Shown here: positions 1-64,000 of the stretch, one piece after another
How positions within the stretch are numbered: position 1 is the first letter of the stretch
Layout of the letters: every line of letters starts with the position of its first letter
Assembly (NCBI RefSeq): GCF_029955155.1
Contig: NZ_JAPNOZ010000011.1
Location: forward strand, 124,001 to 188,000
Length of the DNA: 64,000 nucleotides
Direction: 5' to 3'
DNA from: Psychrobacillus sp. NEAU-3TGS
GTDB lineage: Bacteria > Bacillota > Bacilli > Bacillales_A > Planococcaceae
Notes under the pieces: generated by a model
Database searches by the model: none
Told to the model about the DNA's origin: nothing
What the model saw: the letters and a program-made list of their open reading frames with translations, nothing else
Program-made: the position numbers and the translations under genes

Positions 1-303
1 TACCAATCCTACAATCTTGCCTAATAAATCATCAGCTGCAGAAGCACCTTCATTTATGCTAGCATTAAATTCATTTTGAGCTTCGTTTGCTTGAGTGATT
101 TCTTGTTCTATCTGGTTAAAGGCAATTTCTGCTTGATTCAGTTCATGTCTTGCCGCCTCAATGCTAGCGGTATCAACTGCATTACTGGACGCATCTTGCA
201 ATGATTCGAAGCTGTTTATCACAATATTCATTGCATTGTTCATTGATTGAAAGGCACTAGACATTCCATCGTGAATTTGTATTGCTGTTCTGATAGTCGC
301 TAT
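1..303 (-). CDS. Phage tail tape measure protein, N-terminal part
   Basis: About 101 residues of the N-terminus are present and the gene runs off the left edge. The text reads as a coiled-coil-prone start (x-ATIRTAIQIHDGMSSAFQ..., many A, E, Q, N) typical of tape-measure proteins, which set tail length and cross the membrane during injection. Its place directly after the tail assembly chaperone is the usual one. The start is odd: a strong AAAGGAGG lies at 313-320, and 8 bases further comes ATA (303-301), not ATG. An in-frame GTG at 312-310 would touch the ribosome-binding site. I infer ATA or a sequencing error; the family call is firmer than the start. Confidence 0.75.
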   Translation of the reverse strand, partial: MATIRTAIQIHDGMSSAFQSMNNAMNIVINSFESLQDASSNAVDTASIEAARHELNQAEIAFNQIEQEITQANEAQNEFNASINEGASAADDLLGKIVGLV

Positions 304-324
304 TTCCCTCACCTCCTTTAGAAC

Positions 325-356
325 AAAATAAAAGCCACTCACATAAGTGAGCGACT
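325..356 (-). terminator. Rho-independent terminator after the DUF4352 gene
   Basis: On the minus strand a 10-bp stem (two G-T pairs) with loop TTAT (333-356) is followed by TTTATTTTG. It separates the 188-residue cargo gene from the tape measure gene, as expected for a self-contained insert. Confidence 0.7.
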
Positions 357-367
357 TTCTTTAACAT

Positions 368-934
368 TTAATTTAAATTTATTAATCCTGATTTAGATCC
401 CCAATTACCTAACTTCACTTGTAAGTCTAATCCAGTTAACCCGCTCGGAACTTCAAATACTATATTTCCTGTAAGTGATAGGCCAGGGTTGATGCCCTCA
501 TAAACAAAATATTTATCGTCCGCTACTAAGATTCTAGACGGTGAGTATTTTGCATCATTTTCAGCAATGAGTTTGAAGAACGAAGAATCTGTCTGAATCA
601 TTTCGACGTCATCATTTTTCACTGTAACATTTACAATTAAAAATACAGCCCCCTCTGCTTCAGGAGAATATTTAAACATACCATTACCAGCTGTTATTTG
701 TTTAGTTTCTTCTATCGAGTTAACTTTAAAAACTACTTTTCCTACAGATAAATCATCACCGATGCTAATATTCTTAACTTCTGCAGTTGTCTCGATATTT
801 TCCGCAAATTTTTCTTTTTCAGAGCTATCACCATTTTTATTTTGAGAGTCATCACCTAGCAGTGCGCCAATTATTATTAGTAATATGAATAGCACTATTA
901 TTCCAAGACAACCAATTTTAAAAAACTTTTTCAC
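368..934 (-). CDS. Membrane-anchored DUF4352-like extracellular protein (phage cargo)
   Basis: 188 residues. Residues 1-28 form a signal anchor or signal peptide (MKKFFKIGCLGIIVLF...), then a short charged linker rich in D, N, S, E, K, then from about residue 50 a beta-rich domain that resembles DUF4352 (immunoglobulin-like, MPT63-like fold). Phage and plasmid copies of this fold are secreted or surface-tethered; the ligand is not known. The gene sits between the tail chaperone and the tape measure, where phages normally have nothing, and has its own terminator, so I infer a lysogen-expressed moron, perhaps for surface modification or superinfection exclusion. Function is not established. Confidence 0.6.
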   Translation of the reverse strand: MKKFFKIGCLGIIVLFILLIIIGALLGDDSQNKNGDSSEKEKFAENIETTAEVKNISIGDDLSVGKVVFKVNSIEETKQITAGNGMFKYSPEAEGAVFLIVNVTVKNDDVEMIQTDSSFFKLIAENDAKYSPSRILVADDKYFVYEGINPGLSLTGNIVFEVPSGLTGLDLQVKLGNWGSKSGLINLN

Positions 935-998
935 GGAATTCCCCCTCTATTACTTTTATACGATTAGCATACATCAGAGAGGGTAAATATTACCACAA

Positions 999-1202
999 CT
1001 ATTTCTTTCCTCTTCCTTTTCCTTTTCGTTTCGTTTCTTTCTCTTGCTTCTTATCATTTTCCATCTTTAGTTGAACCGCAGCTATGACAAAGGCTTTTTC
1101 GTATTTTGGAAGTGAGTCGAATTCAGACGGCCACTTATGGAGCTTATGCAAGCAATAGTAAGCTACATTTGCTTCATAGTCACCGTCTTCAATTAGTTTT
1201 TT
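999..1202 (-). CDS. -1 frame extension of the tail assembly chaperone (gpGT-like)
   Basis: After the in-frame stop of the chaperone gene, the -1 frame stays open for 65 codons, from the slip site (A AAA AAC at 1202-1196) to TAG at 1001-999. It encodes LIEDGDYEANVAYYCLHKLH..., ending in a very basic tail (KETKRKGKGRGKK). The product would be 207 residues when fused to the 142-residue upstream part. This matches the lambda gpG/gpGT arrangement, where the minor fusion binds the tape measure. There is no start codon or ribosome-binding site that would make it a separate gene. Confidence 0.75.
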   Translation of the reverse strand, partial: KKLIEDGDYEANVAYYCLHKLHKWPSEFDSLPKYEKAFVIAAVQLKMENDKKQEKETKRKGKGRGKK

Positions 1203-1621
1203 GCTTCTTCTACTGTTTCTTCCATCCCTACATCAAAGGCATTCACTGCTTGTACAATCTTCAGATATTCAGCATATTCCCCAGGTAATAGCATGGTTTT
1301 GAGTAATGCTTCTGCACCCATTACACCATATGATTTTTGTAGTTCTGCATCATGTAGATTAGGAAAAATCGTACATTTCACTGCGAGTGACGCTGAATAT
1401 GCATCAAAGTCGGTTACTGGTTGAAACAAATTCTTTTTACCTGGCACTGGCATACGCTTTGTATGGCTTTTTCGTAATGCTTCATCCTCAACTGAATCAA
1501 TAGCCCCAACTTCCCACTTAATTGGTTTCTTATTTTCATCGATGAAACGTTTAGATACTACATGTTTTTCTACTTCTGATTTTAATGCGTTTTGAGCTAA
1601 AAATGCGGTTAAGTTACTCAT
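1193..1621 (-). CDS. XkdN-like tail assembly chaperone
   Basis: 142 residues, resembling the PBSX XkdN family of tail assembly chaperones, which coat the tape measure before tube polymerisation and are absent from virions. It follows the tube protein region, as in PBSX. The last codons GCA AAA AAC TAA form a classic slippery heptamer just before the stop, so a fraction of ribosomes should read on into the -1 frame. Start ATG at 1621 is followed by MSNLTAFLAQNAL. Confidence 0.8.
   Translation of the reverse strand: MSNLTAFLAQNALKSEVEKHVVSKRFIDENKKPIKWEVGAIDSVEDEALRKSHTKRMPVPGKKNLFQPVTDFDAYSASLAVKCTIFPNLHDAELQKSYGVMGAEALLKTMLLPGEYAEYLKIVQAVNAFDVGMEETVEEAKN
1196..1202 (-). promoter_or_regulatory. 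Slippery heptamer A AAA AAC for -1 ribosomal frameshift
   Basis: The heptamer lies in the right register (GCA AAA AAC), immediately before TAA. Both tRNAs can re-pair after a one-base slip. Programmed frameshifts at this exact spot between chaperone G and GT forms are conserved in many long-tailed phages. I did not resolve a downstream pseudoknot. Confidence 0.75.
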
Positions 1622-1624
1622 TAT

Positions 1625-1858
1625 TTATTCCCCTATCATGATTGTGTTTGATGTTTTTTGTAATGTTATAACTTCGTGAGGGTTTAGACTAATTTCAATT
1701 TTCACGTCGCTAGTTAATTCCGTTACATCACTAGCCAAAACCGAAGCGTTATTTACTAAATGTTTACCGATTTCTTCGTATAAAGTCGTGAAATGTTCTG
1801 ATGGTGTCTTTCCCTTCGGTACTGCTGTGACTAGAACTTTCCTAACTTCTAGTGGCAT
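1625..1858 (-). CDS. Small phage tail-region protein, unknown
   Basis: 77 residues from ATG 1858 (MPLEVRKVLVTAVPKGKTP...), between tube and chaperone genes. I do not recognise a domain. A longer reading frame extends back into the tube gene, but ATG 1858 has a purine-rich leader (GGAAGGGTG) and avoids overlapping a gene and a hairpin, so I prefer it. Four bases separate it from the chaperone start, so the two are likely translated together. Confidence 0.55.
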   Translation of the reverse strand: MPLEVRKVLVTAVPKGKTPSEHFTTLYEEIGKHLVNNASVLASDVTELTSDVKIEISLNPHEVITLQKTSNTIMIGE

Positions 1859-1880
1859 ATCAATACACCCTTCCATAATA

Positions 1881-1900
1881 AAAAGCCCACCGAAGTGGAC
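1881..1900 (-). terminator. Weak terminator after the tail tube gene
   Basis: On the minus strand GTCCAC-TTCG-GTGGGC is followed by TTTTTATT. A 6-bp stem with a UUCG loop right after the abundant tube protein gene suggests partial termination, lowering transcription of the chaperone and tape-measure genes. Confidence 0.6.
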
Positions 1901-1908
1901 TCTTGATT

Positions 1909-2418
1909 TTAAAGCATAGCTCCAAGAATAGAGAATTTTTCTGGCATTTCCCAATCCTCAAAAGTGAAGCTGATTTCATCTTCTAAGTAGTCCGCGTCTG
2001 CATCTAATAAAGCCAATTTACCTCCATCTAGATTACAATCTATCAAGATAGTTGTTTGACGCCCGACAGAAGAAGATTTATCTTCATTCGTTACCTGCAT
2101 ATCAAAATAAATATCTTCTCCAGTTTCTTTATAACGATAAAGAATTTCTCGGAAGATAGACGTATTGAAGTGAAAAGTTGCGCTAGCTTCATACTCAGCA
2201 CCTGTGGCTTTATTTCCTTTCGAAATTTTACCTAGGATAGGCACTTTCGTTTTTGTTTTTGTCATATCTGCGTCAATATTAATTGCCTGCGCAAATTTGT
2301 AACGATTTCCTTCAATAGTTACGTAACATTCTCCTTGCCCGCCATGAATAGCGTCTCTAGCATGCATCGTGTTATCCGCAAAGTATTGAAGATTTAGTTT
2401 TAATAATTTCTCTTTCAC
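1909..2418 (-). CDS. XkdM-like contractile tail tube protein
   Basis: 169 residues, resembling XkdM of PBSX, which forms the inner tube (core) of contractile tails. It begins MKEKLLKLNLQYFADNTMHA and contains the segment DMTKTKTKVPILGK typical of the family, followed by YEASATFHFNTS. It lies directly after the sheath gene (13-base gap), the standard sheath-tube pair. Confidence 0.85.
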   Translation of the reverse strand: MKEKLLKLNLQYFADNTMHARDAIHGGQGECYVTIEGNRYKFAQAINIDADMTKTKTKVPILGKISKGNKATGAEYEASATFHFNTSIFREILYRYKETGEDIYFDMQVTNEDKSSSVGRQTTILIDCNLDGGKLALLDADADYLEDEISFTFEDWEMPEKFSILGAML

Positions 2419-2430
2419 AGATATCCCTCC

Positions 2431-3756
2431 TTATGCTACTTCTGTCGTGATATAAAGTTGAGACATGGCAACTGTAGCTTGTACTCTTTCAAAAAGTACT
2501 ACAGACTTCTTCGTATTTCCTTGCTCAACAGTTAAAACATCTTTATCGTAATTTTCAATCGCTCGAATTCTTTGCATCTCTAATCGATGTGCAACAATGT
2601 CTTTCCATAAAGTAATGCGCCCTGCCGGATCATTTGGAACTTCTCCAAGATAACGCGTATTAAATAAATGAGCTGTATCAATTGCAATTTGATCTAACAC
2701 TCGTATTACTTGATTCATGCTAAAATCTTCGTTTTTATCAGGAGTGAAAGACGTAAAGGTGTTCACATCCTCCAATACTCGTACTTCTGCACCTACCTTG
2801 TGGAATACATATTTGCCGCCTTTTAATAATGAAGTAAGCTGAGGCTGTGTCTTTGTTTCTGACATATCAAGCGTATGTTCACCATCATATTTTTTGTTTG
2901 TATTCGACTTATTCACCGCAACGCCTGCCTGGGCACCTGCAGTCCAATAAACCGCGCCGAAGATTTCTTCCCCTTCTCCAATAGCGTCATTTTGTACATC
3001 GATTACACCTTCATGGTCCGCTGCACCTAACTTGTGGCCAACCAGTTGGAACTTACCACCTACCTGATCACGAATACGTTTTGTATACTCTATATAAAGT
3101 GATTTAATTGTTTGATCATCAGAGAGACAACCAAGCGTATTGAAACCATAAGCTTCTAAATCATCCAATGCAGTTTGATGGGCGCCACCGTTCGTTAAAG
3201 CCGTTGCTCCGTTTAATCCACCAGTTAAAGGTGTGCCGGCTGTTGCGGATAACGATGCTCCTGTTTTAAATGCCACAAAATCATTTGCAACTAGATCAGC
3301 AGCAGAAGAGACTGTTTGCTCATCCACTAATGTATTTTCGATTAGTGTTTGTACATCGAAATTAGTAGGCTCGTCCACATTAGGTTGGATGATAATCTTG
3401 ATATCGTTCCCTCTAACTCCTTTATATAACGCTTTTGCATAGTCATTTTCAGCAGCAGTACCACCTATATTCAACTTTGCGAAATAAACAGTAATCGCAT
3501 TTTTAAAAATGTCTCGAATACCTTTTAATTTTGGATGGGTGTAGTCATAACCAAAAATCTTACGAGAATTCTTTTGTAAATCTTCTTGGGTAACAGGAAA
3601 CACGCCTTCATCTACTCCCCAGTCAAGCGCAATGGGTAGAGCTGAATAACCTCGATCAGATAGATTAACGAATGCTCGAGCTGCTGAAATAAAGTTGTGA
3701 TACGTACCCGGCAATACTTTATTTTGCGTTAAAAATGTACCTCCACCTAAAGCCAT
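2431..3756 (-). CDS. XkdK-like tail sheath protein
   Basis: 441 residues, the usual size for the contractile sheath (XkdK/gp18 family). The sheath surrounds the tube and contracts to drive it through the host envelope. The N-terminal GGGTFLTQNKVLPGTY motif and the C-terminal tail-sheath domain with FVFHKVG-type and ITTEVA end support this. It overlaps the upstream 79-residue gene by one base. Its presence makes this a myovirus-type prophage. Confidence 0.88.
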   Translation of the reverse strand: MALGGGTFLTQNKVLPGTYHNFISAARAFVNLSDRGYSALPIALDWGVDEGVFPVTQEDLQKNSRKIFGYDYTHPKLKGIRDIFKNAITVYFAKLNIGGTAAENDYAKALYKGVRGNDIKIIIQPNVDEPTNFDVQTLIENTLVDEQTVSSAADLVANDFVAFKTGASLSATAGTPLTGGLNGATALTNGGAHQTALDDLEAYGFNTLGCLSDDQTIKSLYIEYTKRIRDQVGGKFQLVGHKLGAADHEGVIDVQNDAIGEGEEIFGAVYWTAGAQAGVAVNKSNTNKKYDGEHTLDMSETKTQPQLTSLLKGGKYVFHKVGAEVRVLEDVNTFTSFTPDKNEDFSMNQVIRVLDQIAIDTAHLFNTRYLGEVPNDPAGRITLWKDIVAHRLEMQRIRAIENYDKDVLTVEQGNTKKSVVLFERVQATVAMSQLYITTEVA

Positions 3757-3995
3757 TATTCTTCCACCTTCCCTTCCAGAAATTCTCTTAACTTTTGATC
3801 AACCTCATTGAATGTGTAGGACTTACCTTCTTCCAGAAGGACATTCAAGGCGTCTTGTCGATGCGAATACTTTTTACTGGTAACGAGTTGTTGTTTTGTA
3901 AACTTAAACGTTGCTACTTCATTTGATTGTTGATTAGCAAAATCGTAGTTAGACTCCTCAAAAGGTTGATCAACCTTTTTACGTTTGACGTCCAT
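3756..3995 (-). CDS. Small phage tail-region protein, unknown
   Basis: 79 residues, highly charged (K, E, Q), no membrane segment. Between the tail terminator and sheath genes and overlapping the sheath start. The C-terminal half (HRQDALNVLLEEGKSYTFNEVDQ) looks helical. Homologues in this position are usually hypothetical; I cannot assign a function. Confidence 0.65.
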   Translation of the reverse strand: MDVKRKKVDQPFEESNYDFANQQSNEVATFKFTKQQLVTSKKYSHRQDALNVLLEEGKSYTFNEVDQKLREFLEGKVEE

Positions 3996-3999
3996 ATTT

Positions 4000-4431
4000 T
4001 CACTCCTTTGTATCGCTAGGTATTTGTAATTCTCCCATTACAGGTATTGGGTCTGTCATTTTATAAACATGGAAATTGTAATGAACAAAAAAGTGAAGCA
4101 CGCCATCTACTACTTCACCTTTCATTTTCGTACCGCGTAATAAATCCCCGTTTAATAGTTTGATATACTCCATTTCGTTCATAAGTTTATCTAAGGTGCT
4201 ATAGGCATCCATATTGCCACGACCGAAATAATGAATATCAAAAGGAAGTGTTTCGTGATACCTATTTCCGATTACCTGATTTTTGTCCGAACTTAATAAA
4301 GCAATAAAAAAAGCAGGCTCTTGAAAGCCTTGCTCAATAGATTCAGTATAGATTTCGTAAGATTCCCCAAAGGTCTCATATAATTTAATAGAAATAGCGG
4401 TTATTACGTCATTAATCTCCACCAAAAACAC
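4000..4431 (-). CDS. Phage tail terminator (DUF6838-like)
   Basis: 143 residues. The start MFLVEINDVITAISIKLYETFGE and the FDIHYFGRG segment resemble DUF6838 proteins, placed by position as tail terminators that cap the tail tube and join it to the head. It lies between the HK97 gp10-like protein and the sheath module, the expected order. Its start overlaps the previous gene by 20 bases. Confidence 0.7.
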   Translation of the reverse strand: MFLVEINDVITAISIKLYETFGESYEIYTESIEQGFQEPAFFIALLSSDKNQVIGNRYHETLPFDIHYFGRGNMDAYSTLDKLMNEMEYIKLLNGDLLRGTKMKGEVVDGVLHFFVHYNFHVYKMTDPIPVMGELQIPSDTKE

Positions 4432-4882
4432 CGCCTAGGAACTTCGTTAATTTATTTTCTAAGATTTTAGGAGCTTGAGCTTCTAATTCTTGCTCCGAGA
4501 TAGTGAGCATGAATCGGCCATTTACCCATCCTGCATGATTAGCTGTTCTGTGCCCGAATTCCACGTAAGAGGCATAGTTTACAGGGTTGATAATTTCCAC
4601 TTCATAAACGTTTCCTGTTTTCCTTATACTCAAGGATTCAGCATAAGCTGTGACGTTTGTTTTTCCACTGTTCTGGGCATCTGCGTTCGTTGCCGCTGTC
4701 CACCCTCTTCTTAATACGCCATCATCTACTGGAGTACGCCTAATAACTTTAGATAGTAAACGTGCAGCCAATTCTTTTGCAGCTTGCTCACAAAACTTTT
4801 CGAAATCAACTTGTGCTAATTTCTCCATCTTCTTTTGCATTCGTTTCAATTGTCGAAAGTCAGCACTGCCCCACTTAGCCAT
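4412..4882 (-). CDS. HK97 gp10-like tail completion protein
   Basis: 156 residues. It has the family pattern: a basic helical N-terminus (RQLKRMQKKMEKLAQ), then RTPVDDGVLRRGW, then a beta-rich part with NPVNYASYVEFGHRT. HK97 gp10 family members finish the head-proximal end of the tail. It shares one base with the upstream head-closure gene and overlaps the downstream terminator gene, so the three are co-translated. Confidence 0.85.
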   Translation of the reverse strand: MAKWGSADFRQLKRMQKKMEKLAQVDFEKFCEQAAKELAARLLSKVIRRTPVDDGVLRRGWTAATNADAQNSGKTNVTAYAESLSIRKTGNVYEVEIINPVNYASYVEFGHRTANHAGWVNGRFMLTISEQELEAQAPKILENKLTKFLGGVFGGD

Positions 4883-5241
4883 TAGGCATACTCCTTAAAT
4901 AACTCAAGGCGTATCTCCTGATGGTTAGTATATAAAGCAGGCTCACCACTTTGCTGAAATGCTGTAGTTTTTCCGTGTTGTGTAACAATGATTTTGGAAC
5001 CGGGATTAACAACTATCTCAGGAGCAATAAACAGTTTAATAGATTGAGCAATAATGGCAGGCCCATTAGTTTGATTTGCGGATGCAATTTTCTCGTATGA
5101 CAACCTACATTTTTGATTTTCTAGAACGATGACTTCTTTTTTTGACGTAATATGAGTGTTAGGATCTTTTACACTCTTAAATTCTTCGATAGTGCAATTA
5201 CCTTGATATAAGCTTTCAATAGCTTTTCTAACGGCATTCAA
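4882..5241 (-). CDS. Phage head closure protein
   Basis: 119 residues, resembling SPP1 gp16-type / minor capsid head-closure proteins that plug the connector after packaging. Features: N-terminal helix with CTIEEFKSVKD, central beta strands and a C-terminal EIRLELFKEYA. Position between the adaptor (gp15-like) and tail completion genes agrees. Confidence 0.75.
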   Translation of the reverse strand: MNAVRKAIESLYQGNCTIEEFKSVKDPNTHITSKKEVIVLENQKCRLSYEKIASANQTNGPAIIAQSIKLFIAPEIVVNPGSKIIVTQHGKTTAFQQSGEPALYTNHQEIRLELFKEYA

Positions 5242-5242
5242 T

Positions 5243-5593
5243 CTACCACCTCAATTTCCTAAAACGGTTCATCTGGCTCTGATAATTGAAGAGAAGTGCT
5301 TCCATATGAGCTTCTCGTGAACTGGCACGAGTTGCTTCATATGTAACTTGCACATCCCCCTCTTTGATAGATTTAATATCACCAGGGCTATCCGTATCAT
5401 TACGTTTCGCTTCTCCTGTAATTAAATCAATCACCATATTGGCATGCGTAAATACAAGCTCTTTTGGGATATCCAAACGATTGCAGTAAGTGAGGATGGA
5501 TTGCCCCACCTCTGCAACGTCCATTGCTAAAGCCGTATCATCTGGAAGTAAATCAACAGGTAATTTTGCTTTGACGATATCAAATACATCCAC
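5243..5593 (-). CDS. Head-tail connector adaptor (gp15/gp6-like)
   Basis: About 116 residues, helical, following the capsid region: the usual place of the adaptor ring that binds the portal. I place the start at GTG 5593 (VDVFDIVKAKLPVDLL), because AAAGGTGA lies 5 bases upstream; a TTG at 5617 is possible but has no ribosome-binding site. The start overlaps the stop of the 57-residue gene upstream, so translation is probably coupled. Confidence 0.65.
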   Translation of the reverse strand: MDVFDIVKAKLPVDLLPDDTALAMDVAEVGQSILTYCNRLDIPKELVFTHANMVIDLITGEAKRNDTDSPGDIKSIKEGDVQVTYEATRASSREAHMEALLFNYQSQMNRFRKLRW

Positions 5594-5594
5594 A

Positions 5595-5768
5595 TCAATC
5601 ACCTTTACTTTCGACAATACCTGCGCTTAGTAAATCCTCGTATTCTTTCTCCGAAACTTCTAAACTCTCACCTTTTCGGTAAGGCTGACTTCCGTATTTC
5701 ACGTTGACGGAAAATGTAACGCTTTTCTTTTTAGCGGTTCTAGTAGTCTCTTTCTTTTCAGTAGCCAA
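5595..5768 (-). CDS. Small capsid-region protein, TTG start
   Basis: 57 residues from TTG 5768, with AAGGAGG nine bases upstream. The N-terminus is basic and Thr/Lys-rich (ATEKKETTRTAKKKS), then a short beta domain (FSVNVKYGSQPYRKGE) and an acidic helix. It resembles the small proteins encoded between major capsid and connector genes in Gram-positive phages, sometimes described as Ig- or Rho-N-like; I leave the function open. Confidence 0.6.
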   Translation of the reverse strand: MATEKKETTRTAKKKSVTFSVNVKYGSQPYRKGESLEVSEKEYEDLLSAGIVESKGD

Positions 5769-5803
5769 GATTAATAGCCTCCTTCCCTGACATTTAGAAT
5801 CAG

Positions 5804-6847
5804 TTAGTTAACTTTAGCTGCAAAGATGTTATCGAGTGTTTCGAACGATGGTAAAACAATTTCAGATACGATCGTTTCAACGTTAACTGGATGTGGTTCT
5901 TTAATCGTTGCAATTGCTACACCTGTGTTTACGATAGATACATCCGCAACTGATTGACCAGTCAAAAGATCCGATTCTTCAGGAGTTGTCCCATAGAATG
6001 TATTTCCTAAATTCCCTTCTGGAATCAAAGTGAAGTAATCATCTGGGTAGAAGTTTTGCAATGCGCCACTTTCATCACGGTATTTTTTGTTATAAATCGC
6101 TACAGATAAACCAAATTTAGTTTGCAGATACTGTTTCAATAAAGCATCAGTCATAATCACATTTTGTCCGCCAAGTGGATTCATATCTAAAAGAATACTC
6201 TTGTGCTTCATTAGGTAGCCCCATGTTTTTCGAGTTGTAATTGCTTTAGTTGGGCGAGAACCTGTATTATCTTCAACTGTATCCTGCCATCTCATGATAT
6301 CTTGGATAGGAGTTGAATCTGCAGCACTCCACTCAGCTCCTCCAGCTAAAGTTTCTTGATGATCACCTTGCATTTTATAGTTGTAATCAAGATTTTGACG
6401 ATTAGCTGTAATAGAGATTTTACCTTTTGAAAGCAATTGCATGATCATACGCTCCGGCTGTACATTAGCCCCGTTTACTAGATTAGTAACATCATCGTAA
6501 ATATTAGCAATTACTGTACGAGTCATCTCATCTAAATTAGAAGCAAGTAAGCGATTCAACTCTTGACGGTCTTTCTCTCCAATGCGCATTGCTTCTCGGA
6601 AGAAAGGCATTTCTGTTTGCACCTTACTGAATCCAATACGGTCGCGAACATTCGCCTTTGCATCGAATGCAGAAGGTTCAAGGGCTACAGGCAATCCTTT
6701 TGACCCTTTGATCCAAGATAGGTCCAGTCCCAACTGTTTCTTAGCAGGGAATAGCGTTGCTCCTAAATACGGGATCGAATTAGAAGGGTTGTTTTGGTAA
6801 TACGTTGCAATGTTTTGTGCATTTACTAAATCATAAATTGTTGGCAT
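5804..6847 (-). CDS. Major capsid protein, E family
   Basis: 347 residues, resembling the Phage_cap_E family (lambda gpE type), which forms the icosahedral shell. It starts MPTIYDLVNAQNIATYY, has IPYLGATLFPAKKQLGLDL near residue 25, and KAITTRKTWGYLM centrally. The gene follows the decoration protein and scaffold genes, in the lambda-like order scaffold, D-like, E-like. Confidence 0.88.
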   Translation of the reverse strand: MPTIYDLVNAQNIATYYQNNPSNSIPYLGATLFPAKKQLGLDLSWIKGSKGLPVALEPSAFDAKANVRDRIGFSKVQTEMPFFREAMRIGEKDRQELNRLLASNLDEMTRTVIANIYDDVTNLVNGANVQPERMIMQLLSKGKISITANRQNLDYNYKMQGDHQETLAGGAEWSAADSTPIQDIMRWQDTVEDNTGSRPTKAITTRKTWGYLMKHKSILLDMNPLGGQNVIMTDALLKQYLQTKFGLSVAIYNKKYRDESGALQNFYPDDYFTLIPEGNLGNTFYGTTPEESDLLTGQSVADVSIVNTGVAIATIKEPHPVNVETIVSEIVLPSFETLDNIFAAKVN

Positions 6848-6862
6848 TTAATTCATCCTCTC

Positions 6863-7222
6863 TTATTTCAAAAATGTGATTTGTTTTAGTGCTGTGATTG
6901 CTTCTGCTGTTGGTGCTTCCGGAAGCTTGTCTAGTGCAATGAAACCATGGATCAGTGCTGCACCAGATGCAGGACCATAAGTGACATCCGTATCATTGAA
7001 AAGAACGCCTTCAGCGCCTGCACCATTTGTTTTAACTGCATGCACAGTTTCGCTTGCTAGGAACCCTCCACCTAAAATAGTGCCAGCAGGAACGATTTTT
7101 TTGCCTTCCCCATTAGCTACAACACCTTCATCTGAAACAGTAATCGCTAGATTCACATAGTGATCTGGAAACTTTAAGATTTCTTTTTTATTCGTATAAG
7201 TTGTTTCTACAAATTTACTCAT
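6863..7222 (-). CDS. Head decoration protein (lambda D-like)
   Basis: 119 residues with the small beta-rich composition and AGTILGGGFLA, GVLFNDTDVTYGPASGAALIHGFI pattern seen in head-decoration proteins that sit at capsid three-fold axes and stabilise the expanded shell. Placed between scaffold and E-type capsid genes, which fits. AAGGAGG precedes ATG 7222. Confidence 0.75.
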   Translation of the reverse strand: MSKFVETTYTNKKEILKFPDHYVNLAITVSDEGVVANGEGKKIVPAGTILGGGFLASETVHAVKTNGAGAEGVLFNDTDVTYGPASGAALIHGFIALDKLPEAPTAEAITALKQITFLK

Positions 7223-7236
7223 TCATGTTTTCCTCC

Positions 7237-7836
7237 TTAATCAAAATAAGATTTTTGTGCATCTGCTAATTCTTTTGCGCCTTGATTGCTTGTCTCTGCA
7301 AGTTGCTTTCCGTAACTTCCTGCTACCGGATTACCATCCTTGTCTTTCTCAACGGGAGTTACTGGGATAACCCCTTTTAACGTTTGAGTCGTTTCTGGGA
7401 CAAACAAAAAAGGCTTCGATTCTTGCAGTGTTTTTAACTGCTCATCTAAACCTTTGGTAACCTTGCCTTCTGCATCTAATTCAATTAGCTTTTTATCGAT
7501 TTGACCGATGGCGATATCTGCATCATGTACCTTTCCAGCTAAAGCTAGTTTAATGGCACCGGATAACTGGGTTTCTTTTAATTTGGATTCGTATTCTTGC
7601 TTTGCTGTTGCATTTTCACCTTGCAGTTTTTCGATTTGGACCTGTAACCCCTCTACATCTACTTTTTTCAGTTCTTCCAATTGCTTGTCACGTGAAGCTA
7701 TATCCTTTTCAAGCTGTTTCTTGGCCTCATTTACTTCATCAAAGCGACTTATAGAAATCATTGAACCGAAACCTGTAATTACACTATTTGCTTGCTCTGG
7801 CGTTAAACCTAATGCGATTAATTGTTCTTTTGTCAT
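7237..7836 (-). CDS. Phage scaffolding protein (GP20-like)
   Basis: 199 residues. Residues 30-90 form a coiled coil (EAKKQLEKDIASRDKQLEELKK), the rest is helical and acidic, with conserved-looking AIKLALAGKVHDADIAIGQID. This matches the minor structural protein GP20 / scaffold family, which shapes the procapsid and then leaves. AAGGAGG lies 8 bases before ATG 7836. Confidence 0.8.
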   Translation of the reverse strand: MTKEQLIALGLTPEQANSVITGFGSMISISRFDEVNEAKKQLEKDIASRDKQLEELKKVDVEGLQVQIEKLQGENATAKQEYESKLKETQLSGAIKLALAGKVHDADIAIGQIDKKLIELDAEGKVTKGLDEQLKTLQESKPFLFVPETTQTLKGVIPVTPVEKDKDGNPVAGSYGKQLAETSNQGAKELADAQKSYFD

Positions 7837-7961
7837 CTATCGTTTCCTCCTTCAAATTACGCTTTTTAACGTGGGTTTCGTCCACGGATTTGTCTTGTTC
7901 TTTTACGTCTACAATACCAAAAAGACGGATGCTATTTAACGAATAGCTCCGAGATATTGGA

Positions 7962-8105
7962 TCACTTCCTTTCGTTTTCTAGGTAGTGGATATGAATTTC
8001 GGGTTTGTTATCCAGTGAATCAACTACGAATGATATGATGATTAAAATTGCAATCAATAGCAACATTAAGTACACCAAAATTGGAATTTCAATCGTCTTT
8101 TTCAA
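7962..8105 (-). CDS. Small single-pass membrane protein, TTG start
   Basis: 47 residues: KKTIEIP, then about 22 hydrophobic residues (ILVYLMLLLIAILIIISFVV), then a polar C-terminus. It begins at TTG 8105 with AGGTAGGTG upstream. It sits in the gap between the scaffold and the LSM-like gene, downstream of a terminator, so it may have its own expression. Function unknown. The rest of the gap (7837-7961) holds only a frame lacking a normal start. Confidence 0.45.
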   Translation of the reverse strand: MKKTIEIPILVYLMLLLIAILIIISFVVDSLDNKPEIHIHYLENERK

Positions 8106-8135
8106 CCATTTCACCTACCTTGAAGACATAATAAA

Positions 8136-8168
8136 AAGCACTCAACCAATTTGTTTGGTCAGGTGCTT
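8136..8168 (-). terminator. Terminator after the 65-residue gene
   Basis: On the minus strand AAGCAC-CTGACCAA and TTGGTTGAGTGCTT pair around CAAA (8137-8167), followed by TTTTATTATG. It separates portal/minor-head transcription from scaffold and capsid genes. Confidence 0.75.
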
Positions 8169-8365
8169 CATTCGATAACAACTATTGATTTTATCTCATT
8201 TTCTCCAATGGTGATTTCTGGTTCTCCTTCAGGTATAAAGCTAAGTTCATCATAATCATTTTCGGTATCTTCTTGATTTACAAAATCTCGAACAAACCCT
8301 GTCATAGTATCACCATCAGTGAATAATACTTTCACTTTCTTTTGTGTATATTTCCAAAGTTCCAA
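8168..8365 (-). CDS. Small LSM-like phage protein
   Basis: 65 residues, beginning MELWKYTQKKVKVLFTDGDTMTGFVRDF: a beta-strand pattern like Sm/LSM folds, with an acidic C-terminal half. Such proteins are common next to minor head genes in Firmicute phages and are unassigned. Its stop overlaps the terminator hairpin. Confidence 0.6.
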   Translation of the reverse strand: MELWKYTQKKVKVLFTDGDTMTGFVRDFVNQEDTENDYDELSFIPEGEPEITIGENEIKSIVVIE

Positions 8366-8370
8366 TTAAA

Positions 8371-9828
8371 TCACTCCTCATCTACTAAAGTCGGAACTAT
8401 ATGCGTGCCTGTTTTACTATAGTGTATATAAAAGGCTTTTGTAGGTGTTTCTACTCCTGTTCCCTGGTTTACATGAATACCGATAACAGATGAGCTTATT
8501 ATTAATTCTTTATTGTCCCAAGTTCCGTTTTTCTTTAAAGTAATACTACCAGAGCCCGAATACTTTTTCACTAAATCATTCGTCTCTTCAAAAGAAATAG
8601 TTAAATAACTTGGTTTTTGCAATCCTTTAGATTTATTTCTTTCAATGTATTCAGCATACCTCTTATGTCTTGGGTTATGATTATCGTAACGATTTTTACT
8701 GTGATTCAGCTTGAATTGACCGTTTCTTATATCATCTTTAATTTGGGCTTTTAATTTTTCTTGTTTCTCTTTCTCTTTACGTTCAGCTAGCTCTTTTGGT
8801 TTCAATACATACTCATTATACCATTCCTTGTATGTCATATTACCAGGAACATGATACGTCTTTCCATCCAACCCGCGGGCTAGTCGTTGGCTATAATCAT
8901 CTTCAAAATAAGGTGCCGTTGTAGTTCTACATCTAGGATGGAAAGGATTTGCCGTGACGCCTGGCTCAAAAACACTCAATTTAAATACCTTTCCGTCCAT
9001 AGATTGGCATATATCACTTGTTCTACTATCCAAAGTTGCGATTATCTCATATTTTTCTACATCAAGTGCACCAAATGCATCTTTTTGTGCGGCAGCACTA
9101 AAAAACGCTGATTCTGTCATTACTAATCGGGCAGCGTTTGAGCGAGAGGTATTCATTTTCTTTTGAACAACCGATATCATCCGATGAGGTGATTCACCAC
9201 GTGCGATAGATTGGATCAATTCAGTGTGCAACGTATCCAACAACATGTTTTTATCTCGCCATATCTTACCGCTAAACGTTGCTCCATCTGCTGTCCATGG
9301 CTTACTAATGATTTTTGTTAGCTGCGCTTCATCCAAAACTTGTAAAGCAAAACCAACTTCAAAGCCTTTTTGAATTTCAATTGCTGCATGATAATACTGA
9401 TCCTGATAAACTTCTTTAATCAGTCGCTCAAAACCTTCAATTTGCTCTCCATACAGCCTTTCAACATGTTGTTGAAGTTGTAGTTGCAAACTTTCTAAAC
9501 GGCTTATATGGACGCGTGAAGAAGCATTCTCAAGTTGCTTCATCCACTTTTGATTGAGCGCATTTTCTTGACCGTATTTAATGTATTCTTCTACAGACCA
9601 TTGTAATTCTTTCAATTCATTCGACTTCAAAAGCTGTTTTGCTTCATCCAAGGAAATTTCATTGTTTGTAGCAAAACGTTGATACCAACGAGTGATATCC
9701 TTTTCAAGTTCAGCCATCGTTTGGATATAAGCTTTCTCTAAATCCTTATAGTAAGAGGCGCTTTTGTTGTACTGGGCATCTTCCAAGAGCTCAAATCTTT
9801 TTTGCCAATAACTACGTGGTTTCGCCAT
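8371..9828 (-). CDS. Minor head protein (Mu F/SPP1 gp7-like) with C-terminal toxin-50-like domain
   Basis: 485 residues. Residues 1-200 are helical; about 205-320 form the phage Mu protein F-like domain, with ARLVMTESAFF, DSRTSDICQSMDGKVF and the hallmark NPFHPRCRTTTAPYF. SPP1 gp7 binds the portal and travels in the virion. Residues 370-485 are an extra domain (HNPRHKRYAEYI, KYSGSGSI, FYIHYSKTGTHIVP) that resembles polymorphic toxin type 50. This pairing recurs in Firmicute prophages. The toxic activity is inferred from the family name and is unproven. The start overlaps the portal gene by 17 bases. Confidence 0.8.
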   Translation of the reverse strand: MAKPRSYWQKRFELLEDAQYNKSASYYKDLEKAYIQTMAELEKDITRWYQRFATNNEISLDEAKQLLKSNELKELQWSVEEYIKYGQENALNQKWMKQLENASSRVHISRLESLQLQLQQHVERLYGEQIEGFERLIKEVYQDQYYHAAIEIQKGFEVGFALQVLDEAQLTKIISKPWTADGATFSGKIWRDKNMLLDTLHTELIQSIARGESPHRMISVVQKKMNTSRSNAARLVMTESAFFSAAAQKDAFGALDVEKYEIIATLDSRTSDICQSMDGKVFKLSVFEPGVTANPFHPRCRTTTAPYFEDDYSQRLARGLDGKTYHVPGNMTYKEWYNEYVLKPKELAERKEKEKQEKLKAQIKDDIRNGQFKLNHSKNRYDNHNPRHKRYAEYIERNKSKGLQKPSYLTISFEETNDLVKKYSGSGSITLKKNGTWDNKELIISSSVIGIHVNQGTGVETPTKAFYIHYSKTGTHIVPTLVDEE

Positions 9829-11254
9829 TCACGTCACCTTGTTTCTTTTTGAAAGTGGTTTCGTAGTTATCGTATTGATCCATTTCCAACTTTTTTTGTT
9901 CAGCAAGACGTTCTTCCACATCTTTTGTGTACCATGGATGATTTTCGCGTATCGTCTTGTCATCCAAGATGCCTACAGAGTTTTTAGCATCTGTAATTAC
10001 CTCCGATTCACTGATAATGATGTCGCGATTAAAAATAAATTCTACTGATTCATTGGAGAAATCGCCTAATCCTTTCATATCCAAATATTCATTCACAAAC
10101 CACATTAAATGCTCAAGACTTGAATGGAATTCAGATTCTAAGTTGTTACAGTCCATGTCTAAATCAGAATAACGGTAACGTAAGGCTACACCTGATGCAT
10201 TTCCTAGATTGGAGTCGGATGTATCTACACCCCGCCCAAATTCATAAATGGATTTTCGGTCACGATCTAATTCTTTCTCGTTCGCATCGGTTGCTGGGTT
10301 TGCCTCAATTGTGCCGACATCGCCACCATCATCTGTTTTGATAGCCCTATACAAATTTAAATCTGAGATAAACTCCGCTAAATCAACTCCACCGTAATTA
10401 ATTAATTTATAAACGATTTTCGGAATATCAGCTAGTAAATCTGCATTCGTAGAAGCTTGCAAGTTGTAATTGTCGATAAGGGATTTAATAGAATCAATCA
10501 ATGGTTGTTCTTCCTCGTTATACTTAAACGGAAGTAACGGGATTCGCTTCCACAAAAACAGCTTATCGTTAATCATGATGTGATAATTCACTGAAATGCC
10601 TGCTGCATCATCTGGAACCAATTTATTTCCCTCTAAAATAAAATAGTCGATGCCACCAGGATGGTGATACTCGACTTTTTCAACGGTCTTTTTGATTTTG
10701 TTAACGTAAACTTTCTCTTTGTAGCTACGAATAAATGACGAGACTTCTGTATGTTCCGCATCTTTCCAAAATGGCAAAATCTGTTCGGATGGAAGCTTTT
10801 TAAAGGCTAATTTTTCTTCCTCGTCTATATAGACATACAGATAACCAATGCCTTTGTTAATCGCTTCTTTACCGATGTTCTTTAACTTTTTCAGGAGATC
10901 TCGATTAATGATTTCTTTCAATTGTTCGGCATAAGCTTCATTTTCAGTAGCTAATGTCGGTTCTTTGGATAAAAGATAGCCCACCTTCTGATTGACTAGC
11001 TTTTTGGCAAAGCCATGCTCTAGCTTGATATTGGATTTCCATGAAATTTCTTGCGTTTTATTTTTTTGGATATCCGTCGTTTCAAGATAATAAGCTTCAC
11101 CGACTAACATTTTCCTACGTGTTTCGCTGTTTTGCCAGTCTTTCAACTCTTGTACTATTACCTCGTTGATTGTCATGGACTCGCCAACCATACGCTTGAT
11201 GATGTCATTCAGATATTCGTAATAGGGTCTCTTAAATACATCTTCTACTAACAT
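9812..11254 (-). CDS. SPP1 gp6-like portal protein
   Basis: 480 residues, resembling the SPP1 portal family: the dodecameric ring at one capsid vertex through which DNA is pumped. Typical features are an acidic N-terminus, WQNSETRRKMLVGEAYY-like segment (DWQNSETRRKMLVGEAYYL), LNPVKxx-like membrane-free core, and a KSIYEFGRGVDTSDSNLG segment near residue 340. It sits between terminase and minor head genes, as in SPP1 and PBSX. Confidence 0.88.
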   Translation of the reverse strand: MLVEDVFKRPYYEYLNDIIKRMVGESMTINEVIVQELKDWQNSETRRKMLVGEAYYLETTDIQKNKTQEISWKSNIKLEHGFAKKLVNQKVGYLLSKEPTLATENEAYAEQLKEIINRDLLKKLKNIGKEAINKGIGYLYVYIDEEEKLAFKKLPSEQILPFWKDAEHTEVSSFIRSYKEKVYVNKIKKTVEKVEYHHPGGIDYFILEGNKLVPDDAAGISVNYHIMINDKLFLWKRIPLLPFKYNEEEQPLIDSIKSLIDNYNLQASTNADLLADIPKIVYKLINYGGVDLAEFISDLNLYRAIKTDDGGDVGTIEANPATDANEKELDRDRKSIYEFGRGVDTSDSNLGNASGVALRYRYSDLDMDCNNLESEFHSSLEHLMWFVNEYLDMKGLGDFSNESVEFIFNRDIIISESEVITDAKNSVGILDDKTIRENHPWYTKDVEERLAEQKKLEMDQYDNYETTFKKKQGDVNGETT

Positions 11255-11263
11255 TTATCCACC

Positions 11264-12598
11264 TCATTTCAGTACCATTACTCCACCTTTTTTAAGTACA
11301 ATCGTATTCACAAAATAACGATCGCCATCCATTTGGTGGTCATTTTGTTTAATTGGTTTATCTTCCCCACGGTCAGCTGCCTTTTCATCCCAAATATAAG
11401 AACTAAATTCTCTAAATGTTTCCTTGCAACAGTCGTTGTATAATATTAATCCTTTAATTAACGCATTTCCTACATTTCGAATACCGTCTAAAACATCGTT
11501 CTTTGCTTTAACTACTCGCATGCCATTTTTTTTAAGTAAGGCTATAAAAGATGCAGCAGACGGATCGACGATGATTCCTTGAAGATTGCTTTTGCCTTCA
11601 ACGAATTTTTGCAAGTCCTCCAAGTACTCTTGGTCAGTCTTTTGTTTCGAACTCCTACGACCGTCATAGTGGTATTCTTTCACTTTGTACCATACTCCAT
11701 TAAAAAAGCCCCACAGACCGAATGTCGTAGGGTTTTGAGTACCATAATCTATGCTGACGTAATGCTTGGTGTATCTTCGTTCGATTGTAGGAACAACATG
11801 CTTGTCTTTATCAAACATATCAAAAATGATACCTTCAGCAAGCACCCATAACCCTAAAATGAAACGTTTATAGAATATACCGGTATACAATCTGGTATAG
11901 CGTTCTTTCACTTCTGACGATAAAGAGAGATTGTCCTCCATTGTGAAATGCAGCTGAAACAACTTTTTCTCTTTCATCTTGTCGATGAACTCAACCTTAA
12001 ACCAATGATACGGTCCTTCCGGGTTACAGTTAAACCATAACTTCGAGCCTTCAACCGAGCAACGAGCTGTAGCTTGATTGACAAATGATTGAGGCATTAA
12101 TGCAACTTCATCAAAAAACATCCCAGCAAGCGTAATCCCTTGAATGAGGTCTTGTGAACTTTCATCCTTCCCTCCAAACACATAAAAGTAATTGGTAACT
12201 CCTTTATATGTAATGGAGAGCATGTTATCTGAACGATGGTCCTTTACGATATAACCCCGTGATTTAAGCATGCGTTTTAAGGGAGTAATAACGTTACGTC
12301 TGAATGAACCAATCGTTTTACCGGCCATCCCTAAGTTAACATCTTTGAAAGTGTCCATAGCCCACATAACATATGAAAGGGACATAACAACCGTTTTACC
12401 GGCACGTACAGACCCATCACAAATGATACCATCCATATCTTTCATTGGTGAACCATCACGCCACCAGGTTAATACTTGCTTTTGTTTCTTAGAAAACGTC
12501 TTAAATTTGAATGGTGCAGGCTTCTTTTTGTACTCACTCTTTTCGGTAAAGAACGAAAGATAACGAGTCTTAGGATTCTTCGGTGTTAGTGTCGACAT
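11264..12598 (-). CDS. Terminase large subunit (PBSX XtmB family)
   Basis: 444 residues. The N-terminal ATPase carries a P-loop-like DGSVRAGKTVVMSLS (about residues 61-75) and a Walker B MFFDEVAL near residue 165. The C-terminal nuclease begins near residue 275 with SIDYGTQNPTTFGLW and IVDPSAASFIALL. The family packages DNA from concatemers, usually with the pac/headful style in PBSX relatives. The first 29 bases overlap terS, indicating coupled translation. Confidence 0.9.
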   Translation of the reverse strand: MSTLTPKNPKTRYLSFFTEKSEYKKKPAPFKFKTFSKKQKQVLTWWRDGSPMKDMDGIICDGSVRAGKTVVMSLSYVMWAMDTFKDVNLGMAGKTIGSFRRNVITPLKRMLKSRGYIVKDHRSDNMLSITYKGVTNYFYVFGGKDESSQDLIQGITLAGMFFDEVALMPQSFVNQATARCSVEGSKLWFNCNPEGPYHWFKVEFIDKMKEKKLFQLHFTMEDNLSLSSEVKERYTRLYTGIFYKRFILGLWVLAEGIIFDMFDKDKHVVPTIERRYTKHYVSIDYGTQNPTTFGLWGFFNGVWYKVKEYHYDGRRSSKQKTDQEYLEDLQKFVEGKSNLQGIIVDPSAASFIALLKKNGMRVVKAKNDVLDGIRNVGNALIKGLILYNDCCKETFREFSSYIWDEKAADRGEDKPIKQNDHQMDGDRYFVNTIVLKKGGVMVLK

Positions 12599-13460
12599 CG
12601 CCCCACACCTCCGAAGTTGTTGCGTTTAATGCATCGTTGAAACCATCGTCTTCATACTCTTCTAGCTCATTTGCTCCAAATGCTTTATGGTGAGCGATTT
12701 TCAGTTTTTCTTCTTCGACTTCACGTTGGAACTTGTCAGGGAATAGATCGAAGTATAAGGCCAGCTTCTCTAAAGCTTTCATTTTGTCTGCAAGCTTGAT
12801 AGATACACCATCTTTACCTTGCTTGACCTCAGTAATAATTGAACCATCCACCATCGATGATTCATTGAAATCCACATAATTAACTTCTTTCATTACTGGA
12901 TTGCCTTGTTCATCAAGGACAGGTCCCATCATACCTATTACAGGGACTTCTTTTTTACCGAAAATTGCATACTCGGTTATGTCTGCAAAAGCTATCTTGA
13001 TGTATTTGTCCAACACGTCCATTGCATCTATAAACAGGCCTTGTCGCATCTCACCTTTAATTCTGCGAATTTCTTCTGCGACCTTAGGATTCCTTAATAG
13101 GACACTTCCTTGTACATGAGCGCTATCTTTTGCATAGCCTGCTTTGATAGCGGACTGTGTTGCATTGAATGATTTAACGTAATAAATGCAGAATAGCTGT
13201 TGTTTCTCTGTCATGCTTATGTCGTCAATCAGTTCATCTAATGATGGTAATTCTTCTGCGGATTTAGTTGCATCCTTTTTAGGAATGGTTGCAACCTTTT
13301 TCTTTTTAGTTGCATCTTTTCTTGGTGCACTTCTTGACCAAGCATCACGACTTTTCCGGCTCTTTAATGTACCAAGCTTAATATTATGTTTTTCAGCTAA
13401 TGCAGCCAAAGTGATTTTTGTGGTTTCCCATTCTTGTTTTATTTCATTCCAGTTGATCAT
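12570..13460 (-). CDS. Terminase small subunit (XtmA-like)
   Basis: 296 residues. Residues 1-70 hold a winged-helix DNA-binding segment (LAALAEKHNIKLGTLKSRKSRDAWSR, then a basic KKDATKKKK repeat). The terminase_2 motif follows: TEKQQLFCIYYVKSFNATQSAIKAGY and NPKVAEEIRRI. It recognises the packaging site and recruits the large subunit. The Lys-rich repeat with three KKDATK-like units links DNA binding to the oligomerisation core. Confidence 0.88.
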   Translation of the reverse strand: MINWNEIKQEWETTKITLAALAEKHNIKLGTLKSRKSRDAWSRSAPRKDATKKKKVATIPKKDATKSAEELPSLDELIDDISMTEKQQLFCIYYVKSFNATQSAIKAGYAKDSAHVQGSVLLRNPKVAEEIRRIKGEMRQGLFIDAMDVLDKYIKIAFADITEYAIFGKKEVPVIGMMGPVLDEQGNPVMKEVNYVDFNESSMVDGSIITEVKQGKDGVSIKLADKMKALEKLALYFDLFPDKFQREVEEEKLKIAHHKAFGANELEEYEDDGFNDALNATTSEVWGDVDTNTEES

Positions 13461-13489
13461 GTCACATCACCTGCCACCTCCTGTTTTTA

Positions 13490-13514
13490 GGTATGAAAAA
13501 AGCACCTCTATGGA
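13490..13514 (-). terminator. Terminator after the 242-residue membrane protein
   Basis: On the minus strand AAGCATCC-ATA-GAGGTGCTT is followed by TTTTTTC. It ends the insert between xpf and terS before the late operon. Confidence 0.6.
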
Positions 13515-13517
13515 TGC

Positions 13518-14246
13518 TTATAAATTTTCGATCGTAAGTGTAATACGATTAGTTTTCATATAATTTTTGAGTCGCAGATAGTTTTCGTAGTATAAGTAGA
13601 GAGGCTCCGAGATAGCAACACCTTGCATACCAATTTTCTGACCTTTAACCATAGCTGAACCATCAAAACCTCCTAATCGCTTCATTGATTCCATAATTTC
13701 ATGATACGTTGATTTTTTTATATCATCTAAAATCTCTACAAACTCAATCTCTAAATTAACCGGCAACTTATATATCTCTTCAATATACTCATTCACTCTG
13801 GAAATGTGGTGCTCCAGATATTCGCCGTATGTTGCATTTCTATCCAAATCCATATAATACATTGACGAAATATCATTCATCAAATCATAACTTTCGACAT
13901 TTTTAATAAATAACTCTTTTTCAAAGTCATTAAAGTTTAACTCTTCCTTTGTTTTACTGTTTGTTAAACCAATGAATTGGTCTTTCATATGGTTTAACAA
14001 TCTACTCAACGGTACAGCTAAACGGTTATACCTTTTCTTCTTTTCTTGGTTTTGTGGTATCCATATGTCTATAATGTAAAATATGAAAGCTGCTATATAA
14101 CTAATGCAAAGGCCAAATATCACCTCTCCAGTTTCTTCGCCGAAATCCCATTTCTCAGGTGTTTGTCCCCAAAGATATTTAATTATAAAAATGCAAACTA
14201 AGCTGACAACTAAAATAAAAGTTAAAATTAACCTTGTTTTCTTCAT
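13518..14246 (-). CDS. Two-TM membrane protein of unknown function (phage cargo)
   Basis: 242 residues. Two membrane segments (about 7-25 and 44-62), then a long helical cytoplasmic part with many aromatic and charged residues and a final KTNRITLTIENL. No domain recognised. It lies between the sigma factor gene and terS, ends at its own terminator and starts after a 165-base gap, so it is probably a separately expressed insert. Membrane-plus-helical architectures are common in exclusion and abortive-infection proteins, but that is inference only. Confidence 0.65.
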   Translation of the reverse strand: MKKTRLILTFILVVSLVCIFIIKYLWGQTPEKWDFGEETGEVIFGLCISYIAAFIFYIIDIWIPQNQEKKKRYNRLAVPLSRLLNHMKDQFIGLTNSKTKEELNFNDFEKELFIKNVESYDLMNDISSMYYMDLDRNATYGEYLEHHISRVNEYIEEIYKLPVNLEIEFVEILDDIKKSTYHEIMESMKRLGGFDGSAMVKGQKIGMQGVAISEPLYLYYENYLRLKNYMKTNRITLTIENL

Positions 14247-14411
14247 TACATAAACCTCCCCCTGACAATATTACCAGAATAAGAGGTTATTACCAAGGCA
14301 ATTACTCGTATGCAACGGGGCTAGTAGGAGGCGTTCATCCCACGAACGCACCCCCTCTTTTTCTCCCCCTCATAAGTAATTACTTCGTAAGACAATCGTA
14401 AGACAAGAATA

Positions 14412-14885
14412 TTATGCAATTCTTTCCTTCACCTTTTCTTTCGCTCTTTTGATATACATTTGGACTGTTCCTTTGCTAAGTCCAATCTCTTCTGCAATCT
14501 TACTCATACTTAACCCTTGTGAAACATGTAGGATATAGCAATGTCTTTCTCTATGAGATAACGCTGCCAGTATATCCGCAAGAATAATCTTCTCTTCTCT
14601 CGTCATATATAATTGCTTTGGTTCTGACTCAAGTTGCTCGGTTATATCTGGTATGCATTCCATACTGCTGATATATTGGCGCTGATAAACCGCTTTTTTA
14701 TCTACCCCTCGATATGTACCTGGTTGACGTCCTGTGGTCATCCAATCGATGGAGTACGTCATGCTATCAATCATGCTGTTAATCTGTTTAATATCCAGTG
14801 CATCAATCGACTTTTCTTTTAATGTATTCAATTCCTTTTTGCCCTCGTTATATTCATGTATCAATCTATCTGCCCAGTTATCCAT
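14412..14885 (-). CDS. xpf: Xpf-like sigma factor, late-gene activator
   Basis: 157 residues from ATG 14885 (GGGGGAT upstream). The C-terminal 60 residues are a sigma-70 region 4: LSHRERHCYILHVSQGLSMSKIAEEIGLSKGTVQMYIKRAKEKVKE. PBSX Xpf has the same role and position, switching on the late operon that begins with the terminase genes. An upstream reading-frame extension lacks a ribosome-binding site. The N-terminal half is helical and probably contacts RNA polymerase. Confidence 0.85.
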   Translation of the reverse strand: MDNWADRLIHEYNEGKKELNTLKEKSIDALDIKQINSMIDSMTYSIDWMTTGRQPGTYRGVDKKAVYQRQYISSMECIPDITEQLESEPKQLYMTREEKIILADILAALSHRERHCYILHVSQGLSMSKIAEEIGLSKGTVQMYIKRAKEKVKERIA

Positions 14886-14896
14886 ATTTAATCCCC

Positions 14897-15091
14897 CTAT
14901 CGTCTTTTGACCGCACCGCGTACTCTTTTGTAGGTATCTCGATTGCACCCCATCAATTCTTCAATTTCCCTTCGAGTTAACATTTCTTTTCTTTTGTAGC
15001 TTGTCTTTATACTCGGATTAACTAACTCGCCCCTAGTAGCCTGTTTTACCCCTTTTTCGATAAGCTCTGTTTGAAGCGTTCTCATGCTCAT
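14897..15091 (-). CDS. Small basic phage protein before xpf
   Basis: 64 residues, very basic, with a probable helix-turn-helix in the second half (LTRREIEELMGCNRDTYKRVRG). It ends 11 bases before xpf. The family is common in Bacillus prophages at this spot and is unnamed; a regulatory role in the late switch is plausible. Confidence 0.65.
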   Translation of the reverse strand: MSMRTLQTELIEKGVKQATRGELVNPSIKTSYKRKEMLTRREIEELMGCNRDTYKRVRGAVKRR

Positions 15092-15112
15092 CTCTCCCTT
15101 ATGGATGAAATA

Positions 15113-15165
15113 AAAAAGAGGACAACAAATGACACAGCTAATGCTGCAATCAAGTGTTGTCCTCT
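15113..15165 (-). terminator. Terminator copy 2 of a repeated cassette end
   Basis: On the minus strand AGAGGACAACA...TGTTGTCCTCT (11-bp arms, about 31 bases between, with a smaller internal hairpin) is followed by a T run. It closely matches the element at 17291-17341: both share GACAACAAATGACACA, TGCTG and TGTTGTCCTC on the plus strand. Confidence 0.75.
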
Positions 15166-15191
15166 GGTTGTCCAGGGGGACTTTTTATTTA

Positions 15192-17104
15192 TTATTTTAT
15201 CTCTTCTAAATAATGTATGTCATCATTCCAAACAAATTCTTCAAGTAATAAATGATTGTCAAAAAAATTCTTATTTTGTAACTGATCATTAAACTTTTCG
15301 CCCTTTTCTGAATACATTACATTATAAAATAACATCATTAATTCAAACGATGATAATTGCGCTCTTAAAATCCCTCTGAATTCCTTCTTCAACTCGTGAC
15401 TAATCAAGTCTGATTCATTAATATACTTAACTATTCTATATAAATTACGATAATAATGACCAATTAAATATTCATAACTTAAGTAAAATTTTGTGTAAAT
15501 ATTTATTTTTTTATCTTTCCAAGTTTTGTTATCCGATATTATAAAATCATCACTTAAACATACATGAATATCTGATATGAATGTTTTTTCCGGGAAATTT
15601 AATATTGCATCACAATAAGAAGTATTCTCTTGTTCGAGATCTGTTATAATTTGTTCAGCTTCAAACAATATGTTGATGTAATAATTATTTTCAGGGTATA
15701 TACCATCATCAATTTTATCAATTATTTCTTCGTATTCTTCCTTTGTATACCCTTCAAATGAAGACATCTGATATACTTTTTCTTTTAAGCTTTCTTTAAG
15801 AATTCTATCATGAGCTTTATGAAAAACCTCTTCCACTTCTTGTTCAGTAAAATATTCCTTAAATTTATATTCTCTGTATCCCTTTATCCCTTCCTTTTTG
15901 AATTTATAAAACAATTCCATTATTAGCTCTCTTCCAGATACATCATTCAATTTCATATTTGCTAATATATTATGGTGAAGATTAACCATATTGAAAAAGT
16001 ACTCTCAAACTGTTGTCTCTTCATAGTTTGGTTTGTAATTCCTGTTTCTTTTCTAGCTTCTTCGGCTTGACTAACAGATGCTTTGGTTTGTTTAACCAGT
16101 TCTTTTATGCTTTGTTGACTTATTTTTATCTCCTTACGTTGCATAATGATAGTTGCTAATAGTAGGAAGACACTAGAAGCAGTTAAAAATGTAACTGTTG
16201 TACCTCCAATAAAATCTCCAATCCCACCCAAATCAGCTATAGTTTTATAGTTAACTATTAGATTCTTATAATGATTTTTAATAATAAATGGAACCATAAT
16301 AGCCGTTAATATCAAGACAATTCCTAGAAAACTGAATAAATTTATTAATTTTCTTTGAAACCAGTCTTCATCTTCATCTTCATCTTCATCTTTTTTAAAA
16401 TTCGATACGCTTTCTTTATCTATATTTTTTGTATCTTCAAAAAGAAGATACGCATAAGGGGTAATTGCAGCTACAAATCCCCCAAAAATATTAACATTAA
16501 ACAACTTTATTATCTCCAATAGATCTGATTGAGATAGTCTATTAATATTCTCAAATTCCAGCAATCCTATAATTAAAGGTAAAAAACCGAAAACCACTAG
16601 AAAAACAGTGAGATATGCAGTTACTATCTTTTTGTTTGTTACGTAATACAATATCACATTATCCCACTTATAATAGTTACCGGCTGATATTAACTTTTTA
16701 AGACCTTTAATCGCTAAGGAATAAAAGAAATAGGATATTATCAATATTAATATAATACTAAAAAACAGATTATCTACGTATGTAGTATAAATCTCATTAT
16801 TGAATGAGTTAAATATTTTATTTACATTTTCGTTTAAATCAAATATTGGAATAAGATGCTCAACTGTAAAACTTGCTAGAAGGAAAGAAGCTATTCCTAT
16901 AAAAAAAAGAACTGCCGTCAATATGAATTGTTTTAGTCTCAATACAAGTGTATTCGAATTAACAAACACTAATAACAATGAAATTAACGAAAATAAAAGG
17001 TAAAAAACTATATCAAACTGTATGTCCATCATTAAAGATAAACAGTATATGATTCCTATAAACATTATGTTTAATATTACAAATAATATTGCTTTTTCTT
17101 TCAA
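15192..17104 (-). pseudogene. AbiC-like putative phage abortive infection protein, split by a frameshift
   Basis: Two overlapping frames read as one gene. The first (TTG 17104 onward, about 380 residues) has six or more membrane segments, an acidic DEDEDEDEDW stretch and a final helix ending in NQTMKRQQFESTF. The second frame (to 15192) continues with NMVNLHHNILANMKL and a helical domain. QQFE.TFF..L..HH is the junction expected in putative phage abortive infection (AbiC-like) proteins. Adding one T to the T5 run at 15994-15998 (minus strand) restores a 637-residue product. As sequenced it is broken; the pattern elsewhere in the window suggests a base-calling error. The predicted role is membrane-linked abortive infection against other phages. 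Confidence 0.7.
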
Positions 17105-17165
17105 AACTCTTCTCCCTCTTCCCTCCGCATTCGCTTCACTTTCCCTTATACGATACAATCTTATG
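17105..17165 (-). pseudogene. Remnant of an xtrA 3' end
   Basis: The bases match the last 57 bases of the intact xtrA-like gene at 19437-19495: with one extra base they read KIVSYKGKVKRMRREEGEEF and a stop. The stop TGA overlaps the TTG start of the AbiC-like gene (TTTTGA). No start codon is seen upstream, so this is a fragment. It marks the upstream edge of the second cargo cassette. Confidence 0.7.
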
Positions 17166-17238
17166 CTCTCTATCTAAAAATGTCCTCTTTGTCAGCTATA
17201 TTTTTATAAGTCTAATGACACACCATCTATATAGTTCT

Positions 17239-17267
17239 ATTATACCAATAAAAGTTTCCTAGTACAA
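17239..17267 (-). promoter_or_regulatory. Sigma-A-type promoter of the AbiC-like cassette
   Basis: On the minus strand TTGTAC (17267-17262), a 17-base spacer and TATAAT (17244-17239). It lies 135 bases upstream of the AbiC-like start and just downstream of the preceding cassette's terminator, so the cassette can be expressed alone in the lysogen. Confidence 0.65.
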
Positions 17268-17290
17268 ACATTATTTAACTTTTTTAAACA

Positions 17291-17341
17291 AAAAAGGACA
17301 ACAAATGACACAACGGTTGCTGTAATCAAATGTTGTCCTCC
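17291..17341 (-). terminator. Terminator copy 1 of a repeated cassette end
   Basis: On the minus strand GGACAACA and TGTTGTCC arms flank about 31 bases and are followed by TTTTTTG. It is homologous to the element at 15113-15165, though the genes before the two copies are unrelated. Confidence 0.75.
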
Positions 17342-17360
17342 AGTTGGCTGACAGTACTAA

Positions 17361-18548
17361 TTAATTTGTTTTAAAACCTAATTCTTTTACTGAAAATTTT
17401 TTATTTTCGTTCTGTCGATGTCTCTCAAAAAAATCATTTTCAATTCCAGTTAATAAAGTAAGAAAGCTTTGATCTACCTTGAATTCGTCCATTATTTCTG
17501 ACACAGTATACAATCCCTTATCAAAGAGTAACTGTAAAATACTTTTTACTTTTGTCGGACGACTGATAGGAATATCTCTATCTAAAGGCTCCACTACTTT
17601 ATAACCATTTTGATTGATTTTAATATAGAAATAACGGTATTGTTGATAATCAATGATATTTAATTTAAATGCACGCATTGCAATAGCTTGTAAAGAAACT
17701 TGCCATTTTTGCTTTATATCGATATAGGCATCAGGATTAGATCTTTTAACAATACTACTGCAATCTTTTCTAAATTGAACTTCTGGCAAAAGGAATGCAG
17801 AAGCAAAACTGTTAGCCTCATCCTCAATACTTTTATAAGTTTTTTTATCTTGCATAGTAAATTCAACTTTGTAATGAATAAGTAAATGTCCTAATTCATG
17901 AGCTAAATCAAAATTTCTTCTAACTTCTGATTTTTTTATAGTCCCTAACATGATATAGGGTCTTTCTTCTTTGCTCCACAAACTATATGCATCAATTGTC
18001 TCACCGATTTCTTTTTCAAATACAAAGATACCAGCTTTCTCTAACAAAAACAGTAAATTTTGATTAGAATTGTTATTAAGTCCTATCTTTTCTCTTGCCA
18101 TACTAGCTATATAATCAATTTGTACATTTCTATCCATATCATCATTATTTTTTAAAAAAGTAATTGCTTCATTTCTCAATTCTAAAATTATATTTTTTGG
18201 ATAGTTAATTCTTGTTTCAATCTTCCTTATAAATGCATCGATAAATCTTACATGCATCGATTCACTTTGAGATTTATTTAATGAATTAATTGTTTCAGAA
18301 CGATATGCAATATTTTCAACCTGTATATTGTCCATACCCACACCATTCAACAAATCGTGGTTGTAAAAATATGTCGATTTCACTCGAAAGATGGTTTTCA
18401 ATTTATTTACTACTTCCAATTTCGGAGACATATATCCATTTTCATACTGCCAAATAGCTTGTTCAGTTACACCAATTTTTTCTGCTAACTGATTCCTACT
18501 CAAGTCATTTAGTATCCGTATGTTAGTCAAACTTTTGCCCATAAACAC
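17361..18548 (-). CDS. XRE-family HTH protein with ImmA/IrrE-type metallopeptidase domain
   Basis: 395 residues. Residues 1-60 are an XRE helix-turn-helix (LTNIRILNDLSRNQLAEKIGVTEQAIWQYENG). About residues 150-300 form an M78 (ImmA/IrrE) domain with zinc motif LAHELGHLLIH and a later E in DEANSFASAFLLP. The C-terminal 90 residues are helical. GTG 18548 has AAGGAGG 8 bases upstream; ATG 18542 is the alternative. Such proteins cut repressors or partners after a damage or infection cue. It follows the 257-residue gene by 24 bases. Two-gene pairs with an HTH-M78 protein occur as toxin-antitoxin-like defence systems (RosmerTA is one I recall), but membership is not shown here. Confidence 0.8.
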   Translation of the reverse strand: MFMGKSLTNIRILNDLSRNQLAEKIGVTEQAIWQYENGYMSPKLEVVNKLKTIFRVKSTYFYNHDLLNGVGMDNIQVENIAYRSETINSLNKSQSESMHVRFIDAFIRKIETRINYPKNIILELRNEAITFLKNNDDMDRNVQIDYIASMAREKIGLNNNSNQNLLFLLEKAGIFVFEKEIGETIDAYSLWSKEERPYIMLGTIKKSEVRRNFDLAHELGHLLIHYKVEFTMQDKKTYKSIEDEANSFASAFLLPEVQFRKDCSSIVKRSNPDAYIDIKQKWQVSLQAIAMRAFKLNIIDYQQYRYFYIKINQNGYKVVEPLDRDIPISRPTKVKSILQLLFDKGLYTVSEIMDEFKVDQSFLTLLTGIENDFFERHRQNENKKFSVKELGFKTN

Positions 18549-18572
18549 AGGCTATACCTCCTTATTTAAACA

Positions 18573-19340
18573 TTAACTCTCTTGACCCTTTTCTTCAGAG
18601 TCATCATTTAAGCCAATATCAAATTTAAATGCATTATAATCATCATTAGTCTCTACACTATTTGACAACGCATCCTTTAATTCTTCATCAATATCTATAT
18701 CATGTGAAGGATTAACATATTTTATTAAATCATCAATCAAATAGGCTTTATTGTTTTTGGGATTTGGCATAAGAAGAGAAATTTTTGATATTAACTGGTT
18801 TTCATCAATTGCATATGTGACAATATAGAATCGAGTGAATTCAGACTCTATACTCGCAATTGCAATATCGTCTGCTTCACTAAGGCGAAGGTCTTCAAGT
18901 AACTCCAGCTGTACAGATCCATTTGATTCTTGAGTTTTGATATTTCCAAAATCAATACCCTCGTTAATTCCCATTAGTTTCTCCATATAGGACATTTTCG
19001 ATTTTCGTGTCTTTCCATTAGCATCTTTTCCTTGATCAACTTGCTCTTCATCAAAATATCTGGCATTTTTAACAATGAAAAGAATTTTTTCATCATGGTG
19101 TTTGAATTGTAAATATTGCCAAGTTAATCCCGCTTTAGCTAGTTTACTTTGCACACCATATGATTCACAAGACGTTGCTACTTGATCATCTATATGGTTC
19201 CCCTTAACCCATGCATAAGCTCCGCTAACTCTCATTGTACGAGACTTTTCTCTTCTAACATTAAGATATTCACGATATCCTTCCATTAATCCATCGACTA
19301 TTTTTTGATTTAATACTTCCGCTAATTTGTAATCATTCAT
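18573..19340 (-). CDS. DUF5986-like partner protein of the HTH-peptidase gene
   Basis: 255 residues from ATG 19340 (GGGGGTG upstream; ATG 19346 is too close to it). Soluble, with a first half resembling DUF5986 (LNVRREKSRTMRVSGAYAWVKGNHIDDQV, FKHHDEKILFIVKNARYFDE) and a strongly acidic C-terminus. It leads a two-gene unit with the HTH-M78 protein and has an inverted repeat just upstream. I infer substrate or toxin-partner status from this arrangement; no catalytic motif was seen. Confidence 0.6.
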   Translation of the reverse strand: MNDYKLAEVLNQKIVDGLMEGYREYLNVRREKSRTMRVSGAYAWVKGNHIDDQVATSCESYGVQSKLAKAGLTWQYLQFKHHDEKILFIVKNARYFDEEQVDQGKDANGKTRKSKMSYMEKLMGINEGIDFGNIKTQESNGSVQLELLEDLRLSEADDIAIASIESEFTRFYIVTYAIDENQLISKISLLMPNPKNNKAYLIDDLIKYVNPSHDIDIDEELKDALSNSVETNDDYNAFKFDIGLNDDSEEKGQES

Positions 19341-19353
19341 TAACATACACCCC

Positions 19354-19401
19354 CATATTTTCTTTTAAACATAATAAATCTATTTTATTAAAGAAAATAT
19401 G
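19354..19401. promoter_or_regulatory. Inverted repeat upstream of the HTH-peptidase pair
   Basis: Perfect 12-bp arms CATATTTTCTTT (19354-19365) and AAAGAAAATATG (19390-19401), 24 bases apart, lie between xtrA and the start of the two-gene unit. The likely use is autoregulation by the unit's XRE protein. Confidence 0.6.
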
Positions 19402-19436
19402 ATTTGTATACCATTTTTTTAAAGTTTGTATGATTT

Positions 19437-19637
19437 TTAGAATTCTTCCCCCTCTTCCCTTCTCATCCGTTTGACTTTCCCTTGATGAGTTACAATCTTA
19501 TACTCCCCATGAGGTGGTAGCTCTCTTAGCTTTACTTTTCCTTCACAAATAACGATTACACAACTTCTAGGTATATCCAAAATGTCAACTGTCAGCTGCA
19601 TTGTACTTGTATCTATTCTTAAATCTTCTTTATCCAC
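19437..19637 (-). CDS. xtrA: XtrA-like phage protein
   Basis: 66 residues. The text DTSTMQLTVDILDIPRSCVIVICEGKVKL... and GEYKIVTHQGKVKRM resembles PBSX XtrA, which in PBSX sits just before xpf. AAGGAGGGG precedes; GTG 19637 gives a better spacing than TTG 19640. In this prophage XtrA and Xpf are 4.5 kb apart because two cargo cassettes have been inserted between them. Confidence 0.75.
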   Translation of the reverse strand: MDKEDLRIDTSTMQLTVDILDIPRSCVIVICEGKVKLRELPPHGEYKIVTHQGKVKRMRREEGEEF

Positions 19638-19699
19638 CAAGACCCCTCCTTCATGTTATAATTGAGGTGTGCGAGACAGGAGGAGTCCTGTCTTTTTTG

Positions 19700-19915
19700 T
19701 TATCCAAAAATACTGTGTTTCCTACGTTTTATCTTCCCTATTTCAGCCCTATCCAAAGCCAGTAATAACACTTCTATAGGCTTTCGGTTCATCTTTTTTG
19801 CTATTTCTTTGATGTCATAACCTTTATTCCAGTAGACTACAATTTCATCCAATTCAGCAGGTTTATAAACCACATTCACTTTGTGCCCCTCGTCCTCAAA
19901 CAAATAGTAATTCAT
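19700..19915 (-). CDS. Small HTH-type phage protein
   Basis: 71 residues with a helix-turn-helix-like segment (NKGYDIKEIAKKMNRKPIEVLLLALDRA) and a basic tail. It follows ssb by 12 bases on the same strand. Homologues are common in Bacillus prophages near xtrA. A terminator-like GC hairpin (GAGACAGGAGGAGTCCTGTCTTTTT near 19670-19697) lies just downstream. Confidence 0.6.
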   Translation of the reverse strand: MNYYLFEDEGHKVNVVYKPAELDEIVVYWNKGYDIKEIAKKMNRKPIEVLLLALDRAEIGKIKRRKHSIFG

Positions 19916-19927
19916 GCTATCACCTCA

Positions 19928-20419
19928 CTAGAAAGGAAGATCGTCGTCTGTCACTTCGACAGGACCGCCGCTATTGGCAAACGGATCATCATCCACTCTT
20001 GTATAATTTTGTTGCGTTGTTTGTGGTTGCTGATATTCAGCATGGCTTCGTTGATGGTCGTTATTTTGACTTCTAGTACCGTTATTTTGCGATGCTTGTC
20101 CATTCTTCGGTTCAAGGAACTGCACGCTATCTGCGACAACATCAGTCGTATAAACACGCTTACCATCTTGCCCCTCGTAACTGCCTGTTTGGATTCTTCC
20201 CTCAATACCTGCTAAACTACCTTTCTTCAAGAAGTTTGCTGTGTTCTCAGCTTGTTTTCTCCATACCACAATATTTATAAAATCAGCATCAGGTTGACCT
20301 TCTGACTTAAACGTTCTGTTTACTGCTAATGTAAATCTGACCATTGCAACTCCTGAAGGTGTATACCTAAGCTCAGGATCTTTCGTAAGCCTTCCAACTA
20401 ATACGACGCGGTTAATCAT
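19928..20419 (-). CDS. ssb: Single-stranded DNA-binding protein
   Basis: 163 residues. The OB fold is clear: [59 protein letters not shown] Gln/Asn-rich linker leads to the acidic tip DDDLPF that recruits repair and replication proteins. It is the phage's own copy, at the end of the replication block. Confidence 0.95.
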
Positions 20420-20423
20420 TACT

Positions 20424-20615
20424 TCACTTCGCTTTCTTTTTCAAATTCTGATTGCCTCTTGTATGCGATGGGTGCTGCACAACATATTGGTGTTCGTTAA
20501 ACCGAATGAGCGTAGCAACCCCCTTCTTTTCTCTTAAAATTTCTACAATGTTAGGACGAATTAATCTTAAAAACTGAATTTCCTGTTTCTCTGTATACTT
20601 TGAAGTAATAATCAT
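20424..20615 (-). CDS. Small basic phage protein, unknown
   Basis: 63 residues, basic, no recognisable domain ([23 protein letters not shown]). It lies four bases upstream of ssb, so it is probably in the same transcript. Confidence 0.5.
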
Positions 20616-20815
20616 TTCTCTACTCCTTTAATTTGTACCGTTTACATCGTGCTTTTTCTCATTTCTAGTTGTAAAGAATAGATATTATTCCTAATAAAAG
20701 GACGTATATTTACAAATACATTTCATTTCACATAAATCTATTCCGAATATTTAGACAATATGTGACAATAAACTTACAAGAACTAATTTTTGATGTCTCA
20801 ACAAGGAGTTGTGCC

Positions 20816-20989
20816 ATGTTCGTAATTACACGAAATATAAACGGAACAGCAGAGGTTTTAAAGTCATCAAACAGCCAAGTGGATAAAACTTTTTCAGATA
20901 AAGAAGCAGCATTAAAGTTTGCCGAACTGTTAAACAAAAATATTATTCCATCGATGCGTTGGAGTGTTTCCCCAATAATTAATAAATAA
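20816..20989 (+). CDS. Small plus-strand protein, unknown
   Basis: 57 residues from ATG 20816 with AAGGAG seven bases upstream (MFVITRNINGTAEVLKSSNS...). It runs against the phage early operon and is followed by a strong terminator, so it is likely a stand-alone lysogen gene. No domain recognised. Confidence 0.55.
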   Translation: MFVITRNINGTAEVLKSSNSQVDKTFSDKEAALKFAELLNKNIIPSMRWSVSPIINK

Positions 20990-20996
20990 TAGAGTA

Positions 20997-21030
20997 GCAA
21001 GTGGGATTATTTCCTACTTGCATTTTTTAT
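20997..21030 (+). terminator. Terminator of the 57-residue gene
   Basis: GCAAGT-GGA...TCC-ACTTGC followed by ATTTTTTAT on the plus strand. Confidence 0.8.
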
Positions 21031-21044
21031 ATCTCTTTCACATA

Positions 21045-21072
21045 ACTACACCAAATCTACGAAACGTGAAGT
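21045..21072 (+). repeat. Shared upstream motif, copy A
   Basis: ACTACACC-AAATCTACGAAACGTGAAG lies about 120 bases before a 31-residue micro-gene. A related block at 21810-21837 precedes another micro-gene. It could be a common promoter or operator. Confidence 0.4.
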
Positions 21073-21190
21073 ATAAATCTAAATTCATTTGCTAATAATG
21101 CATACACAGAACCGAAAGTAGTTCTTAGTAAGCTCTGTTAATCTTGCCAATCTAGGTTCTGGTGTTTTTAATTCAAACGAGGTGGAGCTC

Positions 21191-21286
21191 ATGAAAATAT
21201 TTCTAATAATCGTCGGTATTAGTATTCTATACAGTACCTTTATTTATTTTATTTTTATAAAGGAATACCGTAAGAAGAAATCTTGA
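21191..21286 (+). CDS. 31-residue hydrophobic peptide
   Basis: MKIFLIIVGISILYSTF... one membrane helix followed by a basic end (KEYRKKKS). GAGGTGGA precedes ATG by 5 bases. Size and layout resemble type I toxin peptides (TxpA/BsrG-like), but no antisense RNA was demonstrated. Confidence 0.45.
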   Translation: MKIFLIIVGISILYSTFIYFIFIKEYRKKKS

Positions 21287-21470
21287 ACTCCAGTCGGTGT
21301 AAATAATCTACAACTGCGTATTGAGCTACCACACGAATCGGACTTTCGTTAGTGTCTGATATGTTTTATATTTTCTACGGTAGATGCCTTTATTTTTAAA
21401 AACTATATCAATTCACTTTGCTTTAGTTCATACTGTGAAAAACAGAACTAAACAGAAGGAGATAGCACCG

Positions 21471-21632
21471 ATGAAGTTGGTTGCTCAAGAATTTTACCGT
21501 TTAGTAGAAGACTATAACAAATGTCCCCATGCGCATATAAAAGAACAAATTCTTATTGATATTGAATTATTGCAAGACGCATTATTACTGATGAATATTG
21601 ATTTGGAATTAAAGCCTCTAGATAACATATAA
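21471..21632 (+). CDS. Small helical phage protein
   Basis: 53 residues from ATG 21471 with AGAAGGAGAT upstream. All-helical, acidic (MKLVAQEFYRLVEDYNKCPHAHIKEQ). It ends five bases before a strong terminator. I do not recognise it. Confidence 0.55.
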   Translation: MKLVAQEFYRLVEDYNKCPHAHIKEQILIDIELLQDALLLMNIDLELKPLDNI

Positions 21633-21636
21633 TCTT

Positions 21637-21663
21637 GACCTTCATAAAGAAGGTCTTTTTTTG
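21637..21663 (+). terminator. Terminator of the 53-residue gene
   Basis: GACCTTC-ATAAA-GAAGGTC followed by seven T on the plus strand. Confidence 0.85.
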
Positions 21664-21809
21664 ATGTTTAAAGGCTTCATATAACTACTGGTCTAACTGT
21701 TCATTAATAAGACAATTCAATTTGTACAGTAGTGACTTTTTCCCAGTCTATTTCCTCGACATGCCGTTTTGCTATCTATGCAACTAATTTTTGCACAATA
21801 TGTGTCTCT

Positions 21810-21837
21810 TCTACACCGATTCTACGAACTGTGAGTT
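21810..21837 (+). repeat. Shared upstream motif, copy B
   Basis: TCTACACCGATTCTACGAAC-TGTGAG, related to copy A (21045-21072). A 12-base piece, CTACGAACTGTG, recurs at 23101-23112. It lies 83 bases before a 36-residue membrane peptide gene. Apart from this and the terminator, 21664-21919 holds nothing I can name. Confidence 0.4.
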
Positions 21838-21919
21838 AAATCTTATTTTTGAATAGCATTCAAATATAAAAGCCATAATATTAACATGATGAAAATACAT
21901 TAATACAGAGGTGCGAAAA

Positions 21920-22030
21920 ATGTCTTCTTGGTTGTACCAACACTTTATAAACACCCCAATCTTTCCTATTCTTTGCTTTCTCATAATCATAATGTTTTTG
22001 GCTTATCTGATAATAAAAAAAGATAAATAA
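21920..22030 (+). CDS. 36-residue membrane peptide
   Basis: MSSWLYQHFINTPIF followed by a hydrophobic helix (PILCFLIIIMFLAYLII) and a KKDK end. A GAGGTG site lies 5-10 bases before ATG. Same style as the 31-residue peptide upstream. Candidate type I toxin-like or membrane-active peptide; unproven. Confidence 0.45.
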   Translation: MSSWLYQHFINTPIFPILCFLIIIMFLAYLIIKKDK

Positions 22031-22091
22031 TACATTGTGGCTATTTTTCATTCTCCTTTTCTAATTCACATAATGGTCGAATTGTATGGTG

Positions 22092-23081
22092 TTACATTTC
22101 ATGAATCAATTCCAGCTGCACTTCACTTAATCGTTTTTCAGCAATCTTTATATATTCTGGATTTAACTCTATACCAACAAAATTACGTCCATGTTTTAGT
22201 GAAACCACCCCTGTTGTTCCTGAACCAAAGAATGGATCCAATACCACTCCATTAATTGGGCATCCAGCTAATACACATGGCTCAATTAATTCTTGCGGAA
22301 ACGTAGCAAAGTGTGCTTCCTTCAATGGTTTAGTGGAAACAGTCCATACTGATCGTTTATTCCTTTTATCTCGAATAGCTCGGAATGCCTCTTTTCCATA
22401 CTTGCCATCGAATGAACCACGAACCTTGCTTTCTCTTCTTTGCTTTTGTGGTTGTCCAAACGCCCCTTGAGAACCTCTAATATCTTGTGTTCCGTAAATG
22501 GCCTGTTCTTTAATAATCTCATGATCATAAAAATACTTAGGTGACTTGGATAACAGAAAGATATATTCATCGGATTTGGTTGGCCGATCAGTTACACTCT
22601 CAGGCATAGCATTAGGCTTATTCCAAATGATATCTTGTCTTAAATACCAACCATCTTGCTGGAGTGCAAAAGCAACTCTCCAAGGTAAACCAATTAAATC
22701 TTTAGGCTTCAAACCATTCATAATCTTAGGTAATTTTACAATCCCCTTAAATTGTCCTTCGCTTTGCATATGGTTATTTCCGGGATTACCTTTACCATCT
22801 GCATTTCTGCCTTTTCCACTTCCTGCATAAGCATCGCCAAGGTTCAACCAAAGTGTGCCATCGTCTCGAAGGACTCTTTTAACTTGGCGAAACACTTCCA
22901 CCAATGCTTGTACATATTCATCAACCGAACTTTCCAATCCAATCTGTTCACCCATTCCATAGTCACGAAGTCCCCAGTATGGAGGACTTGTAACAACCGC
23001 ATTTACACTTTCGTCTGTAAATGTTTTCAATACATCAAGACAATGGCCTTGATAGATTTTATTAAGTTCCATTGTCGTCAT
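22092..23081 (-). CDS. Orphan DNA methyltransferase (N4-C/N6-A type)
   Basis: 329 residues. Motif IV TSPPYWGLRDYG (residues 31-42) precedes motif I DPFFGSGTTGVVSLKHGRNFVGIEL (about 282-306), the beta-class order. SPPY favours N4-cytosine, but N6-adenine is possible. No restriction endonuclease gene is nearby, so this is likely a phage-protective enzyme against host restriction. The target site cannot be read from sequence. Confidence 0.88.
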   Translation of the reverse strand: MTTMELNKIYQGHCLDVLKTFTDESVNAVVTSPPYWGLRDYGMGEQIGLESSVDEYVQALVEVFRQVKRVLRDDGTLWLNLGDAYAGSGKGRNADGKGNPGNNHMQSEGQFKGIVKLPKIMNGLKPKDLIGLPWRVAFALQQDGWYLRQDIIWNKPNAMPESVTDRPTKSDEYIFLLSKSPKYFYDHEIIKEQAIYGTQDIRGSQGAFGQPQKQRRESKVRGSFDGKYGKEAFRAIRDKRNKRSVWTVSTKPLKEAHFATFPQELIEPCVLAGCPINGVVLDPFFGSGTTGVVSLKHGRNFVGIELNPEYIKIAEKRLSEVQLELIHEM

Positions 23082-23115
23082 CCTTTCTACTTTGCTTTAT
23101 CTACGAACTGTGTAG

Positions 23116-23319
23116 CTAAATAATATTTGAAACCCGTTCACCGAAATCAGTAAGATCAATTTCTTCGTTGTACAAATCATTCGCTTCTTTTCTGATTTGT
23201 TCTACCTTCATCATGCAATCCAACGCTTTTCGCATGGCTGATTGTTGTTCATCTGTCCAATTTGCCCAAGCTAATCCTGCATGAATGACTTTTTGCGCTT
23301 CTTTAATTTCCACGTTCAT
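23116..23319 (-). CDS. Small phage protein, unknown
   Basis: 67 residues, helical, with two Trp (LAWANWTDEQQSAMRKALDCMMKV). It lies 34 bases upstream of the methyltransferase on the same strand. Not recognised. Confidence 0.5.
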   Translation of the reverse strand: MNVEIKEAQKVIHAGLAWANWTDEQQSAMRKALDCMMKVEQIRKEANDLYNEEIDLTDFGERVSNII

Positions 23320-23408
23320 TCTCCTTTCCTAGCACACTTTTTCAACAATCTGAATAAGATAAAATTGATTGAAAAAAACTATGTCATCTTCGTAAGGAGG
23401 TGAAAGTC

Positions 23409-23501
23409 ATGCCAAAGGATTGGAAGAAAATCTGGAAGAAATTTCTCGAAAAACTAATTATGTTAATTTTCGAGACTTTTATCAGATATTTATTTTCTTA
23501 G
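23409..23501 (+). CDS. 30-residue cationic amphipathic peptide
   Basis: MPKDWKKIWKKFLEKLIMLIFE..., five Lys in the first 15 residues then a hydrophobic stretch. A perfect AAGGAGGTGA lies 7 bases before ATG, on the strand opposite to the phage operon. Such peptides often disrupt membranes. A 13-bp imperfect stem (about 23514-23552) follows without a T run. Confidence 0.5.
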   Translation: MPKDWKKIWKKFLEKLIMLIFETFIRYLFS

Positions 23502-23614
23502 CTGACTTTCAACAACCAGTGCTCTTGTAATGTAAAGAGTAGTGGTTCGCCTCCAACATAAGTAAGTTATTATAATGATTCGTACATAAAAGTGTTATTT
23601 GGTCGTACTGTTCA

Positions 23615-24328
23615 TTAATCGTAATCAGGATTAGATATTTCTAATTCAACATCATCTTCATCAACGATTAACTTTGCACCTCGTGCATACATCTTAAATA
23701 AAGTCTCTTCCAAACCACGGAAACCTCTCATAATTGCACGAGCATCAAATTCTCTAACGTCCCTCTTAGTACTAAAACGCCCCTCTTTTATTTCGATGTT
23801 TTTAATTTTTCCAGTTTCCTTTTCAACCCAAAAACCATATTTACAATCGTATTTATCCTTACCGGATTCAGAATCAAGGTAGATTATTTTTGCTAAACTA
23901 AAAGAATCGTCTATATGCATCGACATTTCGTGATAGTCATCGTAACCTATATCATCAGTGTCAACTTCATCTGCTAATTCTTTGACTAATTCCGATAGTT
24001 TATATTCATCTTTAGTTACTGATAACAACTCCTCAAGCGATTCATTTATTCTGGCTACACCTTCTGCAGCAATTTGATCATTTAATTTTTCTTTAACCGC
24101 TGATAGGATCGTAGCGTTATACGTTGTAAAATTTAGCTCTTTTAAATTGATTGCAAGTTGTGACTCTACTTGTACTTTTAGGTTTTTAGAGAAATCACTC
24201 CAACTTCCAAAAGCATCTTTTACAATCGACTCAACTGTTGATGAAACGTGCTTTTCAACAATTTCTTGTACCTTTCCTTCCGATTCCAATTTCGTTAAAC
24301 TGTCCATTACCATTTTATTTAAGTTCAT
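23615..24328 (-). CDS. Phage early protein, unknown
   Basis: 237 residues from ATG 24328 (AGAGGAAA upstream). N-terminal half helical (KLESEGKVQEIVEKHVSSTVESIVKDAFGSW), C-terminal part mixed and acidic. Homologues are found in Firmicute phages between replication genes and lack an assigned function. Confidence 0.6.
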   Translation of the reverse strand: MNLNKMVMDSLTKLESEGKVQEIVEKHVSSTVESIVKDAFGSWSDFSKNLKVQVESQLAINLKELNFTTYNATILSAVKEKLNDQIAAEGVARINESLEELLSVTKDEYKLSELVKELADEVDTDDIGYDDYHEMSMHIDDSFSLAKIIYLDSESGKDKYDCKYGFWVEKETGKIKNIEIKEGRFSTKRDVREFDARAIMRGFRGLEETLFKMYARGAKLIVDEDDVELEISNPDYD

Positions 24329-24383
24329 TATTTTTCCTCTTTTCATGTTTTATTTACGACGCTTTTGTGTCTACTGCGTAGCA

Positions 24384-24806
24384 TCAATAAGCAACCCTCA
24401 CAACAACCCTTGGATTCATGCTATAGAACTTACGAACTTTCAACGAAACAACTTGGCTATCATCCTGCCAAATAACTTTGTTCAATCCGTCTTTTACACC
24501 CTTAACGTAATTGTCAACATCCGGTTTAGTTGTCGGTCTCAGCTCACCCTTCTCAATAAGTTCCTGTTTTGGCTTCGTCTGATACTTTTTAGGAGTTGCC
24601 CTGTAAATATCTATCGATAAATCAATCGGACCTGTAATGAGCTCTATTGGTGCATGTTGACCCGCTACTAACTTCACGTACTGCTTAAAGTCCCTAGACT
24701 TCTCAGGATCATAGAGGACAGTTTTACCTGTCCATGATTTCCCTGCTCTCGGACGACCTTGTGCAACTGGTTCGCCCGGTATTTCGAAAAGAATGTTTCT
24801 GCCCAT
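24384..24806 (-). CDS. RusA-like Holliday junction resolvase
   Basis: 140 residues. The RusA hallmark is present: PVAQGRPRAG near the N-terminus and KPDVDNYVKGVKDGLNKVIWQDDSQV (about residues 94-119), which supplies the three metal-binding Asp. It cuts four-way junctions in recombining phage DNA. Stop and start share a base with the dUTPase-like gene. Confidence 0.9.
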   Translation of the reverse strand: MGRNILFEIPGEPVAQGRPRAGKSWTGKTVLYDPEKSRDFKQYVKLVAGQHAPIELITGPIDLSIDIYRATPKKYQTKPKQELIEKGELRPTTKPDVDNYVKGVKDGLNKVIWQDDSQVVSLKVRKFYSMNPRVVVRVAY

Positions 24807-25387
24807 CAGTAACCACTTTCCTGTCGTTCGTGATTTATTTTGTTTTTAGCGTAGTAAGCTTCCTCTACTTGCTCCCATGTAAATCCAAGCATTTCGCCAA
24901 GGTGAGTAAATGATTCTAGTAATTCGGAGCAATAATCATCTTCTCGTAGACCGATTGTGTAATCTATCACCCTTAAAAATTGAATTGTTATATCACGCTC
25001 TTTGAAAGTATGGTTTTGGTTGTAATCAAAGTATTCCTCGCCTATCTCCAATCCGATTGACAAGATGAAATGCAAACAATCTACGTATTCTTCGAGAAGT
25101 GGATTTCCAGTTGAACCCTTACCTCCGCACCGGCGACATGTTTTTTTGTGATCCGAAAGTTTTACAGAGCCTAATCCGTTACAAAATGAACACGTTTTTG
25201 TTATTCTCGGTTCCTGATCATTACTCCAAAACTTCCAAGAACGTTGTTCGTTCGCTAATTCGCCTAGTTCAACCAGTAAAGATAAAATCTTTTTAGCTAA
25301 ACGTTCTTCACCTTCCACACGAGGATGTTCTTTCTCGATTCTCGTATCAAGTATTCTTTGTGTTTCGAAAAGTTTAGTTAAATTCAT
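24806..25387 (-). CDS. Dimeric dUTPase-like protein with a zinc-knuckle insertion
   Basis: 193 residues, all-alpha dUTPase family (MazG-like superfamily), which hydrolyses dUTP to keep uracil out of phage DNA. The metal site is seen in LLVELGELANEQRSWKFW (about residues 36-53) and LLEEYVDCLHFILSIG (about 96-111). Between them is an extra segment with two CxxCxGxG motifs, CSFCNGLG and CRRCGGKG, as in DnaJ zinc centres. Comparable insertions occur in some other phage members; its role is not known to me. Confidence 0.8.
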   Translation of the reverse strand: MNLTKLFETQRILDTRIEKEHPRVEGEERLAKKILSLLVELGELANEQRSWKFWSNDQEPRITKTCSFCNGLGSVKLSDHKKTCRRCGGKGSTGNPLLEEYVDCLHFILSIGLEIGEEYFDYNQNHTFKERDITIQFLRVIDYTIGLREDDYCSELLESFTHLGEMLGFTWEQVEEAYYAKNKINHERQESGY

Positions 25388-25563
25388 CTCGTACCTCCAA
25401 CAACCTGTTTTTCACGCAAAATCGTTTGTTTAACGTGTCCGAATGAATCGAATAGACATTTCCCTGAGCAATACAGTTCAGAGCCCTTGTGCCACATTTC
25501 TTCTCCTTTTTTGATGACCTTTTCGCAACGATCGCTCTCACATACTGCTACTGGTGTTTTCAC
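25384..25563 (-). CDS. Small cysteine-rich phage protein
   Basis: 59 residues from GTG 25563, overlapping the previous stop (GTGA) and ending in ATGA with the dUTPase start. Four Cys in the pattern CESDRC...YCSGKC suggest a small zinc site like those in MYM/zinc-ribbon phage proteins. The overlaps show translational coupling. Confidence 0.6.
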   Translation of the reverse strand: MKTPVAVCESDRCEKVIKKGEEMWHKGSELYCSGKCLFDSFGHVKQTILREKQVVGGTR

Positions 25564-25712
25564 GCTGATTTCTCCCTTCTCATCCCAAACTTAATTTCAG
25601 CTTCATAGAGCTTTTGTTTCACTAGCTCCAGCTGCCTTTCGTTTTCTGCTTCGTCCATTGGTCCGCTAAGTTGCACGTAGTAAAATCCTTGTCCTGGTAT
25701 CCATTTAGGCAT
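25560..25712 (-). CDS. Small phage protein, unknown
   Basis: 50 residues from ATG 25712, with GGAGGTTG upstream, overlapping the end of the DnaC-like gene. Sequence MPKWIPGQGFYYVQLSGPMDE then a helix. Resembles small proteins next to dnaC in Bacillus phages; function unknown. Confidence 0.55.
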   Translation of the reverse strand: MPKWIPGQGFYYVQLSGPMDEAENERQLELVKQKLYEAEIKFGMRREKSA

Positions 25713-26589
25713 TCTTTTTCAACCTCCAGTCAATTCCTTCTGTTTCCATCACGTAGTATTCGCCAGCACCGCGCTCTAGCAATCTACTATTTGCTGCATA
25801 ACCGATACGGTCTGCAAGTGTGTTTTTATCTTCGTTCGTGTTAAAAATGATTGGTTGTTTACGTTTGTAGCGTTCGTTGATGATTGTGTAATAAAGCCCC
25901 TCTTTAGCCTCTGTTGGCTTTGCTTTACCAATGTCATCCCAAAGGAGTACATCAGCATTCAACACGCTATTTAGCATCCTGTTGTACGACTCGCCATCAT
26001 CATTCATGCGCTTAGCGTTCATCATTTCGTCCATGAAAGTGACATCCGATACAACAAAGACGTTAAATCCTTGCTTGATTAACTGTTTTGCCAATGCTAT
26101 TTGGAGATGAGTTTTGCCTATCCCAAAGTTGTTATGCTTATGTTTAATCTCCGAACGATCTCCGGGATTCAATGCTCTGATACGTTGCTCGCCAATTGTT
26201 GCAGTAAAACCAAAGTTTTTAGTGCCTAACTCTTGTAGTTCTTCACGATCAGCAGGGAAGCTCTCTAAATACTTAACCGTTTGTTCAAACATTTTCCGCT
26301 GATTCTCGTTTTCTCGTTGATAGTTTTCAAGGTTGGCATGCACAAATTCTTCTGGAATAAGTGCATTCTTGAATCGACGACTCCATTCATTCCGTTCTCT
26401 ACATTCGCAAGGTTTATGAATGTCGTATGTCATTGTTCCGACTGTTTCTGAATGGCTAAATACCACTTCTGTTCCGTAGCATTTAGGGCATTTAGTCTCC
26501 CCAAGCTTGCTTGTCTCGTTCGAGTTGCTTATAGAATTCATCGAGATTTTTTCCTGTAGTTGAGCCATTACTCTTGCCATTGCTTCCAT
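25705..26589 (-). CDS. DnaC/DnaI-like helicase loader
   Basis: 294 residues. A short helical N-terminus is followed by a Cys cluster (CPKCYGTEVV...CECRERNEW) and an AAA+ core: Walker A FGIGKTHLQIALAKQL near residue 150, Walker B VLLWDDIGKAKPTEA near residue 212, sensor FNTNED. Loads the host replicative helicase at the phage origin. ATG 26589 has GAGG nine bases before it and overlaps the initiator gene by about 98 bases. Confidence 0.88.
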   Translation of the reverse strand: MEAMARVMAQLQEKISMNSISNSNETSKLGETKCPKCYGTEVVFSHSETVGTMTYDIHKPCECRERNEWSRRFKNALIPEEFVHANLENYQRENENQRKMFEQTVKYLESFPADREELQELGTKNFGFTATIGEQRIRALNPGDRSEIKHKHNNFGIGKTHLQIALAKQLIKQGFNVFVVSDVTFMDEMMNAKRMNDDGESYNRMLNSVLNADVLLWDDIGKAKPTEAKEGLYYTIINERYKRKQPIIFNTNEDKNTLADRIGYAANSRLLERGAGEYYVMETEGIDWRLKKNA

Positions 26590-27460
26590 GTTGAGTAGCC
26601 TCCCTTGTGCATTTAGTATTTAGTTGTTCAAGGTTAGTGATCATTTCATTTTTCCAGTTGCGCAATATTCCTTCTGCATAGGTATATTTGTTTTTCACAT
26701 CTGGCTTTAGAATTGCTTCTTTAAGGGCTTCAATGATTAACTCTGCATCCTTGTAATCATCAAGCATGTAACCTAACTTCTCTCCAACGGCTTGAGCAAC
26801 TGGTTGAATATTGTTATTGGTGAAATCTACTAATTTAGCGAATCCAGAAGAAGGACGAACCGACTGACCAACTTTCTCTTGTTGTTCTTCTTGTTGTTCT
26901 TCTTGTTCTTCTTCTCTTTCTTTTTCTTGTTCTTCTTCTTGTTCTTCTTCTTCCCCCAGGTCTATGCATGGACTATCCATAGGGTATTGATACGGTATCG
27001 AACCGTTGCTATCACTTGGTTGTATGCCTTTTGTCTCACTTTCACTTATATGTGGTATTGATACGGTATCGATACTGTATCCATACTGCTTTAAAGATGT
27101 AAGATAAGCGTGTACAAACGGTATATGTTTAACAGCAATTAACTCTTTTTCAATGCATTTTTTCACTTTCGGAGAGTTAATAAAGTTGTACCTTGCCCAA
27201 TTATTTATCATGATTTCTTTGGTTGATTCGTTGTAAGTGATTTTTCCATATTCAACAAAACGTTGAAGTAATTTAAGTACCGTTTCCCTGTTGTAACCTG
27301 TGTGCATTTCTATTACTCTGTAAGGCAATTCATATATGCCACATTGTGTTGTGTTCCCATTAGTCATTAAATATAGATAGAAGTATTTCTCTTCTGGTGT
27401 TAGATCCAATACAAAGCCGTCATCCCAAAATGTTGTGTGTACCTGTCTGTACTTTGCCAT
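26492..27460 (-). CDS. DnaD-like phage replication initiator
   Basis: 322 residues. The N-terminal winged helix (MAKYRQVHTTFWDDGFV, EEKYFYLYLMTNGNTTQCGIYEL) is the replisome-organiser type. A low-complexity Glu/Gln stretch (about residues 165-195) leads to a DnaD_2-like C-terminal domain ending YAEGILRNWKNEMIT. It should bind the iterons located in its own gene and recruit the DnaC-like loader encoded next. Confidence 0.85.
   Translation of the reverse strand: MAKYRQVHTTFWDDGFVLDLTPEEKYFYLYLMTNGNTTQCGIYELPYRVIEMHTGYNRETVLKLLQRFVEYGKITYNESTKEIMINNWARYNFINSPKVKKCIEKELIAVKHIPFVHAYLTSLKQYGYSIDTVSIPHISESETKGIQPSDSNGSIPYQYPMDSPCIDLGEEEEQEEEQEKEREEEQEEQQEEQQEKVGQSVRPSSGFAKLVDFTNNNIQPVAQAVGEKLGYMLDDYKDAELIIEALKEAILKPDVKNKYTYAEGILRNWKNEMITNLEQLNTKCTREATQHGSNGKSNGSTTGKNLDEFYKQLERDKQAWGD
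26974..27088. repeat. Two triplets of 11-bp iterons, candidate phage origin
   Basis: Three tandem units at 26974-27006 (TATCCATAGGG, TATTGATACGG, TATCGAACCGT) and three at 27056-27088 (TATTGATACGG, TATCGATACTG, TATCCATACTG). The 11-base period is not a multiple of three, so it is not a peptide repeat. They lie inside the initiator gene, as in lambda-type origins. The strand-asymmetric CTT-rich run at 26879-26955 is adjacent. Confidence 0.65.
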
Positions 27461-27510
27461 TTGGATACCTCATTTCTGTTGTGATTAGAGGGGAAACCCC
27501 CTCCTTGCTA

Positions 27511-28314
27511 TTAATCTAGTAAATATTCAATCTCAAACGTGTTGTTTAACACCTTCGTCTGTCTGCAATAAGCACATTTCTCGCATCTAATAGGCTTTTC
27601 TTCGCCACTTTTCACCTGTATAAAATTGTTCATCATGGTTTGCACGTACTCTAATTCAAAATCAAATCGTGAATTATCGAAATGCAGCACCGCTTTATCT
27701 GGAGGACTTTCCTTCGTAACCGCTACAATGTACGGATTAAAGTACTCACCTGTATTCTGTTTGATCACTTCACGATAAATGGCCATTTGTAGTACATAAT
27801 CATAGGCTTGTACGAACGAAACATACTTCTGGTACTTATCCGACCAGTAACGACTAGAAAGGCTCTGAGTGGTCTTTAAATCGATAAATGTTTTACGTTC
27901 ATAATTAATGGAGTCGACTTTAATTTTCCAAGTAGCTCCGAACAATTCAGCGGTGAAGATTCGTTCTTTATCACCTTCTAATGCGAACATTGCAAAAGGA
28001 TCATTCATAATTGTTTCAATCATCATGTCTGCTTGAACAAATTCAGCGTATTTACCGCCTCGTGCTTTAAATATAGAATCATGCTCGTTTTCAAGAAATT
28101 CACTAAATGCTTCATCATCTTCAAATGCTGCATGTGTATATGAACCTACAGTTAATGCTGTAGAAGGAGGACGAGTATATTCGCCCTTCAACTCAGCTAA
28201 TGTTCTAGCCTGGCAATCCATGAAGCTCTTAAACTGCGATACTGAAAAGTAGTCTTTATTCGCTTGGTTGCTGTGATAGTTCTGGCTGTTCAGCTGGAGT
28301 TTCTGCTTTTCCAT
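27511..28314 (-). CDS. PD-(D/E)XK exonuclease, RecE/DUF3799-like
   Basis: 267 residues. N-terminal SVSQFKSFMDC and GSYTHAAFED, then the nuclease core WKIKVDSINYERKTFIDLKTTQS (D and DxK around residues 130-150). Cys near 34 and the C-terminal CEKCAYCR resemble the Cas4/AddB four-Cys iron-sulphur arrangement. It degrades one strand at double-strand ends for the annealing partner. Its start overlaps the upstream gene by 59 bases. Confidence 0.82.
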   Translation of the reverse strand: MEKQKLQLNSQNYHSNQANKDYFSVSQFKSFMDCQARTLAELKGEYTRPPSTALTVGSYTHAAFEDDEAFSEFLENEHDSIFKARGGKYAEFVQADMMIETIMNDPFAMFALEGDKERIFTAELFGATWKIKVDSINYERKTFIDLKTTQSLSSRYWSDKYQKYVSFVQAYDYVLQMAIYREVIKQNTGEYFNPYIVAVTKESPPDKAVLHFDNSRFDFELEYVQTMMNNFIQVKSGEEKPIRCEKCAYCRQTKVLNNTFEIEYLLD

Positions 28315-29143
28315 CTACAGGAACCTCCTTCTTACCCTCTTTGTTAAATGCTTCTGCTAGATCACTAGACTTCTTTTTGCCTGCATCTTTGTCGAACCAG
28401 TCTTCTATTTTGCTCATGCCATCTTTTAGAGAAGTGAAAATTTTAATAAGCTCTACATAGTCGTACTCAGTGAAGGATTCAGCGTTATAGCCAAACTTGG
28501 CTTCTACCATTTCTTGTGTGACACGATAATTCTCTTTAAATGATTTCAAAGCGTTTGCAATACGGTCTTTAAGTGGACCCTTATTGTTCCCTCGCAAAGT
28601 CTGTTCACATTCAGCTACAGCCTTATCTACAATGTCTCCTGGAATAATTCCGAGAACACAAGCACGAACACGACGAGCTCCACTACTTGCAACCAATTCG
28701 TAAATATCACGAGGATCCGTTAGTTTCTGTAAGCTACCTTTGGCTTGACGGCTATGCTTTACAGTAAATACTTTTTCTTGTCTAACATTTGTTTCAAGGT
28801 CCCAAGCGTACGCCATAGCAACCGATTCACCTTCACGTTGTTCAAGCTCCTTCACACCAAAGGAGATATTCCCCCAGTTTTGAGCTAATACTTCTGCTAA
28901 CCGAATTGAAGGGCCACTAACTTTCGTTCCTCCACGCGGATACTGATACATAGCAACTTCTGCTAATGAAGGACGTTTGCATGAATCTAATATGCGTTGT
29001 TCCGATTGAAAGATGTTTCTAGGAAATTGTTTCGCAAGGAAGATAGCTCCCTTCACTTCCTCCATTTCCCTTGAAGCTGTTGCTTGTCCAATTACTCCAC
29101 CTTGCTGTTGGTTCTGTTGATATTGCATTGCTAATTCGCTCAT
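28256..29143 (-). CDS. Candidate recombination (single-strand annealing) protein
   Basis: 295 residues. GGTKVSGPSIRLAEVLAQNWGN and DPRDIYELVASSGARRVRACVLGIIPGDIVD are conserved-looking. I do not recognise RecT, Erf or Sak signatures with certainty; the annealing role comes from its overlap with the exonuclease gene and the phage order. The Gln-rich N-terminus and Pro/Glu-rich C-terminus are likely flexible. Confidence 0.55.
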   Translation of the reverse strand: MSELAMQYQQNQQQGGVIGQATASREMEEVKGAIFLAKQFPRNIFQSEQRILDSCKRPSLAEVAMYQYPRGGTKVSGPSIRLAEVLAQNWGNISFGVKELEQREGESVAMAYAWDLETNVRQEKVFTVKHSRQAKGSLQKLTDPRDIYELVASSGARRVRACVLGIIPGDIVDKAVAECEQTLRGNNKGPLKDRIANALKSFKENYRVTQEMVEAKFGYNAESFTEYDYVELIKIFTSLKDGMSKIEDWFDKDAGKKKSSDLAEAFNKEGKKEVPVDGKAETPAEQPELSQQPSE

Positions 29144-29358
29144 GCTATCTTCACTCCATCTTCTTGTAATATTTGTTTTTCAAGTTGCGTATACTGTTTT
29201 GTAAGTTCGGGTAGTAGTTCTACCTCTTGGTTAATAACTAACAACTGACATTCGACGGCAAAAGCAATATTTAAAACATCCAATTCACCTTTGCTCATAT
29301 TATTTTTCTTGGCGAAAAGTGATAAGCTTTGAAATCTTTGAGTTAAATCTGCAACCAT
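29140..29358 (-). CDS. Small helical phage protein
   Basis: 72 residues (LTQRFQSLSLFAKKNNMSKGELDVL...), helical, no domain recognised. Stop and start overlap with the next gene (ATGA-type), so it is translated with the recombination pair. GGAGGCTT precedes ATG 29358. Confidence 0.55.
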   Translation of the reverse strand: MVADLTQRFQSLSLFAKKNNMSKGELDVLNIAFAVECQLLVINQEVELLPELTKQYTQLEKQILQEDGVKIA

Positions 29359-29372
29359 ACATAAGCCTCCTC

Positions 29373-29462
29373 TTGATTAATTTGAGGTCTCTCGTTATAA
29401 TGAAAGTACATATTAATTCGAGAGACCTTGATGATCCGCTACCTCTAATAGCGGATTTTTTT
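29373..29462 (+). ncRNA. Candidate small RNA with its own promoter and terminator
   Basis: On the plus strand TTGATT (29373-29378), 17 bases, TATAAT (29396-29401), then a terminator ATCCGCTA...TAGCGGAT with a T7 run ending at 29462. The transcript would start near 29408 and be about 55 nt without an open frame. A perfect 10-bp inverted repeat (29385-29394 and 29419-29428) brackets the -10 box and start, a likely operator. It runs against the early operon in a gap between genes. Confidence 0.55.
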
Positions 29463-29667
29463 ATGCGCTTAAATCGACTGCGGCACCTTCTTCGATAAGG
29501 TGTTCACCAATACATCCAGTAGAACAATAAAGGTAACCATCAAACTCGATGCCTTCGCCTTCAAACAACGCTTCGTCGCAATACTTGTAATTGCATTTAC
29601 CGACTTGTTTCGGAACATGTAACGACTCTTCATATCCATAACCTGCAACCATTCCGTTTTCTAGCAT
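29461..29667 (-). CDS. Small zinc-ribbon-like phage protein
   Basis: 68 residues from ATG 29667 (AAAGGAGG seven bases before). CNYKYCDEALFEGEGIEFDGYLYCSTGC has a CX4C...CX4C pattern suggesting one zinc ion. Early-operon accessory protein of unknown role. Confidence 0.6.
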   Translation of the reverse strand: MLENGMVAGYGYEESLHVPKQVGKCNYKYCDEALFEGEGIEFDGYLYCSTGCIGEHLIEEGAAVDLSA

Positions 29668-29669
29668 GT

Positions 29670-29843
29670 TTACGCCTCCTTTTTTGGTACTTGTCGCGTT
29701 TCCCAATCTTGGATTAACGTTCGTAATTGAATATGGCATTTCCCACAAAACGAACGATTTTCAATCCATGCATAGTACACGATTTGACCTGGTTTGAAAT
29801 CCGATTGGCACTCACCGCAATAACTAGATTTTGCTTCTATCAA
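29670..29843 (-). CDS. Small zinc-finger-like phage protein, TTG start
   Basis: 57 residues from TTG 29843 with AGAGGTGAAC upstream. CGECQSDFKPGQIVYYAW...FCGKCHIQL has two CxxC knuckles. A GTG further upstream would place the N-terminus inside the stem-loop at 29874-29942, so I reject it. Function unknown. Confidence 0.55.
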   Translation of the reverse strand: MIEAKSSYCGECQSDFKPGQIVYYAWIENRSFCGKCHIQLRTLIQDWETRQVPKKEA

Positions 29844-29873
29844 ATAGTTCACCTCTTCCCGACGGTTGAAACC

Positions 29874-29942
29874 CGTCAAGAAGTCCACGAGCGCGAAGGG
29901 AGAGTCCTACGGGTATACCGATTACTCATGGACTTCTTGACG
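29874..29942. ncRNA. 69-nt compact stem with two inner hairpins
   Basis: Arms CGTCAAGAAGTCCA (29874-29887) and TGGACTTCTTGACG (29929-29942) are perfectly complementary and continue inward for four more pairs (one G-T), an 18-bp stem. Inside are CGGGTATACCG (small hairpin) and AGGGAGAGTCCT. This looks like a three-way junction. The strand is uncertain; on the minus strand it would be a leader of the zinc-finger gene 31 bases downstream. Confidence 0.5.
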
Positions 29943-30004
29943 AGAGCCAAGCTCTGCGTCATAATAGAGATACCTGTAGTAAACTGCTGATTAACTTTAC
30001 CGAG

Positions 30005-30094
30005 TTAGTCAGCTTTTTTATTTGCTTTTTTCACGATTAACAGATATCTTTCAACTGGTTCTAAAGCTAACCACTCAGATACTTTTATTTTCAT
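30005..30094 (-). CDS. 29-residue phage peptide
   Basis: MKIKVSEWLALEPVERYLLI... from ATG 30094 with GGTGAGAAG upstream; overlaps the end of the 92-residue gene. The region 29943-30004 holds nothing else I can name. Weak support beyond context. Confidence 0.35.
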   Translation of the reverse strand: MKIKVSEWLALEPVERYLLIVKKANKKAD

Positions 30095-30353
30095 GTCTTC
30101 TCACCACCATCACATTTATTCCTGCAGCTACTAACCGATCTAACAATTGCTTCATTTCCGTTTCTTTCTTTTGCTTTTCTGCTAATCGTTTTAAAACTTC
30201 TAACGATTTATTTATGTCACGAACAAACATAAGTGCTTCTTTTAAATCACCACATCTTACACAATCCTCAATAGCTTTTGAGCAATCCATGATGCTTGCG
30301 TGCTCTCGTAGTGCTGCGTGGTAATCTTCTCTTCTGAATAGTTCTGGTTTCAT
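30075..30353 (-). CDS. Helical phage protein, unknown
   Basis: 92 residues from ATG 30353 (AGGAGGAGC upstream, overlapping the previous stop). Mostly helical (ALREHASIMDCSKAIEDCVRCGDLKEALMFV), two-helix repeat style. Not recognised. Confidence 0.55.
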   Translation of the reverse strand: MKPELFRREDYHAALREHASIMDCSKAIEDCVRCGDLKEALMFVRDINKSLEVLKRLAEKQKKETEMKQLLDRLVAAGINVMVVRRHENKSI

Positions 30354-30871
30354 TTTGCTCCTCCTATATATCCAGCTGACGCCAGTGATCGGTAATGTTT
30401 GTCCCACACCCCTGTGTAGCTAATTTCCGCTTCTTTACAAACTACTGCTATGAAATGATCTAACGCAGTCATTGCTTCCGCAGCTTCTTGAAGCATCGCT
30501 TCAACATTTTGAACCTCGAAGTGTTGAAGTTTTTTTAATGGTTTCGCTAAACCGATACCTACAATTGACTCAAGCGCCTCTTGTAATTCCTCAACTGTTT
30601 TTTCTTTAACGCTCGATCTGTGTAGATCAACGTTTGGACCATCCAGCCACTTTGGACCAGTACCGGTATATTCGTTTCGGATTGTCATCGCAAACTTCGG
30701 ATTATCGTATTTGTTTACGAGAGTTCTAGATATATCAGTTGGCACTTTTGATCTCTCATTCTCGTATTTTGAAATCGTTTCGCGAGTTAAATTGAGCTCT
30801 AACCCTAGCGATAATTGCGTTTGCTCACCTCTTATTTCTTTCAACATTTCCCCCACCTTGGTTCTAGTCAT
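30350..30871 (-). CDS. XRE-family phage regulator
   Basis: 173 residues from ATG 30871. The first 55 residues are an XRE helix-turn-helix (VGEMLKEIRGEQTQLSLGLELNLTRETISKYENERS); the rest is helical and unassigned. It probably tunes early transcription. Confidence 0.7.
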   Translation of the reverse strand: MTRTKVGEMLKEIRGEQTQLSLGLELNLTRETISKYENERSKVPTDISRTLVNKYDNPKFAMTIRNEYTGTGPKWLDGPNVDLHRSSVKEKTVEELQEALESIVGIGLAKPLKKLQHFEVQNVEAMLQEAAEAMTALDHFIAVVCKEAEISYTGVWDKHYRSLASAGYIGGAK

Positions 30872-30960
30872 TTTTACCAACCTTTCTATTTAATTGAATT
30901 CACATTTCATTTCCAAGTTAACTTGTTGTAGACCGTTGCTTGTAGTCAACAAAGTTATAA

Positions 30961-31254
30961 TTAAATTACAGAGAGATAGTTCGAGTTTTCTTCAACCCAC
31001 TTAGTATTCTTTTCAATCCATTTGAATAAGAGGTCTGTAGGGATTAATAATCCAGCTTCTCGAAACACTGGAAAGTCTGAGCGAGCTAGTAATTCCGATG
31101 TTTTGGTTTGACCAATATGAAGTAACTCCATAAGCTCTTTTCTCGTTAAAAGTGGCGGAAGCTCTCTCGCCTTTTGTGTATCAATCACCGCTTCTTGAAT
31201 TTCCTCGCGGATAATCTGCCGCAATGCTTCTGCATCGAACTGAACGTTTAACAT
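30961..31254 (-). CDS. Excisionase-like helix-turn-helix protein
   Basis: 97 residues from ATG 31254 (AGGAGGAG upstream). A short coiled N-terminus (EALRQIIREEIQEAV) is followed by a MerR/excisionase-type HTH: LLTRKELMELLHIGQTKTSELLARSDFPVFR. It may act as Xis or as an early regulator. Confidence 0.65.
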   Translation of the reverse strand: MLNVQFDAEALRQIIREEIQEAVIDTQKARELPPLLTRKELMELLHIGQTKTSELLARSDFPVFREAGLLIPTDLLFKWIEKNTKWVEENSNYLSVI

Positions 31255-31300
31255 GTTTGTACTCCTCCTGTCATTCGGGCGATTATTCGCCCTTCTCCAT

Positions 31301-31956
31301 TTATGCCGCACGCTTTGGAATCCAAGCTTCAACATATCTAATCGCGAACTGCAAATCTTTGCGTTTAACGTCTTTATATGAAGCAACACCAAATCGGTCT
31401 TTTATTTCTCTATAGATTTCACGAAATAACTTTGGACGTAGTTCAGCAACGCTTTCCAATTCGTAAACTCTACTTCCAATAGCTTTTTGCAGTCGACGTT
31501 GTTCACCATGATCTATTGTGATTTGGTTTTCGACTTTTTCTTTCAAATCATTCACTTCAACTTTGAGGACCTCGACTTCCTCAGATGTTTCGAGTGATAA
31601 TTTCATGGAAGCTCGCAATTGTTCTTTTTCGGATAATACTTTTGGTTGGTACAGTGATTGTTCCATTTTGTTAAATGCTTCAATGTACTTTAATTTGAAT
31701 TGAATCGCTTCTTTGCCTGTGAATCCCATCGCCAGTAAGGTGAATCCATCTCGATTTATTAAATACATACGATAATTTTGTTTATTTTGCGGATGTTGAT
31801 AAGAAGACTCGTAAAATAGGTCTGCCGAATTTTCGGCTACCCCTTTTAATTCATCAATAGCCTCTAATACATGCTTGTGTTGCTTGTTAAAAGAATCAGC
31901 TACTTGCAAGATGTTGTTACCGCCTTCTGATTTTGCATAACCACCAATTGATTCAT
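31301..31956 (-). pseudogene. Rha-family antirepressor with ORF6C domain, split by a frameshift
   Basis: From ATG 31956 (AGAGGAGGAAT upstream) the text is MNQLVVMQNQKAVTTS, then a stop; one base later the frame continues LQVADSFNKQHKHVLEAIDEL (Rha) and NRDGFTLLAMGFTGKEA. The C-terminal 110 residues are an ORF6C domain (EKVENQITIDHGEQRRLQKAIGSRVYEL). A missing T near 31909 explains the break; repaired length is 218 residues. Rha/ORF6C proteins act as antirepressors or phage regulators. Confidence 0.75.
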
Positions 31957-31982
31957 CTTTATTCCTCCTCTTTTTTCTCCCA

Positions 31983-32091
31983 CACCCACCAACAAGTTTT
32001 TAAAGTCTTCGCGTGACCAATCGGCGGCGCTCGATTCCTACAAGGAATGTCTTGGCGAACCTCCGCTCGTTTAAAAGCTTGTTGCTGGGTG
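31983..32091 (-). ncRNA. Structured leader RNA, c4-like candidate
   Basis: Arms at 31983-32004 and 32070-32091 pair in 20 of 22 positions, forming a long closing helix. Between them ATTCC-TTGTA-GGAAT and a GC-rich pair of segments give inner hairpins. The element lies 27 bases upstream of the antirepressor start, the place where c4 antisense RNA controls antirepressor translation in P1/P7 and related predictions in Firmicute prophages. Assignment to the Rfam c4 family is unverified. Confidence 0.5.
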
Positions 32092-32106
32092 CGAGGTGTT
32101 TATTTT

Positions 32107-32334
32107 TTAGGAAACAACCTTATTACTCGTATTGTGTAACTTTTCTTCAAAAAAAAGCTCATCTAAGGATACATCTAACATTTCAGATATCTTAACAGCA
32201 TTTTCTAAAGAAGGTTTTGTAATACCGTACTCAATGTTTGCATAACCTGAAACACTTTTATACCCCAATTTCTTCGCCATATATGTCATAGAAACACCTT
32301 TAGATTTTCGGGCGTTACGTAAAGATTTGTTCAT
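32107..32334 (-). CDS. Cro-like XRE regulator
   Basis: 75 residues: XRE fold (LRNARKSKGVSMTYMAKKLGYKSVSGYANIEYG) and a short acidic end. First gene of the leftward early operon, divergent from the repressor. It likely competes with CI for the TTAC-N9-GTAA operators. Confidence 0.8.
   Translation of the reverse strand: MNKSLRNARKSKGVSMTYMAKKLGYKSVSGYANIEYGITKPSLENAVKISEMLDVSLDELFFEEKLHNTSNKVVS
32123..32139. promoter_or_regulatory. Operator copy at the 3' end of the cro-like gene
   Basis: TTAC-TCGTATTGT-GTAA matches the three operators in the repressor-cro gap. Its place upstream of the c4-like element and rha suggests repressor control of antirepressor transcription as well. Confidence 0.5.
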
Positions 32335-32349
32335 TCCTTTTCACCACCT

Positions 32350-32451
32350 TTACTCGATGTGTGTAACTCTTGTTTTTATTATAATTACTCGATTCGGGTA
32401 AGTCAACTGTTTTCTATTCTTTTTGTGTAACTTTTTACATTACTTGAGTAA
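32350..32451. promoter_or_regulatory. Lysogeny switch: three 17-bp operators and divergent promoters
   Basis: TTAC-N9-GTAA occurs at 32350-32366, 32385-32401 and 32435-32451. On the minus strand TTGACT (32406-32401), 17 bases and TATAAT (32383-32378) form the early promoter, overlapped by the middle operator. On the plus strand TTTACA (32434) with a TATATT box near 32460 can serve the repressor. Confidence 0.75.
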
Positions 32452-32486
32452 TTTTTGTTATATTACGTGTAAATGAGGTGTTATTA

Positions 32487-32852
32487 ATGTCGACGTTGGG
32501 CTCTAGAATGCAGGAGTTGCGTGAAAAAAGAGGTTGGACTAAAACATATGCAGCAAAACAACTTGGTATAAAGACAATGTCTACATATGCTAATTGGGAA
32601 TATGATCTAAGACAACCTGATAACGAAATGCTCTTAAAAATCGCAGATCTATATGAAGTAACTACTGACTACCTTTTAGATAATGCCGATATTCAAAAAC
32701 AATCTACTGAATTAAAGAATGATGAATTCGATAAATGGTTAAATGATCCACGCTCGAAAATATTGTTCAAGGAATTTAATGAAAGTTCCGATGAGCAAAA
32801 AGAAGCCTTGCTGAAGATGTGGGAAATTTTAAAGGGTCAAGGAAAGTTATAG
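32487..32852 (+). CDS. CI-like XRE repressor
   Basis: 121 residues from ATG 32487 (GAGGTG upstream). N-terminal XRE domain (LGSRMQELREKRGWTKTYAAKQLGIKTMSTYANWEYD), then a short helical C-terminus (SSDEQKEALLKMWEIL) seen in ICEBs1/phi105-type repressors. There is no LexA-type peptidase part; inactivation is expected through the ImmA-type protease encoded at 35.4 kb. Confidence 0.82.
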   Translation: MSTLGSRMQELREKRGWTKTYAAKQLGIKTMSTYANWEYDLRQPDNEMLLKIADLYEVTTDYLLDNADIQKQSTELKNDEFDKWLNDPRSKILFKEFNESSDEQKEALLKMWEILKGQGKL

Positions 32853-32861
32853 AATAGTAAT

Positions 32862-32893
32862 ACGAGATGTAGTTTTCTATATCTCTTTTTTTA
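32862..32893 (+). terminator. Terminator of the repressor gene
   Basis: ACGAGATGTAG-TTTT-CTATATCTC followed by seven T on the plus strand. A second GNRA-loop hairpin GAGCATA-GAAA-TATGCTC follows near 32927. The remaining bases to 33095 hold only a weak 31-codon frame. Confidence 0.7.
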
Positions 32894-33095
32894 TAAGCTT
32901 TCCATAGTCATATTTGCGCAAGTCCTTGAGCATAGAAATATGCTCTCCTTTTTACTTATATACTTCAAATATCATGCAAATAAGGAAAAGAGGAGAAATC
33001 GATTATTGGTTATCCAGGAAAAGTTATCAAATATGGGAATCACCATTAATTAAAGTTTTATTAAAGTAATAATTATTCCATAAGAGGTGTATTAA

Positions 33096-34342
33096 ATGAC
33101 GTTTAAATTTGGAAACTTTATCAAAGATGAAATATCGTACGAAAGTTTGCAACAATTTTTAAAAAAATTTAAGTTGCCTTATTCCTTTAAAAAAGAAGTT
33201 TTGTTTGACAATATTGAAGAAGAGCTAACCAAAGAAAGTCCAAAGTTAACTGAAGAAGATGTTTACGAACTAATTAATCATGAAATAAAATACGGTAGAC
33301 GCAGATACCTTTTTACTTCTATTATAAATAATTCAGATTCTAGAAAAATTGAATCCGATAGAAATATTGGCAATGCCCTAAGAGAATTAACGGGTAGTAA
33401 AAATAATACATATATAAATAACCTAAATACACAGGAATCAAATACTTTTTCTGAAGATTTAATTAATGAATTAATTATTGAGTATTTAAATATAAAAAAG
33501 ATGGCAATGTCATTACTAAAATAGATATTTGTTTTGCATATTTTAATGAAGTTACTATTAAAACTAAAAATGAAAGCGAGACAAAAGTACAAACTAAGGA
33601 ATACGTTTGGGTTGAAATAAACACTAACAAACGTTATGTTTGTGTCCGTCTCCATCCCCCAAAACAAGATATATTCGGCACAAATCGTTCTGCAATTATT
33701 TTATATAACACAATAATTAAAATTATTAATAAATCCTTTGGTATAAGTGAAATTGATATAACGAATTTTAATGAGACACTTTATCATATATTTAAGGACA
33801 TCACTGATGTTTCTGAAAAGCCATTTAGAGACAAAATAAAGCCACATCTTGATCTTATTGAACCTTTCATTAAGGGAGTTGAAGATAGCGGTGTTTTTGA
33901 AAAGACATCATCACATCATTTGTTTAAAGAGCGTGTTGTTGATTTATTAGAAAGAGTTGTTATCCAGGAGAATTTTTCTCAATATCTTGGTTATGCTGAA
34001 GGTAAGGACGGAGTTCTAAATAAAATGCAATTTACAGACGAAACTGGAGCTTCGGTCAATGCTAGTTCGGGAACTAAAGAGGGAGATACATTAGAATTAA
34101 GCGATGTCTTTTTTGACACAAGAAAGACAATCGAAAAAAAGAAATGTTTGGATACCCTATGGATTGACTGGTTCAAAATAATACAACATAATGAAGAGCA
34201 AATACCAGTTAGGATAAGCACAAAATTTGATAGTTCTACATATTATTATTTAATACACTTTCGTCGTATTCATTTGTCTGAGGAGGTGGAAAAATTTGTA
34301 TTTTCCAAACTTACAAATTATGAAGGTATCAGATGGGAATAA
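33096..34342 (+). pseudogene. Unrecognised cargo protein A, split by a frameshift
   Basis: The first frame ends after 142 residues; the next frame continues without a start and joins the segment ending at 34342. If the A6 run at 33495 had seven bases, the text reads EYLNIKKDGNVITKIDICFAYF and one 415-residue protein results. Residues 1-130 are helical and charged (LKKFKLPYSFKKEVLFDNIEEEL), the middle is beta-rich (KEYVWVEINTNKRYVCVRLHP), the end basic with IRWE. No known domain recognised. Very AT-rich. It heads a three-gene set with overlapping ends, so a multi-subunit system is plausible. Confidence 0.55.
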
Positions 34343-34805
34343 TAAGATAAATGAGAAATTGGTAGAGCAACTTGATTTTTGGCTAGCCTCAAGAAGAGTG
34401 GCGGTGAGAAATTATTTAAGCCCATATTCATTTAGTCAATTTTCAGATGTTGATAGTACTCTATGTATTGATTTATTTTATTATTGCACTTCAGATAAAG
34501 TAAATATTCTAAAAGCAAGGTACGATGTTTTTATTAGAAGTATAGGTTTAAAAATAGGCTCATATTACGATTATAACGATATACCAGAAATTTTCGTCGA
34601 TTCGGAGAGCAACGAAGAGTTTGAGATATCGGATAACGATATACTTATTTATTTTGAACTATTAGAAGAGCCTGAAGAAGTACCTAATATAAATATTGAT
34701 GATGGTTCGGGAAAGCCACGAGGGGTTGGAATATTAGAATTCCGAAATGCTGAAAAGAAATATTCATTTGCAATGAGTGATATTTTAAGAAAAAACAATC
34801 TATGA
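34296..34805 (+). CDS. Unrecognised cargo protein B
   Basis: 169 residues from TTG 34296, seven bases after AGGAGGTG; the start overlaps the end of gene A by 47 bases. Soluble, acidic (ESNEEFEISDNDILIYFELLEEPEEV), with a C-terminal GSGKPRGVGILEF segment. Its stop overlaps gene C. Size and middle position recall small linker components of three-part conflict systems, but I could not match a family. Confidence 0.6.
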   Translation: MYFPNLQIMKVSDGNNKINEKLVEQLDFWLASRRVAVRNYLSPYSFSQFSDVDSTLCIDLFYYCTSDKVNILKARYDVFIRSIGLKIGSYYDYNDIPEIFVDSESNEEFEISDNDILIYFELLEEPEEVPNINIDDGSGKPRGVGILEFRNAEKKYSFAMSDILRKNNL

Positions 34806-35341
34806 TTGAATATATAATAAATTCCTTACTTATAATTTTATTCAAACCCCTAATGACAAAATTTTTGCTTCTCATATCAAATGTTTCTATTGTATCTGCG
34901 TTCATTGGTGCATTTGGAAGTATATTCGGTGGTATTATAGGTGGTATAGTTGCATTTAAAATTGCAAAGGACCAAATTGAAAACTTGAAAAATGAAAACA
35001 TGGCTAAGGAACTTCATACCCACCGGCGTTATGAAATACTACTTAAAAATGAAATAGATACAAATCAGATCTTTTTAAAAGAGATATCATTAACATCTGA
35101 TCCTAATACAATCTCTTCAATTATTAAATACAGTATCTCTGATCAAATGTTTTTAAACCTAAAAACAAATCTAAAAATTGACAAGTTTTTTGAATTGCTT
35201 AGTAGATATTATAGAGTCTTATATAGAATACAAAATGATCCTCAATTACTGGATCAAAAAAACATAGATGACCTCATTAAAGAAATAAATTACCTTAATG
35301 AGATTCAAAATGAAATCTCCTCTTATTTAAACAAACATTAA
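34802..35341 (+). CDS. Unrecognised cargo protein C, membrane-anchored
   Basis: 179 residues. Two membrane segments in the first 60 residues, the second glycine-rich (FGSIFGGIIGGIVAF), then a long helical region with coiled-coil potential (KDQIENLKNENMAKEL). ATGA overlap with gene B shows coupling. A membrane effector is a reasonable inference; nothing in the sequence names one. Confidence 0.6.
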   Translation: MIEYIINSLLIILFKPLMTKFLLLISNVSIVSAFIGAFGSIFGGIIGGIVAFKIAKDQIENLKNENMAKELHTHRRYEILLKNEIDTNQIFLKEISLTSDPNTISSIIKYSISDQMFLNLKTNLKIDKFFELLSRYYRVLYRIQNDPQLLDQKNIDDLIKEINYLNEIQNEISSYLNKH

Positions 35342-35342
35342 A

Positions 35343-35372
35343 GCCTTACTTTCAATCAGTAAGGTTTTCCTT
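35343..35372 (+). terminator. Terminator of the three-gene cargo set
   Basis: CCTTACT-TTCAATC-AGTAAGG followed by TTTTCCTTT on the plus strand. It closes the cargo unit before the protease gene. Confidence 0.75.
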
Positions 35373-35414
35373 TATACTAAAAAGAGAACGTATGTTCCGA
35401 AAGGAGTTAACTTC

Positions 35415-35885
35415 ATGAGATACACATACAACGTTATGGAAGAATACGTTAAGAAAATGTACAACAGCATCGGCATCTATTGGCCACATCAGTTGGATAT
35501 GGAATCGATTTCAGCACGTTTAGGTACAACCCTTGTCTATTTACCATACAGCTCCATGACGGTAGGAAATGCTATTTTGATAGATGATAGATTGACTGAA
35601 TGCGAACAATGGCAAGATTTTGGTCATGAGTTATGCCATATTGAGTGGCACGATGGCAATCAGAGAGTTCTCCCCTCTTCATTTTTGGAGTATCAAGAAT
35701 TTAAAGCGTCAAATTTCGCCTATCATGCCTGTGTGCCGACTTTTATGCTTGAACGAATAGATTTACCCACCAATCAAAAGAAAGCTGTCTGGGTGCTTCA
35801 GAAGACGTTTCGCGTCAACTATGAATTTGCAGAAAAAAGGCTTCACCAGTACTTAAGTAATCGGAAACAATACATCTACAAATGA
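35415..35885 (+). CDS. ImmA/IrrE-type metalloprotease
   Basis: 156 residues, M78 family. Zinc motif FGHELCHIEWH near residue 76 and a later E in the EFKASNFAYHACVPTFM helix. ImmA of ICEBs1 cuts the ImmR repressor on DNA damage; the same is expected here for the 121-residue repressor. AAAGGAG lies 8 bases before ATG. It is separated from the repressor by the cargo set, which probably was inserted between the two. Confidence 0.85.
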   Translation: MRYTYNVMEEYVKKMYNSIGIYWPHQLDMESISARLGTTLVYLPYSSMTVGNAILIDDRLTECEQWQDFGHELCHIEWHDGNQRVLPSSFLEYQEFKASNFAYHACVPTFMLERIDLPTNQKKAVWVLQKTFRVNYEFAEKRLHQYLSNRKQYIYK

Positions 35886-35937
35886 GCCTGTGAAAGTAAT
35901 TTTAATGCTTAAGACAAAGCATTAATCCTACGGCTCA
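35883..35937. other. Double stem-loop between protease and integrase
   Basis: TGAGCC (35883) pairs with GGCTCA (35932-35937), and TTAATGCTT with AAGCATTAA inside. No T run follows, so it may be an RNA element or attachment-arm structure rather than a terminator. Confidence 0.4.
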
Positions 35938-36015
35938 CATAATGGTGTAAACGCTCACCTAAAGAGACCTATTATCCTGAAAATCTGTGTTAGCGTGATA
36001 GTAAGGAGTGATTTT

Positions 36016-37176
36016 ATGTATTGTCGCGAATTAATAAAGGGGAAAAAATGGGTTTGTGTTGCTGATGGTCCGCGTGATCCAGCTACCGGAAGAAGAAAAC
36101 AAATATCTAGGCGAGGTAAAAGCCAGAAAGAAGCAAAAGCAAAGGTATTAGTTGCTATTGAAGAAATCGACCACAATCTTATATATGACCCTAATATTAC
36201 TTTTAAAGACTTTGCTTATCAATGGTTTGAACAGTACCTACTTAAAGGTCAAAAAGAATCGACATATGCAATAAGGGAATATTGTATCGAAGTCCTGATA
36301 AAGTATATAGGAAGTCTGAAAATGAAAAGCGTCACATTAACGCATTATCAAAAAATCTTAAATGATTTATTTAAAAAGGAACAATCCTTGAATACGATGA
36401 AAATGATCCACACTACTGCGAGGATGATTTTTAGATATGCCACTGAAATAAATTTGATAAAATCCAATCCAACGCTAAACGCGGAAATCCCTAAAAAACA
36501 AAAGACTGTAGAAGATATTGAAAATGATAACGTCTCAGAAAAATATCTTGAGACAGAAGAATTATGGGAGTTGTTAAATGCTGCGGACAAGTATTATAAC
36601 TACGTGAATGTGATTGCAATTTATACAATCGCCTTTTCCGGAATGCGCCCCGGCGAAGCAATCGCGTTAAAAGAAAAAGATGTATTGTTCGAATCGAATC
36701 AATTAAGTATTACCAAGACGATTTATAGAAAGAAAAATTTAAAGAAAGTATTTAAGCTTACTCCTCCCAAAAATACAACTAGCATAAGGTTAATCGATAT
36801 GGAAGAAAGAATAATGAATATGATAAAAAATGTGCTGGAATACAAAGAAAAACATCATTTCACTAAAAGTGATCATGTTTTTTCCACACCAGATGGTTAT
36901 CCTATTAAAGAAGAGTACTTAGCAAAGGCATTAAATGAAATTCGTGCAACAACTCCAATCAAGAAAAAATTGTATCCTTACATTTTAAGGCACACACATA
37001 TTAGCATGTTAGCAGAAAAAGGATTCAGTCTTCCATTCATCATGAAACAAGTAGGTCATAAAAATTCTGATACCACCACTCAAATTTATATGCATGTAAC
37101 AAAAGGTATGCGAGAACAAGTTCAAGAAAAAGTTGGAGAACTATTTAACGATTTAATGGATTTTAAGAAGAAATAA
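36016..37176 (+). CDS. int: Tyrosine-type phage integrase
   Basis: 386 residues from ATG 36016 (AAGGAGTG upstream). Arm-binding N-terminus (Arm-DNA-bind_4-like: RELIKGKKWVCVADGPRDPATGRRKQ), SAM-like core-binding domain, and catalytic domain with R in SGMRPGEAIAL, HxxR in YILRHTHIS, H in VGHKNSDTT and Tyr in QIYMHVT. Catalyses integration and, with an excisionase, excision. It ends 90 bases from the comGG remnant, next to the presumed attachment site. Confidence 0.93.
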   Translation: MYCRELIKGKKWVCVADGPRDPATGRRKQISRRGKSQKEAKAKVLVAIEEIDHNLIYDPNITFKDFAYQWFEQYLLKGQKESTYAIREYCIEVLIKYIGSLKMKSVTLTHYQKILNDLFKKEQSLNTMKMIHTTARMIFRYATEINLIKSNPTLNAEIPKKQKTVEDIENDNVSEKYLETEELWELLNAADKYYNYVNVIAIYTIAFSGMRPGEAIALKEKDVLFESNQLSITKTIYRKKNLKKVFKLTPPKNTTSIRLIDMEERIMNMIKNVLEYKEKHHFTKSDHVFSTPDGYPIKEEYLAKALNEIRATTPIKKKLYPYILRHTHISMLAEKGFSLPFIMKQVGHKNSDTTTQIYMHVTKGMREQVQEKVGELFNDLMDFKKK

Positions 37177-37182
37177 AGAGAA

Positions 37183-37227
37183 ATGTGAGTGAAATGTGAT
37201 TTTTGCATTTTTAACTCGCATTTTTTA
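37183..37227 (+). terminator. Terminator of the integrase gene
   Basis: ATGTGAG and CTCGCAT arms (one G-T pair) followed by TTTTT. The loop is long (25 bases) and contains a second small hairpin, so strength is uncertain. Confidence 0.5.
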
Positions 37228-37263
37228 TTGCTTTAAAGCTTATATGTCAACGTTTCTTGAATT

Positions 37264-37422
37264 TCATACTACTATTTTAATGATAGTAGCATTAATGTTG
37301 CTCAATTCCAACGAATCATATGTTCGATATTTAGATTGATATGCAGCGGTTGTCGTAAATAACGACAAACAAACGACTAATAAGAGTAACATTGCAGCTG
37401 GTAAACAATACTCCTTTTTCAT
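37264..37422 (-). pseudogene. comGG: comGG 5' part, cut by the prophage
   Basis: 52 codons from ATG 37422, overlapping comGF's stop (ATGA). The text has a hydrophobic N-terminus (LPAAMLLLLVVCLSLF) and YRTYDSLELSNINATI like ComGG of relatives, then stops after IKIVV. ComGG proteins are usually about 120 residues, so the 3' half should be on the far side of the prophage. ComGG is a minor pseudopilin-like partner needed for the competence pilus; the short form is probably inactive. Confidence 0.75.
37269..37289. other. Candidate attR core
   Basis: CTACTAT-TTTAATG-ATAGTAG: perfect 7-bp arms around a 7-base centre, the geometry of tyrosine recombinase crossover sites. It lies exactly where the comGG text stops resembling ComGG and beside int. 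The other copy lies outside the window. Confidence 0.55.
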
Positions 37423-37874
37423 TCTGAACGAAACGTAACATAAAAATTATGCTCCTTTTCCATTCCATTCAAAAATTGGACATAAAAGCGTAGAGTTTGT
37501 CCTTCTATAGAAATTGAAATAGATTTTACATGTAATAACATATGCTCATGTCCCAAACGATTCTTTTGTTTTCTTATTAAATTTTGGTACAATTCGATGT
37601 CATACTCTTCTCCGCCTTTTTTGACTCGTATGCCCGGTTGCTCTTTTTGAATGATCAGAGTGTCTATATCATTTAAATATGTTCCTACGTTTTGAACAAA
37701 TAACGCCCATTCCGTGTCCAAAGGATTTGTTATACTATCTTCTATTTTATTTGTCCAGCCGACTGTTACGGCAAATACTTGAGAAAATAGCATTAAAACA
37801 GATAATTGTATAATCCCATCCACTAGTGTATACCCTTTTTGGTTACTAATGTTCAATCTGAAAAAGTTACGCAA
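37419..37874 (-). CDS. comGF: Competence minor pseudopilin ComGF
   Basis: 151 residues from TTG 37874, where AGAGGAG stands eight bases upstream; longer starts lie inside comGE. Leader NISNQKG followed by YTLVDGIIQLSVLMLF, a prepilin-type membrane helix, then the ComGF domain with LRFYVQF near the end. Membrane protein of the DNA-uptake pilus. Overlaps comGE and comGG. Confidence 0.8.
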   Translation of the reverse strand: MRNFFRLNISNQKGYTLVDGIIQLSVLMLFSQVFAVTVGWTNKIEDSITNPLDTEWALFVQNVGTYLNDIDTLIIQKEQPGIRVKKGGEEYDIELYQNLIRKQKNRLGHEHMLLHVKSISISIEGQTLRFYVQFLNGMEKEHNFYVTFRSE

Positions 37875-38161
37875 TTCGATTTCTCCTCTCGCATTCCTTT
37901 GTAGTACACGCAAATTTGATGTTCATGAATCTCATACGTATACGTAACCTTTTCAATATCCATTGATCCATCTTGACTCGTTTCTGTTACATATTTTTTG
38001 GCAGCTTCCAGCATAACAATAGAGGCATGATATTTTCGTTTCTTCTCTTCTAATTGAACTTGCATATTATTAAGTAATGGAAGTAAAGTAGTTGCAATGA
38101 TAAAAGTAATACTTAGTGCCAATATAGTCTCTGGCCAAGAAAACCCATCACTATTCCTCAT
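37853..38161 (-). CDS. comGE: Competence minor pseudopilin ComGE
   Basis: 102 residues with GFSWPETILALSITFIIATT, a prepilin-like N-terminus with the helix Glu at the expected place. Overlaps comGD by 11 bases. Part of the comG operon that builds the transformation pilus. Confidence 0.75.
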   Translation of the reverse strand: MRNSDGFSWPETILALSITFIIATTLLPLLNNMQVQLEEKKRKYHASIVMLEAAKKYVTETSQDGSMDIEKVTYTYEIHEHQICVYYKGMREEKSNCVTFSD

Positions 38162-38603
38162 AATTTAACCTGCCAGTGCCGATATACACTGTAACTGTTT
38201 TTGTGACTGTTTTAGTCCCTTTTTCAATCTCAAACAAAAATGTTCCAAATTGGCTCACCATTCCATTGGGATGAAAAGAGACTCTCTTTAAACTACTATC
38301 AGCAGAAAGGCGTATATGCTTCGGCACTTTATACTCAAATAGTCGAGTTTTTGCCCATTCCCCCACATATTTAGAGCCATTTTCATCAAAATAAATATGC
38401 GTATATTTGGTTTCTCCAATAGCAATAGACTGGATTTTTTGCATATCTAAATGAAACTGTCTAAAAAAACGTTTTTCTTCTGCAGCTTCTATTCTTGAAG
38501 TCGTCACATAAACGACGGAGGCTGTAATAACCATCACGATAGATAACACAAGAATTGTTTCAACTAACGTGAAGCCTCGTTCATTTCGTCTGAATTGCTC
38601 CAT
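38151..38603 (-). CDS. comGD: Competence pseudopilin ComGD
   Basis: 150 residues. Prepilin cleavage motif RG-FTLVETILVLSIVMV (cut after Gly 10 by ComC) and a C-terminal beta domain. Minor pilin of the competence pilus, four bases after comGC. Confidence 0.85.
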   Translation of the reverse strand: MEQFRRNERGFTLVETILVLSIVMVITASVVYVTTSRIEAAEEKRFFRQFHLDMQKIQSIAIGETKYTHIYFDENGSKYVGEWAKTRLFEYKVPKHIRLSADSSLKRVSFHPNGMVSQFGTFLFEIEKGTKTVTKTVTVYIGTGRLNYEE

Positions 38604-38607
38604 CTAT

Positions 38608-38931
38608 CTATTCCGTTTTTCCTTTTATGACATCAACACTTCCATCTGAGGCAATTTCTATTTTATCTCCATTTGGACACGCATCCATCCCATTTAAAAA
38701 TTCGCTTTCACTAAGTTCCTCCATGGTTGGTATTTTTTTATTTTCTATTTTATATGCTTGAATCTGTCCTTCCACCATCTTTAAAAAAGCATCGCAGCCT
38801 TTCTCATCTATATTGGCAGAATGCTTCGTAACATTTGGGATAGAGATAAGTATCAAAACTGAAATAATAAGTAATACAATCATCATTTCTACTAAAGTGA
38901 AACCTCGTTGATTTTTCCATAATTTCTTCAT
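38608..38931 (-). CDS. comGC: Major competence pilin ComGC
   Basis: 107 residues. Prepilin motif RG-FTLVEMMIVLLIISVL at residues 9-26, two Cys (about 46 and 84) for an intramolecular disulphide, and an acidic C-terminus. It is the main subunit of the competence pilus. Confidence 0.92.
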   Translation of the reverse strand: MKKLWKNQRGFTLVEMMIVLLIISVLILISIPNVTKHSANIDEKGCDAFLKMVEGQIQAYKIENKKIPTMEELSESEFLNGMDACPNGDKIEIASDGSVDVIKGKTE

Positions 38932-38942
38932 AATAATCTCCC

Positions 38943-39976
38943 TTATACAATATTTATCATTTCGTAAATTGGTAATAATATCGCTAAATACGCTCCGATA
39001 ATGAAAACAGCTAATATGAAAAACAATGTTGGTTGGAGGATGCTTAAATACCGAGAAAGCTTTGTTTCAATCCGATCTGATAGAAACTCGCTATATAAGG
39101 TTAATTCTCTTCCAAGATACCCACTGTTTTCTCCGTGCACGACAAAATGATGAAAATCTTCCGTAAAGTAGTCTAATAGTAAAACTGATTTAGAAAAACA
39201 TTCACCGTGCACAATTTTGTTTTTCATTTGTTCCGCCATAAACTGAAGGGCTTTATGTTCTTGTTGACTGATTAATGCATCTAACGATTGTTGCAGCGGC
39301 ATACCACTTTCGATCAACCCACCTATTTCTCTCGAGAATACTCTAGTCAGCAATAGTCTATACCATCTATTTATAATTGGGATCTTCCGATAAAATCTAA
39401 GCTGTTCTTCCACTGTTCGCTTATTCATAAATAGTAGGAAAAGGCTTATAAGAGCTATAGCCACAACCATTAAGATTAAAAAAGTATTCGGCATTTGCAA
39501 TAATACACTTGTCCAAGCTATAGAATTATCAGAAGTGTTAGACTCTCTCGTGCCGAGCAAGGTTTCCATATTGGGAAGAAAATATATTCTGAAAATGGTA
39601 AACAACAAAAAGATAGCGACAAACAAAAAGAGCGGATACATCAATAGATTATTTAATCGTTTTTTCGCTCGTTCATAAACAGCGACATTCACCCCGAGAG
39701 TTGCGACTGTCTCCTGTAACTGTCCATGAATCATCGCTAAATTAATTGGAAGAAGTAATCGAGCTGGAAAACCTAATAATTTAAATACTTCGCTCGCATT
39801 TAAACCATTTTTTTGGATCTCCGTCACTTGGATGATTACTTTATTCGCATTTTTCACATGGAAAGGCAGTAACATAGAAACAGCCTCATGAAAAGTATAT
39901 CCCTCTTTCAATAAGTCACTTAGTCTACTTAAAATGGTGATTGCATATGAGAAGGAATTGTTTCATCTTTTTTCAT
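38943..39976 (-). pseudogene. comGB: Competence pilus platform protein ComGB, frameshifted near its start
   Basis: An open frame of 322 residues begins in mid-domain at 39911 without a ribosome-binding site. One base upstream in frame, ATG 39976 gives MKKDETIPSHMQSPF then a stop; adding one T to the T4 run at 39931-39934 joins it to LSRLSDLLKEGYTFHEA, the normal ComGB N-terminus, giving 344 residues. GspF-type inner-membrane protein with three membrane segments, and SGMPLQQSLDAL in the second half. Probably intact in the cell. Confidence 0.8.
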
Positions 39977-39986
39977 AAAGTACGCT

Positions 39987-41003
39987 TTAATTTCTTTGAA
40001 TGACACCTTCTCTTACCCCTCTCTCAATTTGATAGGAAAGAGTAATTGCATGTGGGATATGAAAGTCCTTACCAGTAATAAGAGAGCTTAATGCCTCTAT
40101 TAAGAATTCATCAGAAATTATTTCGAATATGGCGGAAAGCTCCGGTTGTTTGAAGTTTGATATTGGTACTAGTCTTTGCGTTACTATACCAATTATCGTT
40201 TGTTTTAGTTCTTCCGCAGATACTCCTAGGTCCATTAAACGATAGAGAGCACCAATACCATCTTTAGCGTGAATTGTAGACACCACTAAATGACCAGTCA
40301 AAGAAGCTTGAATAGCGGCTTTTGCAGTAGCTTCATCACGGATTTCGCCTATCATTATTACATCTGGTGAATGTCTTAGGATGGCTTTTAATCCCGTTGA
40401 ATAAGTTACTCCCGATCGTTCATTTACTTGAATTTGCAATAAATGAGATTGACTATTTTCTACTGGATCCTCCAAAGAAATAACATGACGATTCAAGTTT
40501 TCAGAACAATATTTAGTGAGTGAGTACATGGTCGTTGATTTACCAGAGCCAGTAGGACCTACAAACAGAATTAGTCCTTGTCGATTGTTCGCAAGCTCAA
40601 CTATTTTTTCGGAGGCATCTCGAAATAATGACAACGCATGGATTATTTTGGCATTATCATGTTGCTGCAATCGAATAACAAGACTTTCTTTTCCGTATAC
40701 AGATGGTAATGTTGAAACACGAAATGAGAATTTTTGAGAATTGAATGTTTGTTGAAATGAACCACTTTGTGGCTTTCTTTTTTCGCTGATATCAAGAGAG
40801 GATAAAAACTTGAAGAATGAAATAATACGTTCACCCAATGGGAGGGGAAGCTTCCCTGCCTCAAACATTTGGGAGTGTTTTTTAAAATAATAGAAATAAT
40901 TTTCTTCATTAGGGATCATATGCAAATCAGAAGCACCAAACCTATGTGCTTTCCTTAATAATTGGGCACATTTTTGCTCAATCGTATTTTCTAATTGTTG
41001 CAT
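39987..41003 (-). CDS. comGA: Competence pilus ATPase ComGA
   Basis: 338 residues from ATG 41003 (AAAGGA upstream). Secretion/pilus ATPase with Walker A GPTGSGKST, Asp box ISLEDPVEN, Walker B PDVIMIGEIRD and the His box LVVSTIHAKD. Powers assembly of the competence pilus; acts at the membrane with ComGB. First gene of the operon. Confidence 0.93.
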   Translation of the reverse strand: MQQLENTIEQKCAQLLRKAHRFGASDLHMIPNEENYFYYFKKHSQMFEAGKLPLPLGERIISFFKFLSSLDISEKRKPQSGSFQQTFNSQKFSFRVSTLPSVYGKESLVIRLQQHDNAKIIHALSLFRDASEKIVELANNRQGLILFVGPTGSGKSTTMYSLTKYCSENLNRHVISLEDPVENSQSHLLQIQVNERSGVTYSTGLKAILRHSPDVIMIGEIRDEATAKAAIQASLTGHLVVSTIHAKDGIGALYRLMDLGVSAEELKQTIIGIVTQRLVPISNFKQPELSAIFEIISDEFLIEALSSLITGKDFHIPHAITLSYQIERGVREGVIQRN

Positions 41004-41023
41004 GCATCGTTCCTTTCTCCAGA

Positions 41024-41051
41024 TATAAGTTGGGACCGCATCCAACTTATA
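41024..41051. promoter_or_regulatory. Inverted repeat in the comGA leader
   Basis: TATAAGTTGG (41024-41033) and CCAACTTATA (41042-41051), perfect 10-bp arms, 8-base loop, just upstream of the comGA ribosome-binding site. It may be an operator or a translational attenuator. I did not find a convincing pair of AAAA-N5-TTTT ComK boxes. Confidence 0.45.
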
Positions 41052-41187
41052 CAAAATAAGTATACTTCCAATCTCCAAATAAATAAAGAGATTTCTTAAA
41101 ATTTTCTAATTATTAATATTTAGTTTTATTTGTTATTTTATATTTCTACTTTATAATTATAGAAAAGATAGGAAAGGAGAAATTAGT

Positions 41188-41868
41188 ATGAAAGATACAT
41201 TAAAAATTACAAATACACTAGCTGATGAAACTAGATACTCCATCTATCAATATATAGTGAAAGAAAAGAAACAAGTCACCGTACAGGAAATCGCAGATGA
41301 ATTTAGCATACATCCAAATGTTGCAAGACTACACTTAACAAAATTAAACGACTCTAAACTAGTTTCCTCCGAATTAGAAAATAATAAAAAAGGTGGTCGA
41401 CCTGCCAGAATATATTTCCTTGCAGAGGAACCGATCTATTTAAGTTTCCCCAAACAAGAAAATCATTTGTTATTACAATGGTTGTTAGAGTTAGTCGATT
41501 CCATGGGAGACGATGCGCTCGCAAAAGCTAAAGACATTAGTTATCAACACGGGCAAACAATTATCAAGCATATTTCTTCTACTACACAAACCTTTGAAGG
41601 TAAAATGGAGCTTTTCAAGGAAGCTGCAAATGCGATTGGGTATATACCTCAAATTACGGAAAATGAAGGTAAAAAAGTCATCACTTTTTCTATTTACAAT
41701 TGTCCATATAAAAACCAGTTACATAAACACCCTGCACTCGTTTGTTCCTTGCATGAATCATTTTTAAAAGGACAATTCGATGCCCTGTTTCCAACGAATA
41801 ACTTTGTGCAAATAGAAAGTATGCAAAATCATTGTAACAATTGCGTATATCAAATAGAAGTTCTATAA
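41188..41868 (+). CDS. ArsR/SufR-like HTH regulator with a C-terminal Cys motif
   Basis: 226 residues. Winged helix at the N-terminus (DETRYSIYQYIVKEKKQVTVQEIADEFSIHPNVARLHLTKL), and at the end four Cys (NCPYKN, ALVCSL, HCNNCVY), an arrangement known from iron-sulphur regulators of the SufR type. Divergent from comG, so it might regulate it; this is inference. Confidence 0.75.
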   Translation: MKDTLKITNTLADETRYSIYQYIVKEKKQVTVQEIADEFSIHPNVARLHLTKLNDSKLVSSELENNKKGGRPARIYFLAEEPIYLSFPKQENHLLLQWLLELVDSMGDDALAKAKDISYQHGQTIIKHISSTTQTFEGKMELFKEAANAIGYIPQITENEGKKVITFSIYNCPYKNQLHKHPALVCSLHESFLKGQFDALFPTNNFVQIESMQNHCNNCVYQIEVL

Positions 41869-42008
41869 TGAAGCTATAGATGAATCATAATTGTGACAAT
41901 CCGATGTATATTCATAAGTGATGTGCAATAATCAGTTTACAGTTGTCGACATAATCATCTATAATGAATGAGAGAATATTTGTGTCGTTGCAAAAGGAGG
42001 GACTACAA

Positions 42009-42251
42009 ATGGGCAATATGTATAAAGTGATGGCTTTCTGGACAGGGATTTTTGCAGTTTTCTTTTATTTAGGTGGTATGTCAGAAGCTTCTCTACTATT
42101 TTTAGCAAATACGGGATTATTCCTTCTTTTAGGGTTTTTAAACCTTTCGGAACGTATGTATATGTACATCTTCGGAGCTTACTTAATGTTCTTCTTCGCA
42201 GGTTTTACATACTACACTACTTTTATGCACGTACCAGGCGCTGGACATTAA
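42009..42251 (+). CDS. yqgY: DUF2626 membrane protein (YqgY)
   Basis: 80 residues from ATG 42009 (AAAGGAGGGAC upstream). Three membrane segments, ending MHVPGAGH. Small conserved Bacillales protein of unknown role, in the same place relative to comG as in B. subtilis. Confidence 0.8.
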   Translation: MGNMYKVMAFWTGIFAVFFYLGGMSEASLLFLANTGLFLLLGFLNLSERMYMYIFGAYLMFFFAGFTYYTTFMHVPGAGH

Positions 42252-42262
42252 TCGTCCAAATG

Positions 42263-42292
42263 AAAAAGCAGCTCAAGTTGAGCTGCTTTTTT
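42263..42292 (+). terminator. Terminator after yqgY
   Basis: AAGCAGCTC-AAGTT-GAGCTGCTT followed by TTTTC on the plus strand, a strong hairpin. Confidence 0.85.
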
Positions 42293-42376
42293 CTTATTCT
42301 TAATAGTATGCTTCTTACTCTGGAGCACCAGAGTGTCAGAAACTTATACTATATTCCACTACTGAGCCTGAACTTA

Positions 42377-43015
42377 TTAAAATCCATTTAAAAATGGATT
42401 GGATTCCATTTCATCTTCGATTGTTGTTGCTGGCCCATGACCAGGATAAATAATTGTAGACTCTGGTAAAGTTAAAAGCTTCGTATGAATGGATTTCATT
42501 AATTCTGCTTGATTTCCACTTGGTAAGTCTGTACGCCCGATACTGTTTTGAAACAGTGTATCTCCGACTATCGCAAATTCTGCTTCTGCAAAGTAATAAG
42601 TAATACTTCCAGGAGAATGTCCTGGCGTATGCAATAATTGCATTGCAAAATTACCAATTGTTAAATTTAATTCATTTTCTAATATAATATCAGCTTCCTT
42701 GCAAACGATCGAAGGAATTTCTGCATACTTTGAAGAACCATTTTTGGTTGGATCGACCAACCATTTCTTTTCCGCAGTATGAATATACACAGGTATATGA
42801 AAAGCATTTCTTACATCCTCTACTGCTCCAATATGATCGAAATGGGCATGTGTTAAAAGAATAGCAAGTGGTTTCAAATTCACCCTGCGGAGTTCACTTA
42901 CTATTTTTTCTCCTTCCCCTCCTGGATCAAAAATTAAGCATTCTTTTTCCGCATTCGAAATAATGTAACAGTTTGTTTGAATAAATCCTAGTGGATATGT
43001 ACGTACATTTAACAT
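42377..43015 (-). CDS. yqgX: Metallo-beta-lactamase-fold hydrolase (YqgX)
   Basis: 212 residues with the metal motif THAHFDHIG (about residues 56-64), HTPGHSPGS and YPGHGP. Resembles glyoxalase II-like hydrolases; the substrate in Bacillales is not settled (possibly bacillithiol thioesters). Same neighbourhood as in B. subtilis. Confidence 0.88.
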   Translation of the reverse strand: MLNVRTYPLGFIQTNCYIISNAEKECLIFDPGGEGEKIVSELRRVNLKPLAILLTHAHFDHIGAVEDVRNAFHIPVYIHTAEKKWLVDPTKNGSSKYAEIPSIVCKEADIILENELNLTIGNFAMQLLHTPGHSPGSITYYFAEAEFAIVGDTLFQNSIGRTDLPSGNQAELMKSIHTKLLTLPESTIIYPGHGPATTIEDEMESNPFLNGF

Positions 43016-43168
43016 TTAAATCACCTCATTCTTAGTTTAAACGATAATCCATCTGTTGTTCAACGTTTCGCCACTTTTTTCACTCGACAAATTTAGAGAA
43101 TACAATTACAATAGAAGAGGAATATGTAAAGCGACATTCATTTTCTGATGTCGAAAGGAGTGTCTTTC

Positions 43169-43348
43169 ATGAACTTATTAATGGTTATTTTTGGACTAGT
43201 TACAGTTTTAGCTGTAATCGGCACTTTCCAAGCTTTCAAAGAAAAGAATGTGCTAGGAGTTCTATTTAACTTTGGTACTTTTGCAGTTTTTGGCTTCTTT
43301 ACAGTCATGACTATTTTGAACCAAGGCTTTCCACCAAGTTTACACTAA
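43169..43348 (+). CDS. yqgW: DUF2759 small membrane protein (YqgW)
   Basis: 59 residues from ATG 43169 (AAAGGAG upstream). Two membrane helices (LLMVIFGLVTVLAVIG and LFNFGTFAVFGFFTVMTIL). Conserved in Bacillales, unknown function. Confidence 0.75.
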   Translation: MNLLMVIFGLVTVLAVIGTFQAFKEKNVLGVLFNFGTFAVFGFFTVMTILNQGFPPSLH

Positions 43349-43358
43349 AACGCACACG

Positions 43359-43395
43359 AAAAAAGCTGTCATACTAAAGTATGGCAGCTTTTTTC
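43359..43395. terminator. Bidirectional terminator between yqgW and yqgU
   Basis: AAAGCTGTCATACT-AA-AGTATGGCAGCTT with T runs on the plus strand and A runs on the other side, so it can stop both converging genes. Confidence 0.85.
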
Positions 43396-44507
43396 TATTC
43401 TTTTAACTCTAACCAAACCTGTTCTTGGAATGGATCTAATTGAATCCAATTTTCATTTTCATATCCACCAAGACAAACCGCTCCATTCGGAGAACAGTCT
43501 ATTGGCCCATCACCTAATTCACCAAATTGCTTTGTCTCATCTAGTGAAAAGCTAGAAAGTACACTTTTATCTGTAAACTCATCCTTATTACCAGACTTCT
43601 TCGATTGAAGGATCATTAACTTATCTGGCTGAATGATAGACATATTCGGCATAACCCATTCTGAATAATTGCTAACAGCAGGAGAGGTCCATTCATATAC
43701 CCGATTCTTCTCCTTCTCCTCTAATCGATATTCAAATTGGTTCTGTTTTTCGTTTATAGTTACATAAAGCATGCTTTCCCCTAAATTCTGAACATCTAAT
43801 AGATGATTCCAATTAGTTGCTTCCAGAACCTCATCCTTTATGGAATATAATAATAATTCACTTCCATCCAGACTACTCTCATTCCATTTAAACACCATTA
43901 AACGATTGTCATCATACCATTTGATAAATGGGTTATCCACTTCGATTGTTTTCAAATTTTGGGTTGTTCCGTCATAAATAAACGTATCATATGTCCAATC
44001 TTCGTAAAAAGTCGAGAATGCGATTAGATTTGGATTTTCCGGGTTCCAATTCATATAAATTTCGGCAGATTCGAAAAGTAAACTTTGCAATACATACCCA
44101 TCCTTATGTAATAAAAGAACTTCTGCAGAGGAGGAATTACTTGATGTATGTAAAAGAATCATTTCTTTACCTGGATGAATTTCACCTTGAATAATTGGGG
44201 TCTTTGTTGCATAGATACTTTTCCATGTCTCCGTTGATAATGTATAAGATTGAACCGTCCACTCTCCATTTTCCATTAAAATGAAAAGTATTTCATCATC
44301 TGACAACCATCCAATAACACTATGGAAGACAGAACGCTCTAATTGTAGGATCGGAATCTTTTTAGAGGGAGCAATTTCAACATCAGATGGAGAAGATTGT
44401 GGTGCTTCTACATTACCTGTAGAATCTGGGATTTCAATTTGAATATTTTTTTCTTTACACGCTTGCAAAAAAAATATGCACAAAATTAGTATGACAACCC
44501 TCTTCAA
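43395..44507 (-). CDS. yqgU: Lipoprotein of YqgU type
   Basis: 370 residues. Signal peptide with lipobox LQAC (Cys 17), then a beta-propeller-like domain with repeated short strands and Trp/Asp motifs (WLSDDEILFI, WYDDNRLMVF). Lipid-anchored on the outer face of the membrane. Function unknown; in B. subtilis it is adjacent to yqgT/yqgS. Confidence 0.75.
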   Translation of the reverse strand: MKRVVILILCIFFLQACKEKNIQIEIPDSTGNVEAPQSSPSDVEIAPSKKIPILQLERSVFHSVIGWLSDDEILFILMENGEWTVQSYTLSTETWKSIYATKTPIIQGEIHPGKEMILLHTSSNSSSAEVLLLHKDGYVLQSLLFESAEIYMNWNPENPNLIAFSTFYEDWTYDTFIYDGTTQNLKTIEVDNPFIKWYDDNRLMVFKWNESSLDGSELLLYSIKDEVLEATNWNHLLDVQNLGESMLYVTINEKQNQFEYRLEEKEKNRVYEWTSPAVSNYSEWVMPNMSIIQPDKLMILQSKKSGNKDEFTDKSVLSSFSLDETKQFGELGDGPIDCSPNGAVCLGGYENENWIQLDPFQEQVWLELKE

Positions 44508-44587
44508 TATACTCCCCCCTTCACCTATTTCTGTATACTAAAATCATGCTCACATCATTAGACGTCTTAGCTTGCTATTTGTTTCAC

Positions 44588-44622
44588 AAAAAAGCACAGA
44601 CGACAGATGTCTGTGCTTTTTC
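44588..44622 (-). terminator. Terminator after ltaS
   Basis: AAAAGCACAGAC and GTCTGTGCTTTT arms on the minus strand followed by a T run. Confidence 0.8.
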
Positions 44623-46525
44623 TTATGGATTTTTTGGTTCTGTCTGATCTAATAACAGATTACCTGTTTTTAAATCGTAGAATCTGAGTAAATCCCCATT
44701 TATAATTTGGTCAGAGTAGCCGAGTTCTTGTGTAGTCCGATCTATATATGGCTGACAGCTATCGATTGCGATTTCTTCCCCAGTTGCATTGTCATAACAA
44801 GCATTATTGGCAAATACCAGCTTATCCGTAACAAATCCACCATTTCGGAAAATAACGAAATCTTCATGTTCATCTGAAAATACATCTGCACCTAATTGCA
44901 TGTCTTTAGCAGTTTCTACACCAAGCAAATGCAAAATAGTCGGTCGAATATCTATTTGACCAGCAGTTTCTATAATTTCTCCGCCTTTTCCACTATTCGG
45001 AATATGAACAAAGAATGGTACACGTTGTAACTTTGCAGATTCATATGGTGTAATTTCTTTTTCCAAATATTGAGACATTGCTTTATTATGATTTTCAGAA
45101 ATACCATAATGATCTCCATACATTACGATAATGGAATTATCATATAACCCTTGTTCTTTCAATTCGTCAAATAATGTTCTCAAAGCCTCATCCATGTAAC
45201 GAACAGATTGAAAATACTTATTTAGAGTTCGTGAATTAGAATCATATGGAGGTATTAATTGATCCTCTTCATCTAAGTCAAAAGGATAATGGTTCGTTAA
45301 TGTGATTAAACGTGAATAAAAGGGCTGCGGCATTTCCTTCATATGTGTAACGGATTGCTCAAAGAATGGAATATCTTTCATTCCCCAGTTTACCGCATCT
45401 CCTTCGTTTACTACATAACTGTTCACATCATAATACTTTTGAATGGAAAGTGCTTGATACATCATATCACGATTCCAGAAACTCTTATTATTCGGATGCA
45501 TTACATTCGTAAAATAACCTTGCTCATTCAAGCTCTCAGACATCGAATGAAATTTATTTCCACTATGCGTAAAAAATACAGCTCCCCCACTTAAAGGGTA
45601 AAGGGAATTTTCTACAAGGAATTCAGAATCGGATGTTTTTCCCAAACCAGTCTGATGATAGAAATTTGAAAAATAAAATGTATCTTTATCTTGGGTTAAT
45701 GAATTTAAAAACGGTGTTACTTCATGCCCATTCATATCATTATTAATCACAAAATTTTGTAATGATTCCATAGAAATGACGATTAAATTACGCCCCTTTG
45801 CAAGACCGAACATTTCTGCGTTTGGTTCTGCTTGGTTCGAACGAACATAGTTATTTACCTCAACAAGCTCACTTCCATCAGCAAGCGCCCGCTGTGCGTG
45901 CGATTTCGATTGGATATACAAGTCATACAGATGATAATTGTAAGAGCCTATGTTTTTCACTAACATTTCACGGTCGAAACTTCTTGTTAATAATTGTGGT
46001 CTTTCGATTTCAGATAACCCTAAGTTTAAAAATAATATTGCTGCCGTTAACACAAAGTATGCTCTTCGGACAGTAGGTTTAATAACAGACGTTGCTTCTC
46101 TAATTTTTAACCATTTCATTGCAATAATTATTACTACTACATCTGTGAAGTAAAAAATATCCGACCAATAAATGCTTTCTGCTGCCGATGTACCTAGATC
46201 TCCAAAATTACTTGTTTGGAATAAGACCGGTAGAGTAATGAAATCTGTAAAGAAACGATAAAATACAGCATTTGCATATAACACTACAGAAAGTATGATA
46301 CTTGTAACTAAGATATATCTGTTTTTCATTTTAGATTTTAAAAAATAAAGAAATCCCATAAATAAACAATATAAAACTGAGCGGATTTATAAATAGTATT
46401 ACTTGTTGCATTATATTCTCGATTTTCATATCAAAGCTTGTGTGGTAAACAATATAGGTTTTTATCCATGTGGCCACAATAGCTAATACAAGAATAGAAT
46501 GTGTTGGCCAGTTTTTCTTTCTCAC
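44623..46525 (-). pseudogene. ltaS: Lipoteichoic acid synthase (LtaS/YqgS family), frameshifted
   Basis: The N-terminus begins at GTG 46525 (GGGGAGG upstream) and runs through LFINPLSFILFIYGISLFFK to a stop at 46331; the rest starts in another frame at 46359 and ends at 44623. Removing one T from the T6 run near 46343 gives YGISLFLKSKMKNRYIL, as in LtaS, and a 633-residue protein. It has five membrane segments, then an extracellular sulphatase-like domain with the catalytic Thr in GLGKTSDSEF and the metal-binding YGDHYG. It polymerises glycerol phosphate from phosphatidylglycerol. Probably intact in the cell. Confidence 0.85.
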
Positions 46526-46713
46526 GCCTACATCCTCCCCTTTTTTCACTCTTAAAAATAAGTAAAAGTCACAGAGTATATCTTAATACTTTCTTCACAA
46601 TAAATCAACAATAATAGATATGATTGATGTTATTATATAATGTGTCTCTTATTCTTACACTCCTTATATAGACGGTTGTACAATCCAAAAAGTTTCATTT
46701 TATTTACAAAAAT

Positions 46714-46748
46714 AAAAAAACGACAGATATCCTACGTATCTGCCGTTG
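46714..46748 (-). terminator. Terminator after yqgQ
   Basis: AACGGCAGATA...TATCTGTCGTT on the minus strand followed by TTTTTATTTTT. Confidence 0.8.
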
Positions 46749-46943
46749 TTATTGCTTATATTTACTTTGCTCTTGCCTTAATAAAAGTAAAGCTAATTGA
46801 TATTCTTTTACTTCAATCATTTGCATGCGATAAAGCTCTTTTATTTCTTCTTCCATCATTTCTAAATCAGCTAATCGATCTTTTGTGTAGACAAAAATAC
46901 CAAAACGTTTTAATAATTGCGTAACGTCATATACTGAATTCAT
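46749..46943 (-). CDS. yqgQ: YqgQ family protein (DUF910)
   Basis: 64 residues, three-helix type: YDVTQLLKRFGIFVYTKDRLADLEMMEEEI. Conserved in Bacillales between yqgN and the ltaS paralogue. Reported as a nucleic-acid-binding fold; role unclear. Confidence 0.85.
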   Translation of the reverse strand: MNSVYDVTQLLKRFGIFVYTKDRLADLEMMEEEIKELYRMQMIEVKEYQLALLLLRQEQSKYKQ

Positions 46944-46944
46944 C

Positions 46945-47529
46945 TTATACTTCCTTTATGCGATTCTGTTTACAAGGTATAATTCCTTTATTTGTTATTA
47001 TTTTATCAACTGGGATATCAAACATCTCTGTTTCCACTTGATCCACTATTTGAAAATCAAATGCTAAAGAGATTGTTTGTCCTGTATAATTTGTTAAAAA
47101 GCGGTCATAGTATCCCCCACCGTAGCCAATACGGTAACCTGTTTTACTATACACAACACCGGGTACAATAAGCAAGTCGATATCTTCAGATAAAACACCT
47201 ACTGTTAAATCAGGATTAGGCTCCAATAGCTTCATATATACAGTTTCTAGTTGGTCATAGCTGTCTATTTTATAAAAAGTCATGGAACGGTCTTTAGGAT
47301 TGCATTTTGGGACTACAACAGTTTTACCTATTTCCCATACACGCTTTATAATTCCTTCTGTATTTACTTCCGGAAAAGCAGAAATAGTAATTCCAATAAT
47401 AGAAGCATGCTGCACACTTTCTTCTATTAAAAGACGATTTTCAATTTCTGTTGAGTAGGTAAAATAGGACTCCTGATTTAAAGATGCTAATCGGGTTTTC
47501 ATATCATTTCTTAGCATTGTTTTTAACAA
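46945..47529 (-). CDS. yqgN: 5-formyltetrahydrofolate cyclo-ligase
   Basis: 194 residues from TTG 47529 with GGAGGGAATAAC before it; a longer start at 47547 has no site. Motifs: VPKCNPKDRSMTFYKI and the ATP/folate-binding GYRIGYGGGYYDRFL. Converts 5-formyl-THF to methenyl-THF in one-carbon metabolism. Confidence 0.9.
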   Translation of the reverse strand: MLKTMLRNDMKTRLASLNQESYFTYSTEIENRLLIEESVQHASIIGITISAFPEVNTEGIIKRVWEIGKTVVVPKCNPKDRSMTFYKIDSYDQLETVYMKLLEPNPDLTVGVLSEDIDLLIVPGVVYSKTGYRIGYGGGYYDRFLTNYTGQTISLAFDFQIVDQVETEMFDIPVDKIITNKGIIPCKQNRIKEV

Positions 47530-47550
47530 GTTATTCCCTCCAAACAATAG

Positions 47551-47583
47551 AAAAAAACCAAAACCGCATTTGGTTTTGGTTTA
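47551..47583 (-). terminator. Terminator after rpmG
   Basis: AAACCAAAACC-AAATGC-GGTTTTGGTTT on the minus strand with a T run. Confidence 0.8.
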
Positions 47584-47588
47584 AGTTA

Positions 47589-47738
47589 TTATTTCGTTTC
47601 TCTATGAAGAGTTGATTTCTTTTCACGTGAGCAATATTTTTTAAGTTCAAGACGTTCTGGATTGTTACGCTTGTTTTTCTTAGAAATATAGTTGCGCTCT
47701 CCGCAATCTGTACAAGCTAATGTAATATTAACGCGCAT
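47589..47738 (-). CDS. rpmG: Ribosomal protein L33
   Basis: 49 residues from ATG 47738. [20 protein letters not shown] and [17 protein letters not shown]: the zinc (four-Cys) version of bL33, with CxxC and a single later Cys visible (CTDCGER, KYCSR). Sits before yqgN as in B. subtilis. Too short for many gene finders. Confidence 0.93.
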
Positions 47739-47911
47739 GGTTGTCCCTCCCACTCTTTGCCAGGATTAAATATAAAACTTGAGCATGATTTATACGACTA
47801 ATCAATTATAGCATATTATCCAAGAAAATCTACAATTAACACAATAAATTATTCAAAGTTTTTTTGTATATGGTAGTATTAAATAAGAATTTTAGTATAG
47901 AGGTGAATGCA

Positions 47912-48265
47912 ATGGATTTTTCTGTCATTATCATGATTATAGGTATATTATTGATCGTCCTGTCCTTTTTATTGAAGGATTCCAGCAAAAAAGTAGAAGC
48001 TGAGGTGGAAGAACTTTCTTTCTCATTGTATCAAGAAACAAGTGCATTAAAACGCAGATTAAAAGTTATCGAAGAAGAATTATTGATCGAATCAACGAAA
48101 ATCACAAGCCCTAAAAAAAATACAAAAAAACCGGTCGTGCATGAAATTATCAAAAATCAAGTTCTTGAATTATACAAGCAAGGCTATTCATTAAAAGAAA
48201 TTAGCAGTCGCTCCTCTCTTACCGTAGAAGAAGTACAATCAGTAATTGGTGGTGGTAAAAGATGA
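47912..48265 (+). CDS. Membrane-anchored HTH-like protein (DUF6115-type)
   Basis: 117 residues from ATG 47912 (GAGGTGAATG upstream). One membrane helix at the N-terminus, coiled-coil (EVEELSFSLYQETSALKRRLKV), and a resolvase-like HTH at the end: VLELYKQGYSLKEISSRSSLTVEEVQSVIG. Overlaps the next gene by four bases. Function unknown. Confidence 0.65.
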   Translation: MDFSVIIMIIGILLIVLSFLLKDSSKKVEAEVEELSFSLYQETSALKRRLKVIEEELLIESTKITSPKKNTKKPVVHEIIKNQVLELYKQGYSLKEISSRSSLTVEEVQSVIGGGKR

Positions 48266-48729
48266 ATAAGGCAACAATCCGTTTTCTCGGTATTGGATTA
48301 TTCTTAGCCGGTGCAGCATTTCAAATACAGCTCATGGTAGGTGAGAACGACCAAGCAAAAGATGAAATTACACCTCAAGCATACAAACAAGCACAAACAG
48401 AATTAAAAAATGTTAAGAACCAATTAGCCCAACTACAACTCGATTTAGAAAATGCTCAAAACGTACAAACGGCTCCTGAAATTGAAAAAAAGGTAGAAAC
48501 TATGGACAATCCCTCTCATGAAGCAACAAATACCGTGCTACATATCCAATCAGGTATGACATCAAGAGATATTAGTACATCCTTAGAAGAAGCAGGAATT
48601 ATTCAAAATAAACAGGATTTCGAAGATTATTTAGTCGCTCAAGATCTATCCAGTAAAATTCAAATCGGGCAATATGAACTTAATCCAACTATGACAATCA
48701 AACAAATCGCGGAAATAATCACCAAGTAA
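48262..48729 (+). CDS. Membrane protein with MltG/YceG-like N-domain
   Basis: 155 residues. Signal anchor, coiled coil (AYKQAQTELKNVKNQLAQLQLDLEN), and a C-terminal LysM-like fold seen in the N-part of MltG: SGMTSRDISTSLEEAGIIQNKQDFEDYL...IGQYELNPTMTIKQIAEII. The lytic domain of MltG is absent, so it is probably a wall-binding or regulatory protein. Confidence 0.7.
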   Translation: MNKATIRFLGIGLFLAGAAFQIQLMVGENDQAKDEITPQAYKQAQTELKNVKNQLAQLQLDLENAQNVQTAPEIEKKVETMDNPSHEATNTVLHIQSGMTSRDISTSLEEAGIIQNKQDFEDYLVAQDLSSKIQIGQYELNPTMTIKQIAEIITK

Positions 48730-48798
48730 AATGAATCTTCTTCAAAGAAAAAATGAAGGCTTATAGTACAACCTGACGAAAGCCACCACCTAGGTGCG

Positions 48799-48828
48799 AA
48801 ACTCGTATCGGATACGAGTTTACCTTTT
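48799..48828 (+). terminator. Terminator after the MltG-like gene
   Basis: AAACTCGTATC-GG-ATACGAGTTT followed by ACCTTTTCT on the plus strand. Confidence 0.65.
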
Positions 48829-48844
48829 CTTGGATTCAACATTT

Positions 48845-48885
48845 AAAAAGCACAGGTCCCTTAGACAAGGACTCTGTGCTTTTCT
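48845..48885 (-). terminator. Terminator after phoU
   Basis: AAAAGCACAGAGTCC and GGGACCTGTGCTTT arms on the minus strand with a T run. It ends the pst-phoU operon. Confidence 0.75.
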
Positions 48886-48886
48886 T

Positions 48887-49546
48887 TTAATTATTTAGCT
48901 CGTAATGCTTTCCTTTTAGTAAATACAGTAGACGCTCCGCTAAATTTGTTGCATGATCGGCTGATCTCTCTAAATAACGACAAACAAATGATAGTTGTGT
49001 GACTTGACTAAGCTGCTCTGGTTTTTTTACTCCCACATTTAAAAGTGTTCGAATAGCATGCCCGTATAACTCATCCACTTCATCGTCTTGTTTCGCAATT
49101 TTCTTAGCATCCTCCATATTTTCATGGATAAACGCATCTAATATTTGCTTTAACATTGAAATTGTCTTAACTCGCATCTCATCCAACAAATGAATCGGCT
49201 CAATATGTTCATCTTTTCCAATACGAATTGTTTCTTTTGCTATATTAACTGCATAATCACCAATACGCTCCATATCAGACGCTATTTTTACAAGCACCAT
49301 CAATCTTCTTAAATCAGTTGCAACTGGTTGCTGCTTTGCAATTAATAAAATGACACGGTCATTAATCTCCTCTTCCATATGGTTAATATGAATATCGTTA
49401 TTAATGACTGTTAAGGCACCTTCAATATCATTTCCTAATAGATAATCCATCGATTTATCCAATGTATCTATAGCGGTATTACTCAACTCCAATAACAAGT
49501 CTTGTACTTTTCGTAACTCTGCATCGAACTTTTCTCTTCCTACCAT
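48887..49546 (-). CDS. phoU: Phosphate signalling protein PhoU
   Basis: 219 residues from ATG 49546 (AAAGGGG upstream). Two repeats of the PhoU three-helix bundle, with the metal-binding signatures MERIGDYAVNIA and LERSADHATNLAE. It restrains phosphate signalling through PstB. Last gene of the pst operon (19 bases after pstB). B. subtilis lacks a phoU here. Confidence 0.93.
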   Translation of the reverse strand: MVGREKFDAELRKVQDLLLELSNTAIDTLDKSMDYLLGNDIEGALTVINNDIHINHMEEEINDRVILLIAKQQPVATDLRRLMVLVKIASDMERIGDYAVNIAKETIRIGKDEHIEPIHLLDEMRVKTISMLKQILDAFIHENMEDAKKIAKQDDEVDELYGHAIRTLLNVGVKKPEQLSQVTQLSFVCRYLERSADHATNLAERLLYLLKGKHYELNN

Positions 49547-49565
49547 CTTCCATTTACCCCTTTCC

Positions 49566-50366
49566 TTATCCGAAACGACCTGAAATATAATCTTCTGTAC
49601 GCTTATCTTCAGGCGTTGAAAAAATAACATCTGTGTTATCAAATTCTACTACTTCCCCATTTAAAAAGAATGCAGTTTTATCGGAGATACGAGCAGCTTG
49701 TTGCATATTATGTGTAACAATTATGATGGAATAATCTGCTTTTAGTTCTTGAATAAGCTCTTCTACTTTTAAAGTTGAAATAGGATCAAGCGCTGATGTA
49801 GGTTCATCCATTAGGATAACATCTGGTTCGATTGCCAAGCAACGCGCTATACAAATACGTTGTTGTTGTCCACCGGATAGACTGTAAGCATTTGTCTGAA
49901 GGCGATCCTTTACTTCATCCCATATCGCTGCTCCACGCAAGCTTTTTTCCACAATTTGATCTAATATCTTTTTGTTTTTAATTCCATGGATTCTTGGACC
50001 ATATGCAATATTATCGTAAATAGATTTTGGAAATGGATTTGGCTTCTGGAACACCATCCCTACTTTTGTGCGCAACTCTTCCACACCATAATCAGTATCG
50101 AAAATATTTCGTTCACGATATAAAATTTGTCCTGAAGTTTTTACTGTTGGTACTAATTCTACCATACGATTTAGTGTTTTAATATAGGTTGATTTTCCAC
50201 AGCCTGATGGCCCGATGATCGCAGTTACTTCATTTTCTTTGATTTGCAAGTTAATATCTTTCAATGCATGGTGATTCCCATACCATAAATTTAACTGCTT
50301 TGTATTATAAACGATATTGGATGCACCATTTAGCGTATTTGACCCTTTTTCTAACGATTGTACCAT
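49566..50366 (-). CDS. pstB: Phosphate ABC transporter ATP-binding protein PstB
   Basis: 266 residues. Walker [17 protein letters not shown], signature [10 protein letters not shown], Walker [15 protein letters not shown]-loop [10 protein letters not shown]. Drives phosphate import with PstCA. A single pstB is present, unlike the pstBA/BB pair of B. subtilis. Confidence 0.96.
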
Positions 50367-50386
50367 TATACTTCCCCCTAGTTAAG

Positions 50387-51265
50387 TTAATACCTTTTTG
50401 AGAATTTGTTACGAATAAATATAGCAATCGAGTTCATGATCAATAAAAAGATCATTAAAACAAGTATTCCTGCAGCAGCTACAAATTGGAAATCCTGCTG
50501 CGGACGTTTTGCCCAATCGTATATTTGCATAGGCAATGCGGTGAATTGGCTTAGTAATCCAGTCGGAAGGAACTGAATTATAACAGGAATCCCTATTACA
50601 ATCAGTGGTGCTGTTTCTCCTACCGCTCTTGAAAGTGCTAAAATTGCACCTGTTAATATCCCAGGAATTGCAGATGGCAATACAATTTTTACAACTGTTT
50701 GCCACTTAGTAGCGCCCATTCCATAAGACGCTTCTCTGACATCGTTTGGTACAGCTCTAATTGCTTCTTGGGACGCAACAATAATAACTGGAAGTATTAA
50801 CAAACTCATTGTAAATCCTGCCGCTAACACACTATTTCCTAGTGACAAAGCACGGACAAAAATTGTCAAACCAAGTAATCCGAATACAACTGAGGGTACA
50901 CCAGCAAGGTTAGAGATATTCATTCGAATAAAATCACTTAATTTATTTTTCTTCGCATATTCTTCCAAGTAAATAGCAGTTCCAACTCCTAAAATAATAG
51001 ATACTGGAGCTACTACAAACATTAACCATATAGAACCAATAAGCGCTGCTTTAATTCCTGCTTTTGCAGGAAAACGAGAACTAAAGTTTTGGAAAAATTC
51101 TGGTGTTAAATAACCGACACCTTGTGTAATAATTCGATAAAACAATATAGCTAATGTAAGTAACGCAAATAATGTAGCAAAAAAGAAAATTACTTTAAAA
51201 ACTTTATTAATAGTGAGACGACTTATCATTCTTTTTACAACTGATTCATGATTTATATATTTCAT
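50387..51265 (-). CDS. pstA: Phosphate ABC transporter permease PstA
   Basis: 292 residues from ATG 51265 (GGGAGG upstream). Six membrane segments and the permease EAA loop YGMGATKWQTVVKIVLPSAIPGI. Starts two bases before the end of pstC. Confidence 0.93.
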   Translation of the reverse strand: MKYINHESVVKRMISRLTINKVFKVIFFFATLFALLTLAILFYRIITQGVGYLTPEFFQNFSSRFPAKAGIKAALIGSIWLMFVVAPVSIILGVGTAIYLEEYAKKNKLSDFIRMNISNLAGVPSVVFGLLGLTIFVRALSLGNSVLAAGFTMSLLILPVIIVASQEAIRAVPNDVREASYGMGATKWQTVVKIVLPSAIPGILTGAILALSRAVGETAPLIVIGIPVIIQFLPTGLLSQFTALPMQIYDWAKRPQQDFQFVAAAGILVLMIFLLIMNSIAIFIRNKFSKRY

Positions 51266-51266
51266 T

Positions 51267-52214
51267 TTAATATTCCTCCCGATATTTTTTAGAAATAGCG
51301 TGAGCAATAAGGTTCATCACCAGTGTAAATAAGAACAATGTAAAACCAACAGAGTAAATTGAATAGTAAATTGTGGTTCCATAGCCCGCATCACCAGAAG
51401 AAACCTGCACAATATAGGCAGTCATTGTTTGAATGGATCCTGTTACATCGAAATCAAATTTTGGCGTAGACCCACCAGCAAGCGAAACAATCATTGTTTC
51501 TCCAATTGCTCGTGAGATGGCAAGTACAACAGAAGCAACAATTCCTGATAAAGCGGCTGGAACTACTACTTTTAGCGCTACTTCCAATTTAGTTGACCCC
51601 ATCGCAAGTGCACCTTCACGAATTGAATTTGGTACAGATGACATTGCATCTTCCGATAATGACGCAATCATTGGTAAAATCATTATTCCAACAACAATAC
51701 CTGGACTTAATGCATTGAATATTTTTAAATCTGGAATAAATTGTTGCAATAACGGCGTTACAAATGTTAATGCAAAGAAACCATAAACAATTGTCGGAAT
51801 TCCAGCTAATACTTCTAAAATTGGTTTAATAATTCTTCTTGTAGTGTCAGAAGCATATTCACTTAGGAATATAGCGGAACCAATACCAAACGGTACTGCC
51901 ACTATTACTGCTATAATCGTTACCTTTAATGTTCCAGCGATTAATGGAAGAATTCCAAAAGCAGGTTCCTTATTAGCAAATGGATACCATTCTGTACCGA
52001 ATAAGAAGCTTAACACAGGAATATCTTTAAAGAAAATTATTGTCTCGACAATCAAAGTTAAAACAATTCCGATTGTCGTTAATACAGAAATAGAAGCAAT
52101 TATGAACAAAATAATTGGTATTAATTTTTCTACCAGTTGTTTTTGCTTTTTATTGCTTGATTTTGCAATTAGCTCTTGTACTGATGGTTGATCAGTTACT
52201 TGTTTTTGAGCCAC
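51267..52214 (-). CDS. pstC: Phosphate ABC transporter permease PstC
   Basis: 315 residues from GTG 52214, eight bases after AAAGGGGG. N-terminal basic leader, six membrane segments, EAA loop ALAMGSTKLEVALKVVVPAALSGI. Partner of PstA in the channel. Confidence 0.93.
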   Translation of the reverse strand: MAQKQVTDQPSVQELIAKSSNKKQKQLVEKLIPIILFIIASISVLTTIGIVLTLIVETIIFFKDIPVLSFLFGTEWYPFANKEPAFGILPLIAGTLKVTIIAVIVAVPFGIGSAIFLSEYASDTTRRIIKPILEVLAGIPTIVYGFFALTFVTPLLQQFIPDLKIFNALSPGIVVGIMILPMIASLSEDAMSSVPNSIREGALAMGSTKLEVALKVVVPAALSGIVASVVLAISRAIGETMIVSLAGGSTPKFDFDVTGSIQTMTAYIVQVSSGDAGYGTTIYYSIYSVGFTLFLFTLVMNLIAHAISKKYREEY

Positions 52215-52296
52215 GGTGAATCCCCCTTTTACCAAAACGTAAGAAAAGAGTAGCAGTTATGCTACTCATTCACTTACACCCGGTTTACCTGTAAAC

Positions 52297-53292
52297 TTAT
52301 TTTAAACCTTCTAAAGTAGATAGACCTTCTTCATACTTTTCAGCTGGAAGACTTACATATCCAACTGCTTCAGCCATCTCACCTGCATTTTCAAGTGAAT
52401 ATTTCATGAAATCATAGAATGCTGGATTTTCAGAAAGTGCTTTATTACTTGCATAAACGAATAATGGACGTGATAGTGGAGAGTATTCTCCAGATTCAAT
52501 TGTTTCGTTGTTAGGTTCTATCCCACCAATTTTTACAGCTTTTAAAGTATCTTGGTTAGCTAAGTAGTAAGCATAACCAAAGAATGCGATTGCATTTTTA
52601 TCAGCTTGTACACCTTGTACTAATACGTTATCATCTTCAGAAAGAGTTGCCGATTTAACAAGATCTTCTCCATCAAGAATTACTTCATCAAAGTAATCAT
52701 ATGTTCCTGAATCTGTACCTGGTGAATAGAATACTACTTCTTCTGCTGGCCATTCTGGGTTAATATCAGACCACTTTTTAGCAGTTCCATCTTCGATCCA
52801 TAATTTTTTTAGATCTTCTACTGTCATATCTTCCACCCAGTCGTTTTCTTGGCTAACTACTACTGTTAAACCGTCATTCGCTAGTTGAAATTCAGTGAAG
52901 TCAATACCTGCATCTGCAAGTGCTGTAGCTTCTTCTTCTTTAATAGGACGTGATGCGTTAGAGAAATCAGTTTCGCCCGCGATAAATTTTTCAAAACCGC
53001 CACCAGTTCCAGATACACCAGCTGTTACTTGAACTTTAGGTTGTACTCCTGCATATTCTTCAACAAGTGCTTCTGTAATTGGTGCTACTGTACTTGAACC
53101 GTCACCAGATACTGTTCCTTCAATTGCAGCTTCTTCAGCTGCAGGAGTTTCTGTTTCTGTTCCTGCTTCTGATGCTGTTTCTTCAGTAGGAGTTTCTTCC
53201 GTTGTCTCTGTGTCAGAGTCATCTCCACATGCCGCAAGCGTAAGCGCTGAGCCAATCATTGTCGTCATCATTAAATACTTCCAGCTTTTCAT
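52297..53292 (-). CDS. pstS: Phosphate-binding lipoprotein PstS
   Basis: 331 residues. Signal peptide with lipobox LAAC (Cys 22), an E/T/A-rich tether (about 23-60), then the binding domain with [10 protein letters not shown] (about residues 61-70) and [10 protein letters not shown], the phosphate-contacting loops. Leads the pst operon; a PhoP-type repeat is upstream. Confidence 0.95.
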
Positions 53293-53368
53293 CAGGTAAA
53301 TCCCCCTAAAATTATGTTTTTCTTTTCTTTCTTACAAAAACTACTTTAAAGGTTTCATGTTGAGTCGG

Positions 53369-53396
53369 TATGAATGTAATGTAAAGCTTTTGTAAA
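53369..53396 (-). promoter_or_regulatory. PhoP-box-like triple repeat upstream of pstS
   Basis: On the minus strand TTTACA-N5-TTTACA-N5-TTCATA, an 11-base period of TT(A/T/C)ACA-like units, 77 bases before the pstS start. This matches the PhoP recognition pattern for phosphate starvation. Confidence 0.65.
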
Positions 53397-53422
53397 CTAC
53401 ACGAAAAAATGATTAAAAACTA

Positions 53423-53467
53423 AAAAACCGGCCAGCCTATTCTGTTAATAGGCTGATCGGTTTTTTT
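53423..53467. terminator. Terminator after pbpA
   Basis: AAACCG-CAGCCTAT-TCTGTTA-ATAGGCTG-CGGTTT with T runs on both strands. On the minus strand it ends pbpA transcription before pstS. Confidence 0.85.
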
Positions 53468-53472
53468 GAATA

Positions 53473-55707
53473 TCATTCGGCATTTTTTTCATCAATTGAA
53501 TCGTTTGTGTATGGAGCTTTAATGAGTGGTGTTGCTGAAGACTCATTTTCTTTTAATGCATTATTTTTTTGTTTTATCTCAAAATATTTGTCAACTAATT
53601 CTCGAGCTATTGGAGTTAGAAAGTTAGTTTTGTAACTAGACTCTAATGAAGCCTGTGGAACGACAATTGCATATGCTATTTCTGGTTTATCAAATGGAGC
53701 AAATCCAATATGAGTTAAATTGACAGTATTGAAACTTTTTCTTAATTCAGGATCTGTATAAAAAGATTGTGCTGTCCCTGTTTTACCAGCAGCAGTATAA
53801 GGGGCACTGGCAAAAGCAGACCGAGCAGATCCTTTATTACCAAAATATACTCGTTGCATCCCTTGACGGACACGTTCGATTTCTGCTCTTGTATTATCTA
53901 CTGTATTCAATATATTTGGCGTCATCTCTTTCACAATTTTCCCTAGCTGCACCCCATCAACAGACGGTTCTCTAATTTCTTTCACTACATGAGGCTGAAT
54001 TCGATTTCCTCCGTTTGCAAGCGTAGCAACAAATTGAGCCAGTTGCAAAGGGGTGTACGTATCATACTGACCAATACTTAAGTCGAGTAGTTTCCCCATT
54101 TCTAAACCGCCCACTACTCCTGACACTTCTCCTGGTAAATCAATACCTGTTGGAACACCAAGTCCTAATTGTGCATAGCCGTTACGCATTTTCTGAAATG
54201 CTTCTGGTCCAAAATTTATCCCTTGATTTGGTTGATAAGTTCTACCAGCTACACGATACGCAATTTGGAACATATAAGAGTTGGAAGAACGCTCAATTGC
54301 TTCTAAATCATTCATTGGGATTCTGCCATATCGGTTAAACACGGAACTTTTTGGGTTAGAGCCTTTTATACGAATGGGTTGATCTACTAATACGTCTCCA
54401 GGAGACAATGCATTTTCGCGATACCCTGTAAGTACTGTACCGGGTTTTATAGTAGAACCGACTTCATATGCTGTTGTAAAAGCTGCAAACGCATAATCTC
54501 GTACAGTCTGTTTTCCTGTTTCGGAGTCTTTCACAATTTGCTTTCCTACCATTGTCAAGACTTCTCCTGTGTATGGATCTAGCATGACCAAAAATGCTCT
54601 GTCTAAATATTTTGTTCCCTTATTTTTATTTTTCATTTCTACTAATTTTTTTTCTAATATTGCCTCCATTTCAGTTTGGAGTTCACTATCTATAGTTAAT
54701 ACGAGATCCTTTCCAGGCTCTCCTTCATAAACAGTTTGGATGTCAACGACACGACCTTTTCCGTCAGTGATATTTTTGACAACACTTTTTTGTCCTTGAA
54801 GTACTTCCTCATACTGCTGTTCAATATAACTTTTTCCGACACGATCGTTACGAGAATAGTCTCTCGATAAGAAATAATCTAAACGGTTTTTAGGTATCCC
54901 TTCTTTTGGTAAAGTGGTCGTTCCCAATATAGCAAGTGTAGAGTTTTTAACTCTTCTCCAATCTGTTGTGGTATTGACCCCTTTTAAATCTCCTAAACGT
55001 TCTGATACTCGTGCAAATTCTTCTACAGTAACTTCTTCTGAAATTTGACCAGGTTTAAGTGCTTTGGTAGTAACGTCTCCCCCTTTAATAATTTGTGGGG
55101 ATAATGCGTACCCAGAAGCCATTTCTCGGTAAATCGCAATTATTTCTAACTCTTCTGGAGTGAACGAATTCAATTGTTCTTCCGAGATTTTGCTTCGTAT
55201 CAACCGATTAATCTCAGCATTTTTTTCTTTTTTCGACAAGTCTTCGTCATTTTCAATTTCATTGCGCTCTTTAGTTGTTACTAAATCATTCGCTTCTTCA
55301 CTATGTTTAAATAACCAAAAATCTTGTAAGTCACTTTTTGTTATTGCATTTATATCCTTTTCGATAAGCAAGCTTAGACCTTCTGCTATTTCATACATAT
55401 CTTTAGCGGTAGTTGTTTGCATTTTGGTGTATGTAATTGCTTTTTGTGGTTTATTGTCTACTAAAATTCTACCTTCACTATCAAAAATTCGTCCTCGAGG
55501 TACACTAGTATTGACAGGGACTTCTTCTGTTCTTTGTAAATCTCTCGAATAATTTTCGCCTTTTACTATTTGTAAATAACCTAGACGCAAAATTAAGATC
55601 GTAAAAAGTATGAATATCGAAAAGAAAAGTATATTCATACGAAAAGTAATATTAGCTCTTTGTTTCGCTTTTACACTTTGTGCACGTTTGTTTGGGATTT
55701 TCCGCAT
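53473..55707 (-). CDS. pbpA: Class B penicillin-binding protein (PbpA/PBP2a type)
   Basis: 744 residues from ATG 55707 (TAGGTGA upstream). One membrane helix (about 24-42), dimerisation domain with VPRGRIFDSEGRILVDN, and a transpeptidase domain with STIK (418-421), SSN (474-476) and KTG (642-644). It cross-links peptidoglycan for cell elongation. Same order (sodA, pbpA, pst) as in B. subtilis. Confidence 0.93.
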   Translation of the reverse strand: MRKIPNKRAQSVKAKQRANITFRMNILFFSIFILFTILILRLGYLQIVKGENYSRDLQRTEEVPVNTSVPRGRIFDSEGRILVDNKPQKAITYTKMQTTTAKDMYEIAEGLSLLIEKDINAITKSDLQDFWLFKHSEEANDLVTTKERNEIENDEDLSKKEKNAEINRLIRSKISEEQLNSFTPEELEIIAIYREMASGYALSPQIIKGGDVTTKALKPGQISEEVTVEEFARVSERLGDLKGVNTTTDWRRVKNSTLAILGTTTLPKEGIPKNRLDYFLSRDYSRNDRVGKSYIEQQYEEVLQGQKSVVKNITDGKGRVVDIQTVYEGEPGKDLVLTIDSELQTEMEAILEKKLVEMKNKNKGTKYLDRAFLVMLDPYTGEVLTMVGKQIVKDSETGKQTVRDYAFAAFTTAYEVGSTIKPGTVLTGYRENALSPGDVLVDQPIRIKGSNPKSSVFNRYGRIPMNDLEAIERSSNSYMFQIAYRVAGRTYQPNQGINFGPEAFQKMRNGYAQLGLGVPTGIDLPGEVSGVVGGLEMGKLLDLSIGQYDTYTPLQLAQFVATLANGGNRIQPHVVKEIREPSVDGVQLGKIVKEMTPNILNTVDNTRAEIERVRQGMQRVYFGNKGSARSAFASAPYTAAGKTGTAQSFYTDPELRKSFNTVNLTHIGFAPFDKPEIAYAIVVPQASLESSYKTNFLTPIARELVDKYFEIKQKNNALKENESSATPLIKAPYTNDSIDEKNAE

Positions 55708-55746
55708 AAGTTCACCTACTTCATTATTAACCTTTATTGTAACATA

Positions 55747-55780
55747 AAAAGCACACACTTTTAGACGTAAAAGTGTGTGC
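55747..55780 (-). terminator. Terminator after sodA
   Basis: GCACACACTTTTA and TAAAAGTGTGTGC arms on the minus strand followed by TTTTTATG. Confidence 0.85.
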
Positions 55781-55802
55781 TAAGTTTCTTTTTTGTATGA
55801 GA

Positions 55803-56411
55803 TTATTTTGTAGCTTCGTAACGTTTTGAAACTTCATCCCAATTTACTACATTCCAGAATGAACCGATGTAGTCAGGACGACGGTTTTGGTAGTTTAAGT
55901 AGTAAGCATGCTCCCAAACGTCTAATCCTAATAATGGTGTTTTGCCTTCCATGATTGGTGAATCTTGGTTAGCTGTTGAAGAAACTTCTAATTCTCCATT
56001 AGCAACTGATAACCAAGCCCATCCTGATCCGAAACGAGTTGTCGCAGCTTTTGCGAACTCTTCTTTAAAAGCGTCAAAGCTACCGAATTTAGCATCGATT
56101 GCTGAAGCTAGTTCACCAGTTGGATTTCCGCCACCGTTTGGTGTAATAACTTCCCAGAATAGTGAGTGGTTAGCATGTCCACCACCATTATTACGTACTG
56201 CAGTTTTTATATCTTCTGGAAGAGCATCTAAATCAGCGATTAACTCTTCTACCGATTTGCTTTCTAGGTCAGCTTTGCCTGCTACTGCATTGTTTAAGTT
56301 TGTTACATATGTGTTATGGTGTTTCGTATGATGAATATTCATCGTCTCTTTATCAATATGTGGTTCTAGTGCGTCGTACGCGTAAGGTAATTGTGGTAAT
56401 TCGTATGCCAT
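55803..56411 (-). CDS. sodA: Superoxide dismutase (Mn/Fe type)
   Basis: 202 residues. [36 protein letters not shown] at the start, [14 protein letters not shown] and the metal motif [11 protein letters not shown]. Converts superoxide to peroxide. The metal preference (probably Mn) is not certain from sequence. Confidence 0.95.
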
Positions 56412-56526
56412 GTTTGTTTCCTCCTAAAGAATATTTTAGAAAATTCTTTCCGTATAATAGCGTATCAAAATTAATGAAAACCTTCAACGAAAAGAACCTA
56501 ATATATTCTCATACTTTTGACTGAAC

Positions 56527-57009
56527 TTAGATAAATATTATAAAAATAACAAGCATCGCAATTAAAATGATAATCTTCACCACAGAAGATGTCAGAAAGC
56601 CGATCAATGAACCAACTCCAGATTTTACTGCTTGTTTAAAGCCTTCTCTAGTTACAATTAGCTCCGCAAGCACTGCTCCAAGAAATGGTCCAATTAAAAT
56701 TCCTGCTACCGGTATCACAAAAGGTCCTGCGAGTAAACCGATTGTACTTCCCCATACGCCCGCCTTTGTACCTCCAAACTTCTTTACCCCAAAAGCATTC
56801 GCGGCCATGTCTGCACTGAATAGCAATACTACAAATAACACTTGAATGACCCAAAACATCCAATTTAACTCTTCAAAAGTGAAAAACAGTCCATATAAAA
56901 CAAAGCCAATCAGCATAAAGACTACTGAAGGGATAATCGGATAAAATATACCAACAAATGCAACAATAAAACTAAGAATTATTAAGATCCATCCAAGAAT
57001 CTCTATCAT
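56527..57009 (-). CDS. yqgC: DUF456 membrane protein (YqgC)
   Basis: 160 residues with four to five membrane segments and the glycine-rich LAGPFVIPVAGILIGPFLGAVLAELI. Conserved Bacillales membrane protein of unknown function; it overlaps nptA by four bases. Confidence 0.85.
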   Translation of the reverse strand: MIEILGWILIILSFIVAFVGIFYPIIPSVVFMLIGFVLYGLFFTFEELNWMFWVIQVLFVVLLFSADMAANAFGVKKFGGTKAGVWGSTIGLLAGPFVIPVAGILIGPFLGAVLAELIVTREGFKQAVKSGVGSLIGFLTSSVVKIIILIAMLVIFIIFI

Positions 57010-58649
57010 ATTCGTTTACCTAAAATAGCATCCGCAATATTCACAGAGTGATCACCTATCCTTTCAAGATTACTTAATATATCTACAAACATGACTCCTG
57101 CATGACCGCTACATAAGCCTTCATTCAATCGAATAATATGGTTCTTTCTAAATTGACGCTCCATTCGATCAATAACATGTTCTTGTTCGGCTACTTCTTG
57201 CGCTAAGAAATCATCATTTAAATCTAATGCTTCTACTGCTTTTTTTACCGTGTTAATGGTCAACTCAAACATTACCGAGATATCCTCTAAAGCATCTTGC
57301 GTTAAGTGGAAGTGTTGTTCATCTTGATAATCTATTAGTTCTATAATATTTTCAAAATGATCTCCTATTCTTTCGAAGTCTCTAGTTGTGCCTAGTAACA
57401 TAAAGTGCCTGGTAGAATCTTGGCTTGAAAGAGGTTGAGATGATATTTTCACTAAATAATTTGTTATTTTTGTATCGAGATGATTAATTGCATCTTCTAA
57501 ATGATAAGCATCTTCTGCATCTTGCTTATTTCCTGTTTTTAAATATTCAAATGTTTTCTCCAATCCCTGAATACTAAAATTCCCCATACGCAATATCTCT
57601 TCTTTTGCTTGTCCAATAGCTATCGAAGGAAAATCTTCTATCAAATCTTCTTCTAGATGTTTCGGTTTATATTTAATATTCACATCTTCGCCAGGTAAGA
57701 ACTTCACTAATAAGTATACCCATGCTCCTATTAAAGGAAACTGTAAAATGACATTGACTACATTAAACGTTCCATGCGCAAAAGCGATTTGCATTTTATT
57801 TTCCAATGAAAACACATCGGATATCCATTCCATATATAAAGTAAAAGGCGTTAAGAAAATCAGAAATACAATTGTTCCCACAACATTAAACAGTACATGC
57901 GCAGCTGCAGCTCGCCTTGCACTGACTGAGGCTCCTATAGAAGCAAGAATCGCTGTAATAGTAGTACCAATATTATCACCAAACAAAATAGGCAAAGCGC
58001 CATGTAAAGTAACTAAGCCCTCGGCATAAATTCCTTGTAAGATTGCCACAGAAGCACTAGAACTTTGAATGAGAATTGTCATAGCTGTCCCTGCTATTAC
58101 ACCCAATAATGGTTGATCACTCATTTGTAAGGTGAAATCAGTAAAGGAGGATAATTTCTGCAGGGGACTCATCCCACTCATCATTAATTCTAATCCTAAA
58201 AACAAGCCACCAAATCCAAAAGCAACTTCCCCGATATGCTGTACCATTTTCTTCTTAAATAAAAATATTATAAATGCACCTATCGCCATGATCGGTAAGG
58301 CAAAGTCTCCAATTTCAAAGCCAAATAGAAAGGCTTTCATTGTTGTCCCTATATTTGCACCCATGATTACTCCAATTGATTGGCGGAGAGTCATAAAGCC
58401 AGCACTGACAAGTCCAATAATAATTACAATAGTCCCAGCACTAGATTGGATCAATACAGTAAAGAGTAGTCCTGCAACAACTCCCATTAGTGGATTCGTT
58501 GTATATCGATCAAGTATATCCCGCAACTTATTTCCCGCAGCTTTTTGTAAGCCATCACCCATAAACTTAATGGAGAATAAGAAAATCCCTAATCCACCAA
58601 AAAACTCAAAGAGCATCTCTTGCCAATTCAGCTCCACGTTGTAATTCAA
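57006..58649 (-). CDS. nptA: Na/phosphate cotransporter with PhoU domain
   Basis: 547 residues. Eight or more membrane segments with the two inverted QSS repeats (FTVLIQSSAGTIVI and TILIQSSSASVAI) and GANIGTTM/GDNIGTTI. A C-terminal PhoU-like helical domain (ERIGDHFENI, ERIGDHSVNIA). Takes up phosphate with sodium; the PhoU part may sense or regulate. Confidence 0.92.
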   Translation of the reverse strand: MNYNVELNWQEMLFEFFGGLGIFLFSIKFMGDGLQKAAGNKLRDILDRYTTNPLMGVVAGLLFTVLIQSSAGTIVIIIGLVSAGFMTLRQSIGVIMGANIGTTMKAFLFGFEIGDFALPIMAIGAFIIFLFKKKMVQHIGEVAFGFGGLFLGLELMMSGMSPLQKLSSFTDFTLQMSDQPLLGVIAGTAMTILIQSSSASVAILQGIYAEGLVTLHGALPILFGDNIGTTITAILASIGASVSARRAAAAHVLFNVVGTIVFLIFLTPFTLYMEWISDVFSLENKMQIAFAHGTFNVVNVILQFPLIGAWVYLLVKFLPGEDVNIKYKPKHLEEDLIEDFPSIAIGQAKEEILRMGNFSIQGLEKTFEYLKTGNKQDAEDAYHLEDAINHLDTKITNYLVKISSQPLSSQDSTRHFMLLGTTRDFERIGDHFENIIELIDYQDEQHFHLTQDALEDISVMFELTINTVKKAVEALDLNDDFLAQEVAEQEHVIDRMERQFRKNHIIRLNEGLCSGHAGVMFVDILSNLERIGDHSVNIADAILGKRI

Positions 58650-58814
58650 CTCCTATTTCGACAATTTTCCCATGAAAAGTAAGGTATTATGGATAAAGTA
58701 TAAAGGAAATATAAAGCTAAAGTATACATAATAATAATTTCTTTACGATTTTCGTGGCTTTTTTTGTCTTCTTCTGTTGTAAAATGCTAATATAAGCAGG
58801 AAAGGGTGACATTC

Positions 58815-59315
58815 GTGAATTTATACCAAATCTTCAAGGCAAGTTTACATAGTCCTAAAAAAATTGCGGCTTTTCGACTCATTCCAATAGGAAAAGTAAT
58901 GCAATACATATTTATTTATATTTTTATCATGACAATTATCTCATTCATCTTTTTTACAAACGGAATATCTGATCAGCAAACAAGTATGGAAGGTTTGCTT
59001 GAGTACTTTTCAGAGATTCAGTGGCTTCTCTATCCTTTTGCATTCCTGTTTTTATTTGTGTTTAATACACTAATAATCTTTGTACAAATTAGTATATTCG
59101 CTTATATTGGAACGATTATTCTCTATTTAAGAAAACGGAAAGGAGAATATAGGCATATTTGGCGGACAACTCTCTTTGCTAGTACGGTTCCTATGCTAAT
59201 AGCTATTTTGGCGACATTGCTACAATGGACGAGCAGTTATGTACAGATTGCCATTTATCTAATCACTTTTATATATTTAGTGTTCGCTACTAAATATTAT
59301 CCGATAAAGAGATAA
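58815..59315 (+). CDS. yqgB: DUF1189 membrane protein (YqgB-like)
   Basis: 166 residues from GTG 58815 (AAAGGG eight bases before). Four to five membrane segments, start NLYQIFKASLHSPKKIAAFRLIPIGK. Conserved in Bacillales; function unknown. Confidence 0.75.
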   Translation: MNLYQIFKASLHSPKKIAAFRLIPIGKVMQYIFIYIFIMTIISFIFFTNGISDQQTSMEGLLEYFSEIQWLLYPFAFLFLFVFNTLIIFVQISIFAYIGTIILYLRKRKGEYRHIWRTTLFASTVPMLIAILATLLQWTSSYVQIAIYLITFIYLVFATKYYPIKR

Positions 59316-59362
59316 TCATACGCCCCCTTTCTTATGCATAGATTAGGACAAGGGGTTTTATG

Positions 59363-59686
59363 ATGAAAATATTCTTAGCAACTATCTTACTCTTAATCTC
59401 GTTCTATATAGTGAAAGTAGATTTATTCGAAGGTACAATCCCACTTGCATATTACCCTGCTGAGGAAGAATGTATAGAAACACTCGATTATATTGCAGTT
59501 GAAATTGTTGGTGGAGATACCATTTATTCGTTATTTTCCATGTATCCAGCAGCAAAATCTGTAACCTTTACAGAGAGATTAAATGATTTCTATACATTGA
59601 ATCCACACCTTAGCAACCAAAGCTTTCTAGCAGGTGAGCAAGTACTTTTACCCGTGTATATAACACCTGCACAATGTAAAAATTAA
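59363..59686 (+). CDS. yqfZ: LysM-containing exported protein (YqfZ-like)
   Basis: 107 residues. Signal anchor, then a LysM-like region ([15 protein letters not shown]...[21 protein letters not shown]) and a final Cys pair. ATG 59363 is 7 bases after AAGGGG; ATG 59360 is also possible. Wall-associated; the same neighbour of ispG as in B. subtilis. Confidence 0.75.
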
Positions 59687-59777
59687 CAAACAGAGGTTTC
59701 TTCCTTGTCAACACCTTCGAAAGACTGATAAAATGGTGGATAGTGATGGCAAAAAGCCTCGAGAAGGAGAGAATTAC

Positions 59778-60908
59778 ATGAGTGAAATAATTCATCGTTC
59801 CAAAACTCGTCCAGTTCGAGTAGGAAATTTAACTATAGGTGGAAGTGACGAACTATTCATCCAAAGTATGACGACAACAAAAACACATGATGTGGAAGCA
59901 ACAGTTGCAGAAATTTTGCGACTAGAGGAAGCTGGTTGTCAAGTCGTTCGTGTCGCTTGTCCTGATGAACGCGCCGCGTATTCGATCGGAGAGATAAAAA
60001 AACGAATTAATATACCACTAGTCGTGGATATCCATTTTGACTATAAACTAGCGCTAATTGCCATTGAGCAAGGTGCAGATAAAATTCGTATTAATCCAGG
60101 TAACATAGGACGTAAAGAAAAAGTAGAAGCCGTTGTAAACGCAGCAAAAGCAAAAGGTATTCCGATTCGTATTGGTGTAAATGCTGGTTCTTTAGAGAAG
60201 AAAATTTTAGAGAAATATGGTTACCCTACTGCAGATGGTATGGTAGAAAGCGCACTGCACCATATTAAAATATTAGAAGACTTAGATTTTCATGATATTA
60301 TCGTTTCGATGAAAGCTTCTGACGTGAACTTAGCAGTGGAAGCATACAAAAAGGCTTCTCAAGCTTTTGACTATCCATTACATCTAGGTATCACAGAATC
60401 TGGAACACTTTTTGCTGGATCGATAAAGAGTGCCGCTGGTCTTGGTACCTTATTATCTATGGGTATCGGGAATACGCTTCGTGTTTCACTAAGTGCAGAT
60501 CCAGTTGAAGAAATAAAAGTTGCACGTGAATTGTTAAAAGTATTTGGCTTATCTTCCAATGCAGCAACATTAATCTCCTGTCCTACATGCGGACGCATTG
60601 AGATTGACTTAATATCCATCGCAAATGAAGTTGAAGAATACATCTCCCATATTAAAGCACCGATTAAAGTAGCGGTATTAGGCTGTGCAGTAAATGGTCC
60701 TGGTGAAGCTCGTGAAGCAGATATCGGAATTGCCGGAGCACGCGGAGAAGGTCTTCTATTCCGTAAAGGAAAAACGGTACGAAAAGTACCAGAAGAAACA
60801 ATGGTAGACGAGTTGAAAATTGAAATCGATAAAATTGCTGCAGAATATTTTGCTCAGCAAGAACTAGAACAAAAACAAAAAGAACAAGAAGAAATACAAA
60901 AAGCATAA
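59778..60908 (+). CDS. ispG: HMB-PP synthase IspG (flavodoxin/ferredoxin type)
   Basis: 376 residues from ATG 59778 (GAAGGAGAGA upstream). TIM barrel ([26 protein letters not shown]) followed by the iron-sulphur domain with CPTCGR and [10 protein letters not shown]. Makes HMB-PP in the MEP isoprenoid pathway. The C-terminus has an unusual Gln/Glu/Lys tail. Confidence 0.95.
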
Positions 60909-60920
60909 GGGGTCGGGAAT

Positions 60921-61502
60921 ATGACGAATATTCGATTCGGAATCGATATAGACGGGACAGTAACATGCCCTACTTCTTTGCTTCCTCATATCAATGAAGC
61001 ATTTAAATGTAATTTACAGTTAAGTGATATTAAAGAATATGACTTAACAAAAGCTTTTCCTGTCAATGAAATAGAATTTTATGAGTGGTTTAAAAAGTCT
61101 GAAGCAACTATCTATGCCACTTCCCCTATTCAACCTGATGCACATGCTGTGTTATCTGCTTGGAAAGAAAAATATGAACTATACTTCATATCAGCTCGAG
61201 GGGAAAATGTGATGGATGTAACGCTTAACTGGTTCAAAGAGCAAGAATTGCTTTACGATCATATCGAATTAATCGGTACGCATAACAAAATTGAAACAGC
61301 TAGAAAGCATGGCGTCCACGTGTTCTTTGAAGATAAGCACGATAATGCGGTTGAAATAAATGAGGAACTAAAGATTCCCGTGTTATTATTTAACACACCA
61401 TATAATCAGCAAGCCGCTCCTAAAGGCGTTATACGCGTAAACAATTGGATTGAGGCAAATAACTGGATTGAAAAAGAATTTGCACTTTCTTTGCATAAAT
61501 AA
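60921..61502 (+). CDS. yqfW: HAD-type 5'-nucleotidase-like protein (YqfW)
   Basis: 193 residues. HAD motif I FGIDIDGTVTCP near residue 8, motif II FISARGE and motif IV HVFFEDKHDNA. Hydrolase of the NT5C-like group; substrate unknown. Follows ispG by 12 bases (AAGGGGTCGGG). Confidence 0.85.
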   Translation: MTNIRFGIDIDGTVTCPTSLLPHINEAFKCNLQLSDIKEYDLTKAFPVNEIEFYEWFKKSEATIYATSPIQPDAHAVLSAWKEKYELYFISARGENVMDVTLNWFKEQELLYDHIELIGTHNKIETARKHGVHVFFEDKHDNAVEINEELKIPVLLFNTPYNQQAAPKGVIRVNNWIEANNWIEKEFALSLHK

Positions 61503-61508
61503 TTTTCA

Positions 61509-61542
61509 AGAGACCTTGTCAAGCAGACAAGGTCTCTTTTTC
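61509..61542 (+). terminator. Terminator after yqfW
   Basis: AGAGACCTTGTC-AAGCA-GACAAGGTCTCT followed by TTTTC. Confidence 0.88.
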
Positions 61543-61651
61543 AGTTCAACATCATATCAATTGTACTGTATACACTCCTGAAAATTTAGAAAACGTGATA
61601 ATTTCTTTATGTTATAATAATTTAAGTTTTTATTATAGAAAGGAAGATTTT

Positions 61652-62182
61652 ATGTCAAACGTTTATATACGCCCTCTCACCCTTCCAGATGCAGAAGAGT
61701 TATTGAATTTAGAAAAGAAAAATCAATTTTTTTTTGAAAGCTATTCAATTACTCGTCCATCTAATTATTTTACAATTGAAGCCCAAAAAGAATTAATAAA
61801 TAAATGGCAACAGAATACAGATAAAGACATGGAATATCGTTTCGGAATATTTAGAACTAGTGATGATCTCCTCATCGGAACCATTGGTTTATTTCAAGTT
61901 ATGCGTGGACCTCGTCAATGTGCGATTCTTGGGTATTCATTAGACCAAGAACACAACGGCAAAGGTTACACAACCGAAGCTGCAAAGTTAGTAGTTATTT
62001 ATGCTTTTGAGACCCTTCACTTGCATCGAATTGAAGCTGGAGTTATGCCACATAACATCGGTTCGATCCGGGTTTTAGAAAAAGTTGGTTTTCACAAAGA
62101 AGGAATAGCAATGAAAAATGTAGAGATAAACGGCCACTGGGAAGATCATCAGATGTTAGCAATACTCAATCCAAGCCACTAA
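61652..62182 (+). CDS. GNAT acetyltransferase (RimJ/RimL type)
   Basis: 176 residues from ATG 61652 (GAAAGGAAG upstream). Start MSNVYIRPLTLPDAEELL; acetyl-CoA loop GYSLDQEHNGKGYTTEAAKLV; RIEAGVMPHNIGSIRVLEKVGF near the end. N-acetylates an amine such as a protein N-terminus; substrate not known. Confidence 0.85.
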   Translation: MSNVYIRPLTLPDAEELLNLEKKNQFFFESYSITRPSNYFTIEAQKELINKWQQNTDKDMEYRFGIFRTSDDLLIGTIGLFQVMRGPRQCAILGYSLDQEHNGKGYTTEAAKLVVIYAFETLHLHRIEAGVMPHNIGSIRVLEKVGFHKEGIAMKNVEINGHWEDHQMLAILNPSH

Positions 62183-62413
62183 TCTTATACTTATTATCCG
62201 CTTGTAATCTTGACCTATTCCTGAGAAACTACAATGAGTGAATTCTTATGTCAGTTAATATATAAAGTGATTACATAATTATGTTTATTCAAATAAAAAG
62301 TGCTAATGTGCCTGTCTCCTCTTTAACTTAGTTCAGGTGAACAACAATTGGAATGACGCACATAATAGAGAAACTGCGATGTAAGAGATTTTATTTTTTT
62401 CCCTTAAGAATTA

Positions 62414-62502
62414 CGCTTTTCGACTGGGTGGGCGATGAGTCTCCTAGGACGCTGCCGATCCACTGCAGGGTCTCACCTTTTTCGATTGATCGCAGGAGTC
62501 GC
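62414..62502 (-). repeat. Bacillales intergenic repeat, copy 1 (inverted)
   Basis: The reverse complement (GGCGACTCCTGC..., GTGAGACCCTGCAG..., GAGACTCATCGCCCACCC..., GAAAAGC) matches the general pattern of copy 2 in the opposite direction. Interspersed elements of this style (CGACTCCTG...GAGAC...GGCTCACC...GGAAAGCG) are common in Planococcaceae and related genomes. Confidence 0.6.
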
Positions 62503-62613
62503 CTCCTTCCGTTTCAATTAATAGGGATTTCCTGCTCGGTTTTACAAACGCTAAAAACTATTAATGATTTTGTTTTTAGCAAGTCGATCCTGAATAAAAA
62601 TGAAATTACAATT

Positions 62614-62738
62614 GATTTTCACTGCTGGTGTCGACTCCTGTGGGATGAGTGGGCTAATGAGACATTCCAACGACGCCCTAAGCGGAGGGAATGGCTCATC
62701 GCTCACCCCACGGAAAGCGTACGACTGCAGTGAAAATC
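62614..62738 (+). repeat. Bacillales intergenic repeat, copy 2 with terminal inverted repeats
   Basis: Perfect 12-bp ends GATTTTCACTGC (62614-62625) and GCAGTGAAAATC (62727-62738), GC-rich core with GACTCCTGTGGGATGAGTGG and CTCATCGCTCACCCCACGGA. The open frame through it is not a gene. The rest of 62183-62927 holds no gene I can support. Confidence 0.65.
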
Positions 62739-62927
62739 ATAGCGGACACTAACAGAACAACTCACCGCGCAGGTTCCCTATCATTTGAAGTATTTTGGTA
62801 TAATATTATCCAGTTAATGTCTAAGGTCAATTAATAATATATGGAAAGAAATTAATTCTATGCAAAAAGCAACCAAATTCCAGCTTTAATTAGTGTCTAT
62901 ATCTTCAATAGTTTACTAACCAATTAA

Positions 62928-62965
62928 AGAAAACCTCGCCAAACATTGATTTGGCGAGGTTTTCT
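62928..62965. terminator. Bidirectional terminator after zur
   Basis: AAAACCTCGCCAAA-CATTGA-TTTGGCGAGGTTTT with A/T runs on both sides. On the minus strand it ends zur. Confidence 0.88.
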
Positions 62966-63375
62966 TAATGGCAATTTGGACAATTACCGTATATTTCAAA
63001 TTTATGATTTTCAATTTCATATCCAGGAATCGCATTTTGCAGGGTCTCCATAGGGCAATAATTAATTTCTTTTATATTCCCACAAGACATGCATATAAAA
63101 TGATGGTGATGATGGTCTGCTTCACATTGCATTCTAAAATGTTTTTCTCCAGTGAGCTCTGTTTCTTCTAAAATACCTAAATCAACAAAGGTACTTAAGT
63201 TTCGATAGATTGTATCATAGCTCATCCCTGGATGCTCTGCCATCATTACATCTAATATATCTCTTGCTGTAATATATTTTTCCGTTTGCGAAAAAATCTC
63301 TAATATTTGTTCACGCTTGTCCGTTTTTTTGAAGCCCTCTTTTTTAAGAATCTCCCACGCTTTTTCTATATTCAT
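62965..63375 (-). CDS. zur: Zinc uptake regulator Zur (Fur family)
   Basis: 136 residues from ATG 63375, overlapping the znuB stop (TAATG). Winged helix (TDKREQILEIFSQTEKYITARDILDVM), the His-rich CEADHHHHHFICMSCGNI metal site and a final CPNC. Represses zinc uptake genes when zinc is bound. In the same transcript as the transporter. Confidence 0.88.
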   Translation of the reverse strand: MNIEKAWEILKKEGFKKTDKREQILEIFSQTEKYITARDILDVMMAEHPGMSYDTIYRNLSTFVDLGILEETELTGEKHFRMQCEADHHHHHFICMSCGNIKEINYCPMETLQNAIPGYEIENHKFEIYGNCPNCH

Positions 63376-64000
63376 TATGCAGGAACTCCCCTCTTCATCC
63401 ATTTTTTAAGATATATCGTCAGAAGTAAGATTATAATAGAAACGACAACAATTGTACCGCCTGGCGCTAAATCCAAATAAAATGCGCTTGCTAGGCCAAC
63501 AATAACTGCCAGTTCACCAAAAACAATAGAGAAAAAAATTGCTTGTTTAAAACTTTTCGCAATACGCATCGCTGCTGCCACTGGTAACGTGATTAAAGAA
63601 GACACAAGCAATATACCAACAATGCGCATGGAGCCTGCAATAACTAATGCTGTTACTATCATAAAGAGCACATGAACCCATTTTGCAGGTAGTCCCGATG
63701 CTTTGGCATACTCTTCGTCGAAAGACAAAACAAATAATTCTTTAAAAAAGAAACTCAAAAATACCACAACGATACATGCAATATCACGACAATCCACAAA
63801 TCTTGTCTACTTACTGCTGAAACAGATCCAAATAAGTAACTAAATAAATCAGAGCTAAATCCTTCTGCTAGTGAGATGAAAATTGCACCAAATCCAAGAC
63901 CAGCTGACATAATGATTGGAATTGCCAGTTCTTCATAATGCTTATACAATCTGCGAAGACGTTCGATAAATAAGGATCCCGTCACAGAAGCAGTAATACC
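63375..64000 (-). pseudogene. znuB: Zinc/manganese ABC transporter permease (ZnuB-like), partial and frameshifted
   Basis: The first part (from the right edge to 63755) reads ITASVTGSLFIERLRRLYKHYEEL...SRQDLWIVVIL and stops; the second frame continues KELFVLSFDEEYAKASGLPAKWVHVLFM and VGILLVSSLITLPVAAAMRIA to 63375. A single missing T around 63755-63797 (for example in CGTTGTGG at 63764-63771) restores a normal permease of the ABC-3 family. The N-terminus is outside the window. Paired with Zur, so zinc is the likely substrate. Confidence 0.8.

What the first reader, a model, noticed from the sequence alone, without database searches (positions are those of the whole stretch)
15113..19500. Two-cassette cargo hotspot between xtrA and xpf
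In PBSX, xtrA lies directly before xpf. Here two cassettes are stacked: each begins right after an xtrA 3' end (intact at 19437-19495, remnant at 17105-17165) and ends at a terminator with strongly similar sequence (17291-17341, 15113-15165). The genes inside are unrelated: an HTH-M78 pair and an AbiC-like protein. This looks like homologous recombination swapping and stacking cargo between conserved flanks.
Basis: partly seen in the sequence, partly recalled or inferred. Interest (0 to 1): 0.75.

Follow-up and report, generated by a model that had tools for sequence, protein, structure and literature searches.

The report
Plug-in gene slot in prophages
Dormant viruses of Bacillus-like bacteria carry a ready-made slot, with what looks like its own start signal on one side and its own stop and transcription terminator on the other, into which unrelated genes (some of them anti-virus defences) are swapped and sometimes stacked in a row.

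Summary
In detail: xtrA tail and terminator are each duplicated (82-84%) around RosmerTA (cassette 1) and a putAbiC-type gene split into two frames (cassette 2). It recurs. Of 119 distinct xtrA loci, 110 carry the same hairpin element downstream; 27 are stacked (up to five elements) and eight are empty, one of them the host's second prophage. Flanks 88-100% identical hold unrelated cargo, and related cassettes sit in different slots. New points: (1) in 76 of 84 occupied loci whose xtrA ends in TGA, the longest frame behind it is the one beginning at a TTG overlapping that stop (48 of 52 cargo clusters), so xtrA's 3' end probably supplies ribosome-binding site and start; (2) the right-hand element often supplies the stop codon and is a covarying two-hairpin terminator; (3) eroded xtrA copies inside stacks keep this SD-TTG end best. 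Cargo is rich in membrane proteins; most is unknown. Swapping and stacking are well supported. That homologous recombination does it is inferred; stack junctions need an unequal or illegitimate step. New variant of a known kind (prophage hotspot).

The parts
19437..19640 (-). xtrA, intact; left flank of the slot. Its last ~27 nt are purine-rich, Shine-Dalgarno-like. Here it ends in TAA, so it offers no overlapping TTG start to cassette 1
   Evidence: PF17356 E 7e-15; sequence
18573..19346 (-). RmrT, predicted toxin of RosmerTA (cassette 1)
   Evidence: PADLOC PDLC03931 E 3e-80
17361..18548 (-). RmrA, HTH + peptidase M78 antitoxin of RosmerTA (cassette 1)
   Evidence: PADLOC PDLC03945 E 6e-160; PF06114, PF01381
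17278..17372 (-). internal copy of the slot's terminal element, with U-tract; its small upstream hairpin and alternative pairing are weaker
   Evidence: R1 E 9.5e-24; fold z -6.6
17239..17244 (-). promoter-like TATAAT inside a junction segment shared by five Psychrobacillus-type arrays
   Evidence: alignment of 5 junctions; the consensus scan did not list it
17101..17170 (-). xtrA 3' remnant that begins cassette 2; keeps the purine-rich tract and TTTTGA
   Evidence: profile E 9e-12
15962..17104 (-). N-terminal part of the putAbiC-type gene; a TTG overlapping the remnant's TGA is the likely start
   Evidence: ORF, phrog_8999 E 2e-11, sequence
15192..15989 (-). C-terminal part of the same gene in another frame, with putAbiC domain (gene split)
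   Evidence: PF16872 E 1.7e-14; PADLOC AbiP/AbiC; phrog_8999 E 2e-13
15102..15196 (-). terminal element: small hairpin CUGG-ACAA-CCAG followed by terminator hairpin and U-tract; right flank of the slot
   Evidence: R1 E 6.5e-25 (training row); fold z -7.6; covariation
14897..15091 (-). small conserved ORF (64 aa) upstream of xpf; right-hand landmark
   Evidence: phrog_23181/20406/3928; found downstream in many relatives
14412..14948 (-). xpf, sigma-like regulator; right-hand landmark
   Evidence: phrog_1190 E 5e-36; PF08281

Best explanation
The xtrA-xpf interval is a conserved, self-contained expression slot of PBSX-like prophages. SHOWN BY SEQUENCE: the empty form is xtrA - about 35 nt - hairpin element - xpf. 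Cargo sits between xtrA's stop and the element with sharp borders; it differs between phages whose flanks are near-identical, and units [xtrA tail - cargo - element] are stacked in tandem up to five. INFERRED, LIKELY: the 3' end of xtrA serves cargo as ribosome-binding site plus TTG start (overlapping its own TGA), and the element supplies in many cases a stop codon, and a terminator that insulates xpf and the late genes. Any reading frame inserted between them would thus be expressed. Some cargo does not use this start: RosmerTA lies behind a TAA-ending xtrA in the window and behind an unused TGA in L048, so presumably has its own promoter. INFERRED: existing cassettes are exchanged by homologous recombination in the conserved flanks, while stacks are founded by rarer unequal or illegitimate joins that duplicate xtrA; the extra xtrA copies erode except for the SD-TTG end that the next cassette needs. 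In the window, cassette 1 is a RosmerTA defence; cassette 2, a membrane putAbiC-type gene, starts at the remnant's TTG behind a promoter-like junction, but is split and probably inactive now.
For: Element in 110 of 119 distinct xtrA loci (profile iterated on these loci). 94 of the 118 strongest listed element hits in 261 genomes lie <9 kb downstream of XtrA, same strand; of the other 24, 20 were fetched and 18 show xtrA remains or o64/xpf, one of them weakly. Empty sites L102, L104-L109 and the more divergent L190. Frame rule: 76 of 84 TGA-ending occupied loci, 72 of them open >=90 codons; 48 of 52 cargo clusters; TAA/TAG 5 of 15, Fisher p 6e-5. Cargo stop at -8/-9 of GCCAAC, i.e. a TAG/TAA abutting GTCC or a variant of it, in 48 of 134 cassettes (128 with a qualifying ORF). 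Flank pairs L032/L067 (right 250 nt 100%, xtrA 88%), L014/L047, L142/L143, L178/L185 with unrelated cargo. 134 cassettes in 66 clusters; related cassettes in different slots, e.g. L059 slot 1 of 3 and L073 slot 2 of 2. L161/L178 and L072/L033: same cassette single and stacked. Remnants keep the last 27 nt better than the 48 before (0.84 vs 0.71, 30 remnants, Wilcoxon p 4e-6; 57 intact tails 0.90 vs 0.85). T run >=5 in 106 of 110 terminal but 16 of 33 internal elements. Covariation of both hairpins. Cultured phage AP45 carries the same arrangement.
Against: Synonymous-site test: the SD strength of xtrA's end is no better than its amino acids dictate (mean energy -10.33 vs -10.22, rank 0.55, 98 genes), so nothing shows that xtrA was shaped at DNA level for this job. 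TTG use is inferred from frame; no N-terminus has been sequenced. By a looser measure (>=6 T in 8) terminal and internal elements do not differ (110 of 110 vs 31 of 33), though that measure also counts the T-rich 3' arm. No locus proves which recombination pathway acted, and the stack junctions lack visible homology. 12 of 84 TGA loci lack a >=90-codon frame at the TTG; RosmerTA behind TGA in L048 shows that a TGA end does not imply coupling. If TTG-coupled cargo has no promoter of its own it would be expressed with the phage operon, which fits poorly with defence in the dormant state. Most cargo has no known function (84 proteins: 23 Pfam families at E<=1e-3), so 'defence slot' is only partly documented.
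Confidence: 0.75

Rival explanations
1. Integron-like site-specific cassette system: the hairpin element (as folded single strand or as duplex) or xtrA's end is a recombination site for an unidentified recombinase, which inserts and stacks cassettes.
For: Each cassette is one or a few ORFs with a conserved structured hairpin at its 3' end, in tandem arrays of up to five; borders are sharp; in two comparisons stacking broke in the hairpin's 3' arm, after GTT or GTTG.
Against: The only integrase-like gene among the ten window ORFs scanned is the ordinary phage integrase at 35995-37176. Junctions have several different breakpoints: full xtrA copies in L054 and L152 (G127), from about profile position 29-30 in L067, L172, L177, later in others; gaps from an overlap of 2 up to 28, 113, or 120-136 nt.
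Confidence: 0.1
2. Ordinary moron turnover: accessory genes land at a tolerated site between early and late genes by illegitimate recombination, and the shared frame and terminator are relics of a few founding insertions.
For: Cargo is small, mostly single-gene and diverse (93 of 133 cassettes with exactly one ORF >=60 aa); hotspots between two conserved phage genes are known (PMC9122126, passages).
Against: The TTG frame rule holds across cargo without detectable similarity (48 of 52 clusters), and borders coincide with phage-owned start and stop signals; a few founding insertions would not easily give 66 clusters with the same two borders.
Confidence: 0.13
3. The element is chiefly a regulated gate (attenuator) for late gene expression: ribosomes ending at its TAG, or a factor binding the small hairpin, decide between antiterminator and terminator ahead of xpf; cargo merely accumulates in front of it.
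For: Small hairpin changes on both sides at three pairs with no breaks (CG41/UA11, CG31/UA21, AU32/GC20); an 8-pair antiterminator that would exclude the terminator is formable in 95.9% of cells; the window RNA cut before the 3' arm folds that way, full length folds as terminator.
Against: The four outer pairs that make the two structures exclusive hardly vary, so covariation does not test them; of five measures two (pairs with both-side change, pair types) do not exceed shuffles, and the sequences are related, so the changes may be few events. The window's internal copy forms the alternative poorly (z -0.8). No expression data.
Confidence: 0.3

Closest known systems
Prophage and satellite antiviral hotspots (P2-like phages, P4-like satellites; Rousset et al. 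2022, PMC9122126; passages seen)
   Same: Small locus of high turnover between two conserved phage genes, carrying anti-phage systems
   Different: Here the flanks themselves appear to give start, stop and terminator, and units are stacked in tandem with eroded copies of the left-flank gene
Integron gene cassettes (features recalled, no call)
   Same: Tandem arrays of mostly single ORFs, each closed by a structured hairpin
   Different: No integron integrase among the window ORFs scanned; several junction types; flanks are phage gene parts; some cargo seems to have its own promoter
RosmerTA (PADLOC RmrT/RmrA; described in passages of PMC10440598)
   Same: Toxin plus HTH-M78 (ImmA-like) antitoxin pair
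   Different: Nothing noted beyond its place in the slot
putAbiC, PF16872 abortive-infection-type proteins
   Same: C-terminal domain match above cut-off
   Different: The window's copy is split into two frames
Intrinsic terminators and transcription attenuators
   Same: G+C-rich stem, U-tract; an alternative upstream pairing is possible
   Different: Sequence and structure conserved in 12 family-level groups of a class-level genome sample and, where tested, tied to one prophage locus

Membership tests
Prophage anti-phage hotspot | High turnover of small cargo between two conserved phage genes | tested here: met
Prophage anti-phage hotspot | Cargo includes known defence systems | tested here: met
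   By profile only: RosmerTA (window; one pair among the 84 cargo proteins, in L048 by tblastn), ShosT (L058), AbiLi/AbiLii (L038), mREase_IV in 3 of 84 members
Prophage anti-phage hotspot | Cargo protects against phages in assays | not testable with these tools
RosmerTA | RmrA with HTH and M78 peptidase domain | tested here: met
   PDLC03945 E 6e-160; PF01381, PF06114
RosmerTA | Adjacent RmrT partner | tested here: met
   PDLC03931 E 3e-80
RosmerTA | Toxicity neutralised by partner; phage defence | not testable with these tools
   -
putAbiC (PF16872) | Domain above curated cut-off | tested here: met
   54.5 bits vs 22
putAbiC (PF16872) | One intact reading frame | tested here: not met
   Two overlapping ORFs; relative L040:8022-8924 matches both parts in one frame
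Integron | Integron integrase near the array | tested here: not met
   Ten window ORFs scanned; only the phage integrase at 35995-37176. Arrays of other loci were not scanned for it
Integron | One crossover point at each cassette end | tested here: not met
   Several junction types
Integron | attC core boxes | not tested
   Only looked at by eye
Intrinsic terminator | Stable stem followed by U-tract | tested here: met
   106 of 110 terminal elements have a T run >=5; folds
Attenuator | Conserved mutually exclusive alternative hairpin | tested here: inconclusive
   Three of the inner 4 pairs covary; outer 4 pairs nearly invariant

The most novel reading that the evidence does not exclude
A previously undescribed gene-capture system of temperate Bacillales phages: a phage-owned 'expression vector' (xtrA SD-TTG start on the left, stop plus switchable terminator on the right) that captures start-less frames, with the hairpin element acting in recombination, so that phages build integron-like arrays of largely unknown, often membrane-anchored anti-competitor genes.
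Probability: 0.15. Interest if true: 0.92.

Novelty: new variant of a known kind. Interest (0 to 1): 0.72.

Why it matters
It turns an anecdote into a searchable rule: model R1 plus an xtrA tail marks the slot in many Bacillales prophages, and whatever lies inside is a candidate phage-competition gene. 84 cargo proteins scanned gave only 23 Pfam families at E<=1e-3, so most are unknown and worth testing. It predicts systematic misannotation: a cargo start at a TTG overlapping xtrA's stop is easily missed, as in the record of phage AP45, whose annotated gp26 start omits a hydrophobic N-terminal stretch. It also offers a tractable case for how phages acquire, express and stack accessory genes without disturbing late transcription.

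Tried and rejected
Rfam: no match for 14000-20600. DNA-level search of phage and plasmid records with the 6-kb block: no record with one place over 80% of the query; the rows listed (40 of 98 and 30 of 81) matched ssb or the RmrT/RmrA region. Selection on xtrA's end for SD strength at synonymous sites: negative. The TATAAT at 17239-17244 was not listed by the consensus scan, which found about as many sites as in shuffles (30 vs 27.4); I keep it as 'promoter-like' for its conservation in five junctions only. The terminator scan missed the main hairpins, plausibly because it allows only loops of 3-8. A peptide encoded in the element was considered by eye and dropped: the small frames do not look conserved. 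The attC reading was considered; no integron integrase seen and variable junctions. L052 was first counted as empty; it is an xtrA fused to cargo and was dropped from the empty class. The fold of L161 was of the wrong strand and is disregarded. Alignment A1 is of unrelated proteins, used only to scan them in one go: 84 of 92 listed ORFs were given (left out: the four window proteins, scanned; three antisense ORFs; one L052 ORF); L078 (11 ORFs) was left out before that. Not every XtrA match was fetched: 58 family stretches and 9 genus stretches were; matches new were not. (PMC11087260): one passage, a reference, nothing on this slot.
Full report
What is in the window. On the - strand the order is ssb, a 71-aa ORF, xtrA (19437-19640), RmrT (18573-19346), RmrA (17361-18548), element 1 (17278-17372), a junction of about 120 nt, an xtrA remnant (17101-17170), a putAbiC-type gene in two overlapping frames (15962-17104 and 15192-15989), element 2 (15102-15196), a 64-aa ORF and xpf.

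Relatives. XtrA searches gave 37 viral and 42 genome loci, 13 matches in 9 of 19 same-genus genomes and matches in 66 of 250 family genomes; 67 stretches from these genomes were fetched, not all matches. After removing duplicates, 119 distinct loci remained. With a profile iterated on these same loci, 110 of 119 carry the element downstream of xtrA: one element in 85, two in 20, three in 3, four in 1, five in 1, none in 9; some of the nine end at contig borders. 27 of 119 are stacked by the criterion of at least two elements or a secondary xtrA tail. Secondary tails are not chance: in 1.09 Mb of 61 loci there are 79 plus-strand hits at E<1e-3, the loci's own intact tails included, and 0 minus-strand hits.

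Empty sites. In L102 and L104-L109 the element follows xtrA's stop by 34-53 nt and xpf comes directly after; L190 is a more divergent eighth case in which no xpf was detected. L104 is the second PBSX-like prophage of the window's own genome. So the terminator is xtrA's native neighbour and cargo is inserted in front of it.

Borders. Where two loci share flanks but not cargo, similarity stops at xtrA's TTTTGA and resumes at or next to (T)AGTCC: L014/L047 (xtrA 94%, right 250 nt 93%), L142/L143 (96%, 89%), L032/L067 (88%, 100%), L178/L185 (89%, 97%), all with no detectable cargo similarity. Overall 289 of 4950 pairs among 100 loci share any cargo similarity.

The start. In 99 occupied loci with intact xtrA, 84 end in TGA, and in 76 of these the longest frame behind xtrA is the one whose TTG overlaps the stop; in 72 it is open for at least 90 codons. 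With TAA or TAG it is 5 of 15. Counting each first-slot cargo cluster once, 48 of 52 obey. The seven closely similar empty sites end in TAA (5), TAG (1) or TGA (1). The upstream stretch is purine-rich and Shine-Dalgarno-like, but no stronger than the encoded amino acids require, so this looks like use of a pre-existing feature. Eroded secondary copies keep their last 27 nt better than the preceding 48 (0.84 vs 0.71, 30 remnants, p 4e-6; intact tails 0.90 vs 0.85). In the window, cassette 2 begins with such a TTG while cassette 1 (RosmerTA) lies behind a TAA-ending xtrA. The rule is not absolute: RosmerTA of L048 lies behind a TGA-ending xtrA whose TTG frame closes after 17 codons.

The stop and the element. 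In 48 of 134 cassettes (128 with a qualifying frame) the cargo stop is the TAG/TAA that abuts GTCC, or a variant of it, at the element's edge; the empty sites carry the same or a very similar sequence there. In 52 aligned elements RNAalifold finds a 4-bp hairpin CNNG-CCAA-CNNG directly before the terminator stem, with three pairs that change on both sides and never break. An 8-pair extension that would exclude the terminator is formable in 95.9% of cells (slid controls 32-49%), with 52 both-side cells against 18.3 in shuffles; but two of the five measures (pairs with both-side change, pair types) do not exceed shuffles, its outer pairs hardly vary, and the sequences are related. The terminator itself is paired in 96.7% of cells with 84 both-side cells against 30.9 in shuffles; its pair types (23 vs 21.3) barely exceed them. 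RNA of the window cut before the 3' arm folds as the alternative, full length as terminator. A regulated gate is therefore possible, not shown.

Specificity and range. Among 261 genomes (all listed ones of one family), the 118 strongest listed hits of model R1 include 94 within 9 kb downstream of an XtrA match. Twenty of the 24 others were fetched; 18 show an xtrA remnant or tail, or o64/xpf (L257 only weakly), and L256 and L258 do not. In a class-level sample 24 of 398 genomes have a hit at E<=1e-8, in 12 family-level groups. Phage AP45 of Aeribacillus has xtrA ending in TTTTGA, a frame open from that TTG with a hydrophobic N-terminus, a TAA, and the element; its annotated gp26 starts further in.

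Cassettes as units. 134 cassettes form 66 similarity clusters, 51 of them single; the largest cluster (37) is probably inflated by membrane segments. Related cassettes occur in different slots: L059 slot 1 of 3 and L073 slot 2 of 2 (67% over 437 aa), L059 slot 3 and L177 slot 1, L172 slot 1 and L189 slot 2, L041 slot 2 and the single L138. RosmerTA of the window is single in L048 of Virgibacillus alimentarius (74% over 395 aa). L161 and L178, and L072 and L033, show one cassette single and stacked; each pair matches into the hairpin's 3' arm and then diverges.

How stacks arise. Junctions differ: in many Sporosarcina arrays the hairpin lacks its end and U-tract and is followed within 5-27 nt by an eroded xtrA; in the window, L012, L039, L041 and L110 an intact or nearly intact terminator is followed by about 120-136 nt with a conserved TATAATRNNACTAT-like block; L067, L172 and L177 keep xtrA from about profile position 29-30; L054 and L152 (G127) keep two whole xtrA copies. 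A T run of at least 5 is present in 106 of 110 terminal but 16 of 33 internal elements; a looser measure, which also counts the T-rich 3' arm, shows no difference (110 of 110, 31 of 33). I read this as several founding unequal or illegitimate joins, then erosion, with cargo exchanged around inherited junctions. The window phage has SSB, a RusA-like resolvase and a PDDEXK (DUF3799) protein that could serve recombination; this is inference.

Cargo. 108 of 175 cargo ORFs of at least 100 aa have a hydrophobic membrane-like segment, against 34 of 267 ORFs downstream of xpf in the same loci (simple hydropathy). Profiles name RosmerTA, ShosT (L058), AbiL (L038), type IV restriction-like proteins, putAbiC, DUF1643, DUF5677, HNH, RloB and others; in the batches scanned singly, 14 of 20 cargo proteins had no PADLOC match (thresholds 0.01 and 0.001). 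So the slot holds some recognised defence genes and mostly unknown ones.

Literature. Searches of the held library for xtrA with xpf and prophage (1 paper), PBSX with xtrA (2), xtrA with phage (168, first 20 listed), hotspot and cassette terms (15, 4 and 13 papers) and integron-like with prophage terms (0) listed no description of this slot that I could recognise from titles and starts of abstracts; I opened none of those listings' papers for it except passages of PMC11087260 (nothing on it). Most subscription papers are not in the library. Hotspots of anti-phage systems between conserved phage genes are known (PMC9122126, passages), and RosmerTA is described in passages of PMC10440598. That xtrA lies directly before xpf in PBSX is recalled; here it was seen only in the empty relatives.

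Verdict. Novelty is in the expression-slot anatomy and the stacking, not in the existence of a prophage hotspot.

Noticed in passing
window 13518-14246 (-): A 242-aa ORF between xpf and the terminase genes with a weak SLATT_6/2TM match (E 0.011); possibly a second cargo site.
   Followed up: no
L104 (G000:C2:298000-313000): The same genome carries a second PBSX-like prophage whose xtrA-xpf slot is empty.
   Followed up: partly
L270:4686-5243 (phage AP45, NC_048651): Annotated start of gp26 (L270:4764) omits an in-frame hydrophobic N-terminus that begins at a TTG overlapping xtrA's stop.
   Followed up: partly
L149 (G024:C1:385700-395000): Longest array seen: five elements, with two eroded xtrA copies.
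   Followed up: partly
L256 and L258: Strong element hits without detectable xtrA, o64 or xpf nearby; L256 has two elements.
   Followed up: no
window 22092-23081 (-): N6/N4 DNA methylase gene (PF01555) upstream of ssb in the same orientation.
   Followed up: no
window 633-724 (+): Weak match of model R1 (22.4 bits) outside the slot, probably chance.
   Followed up: no
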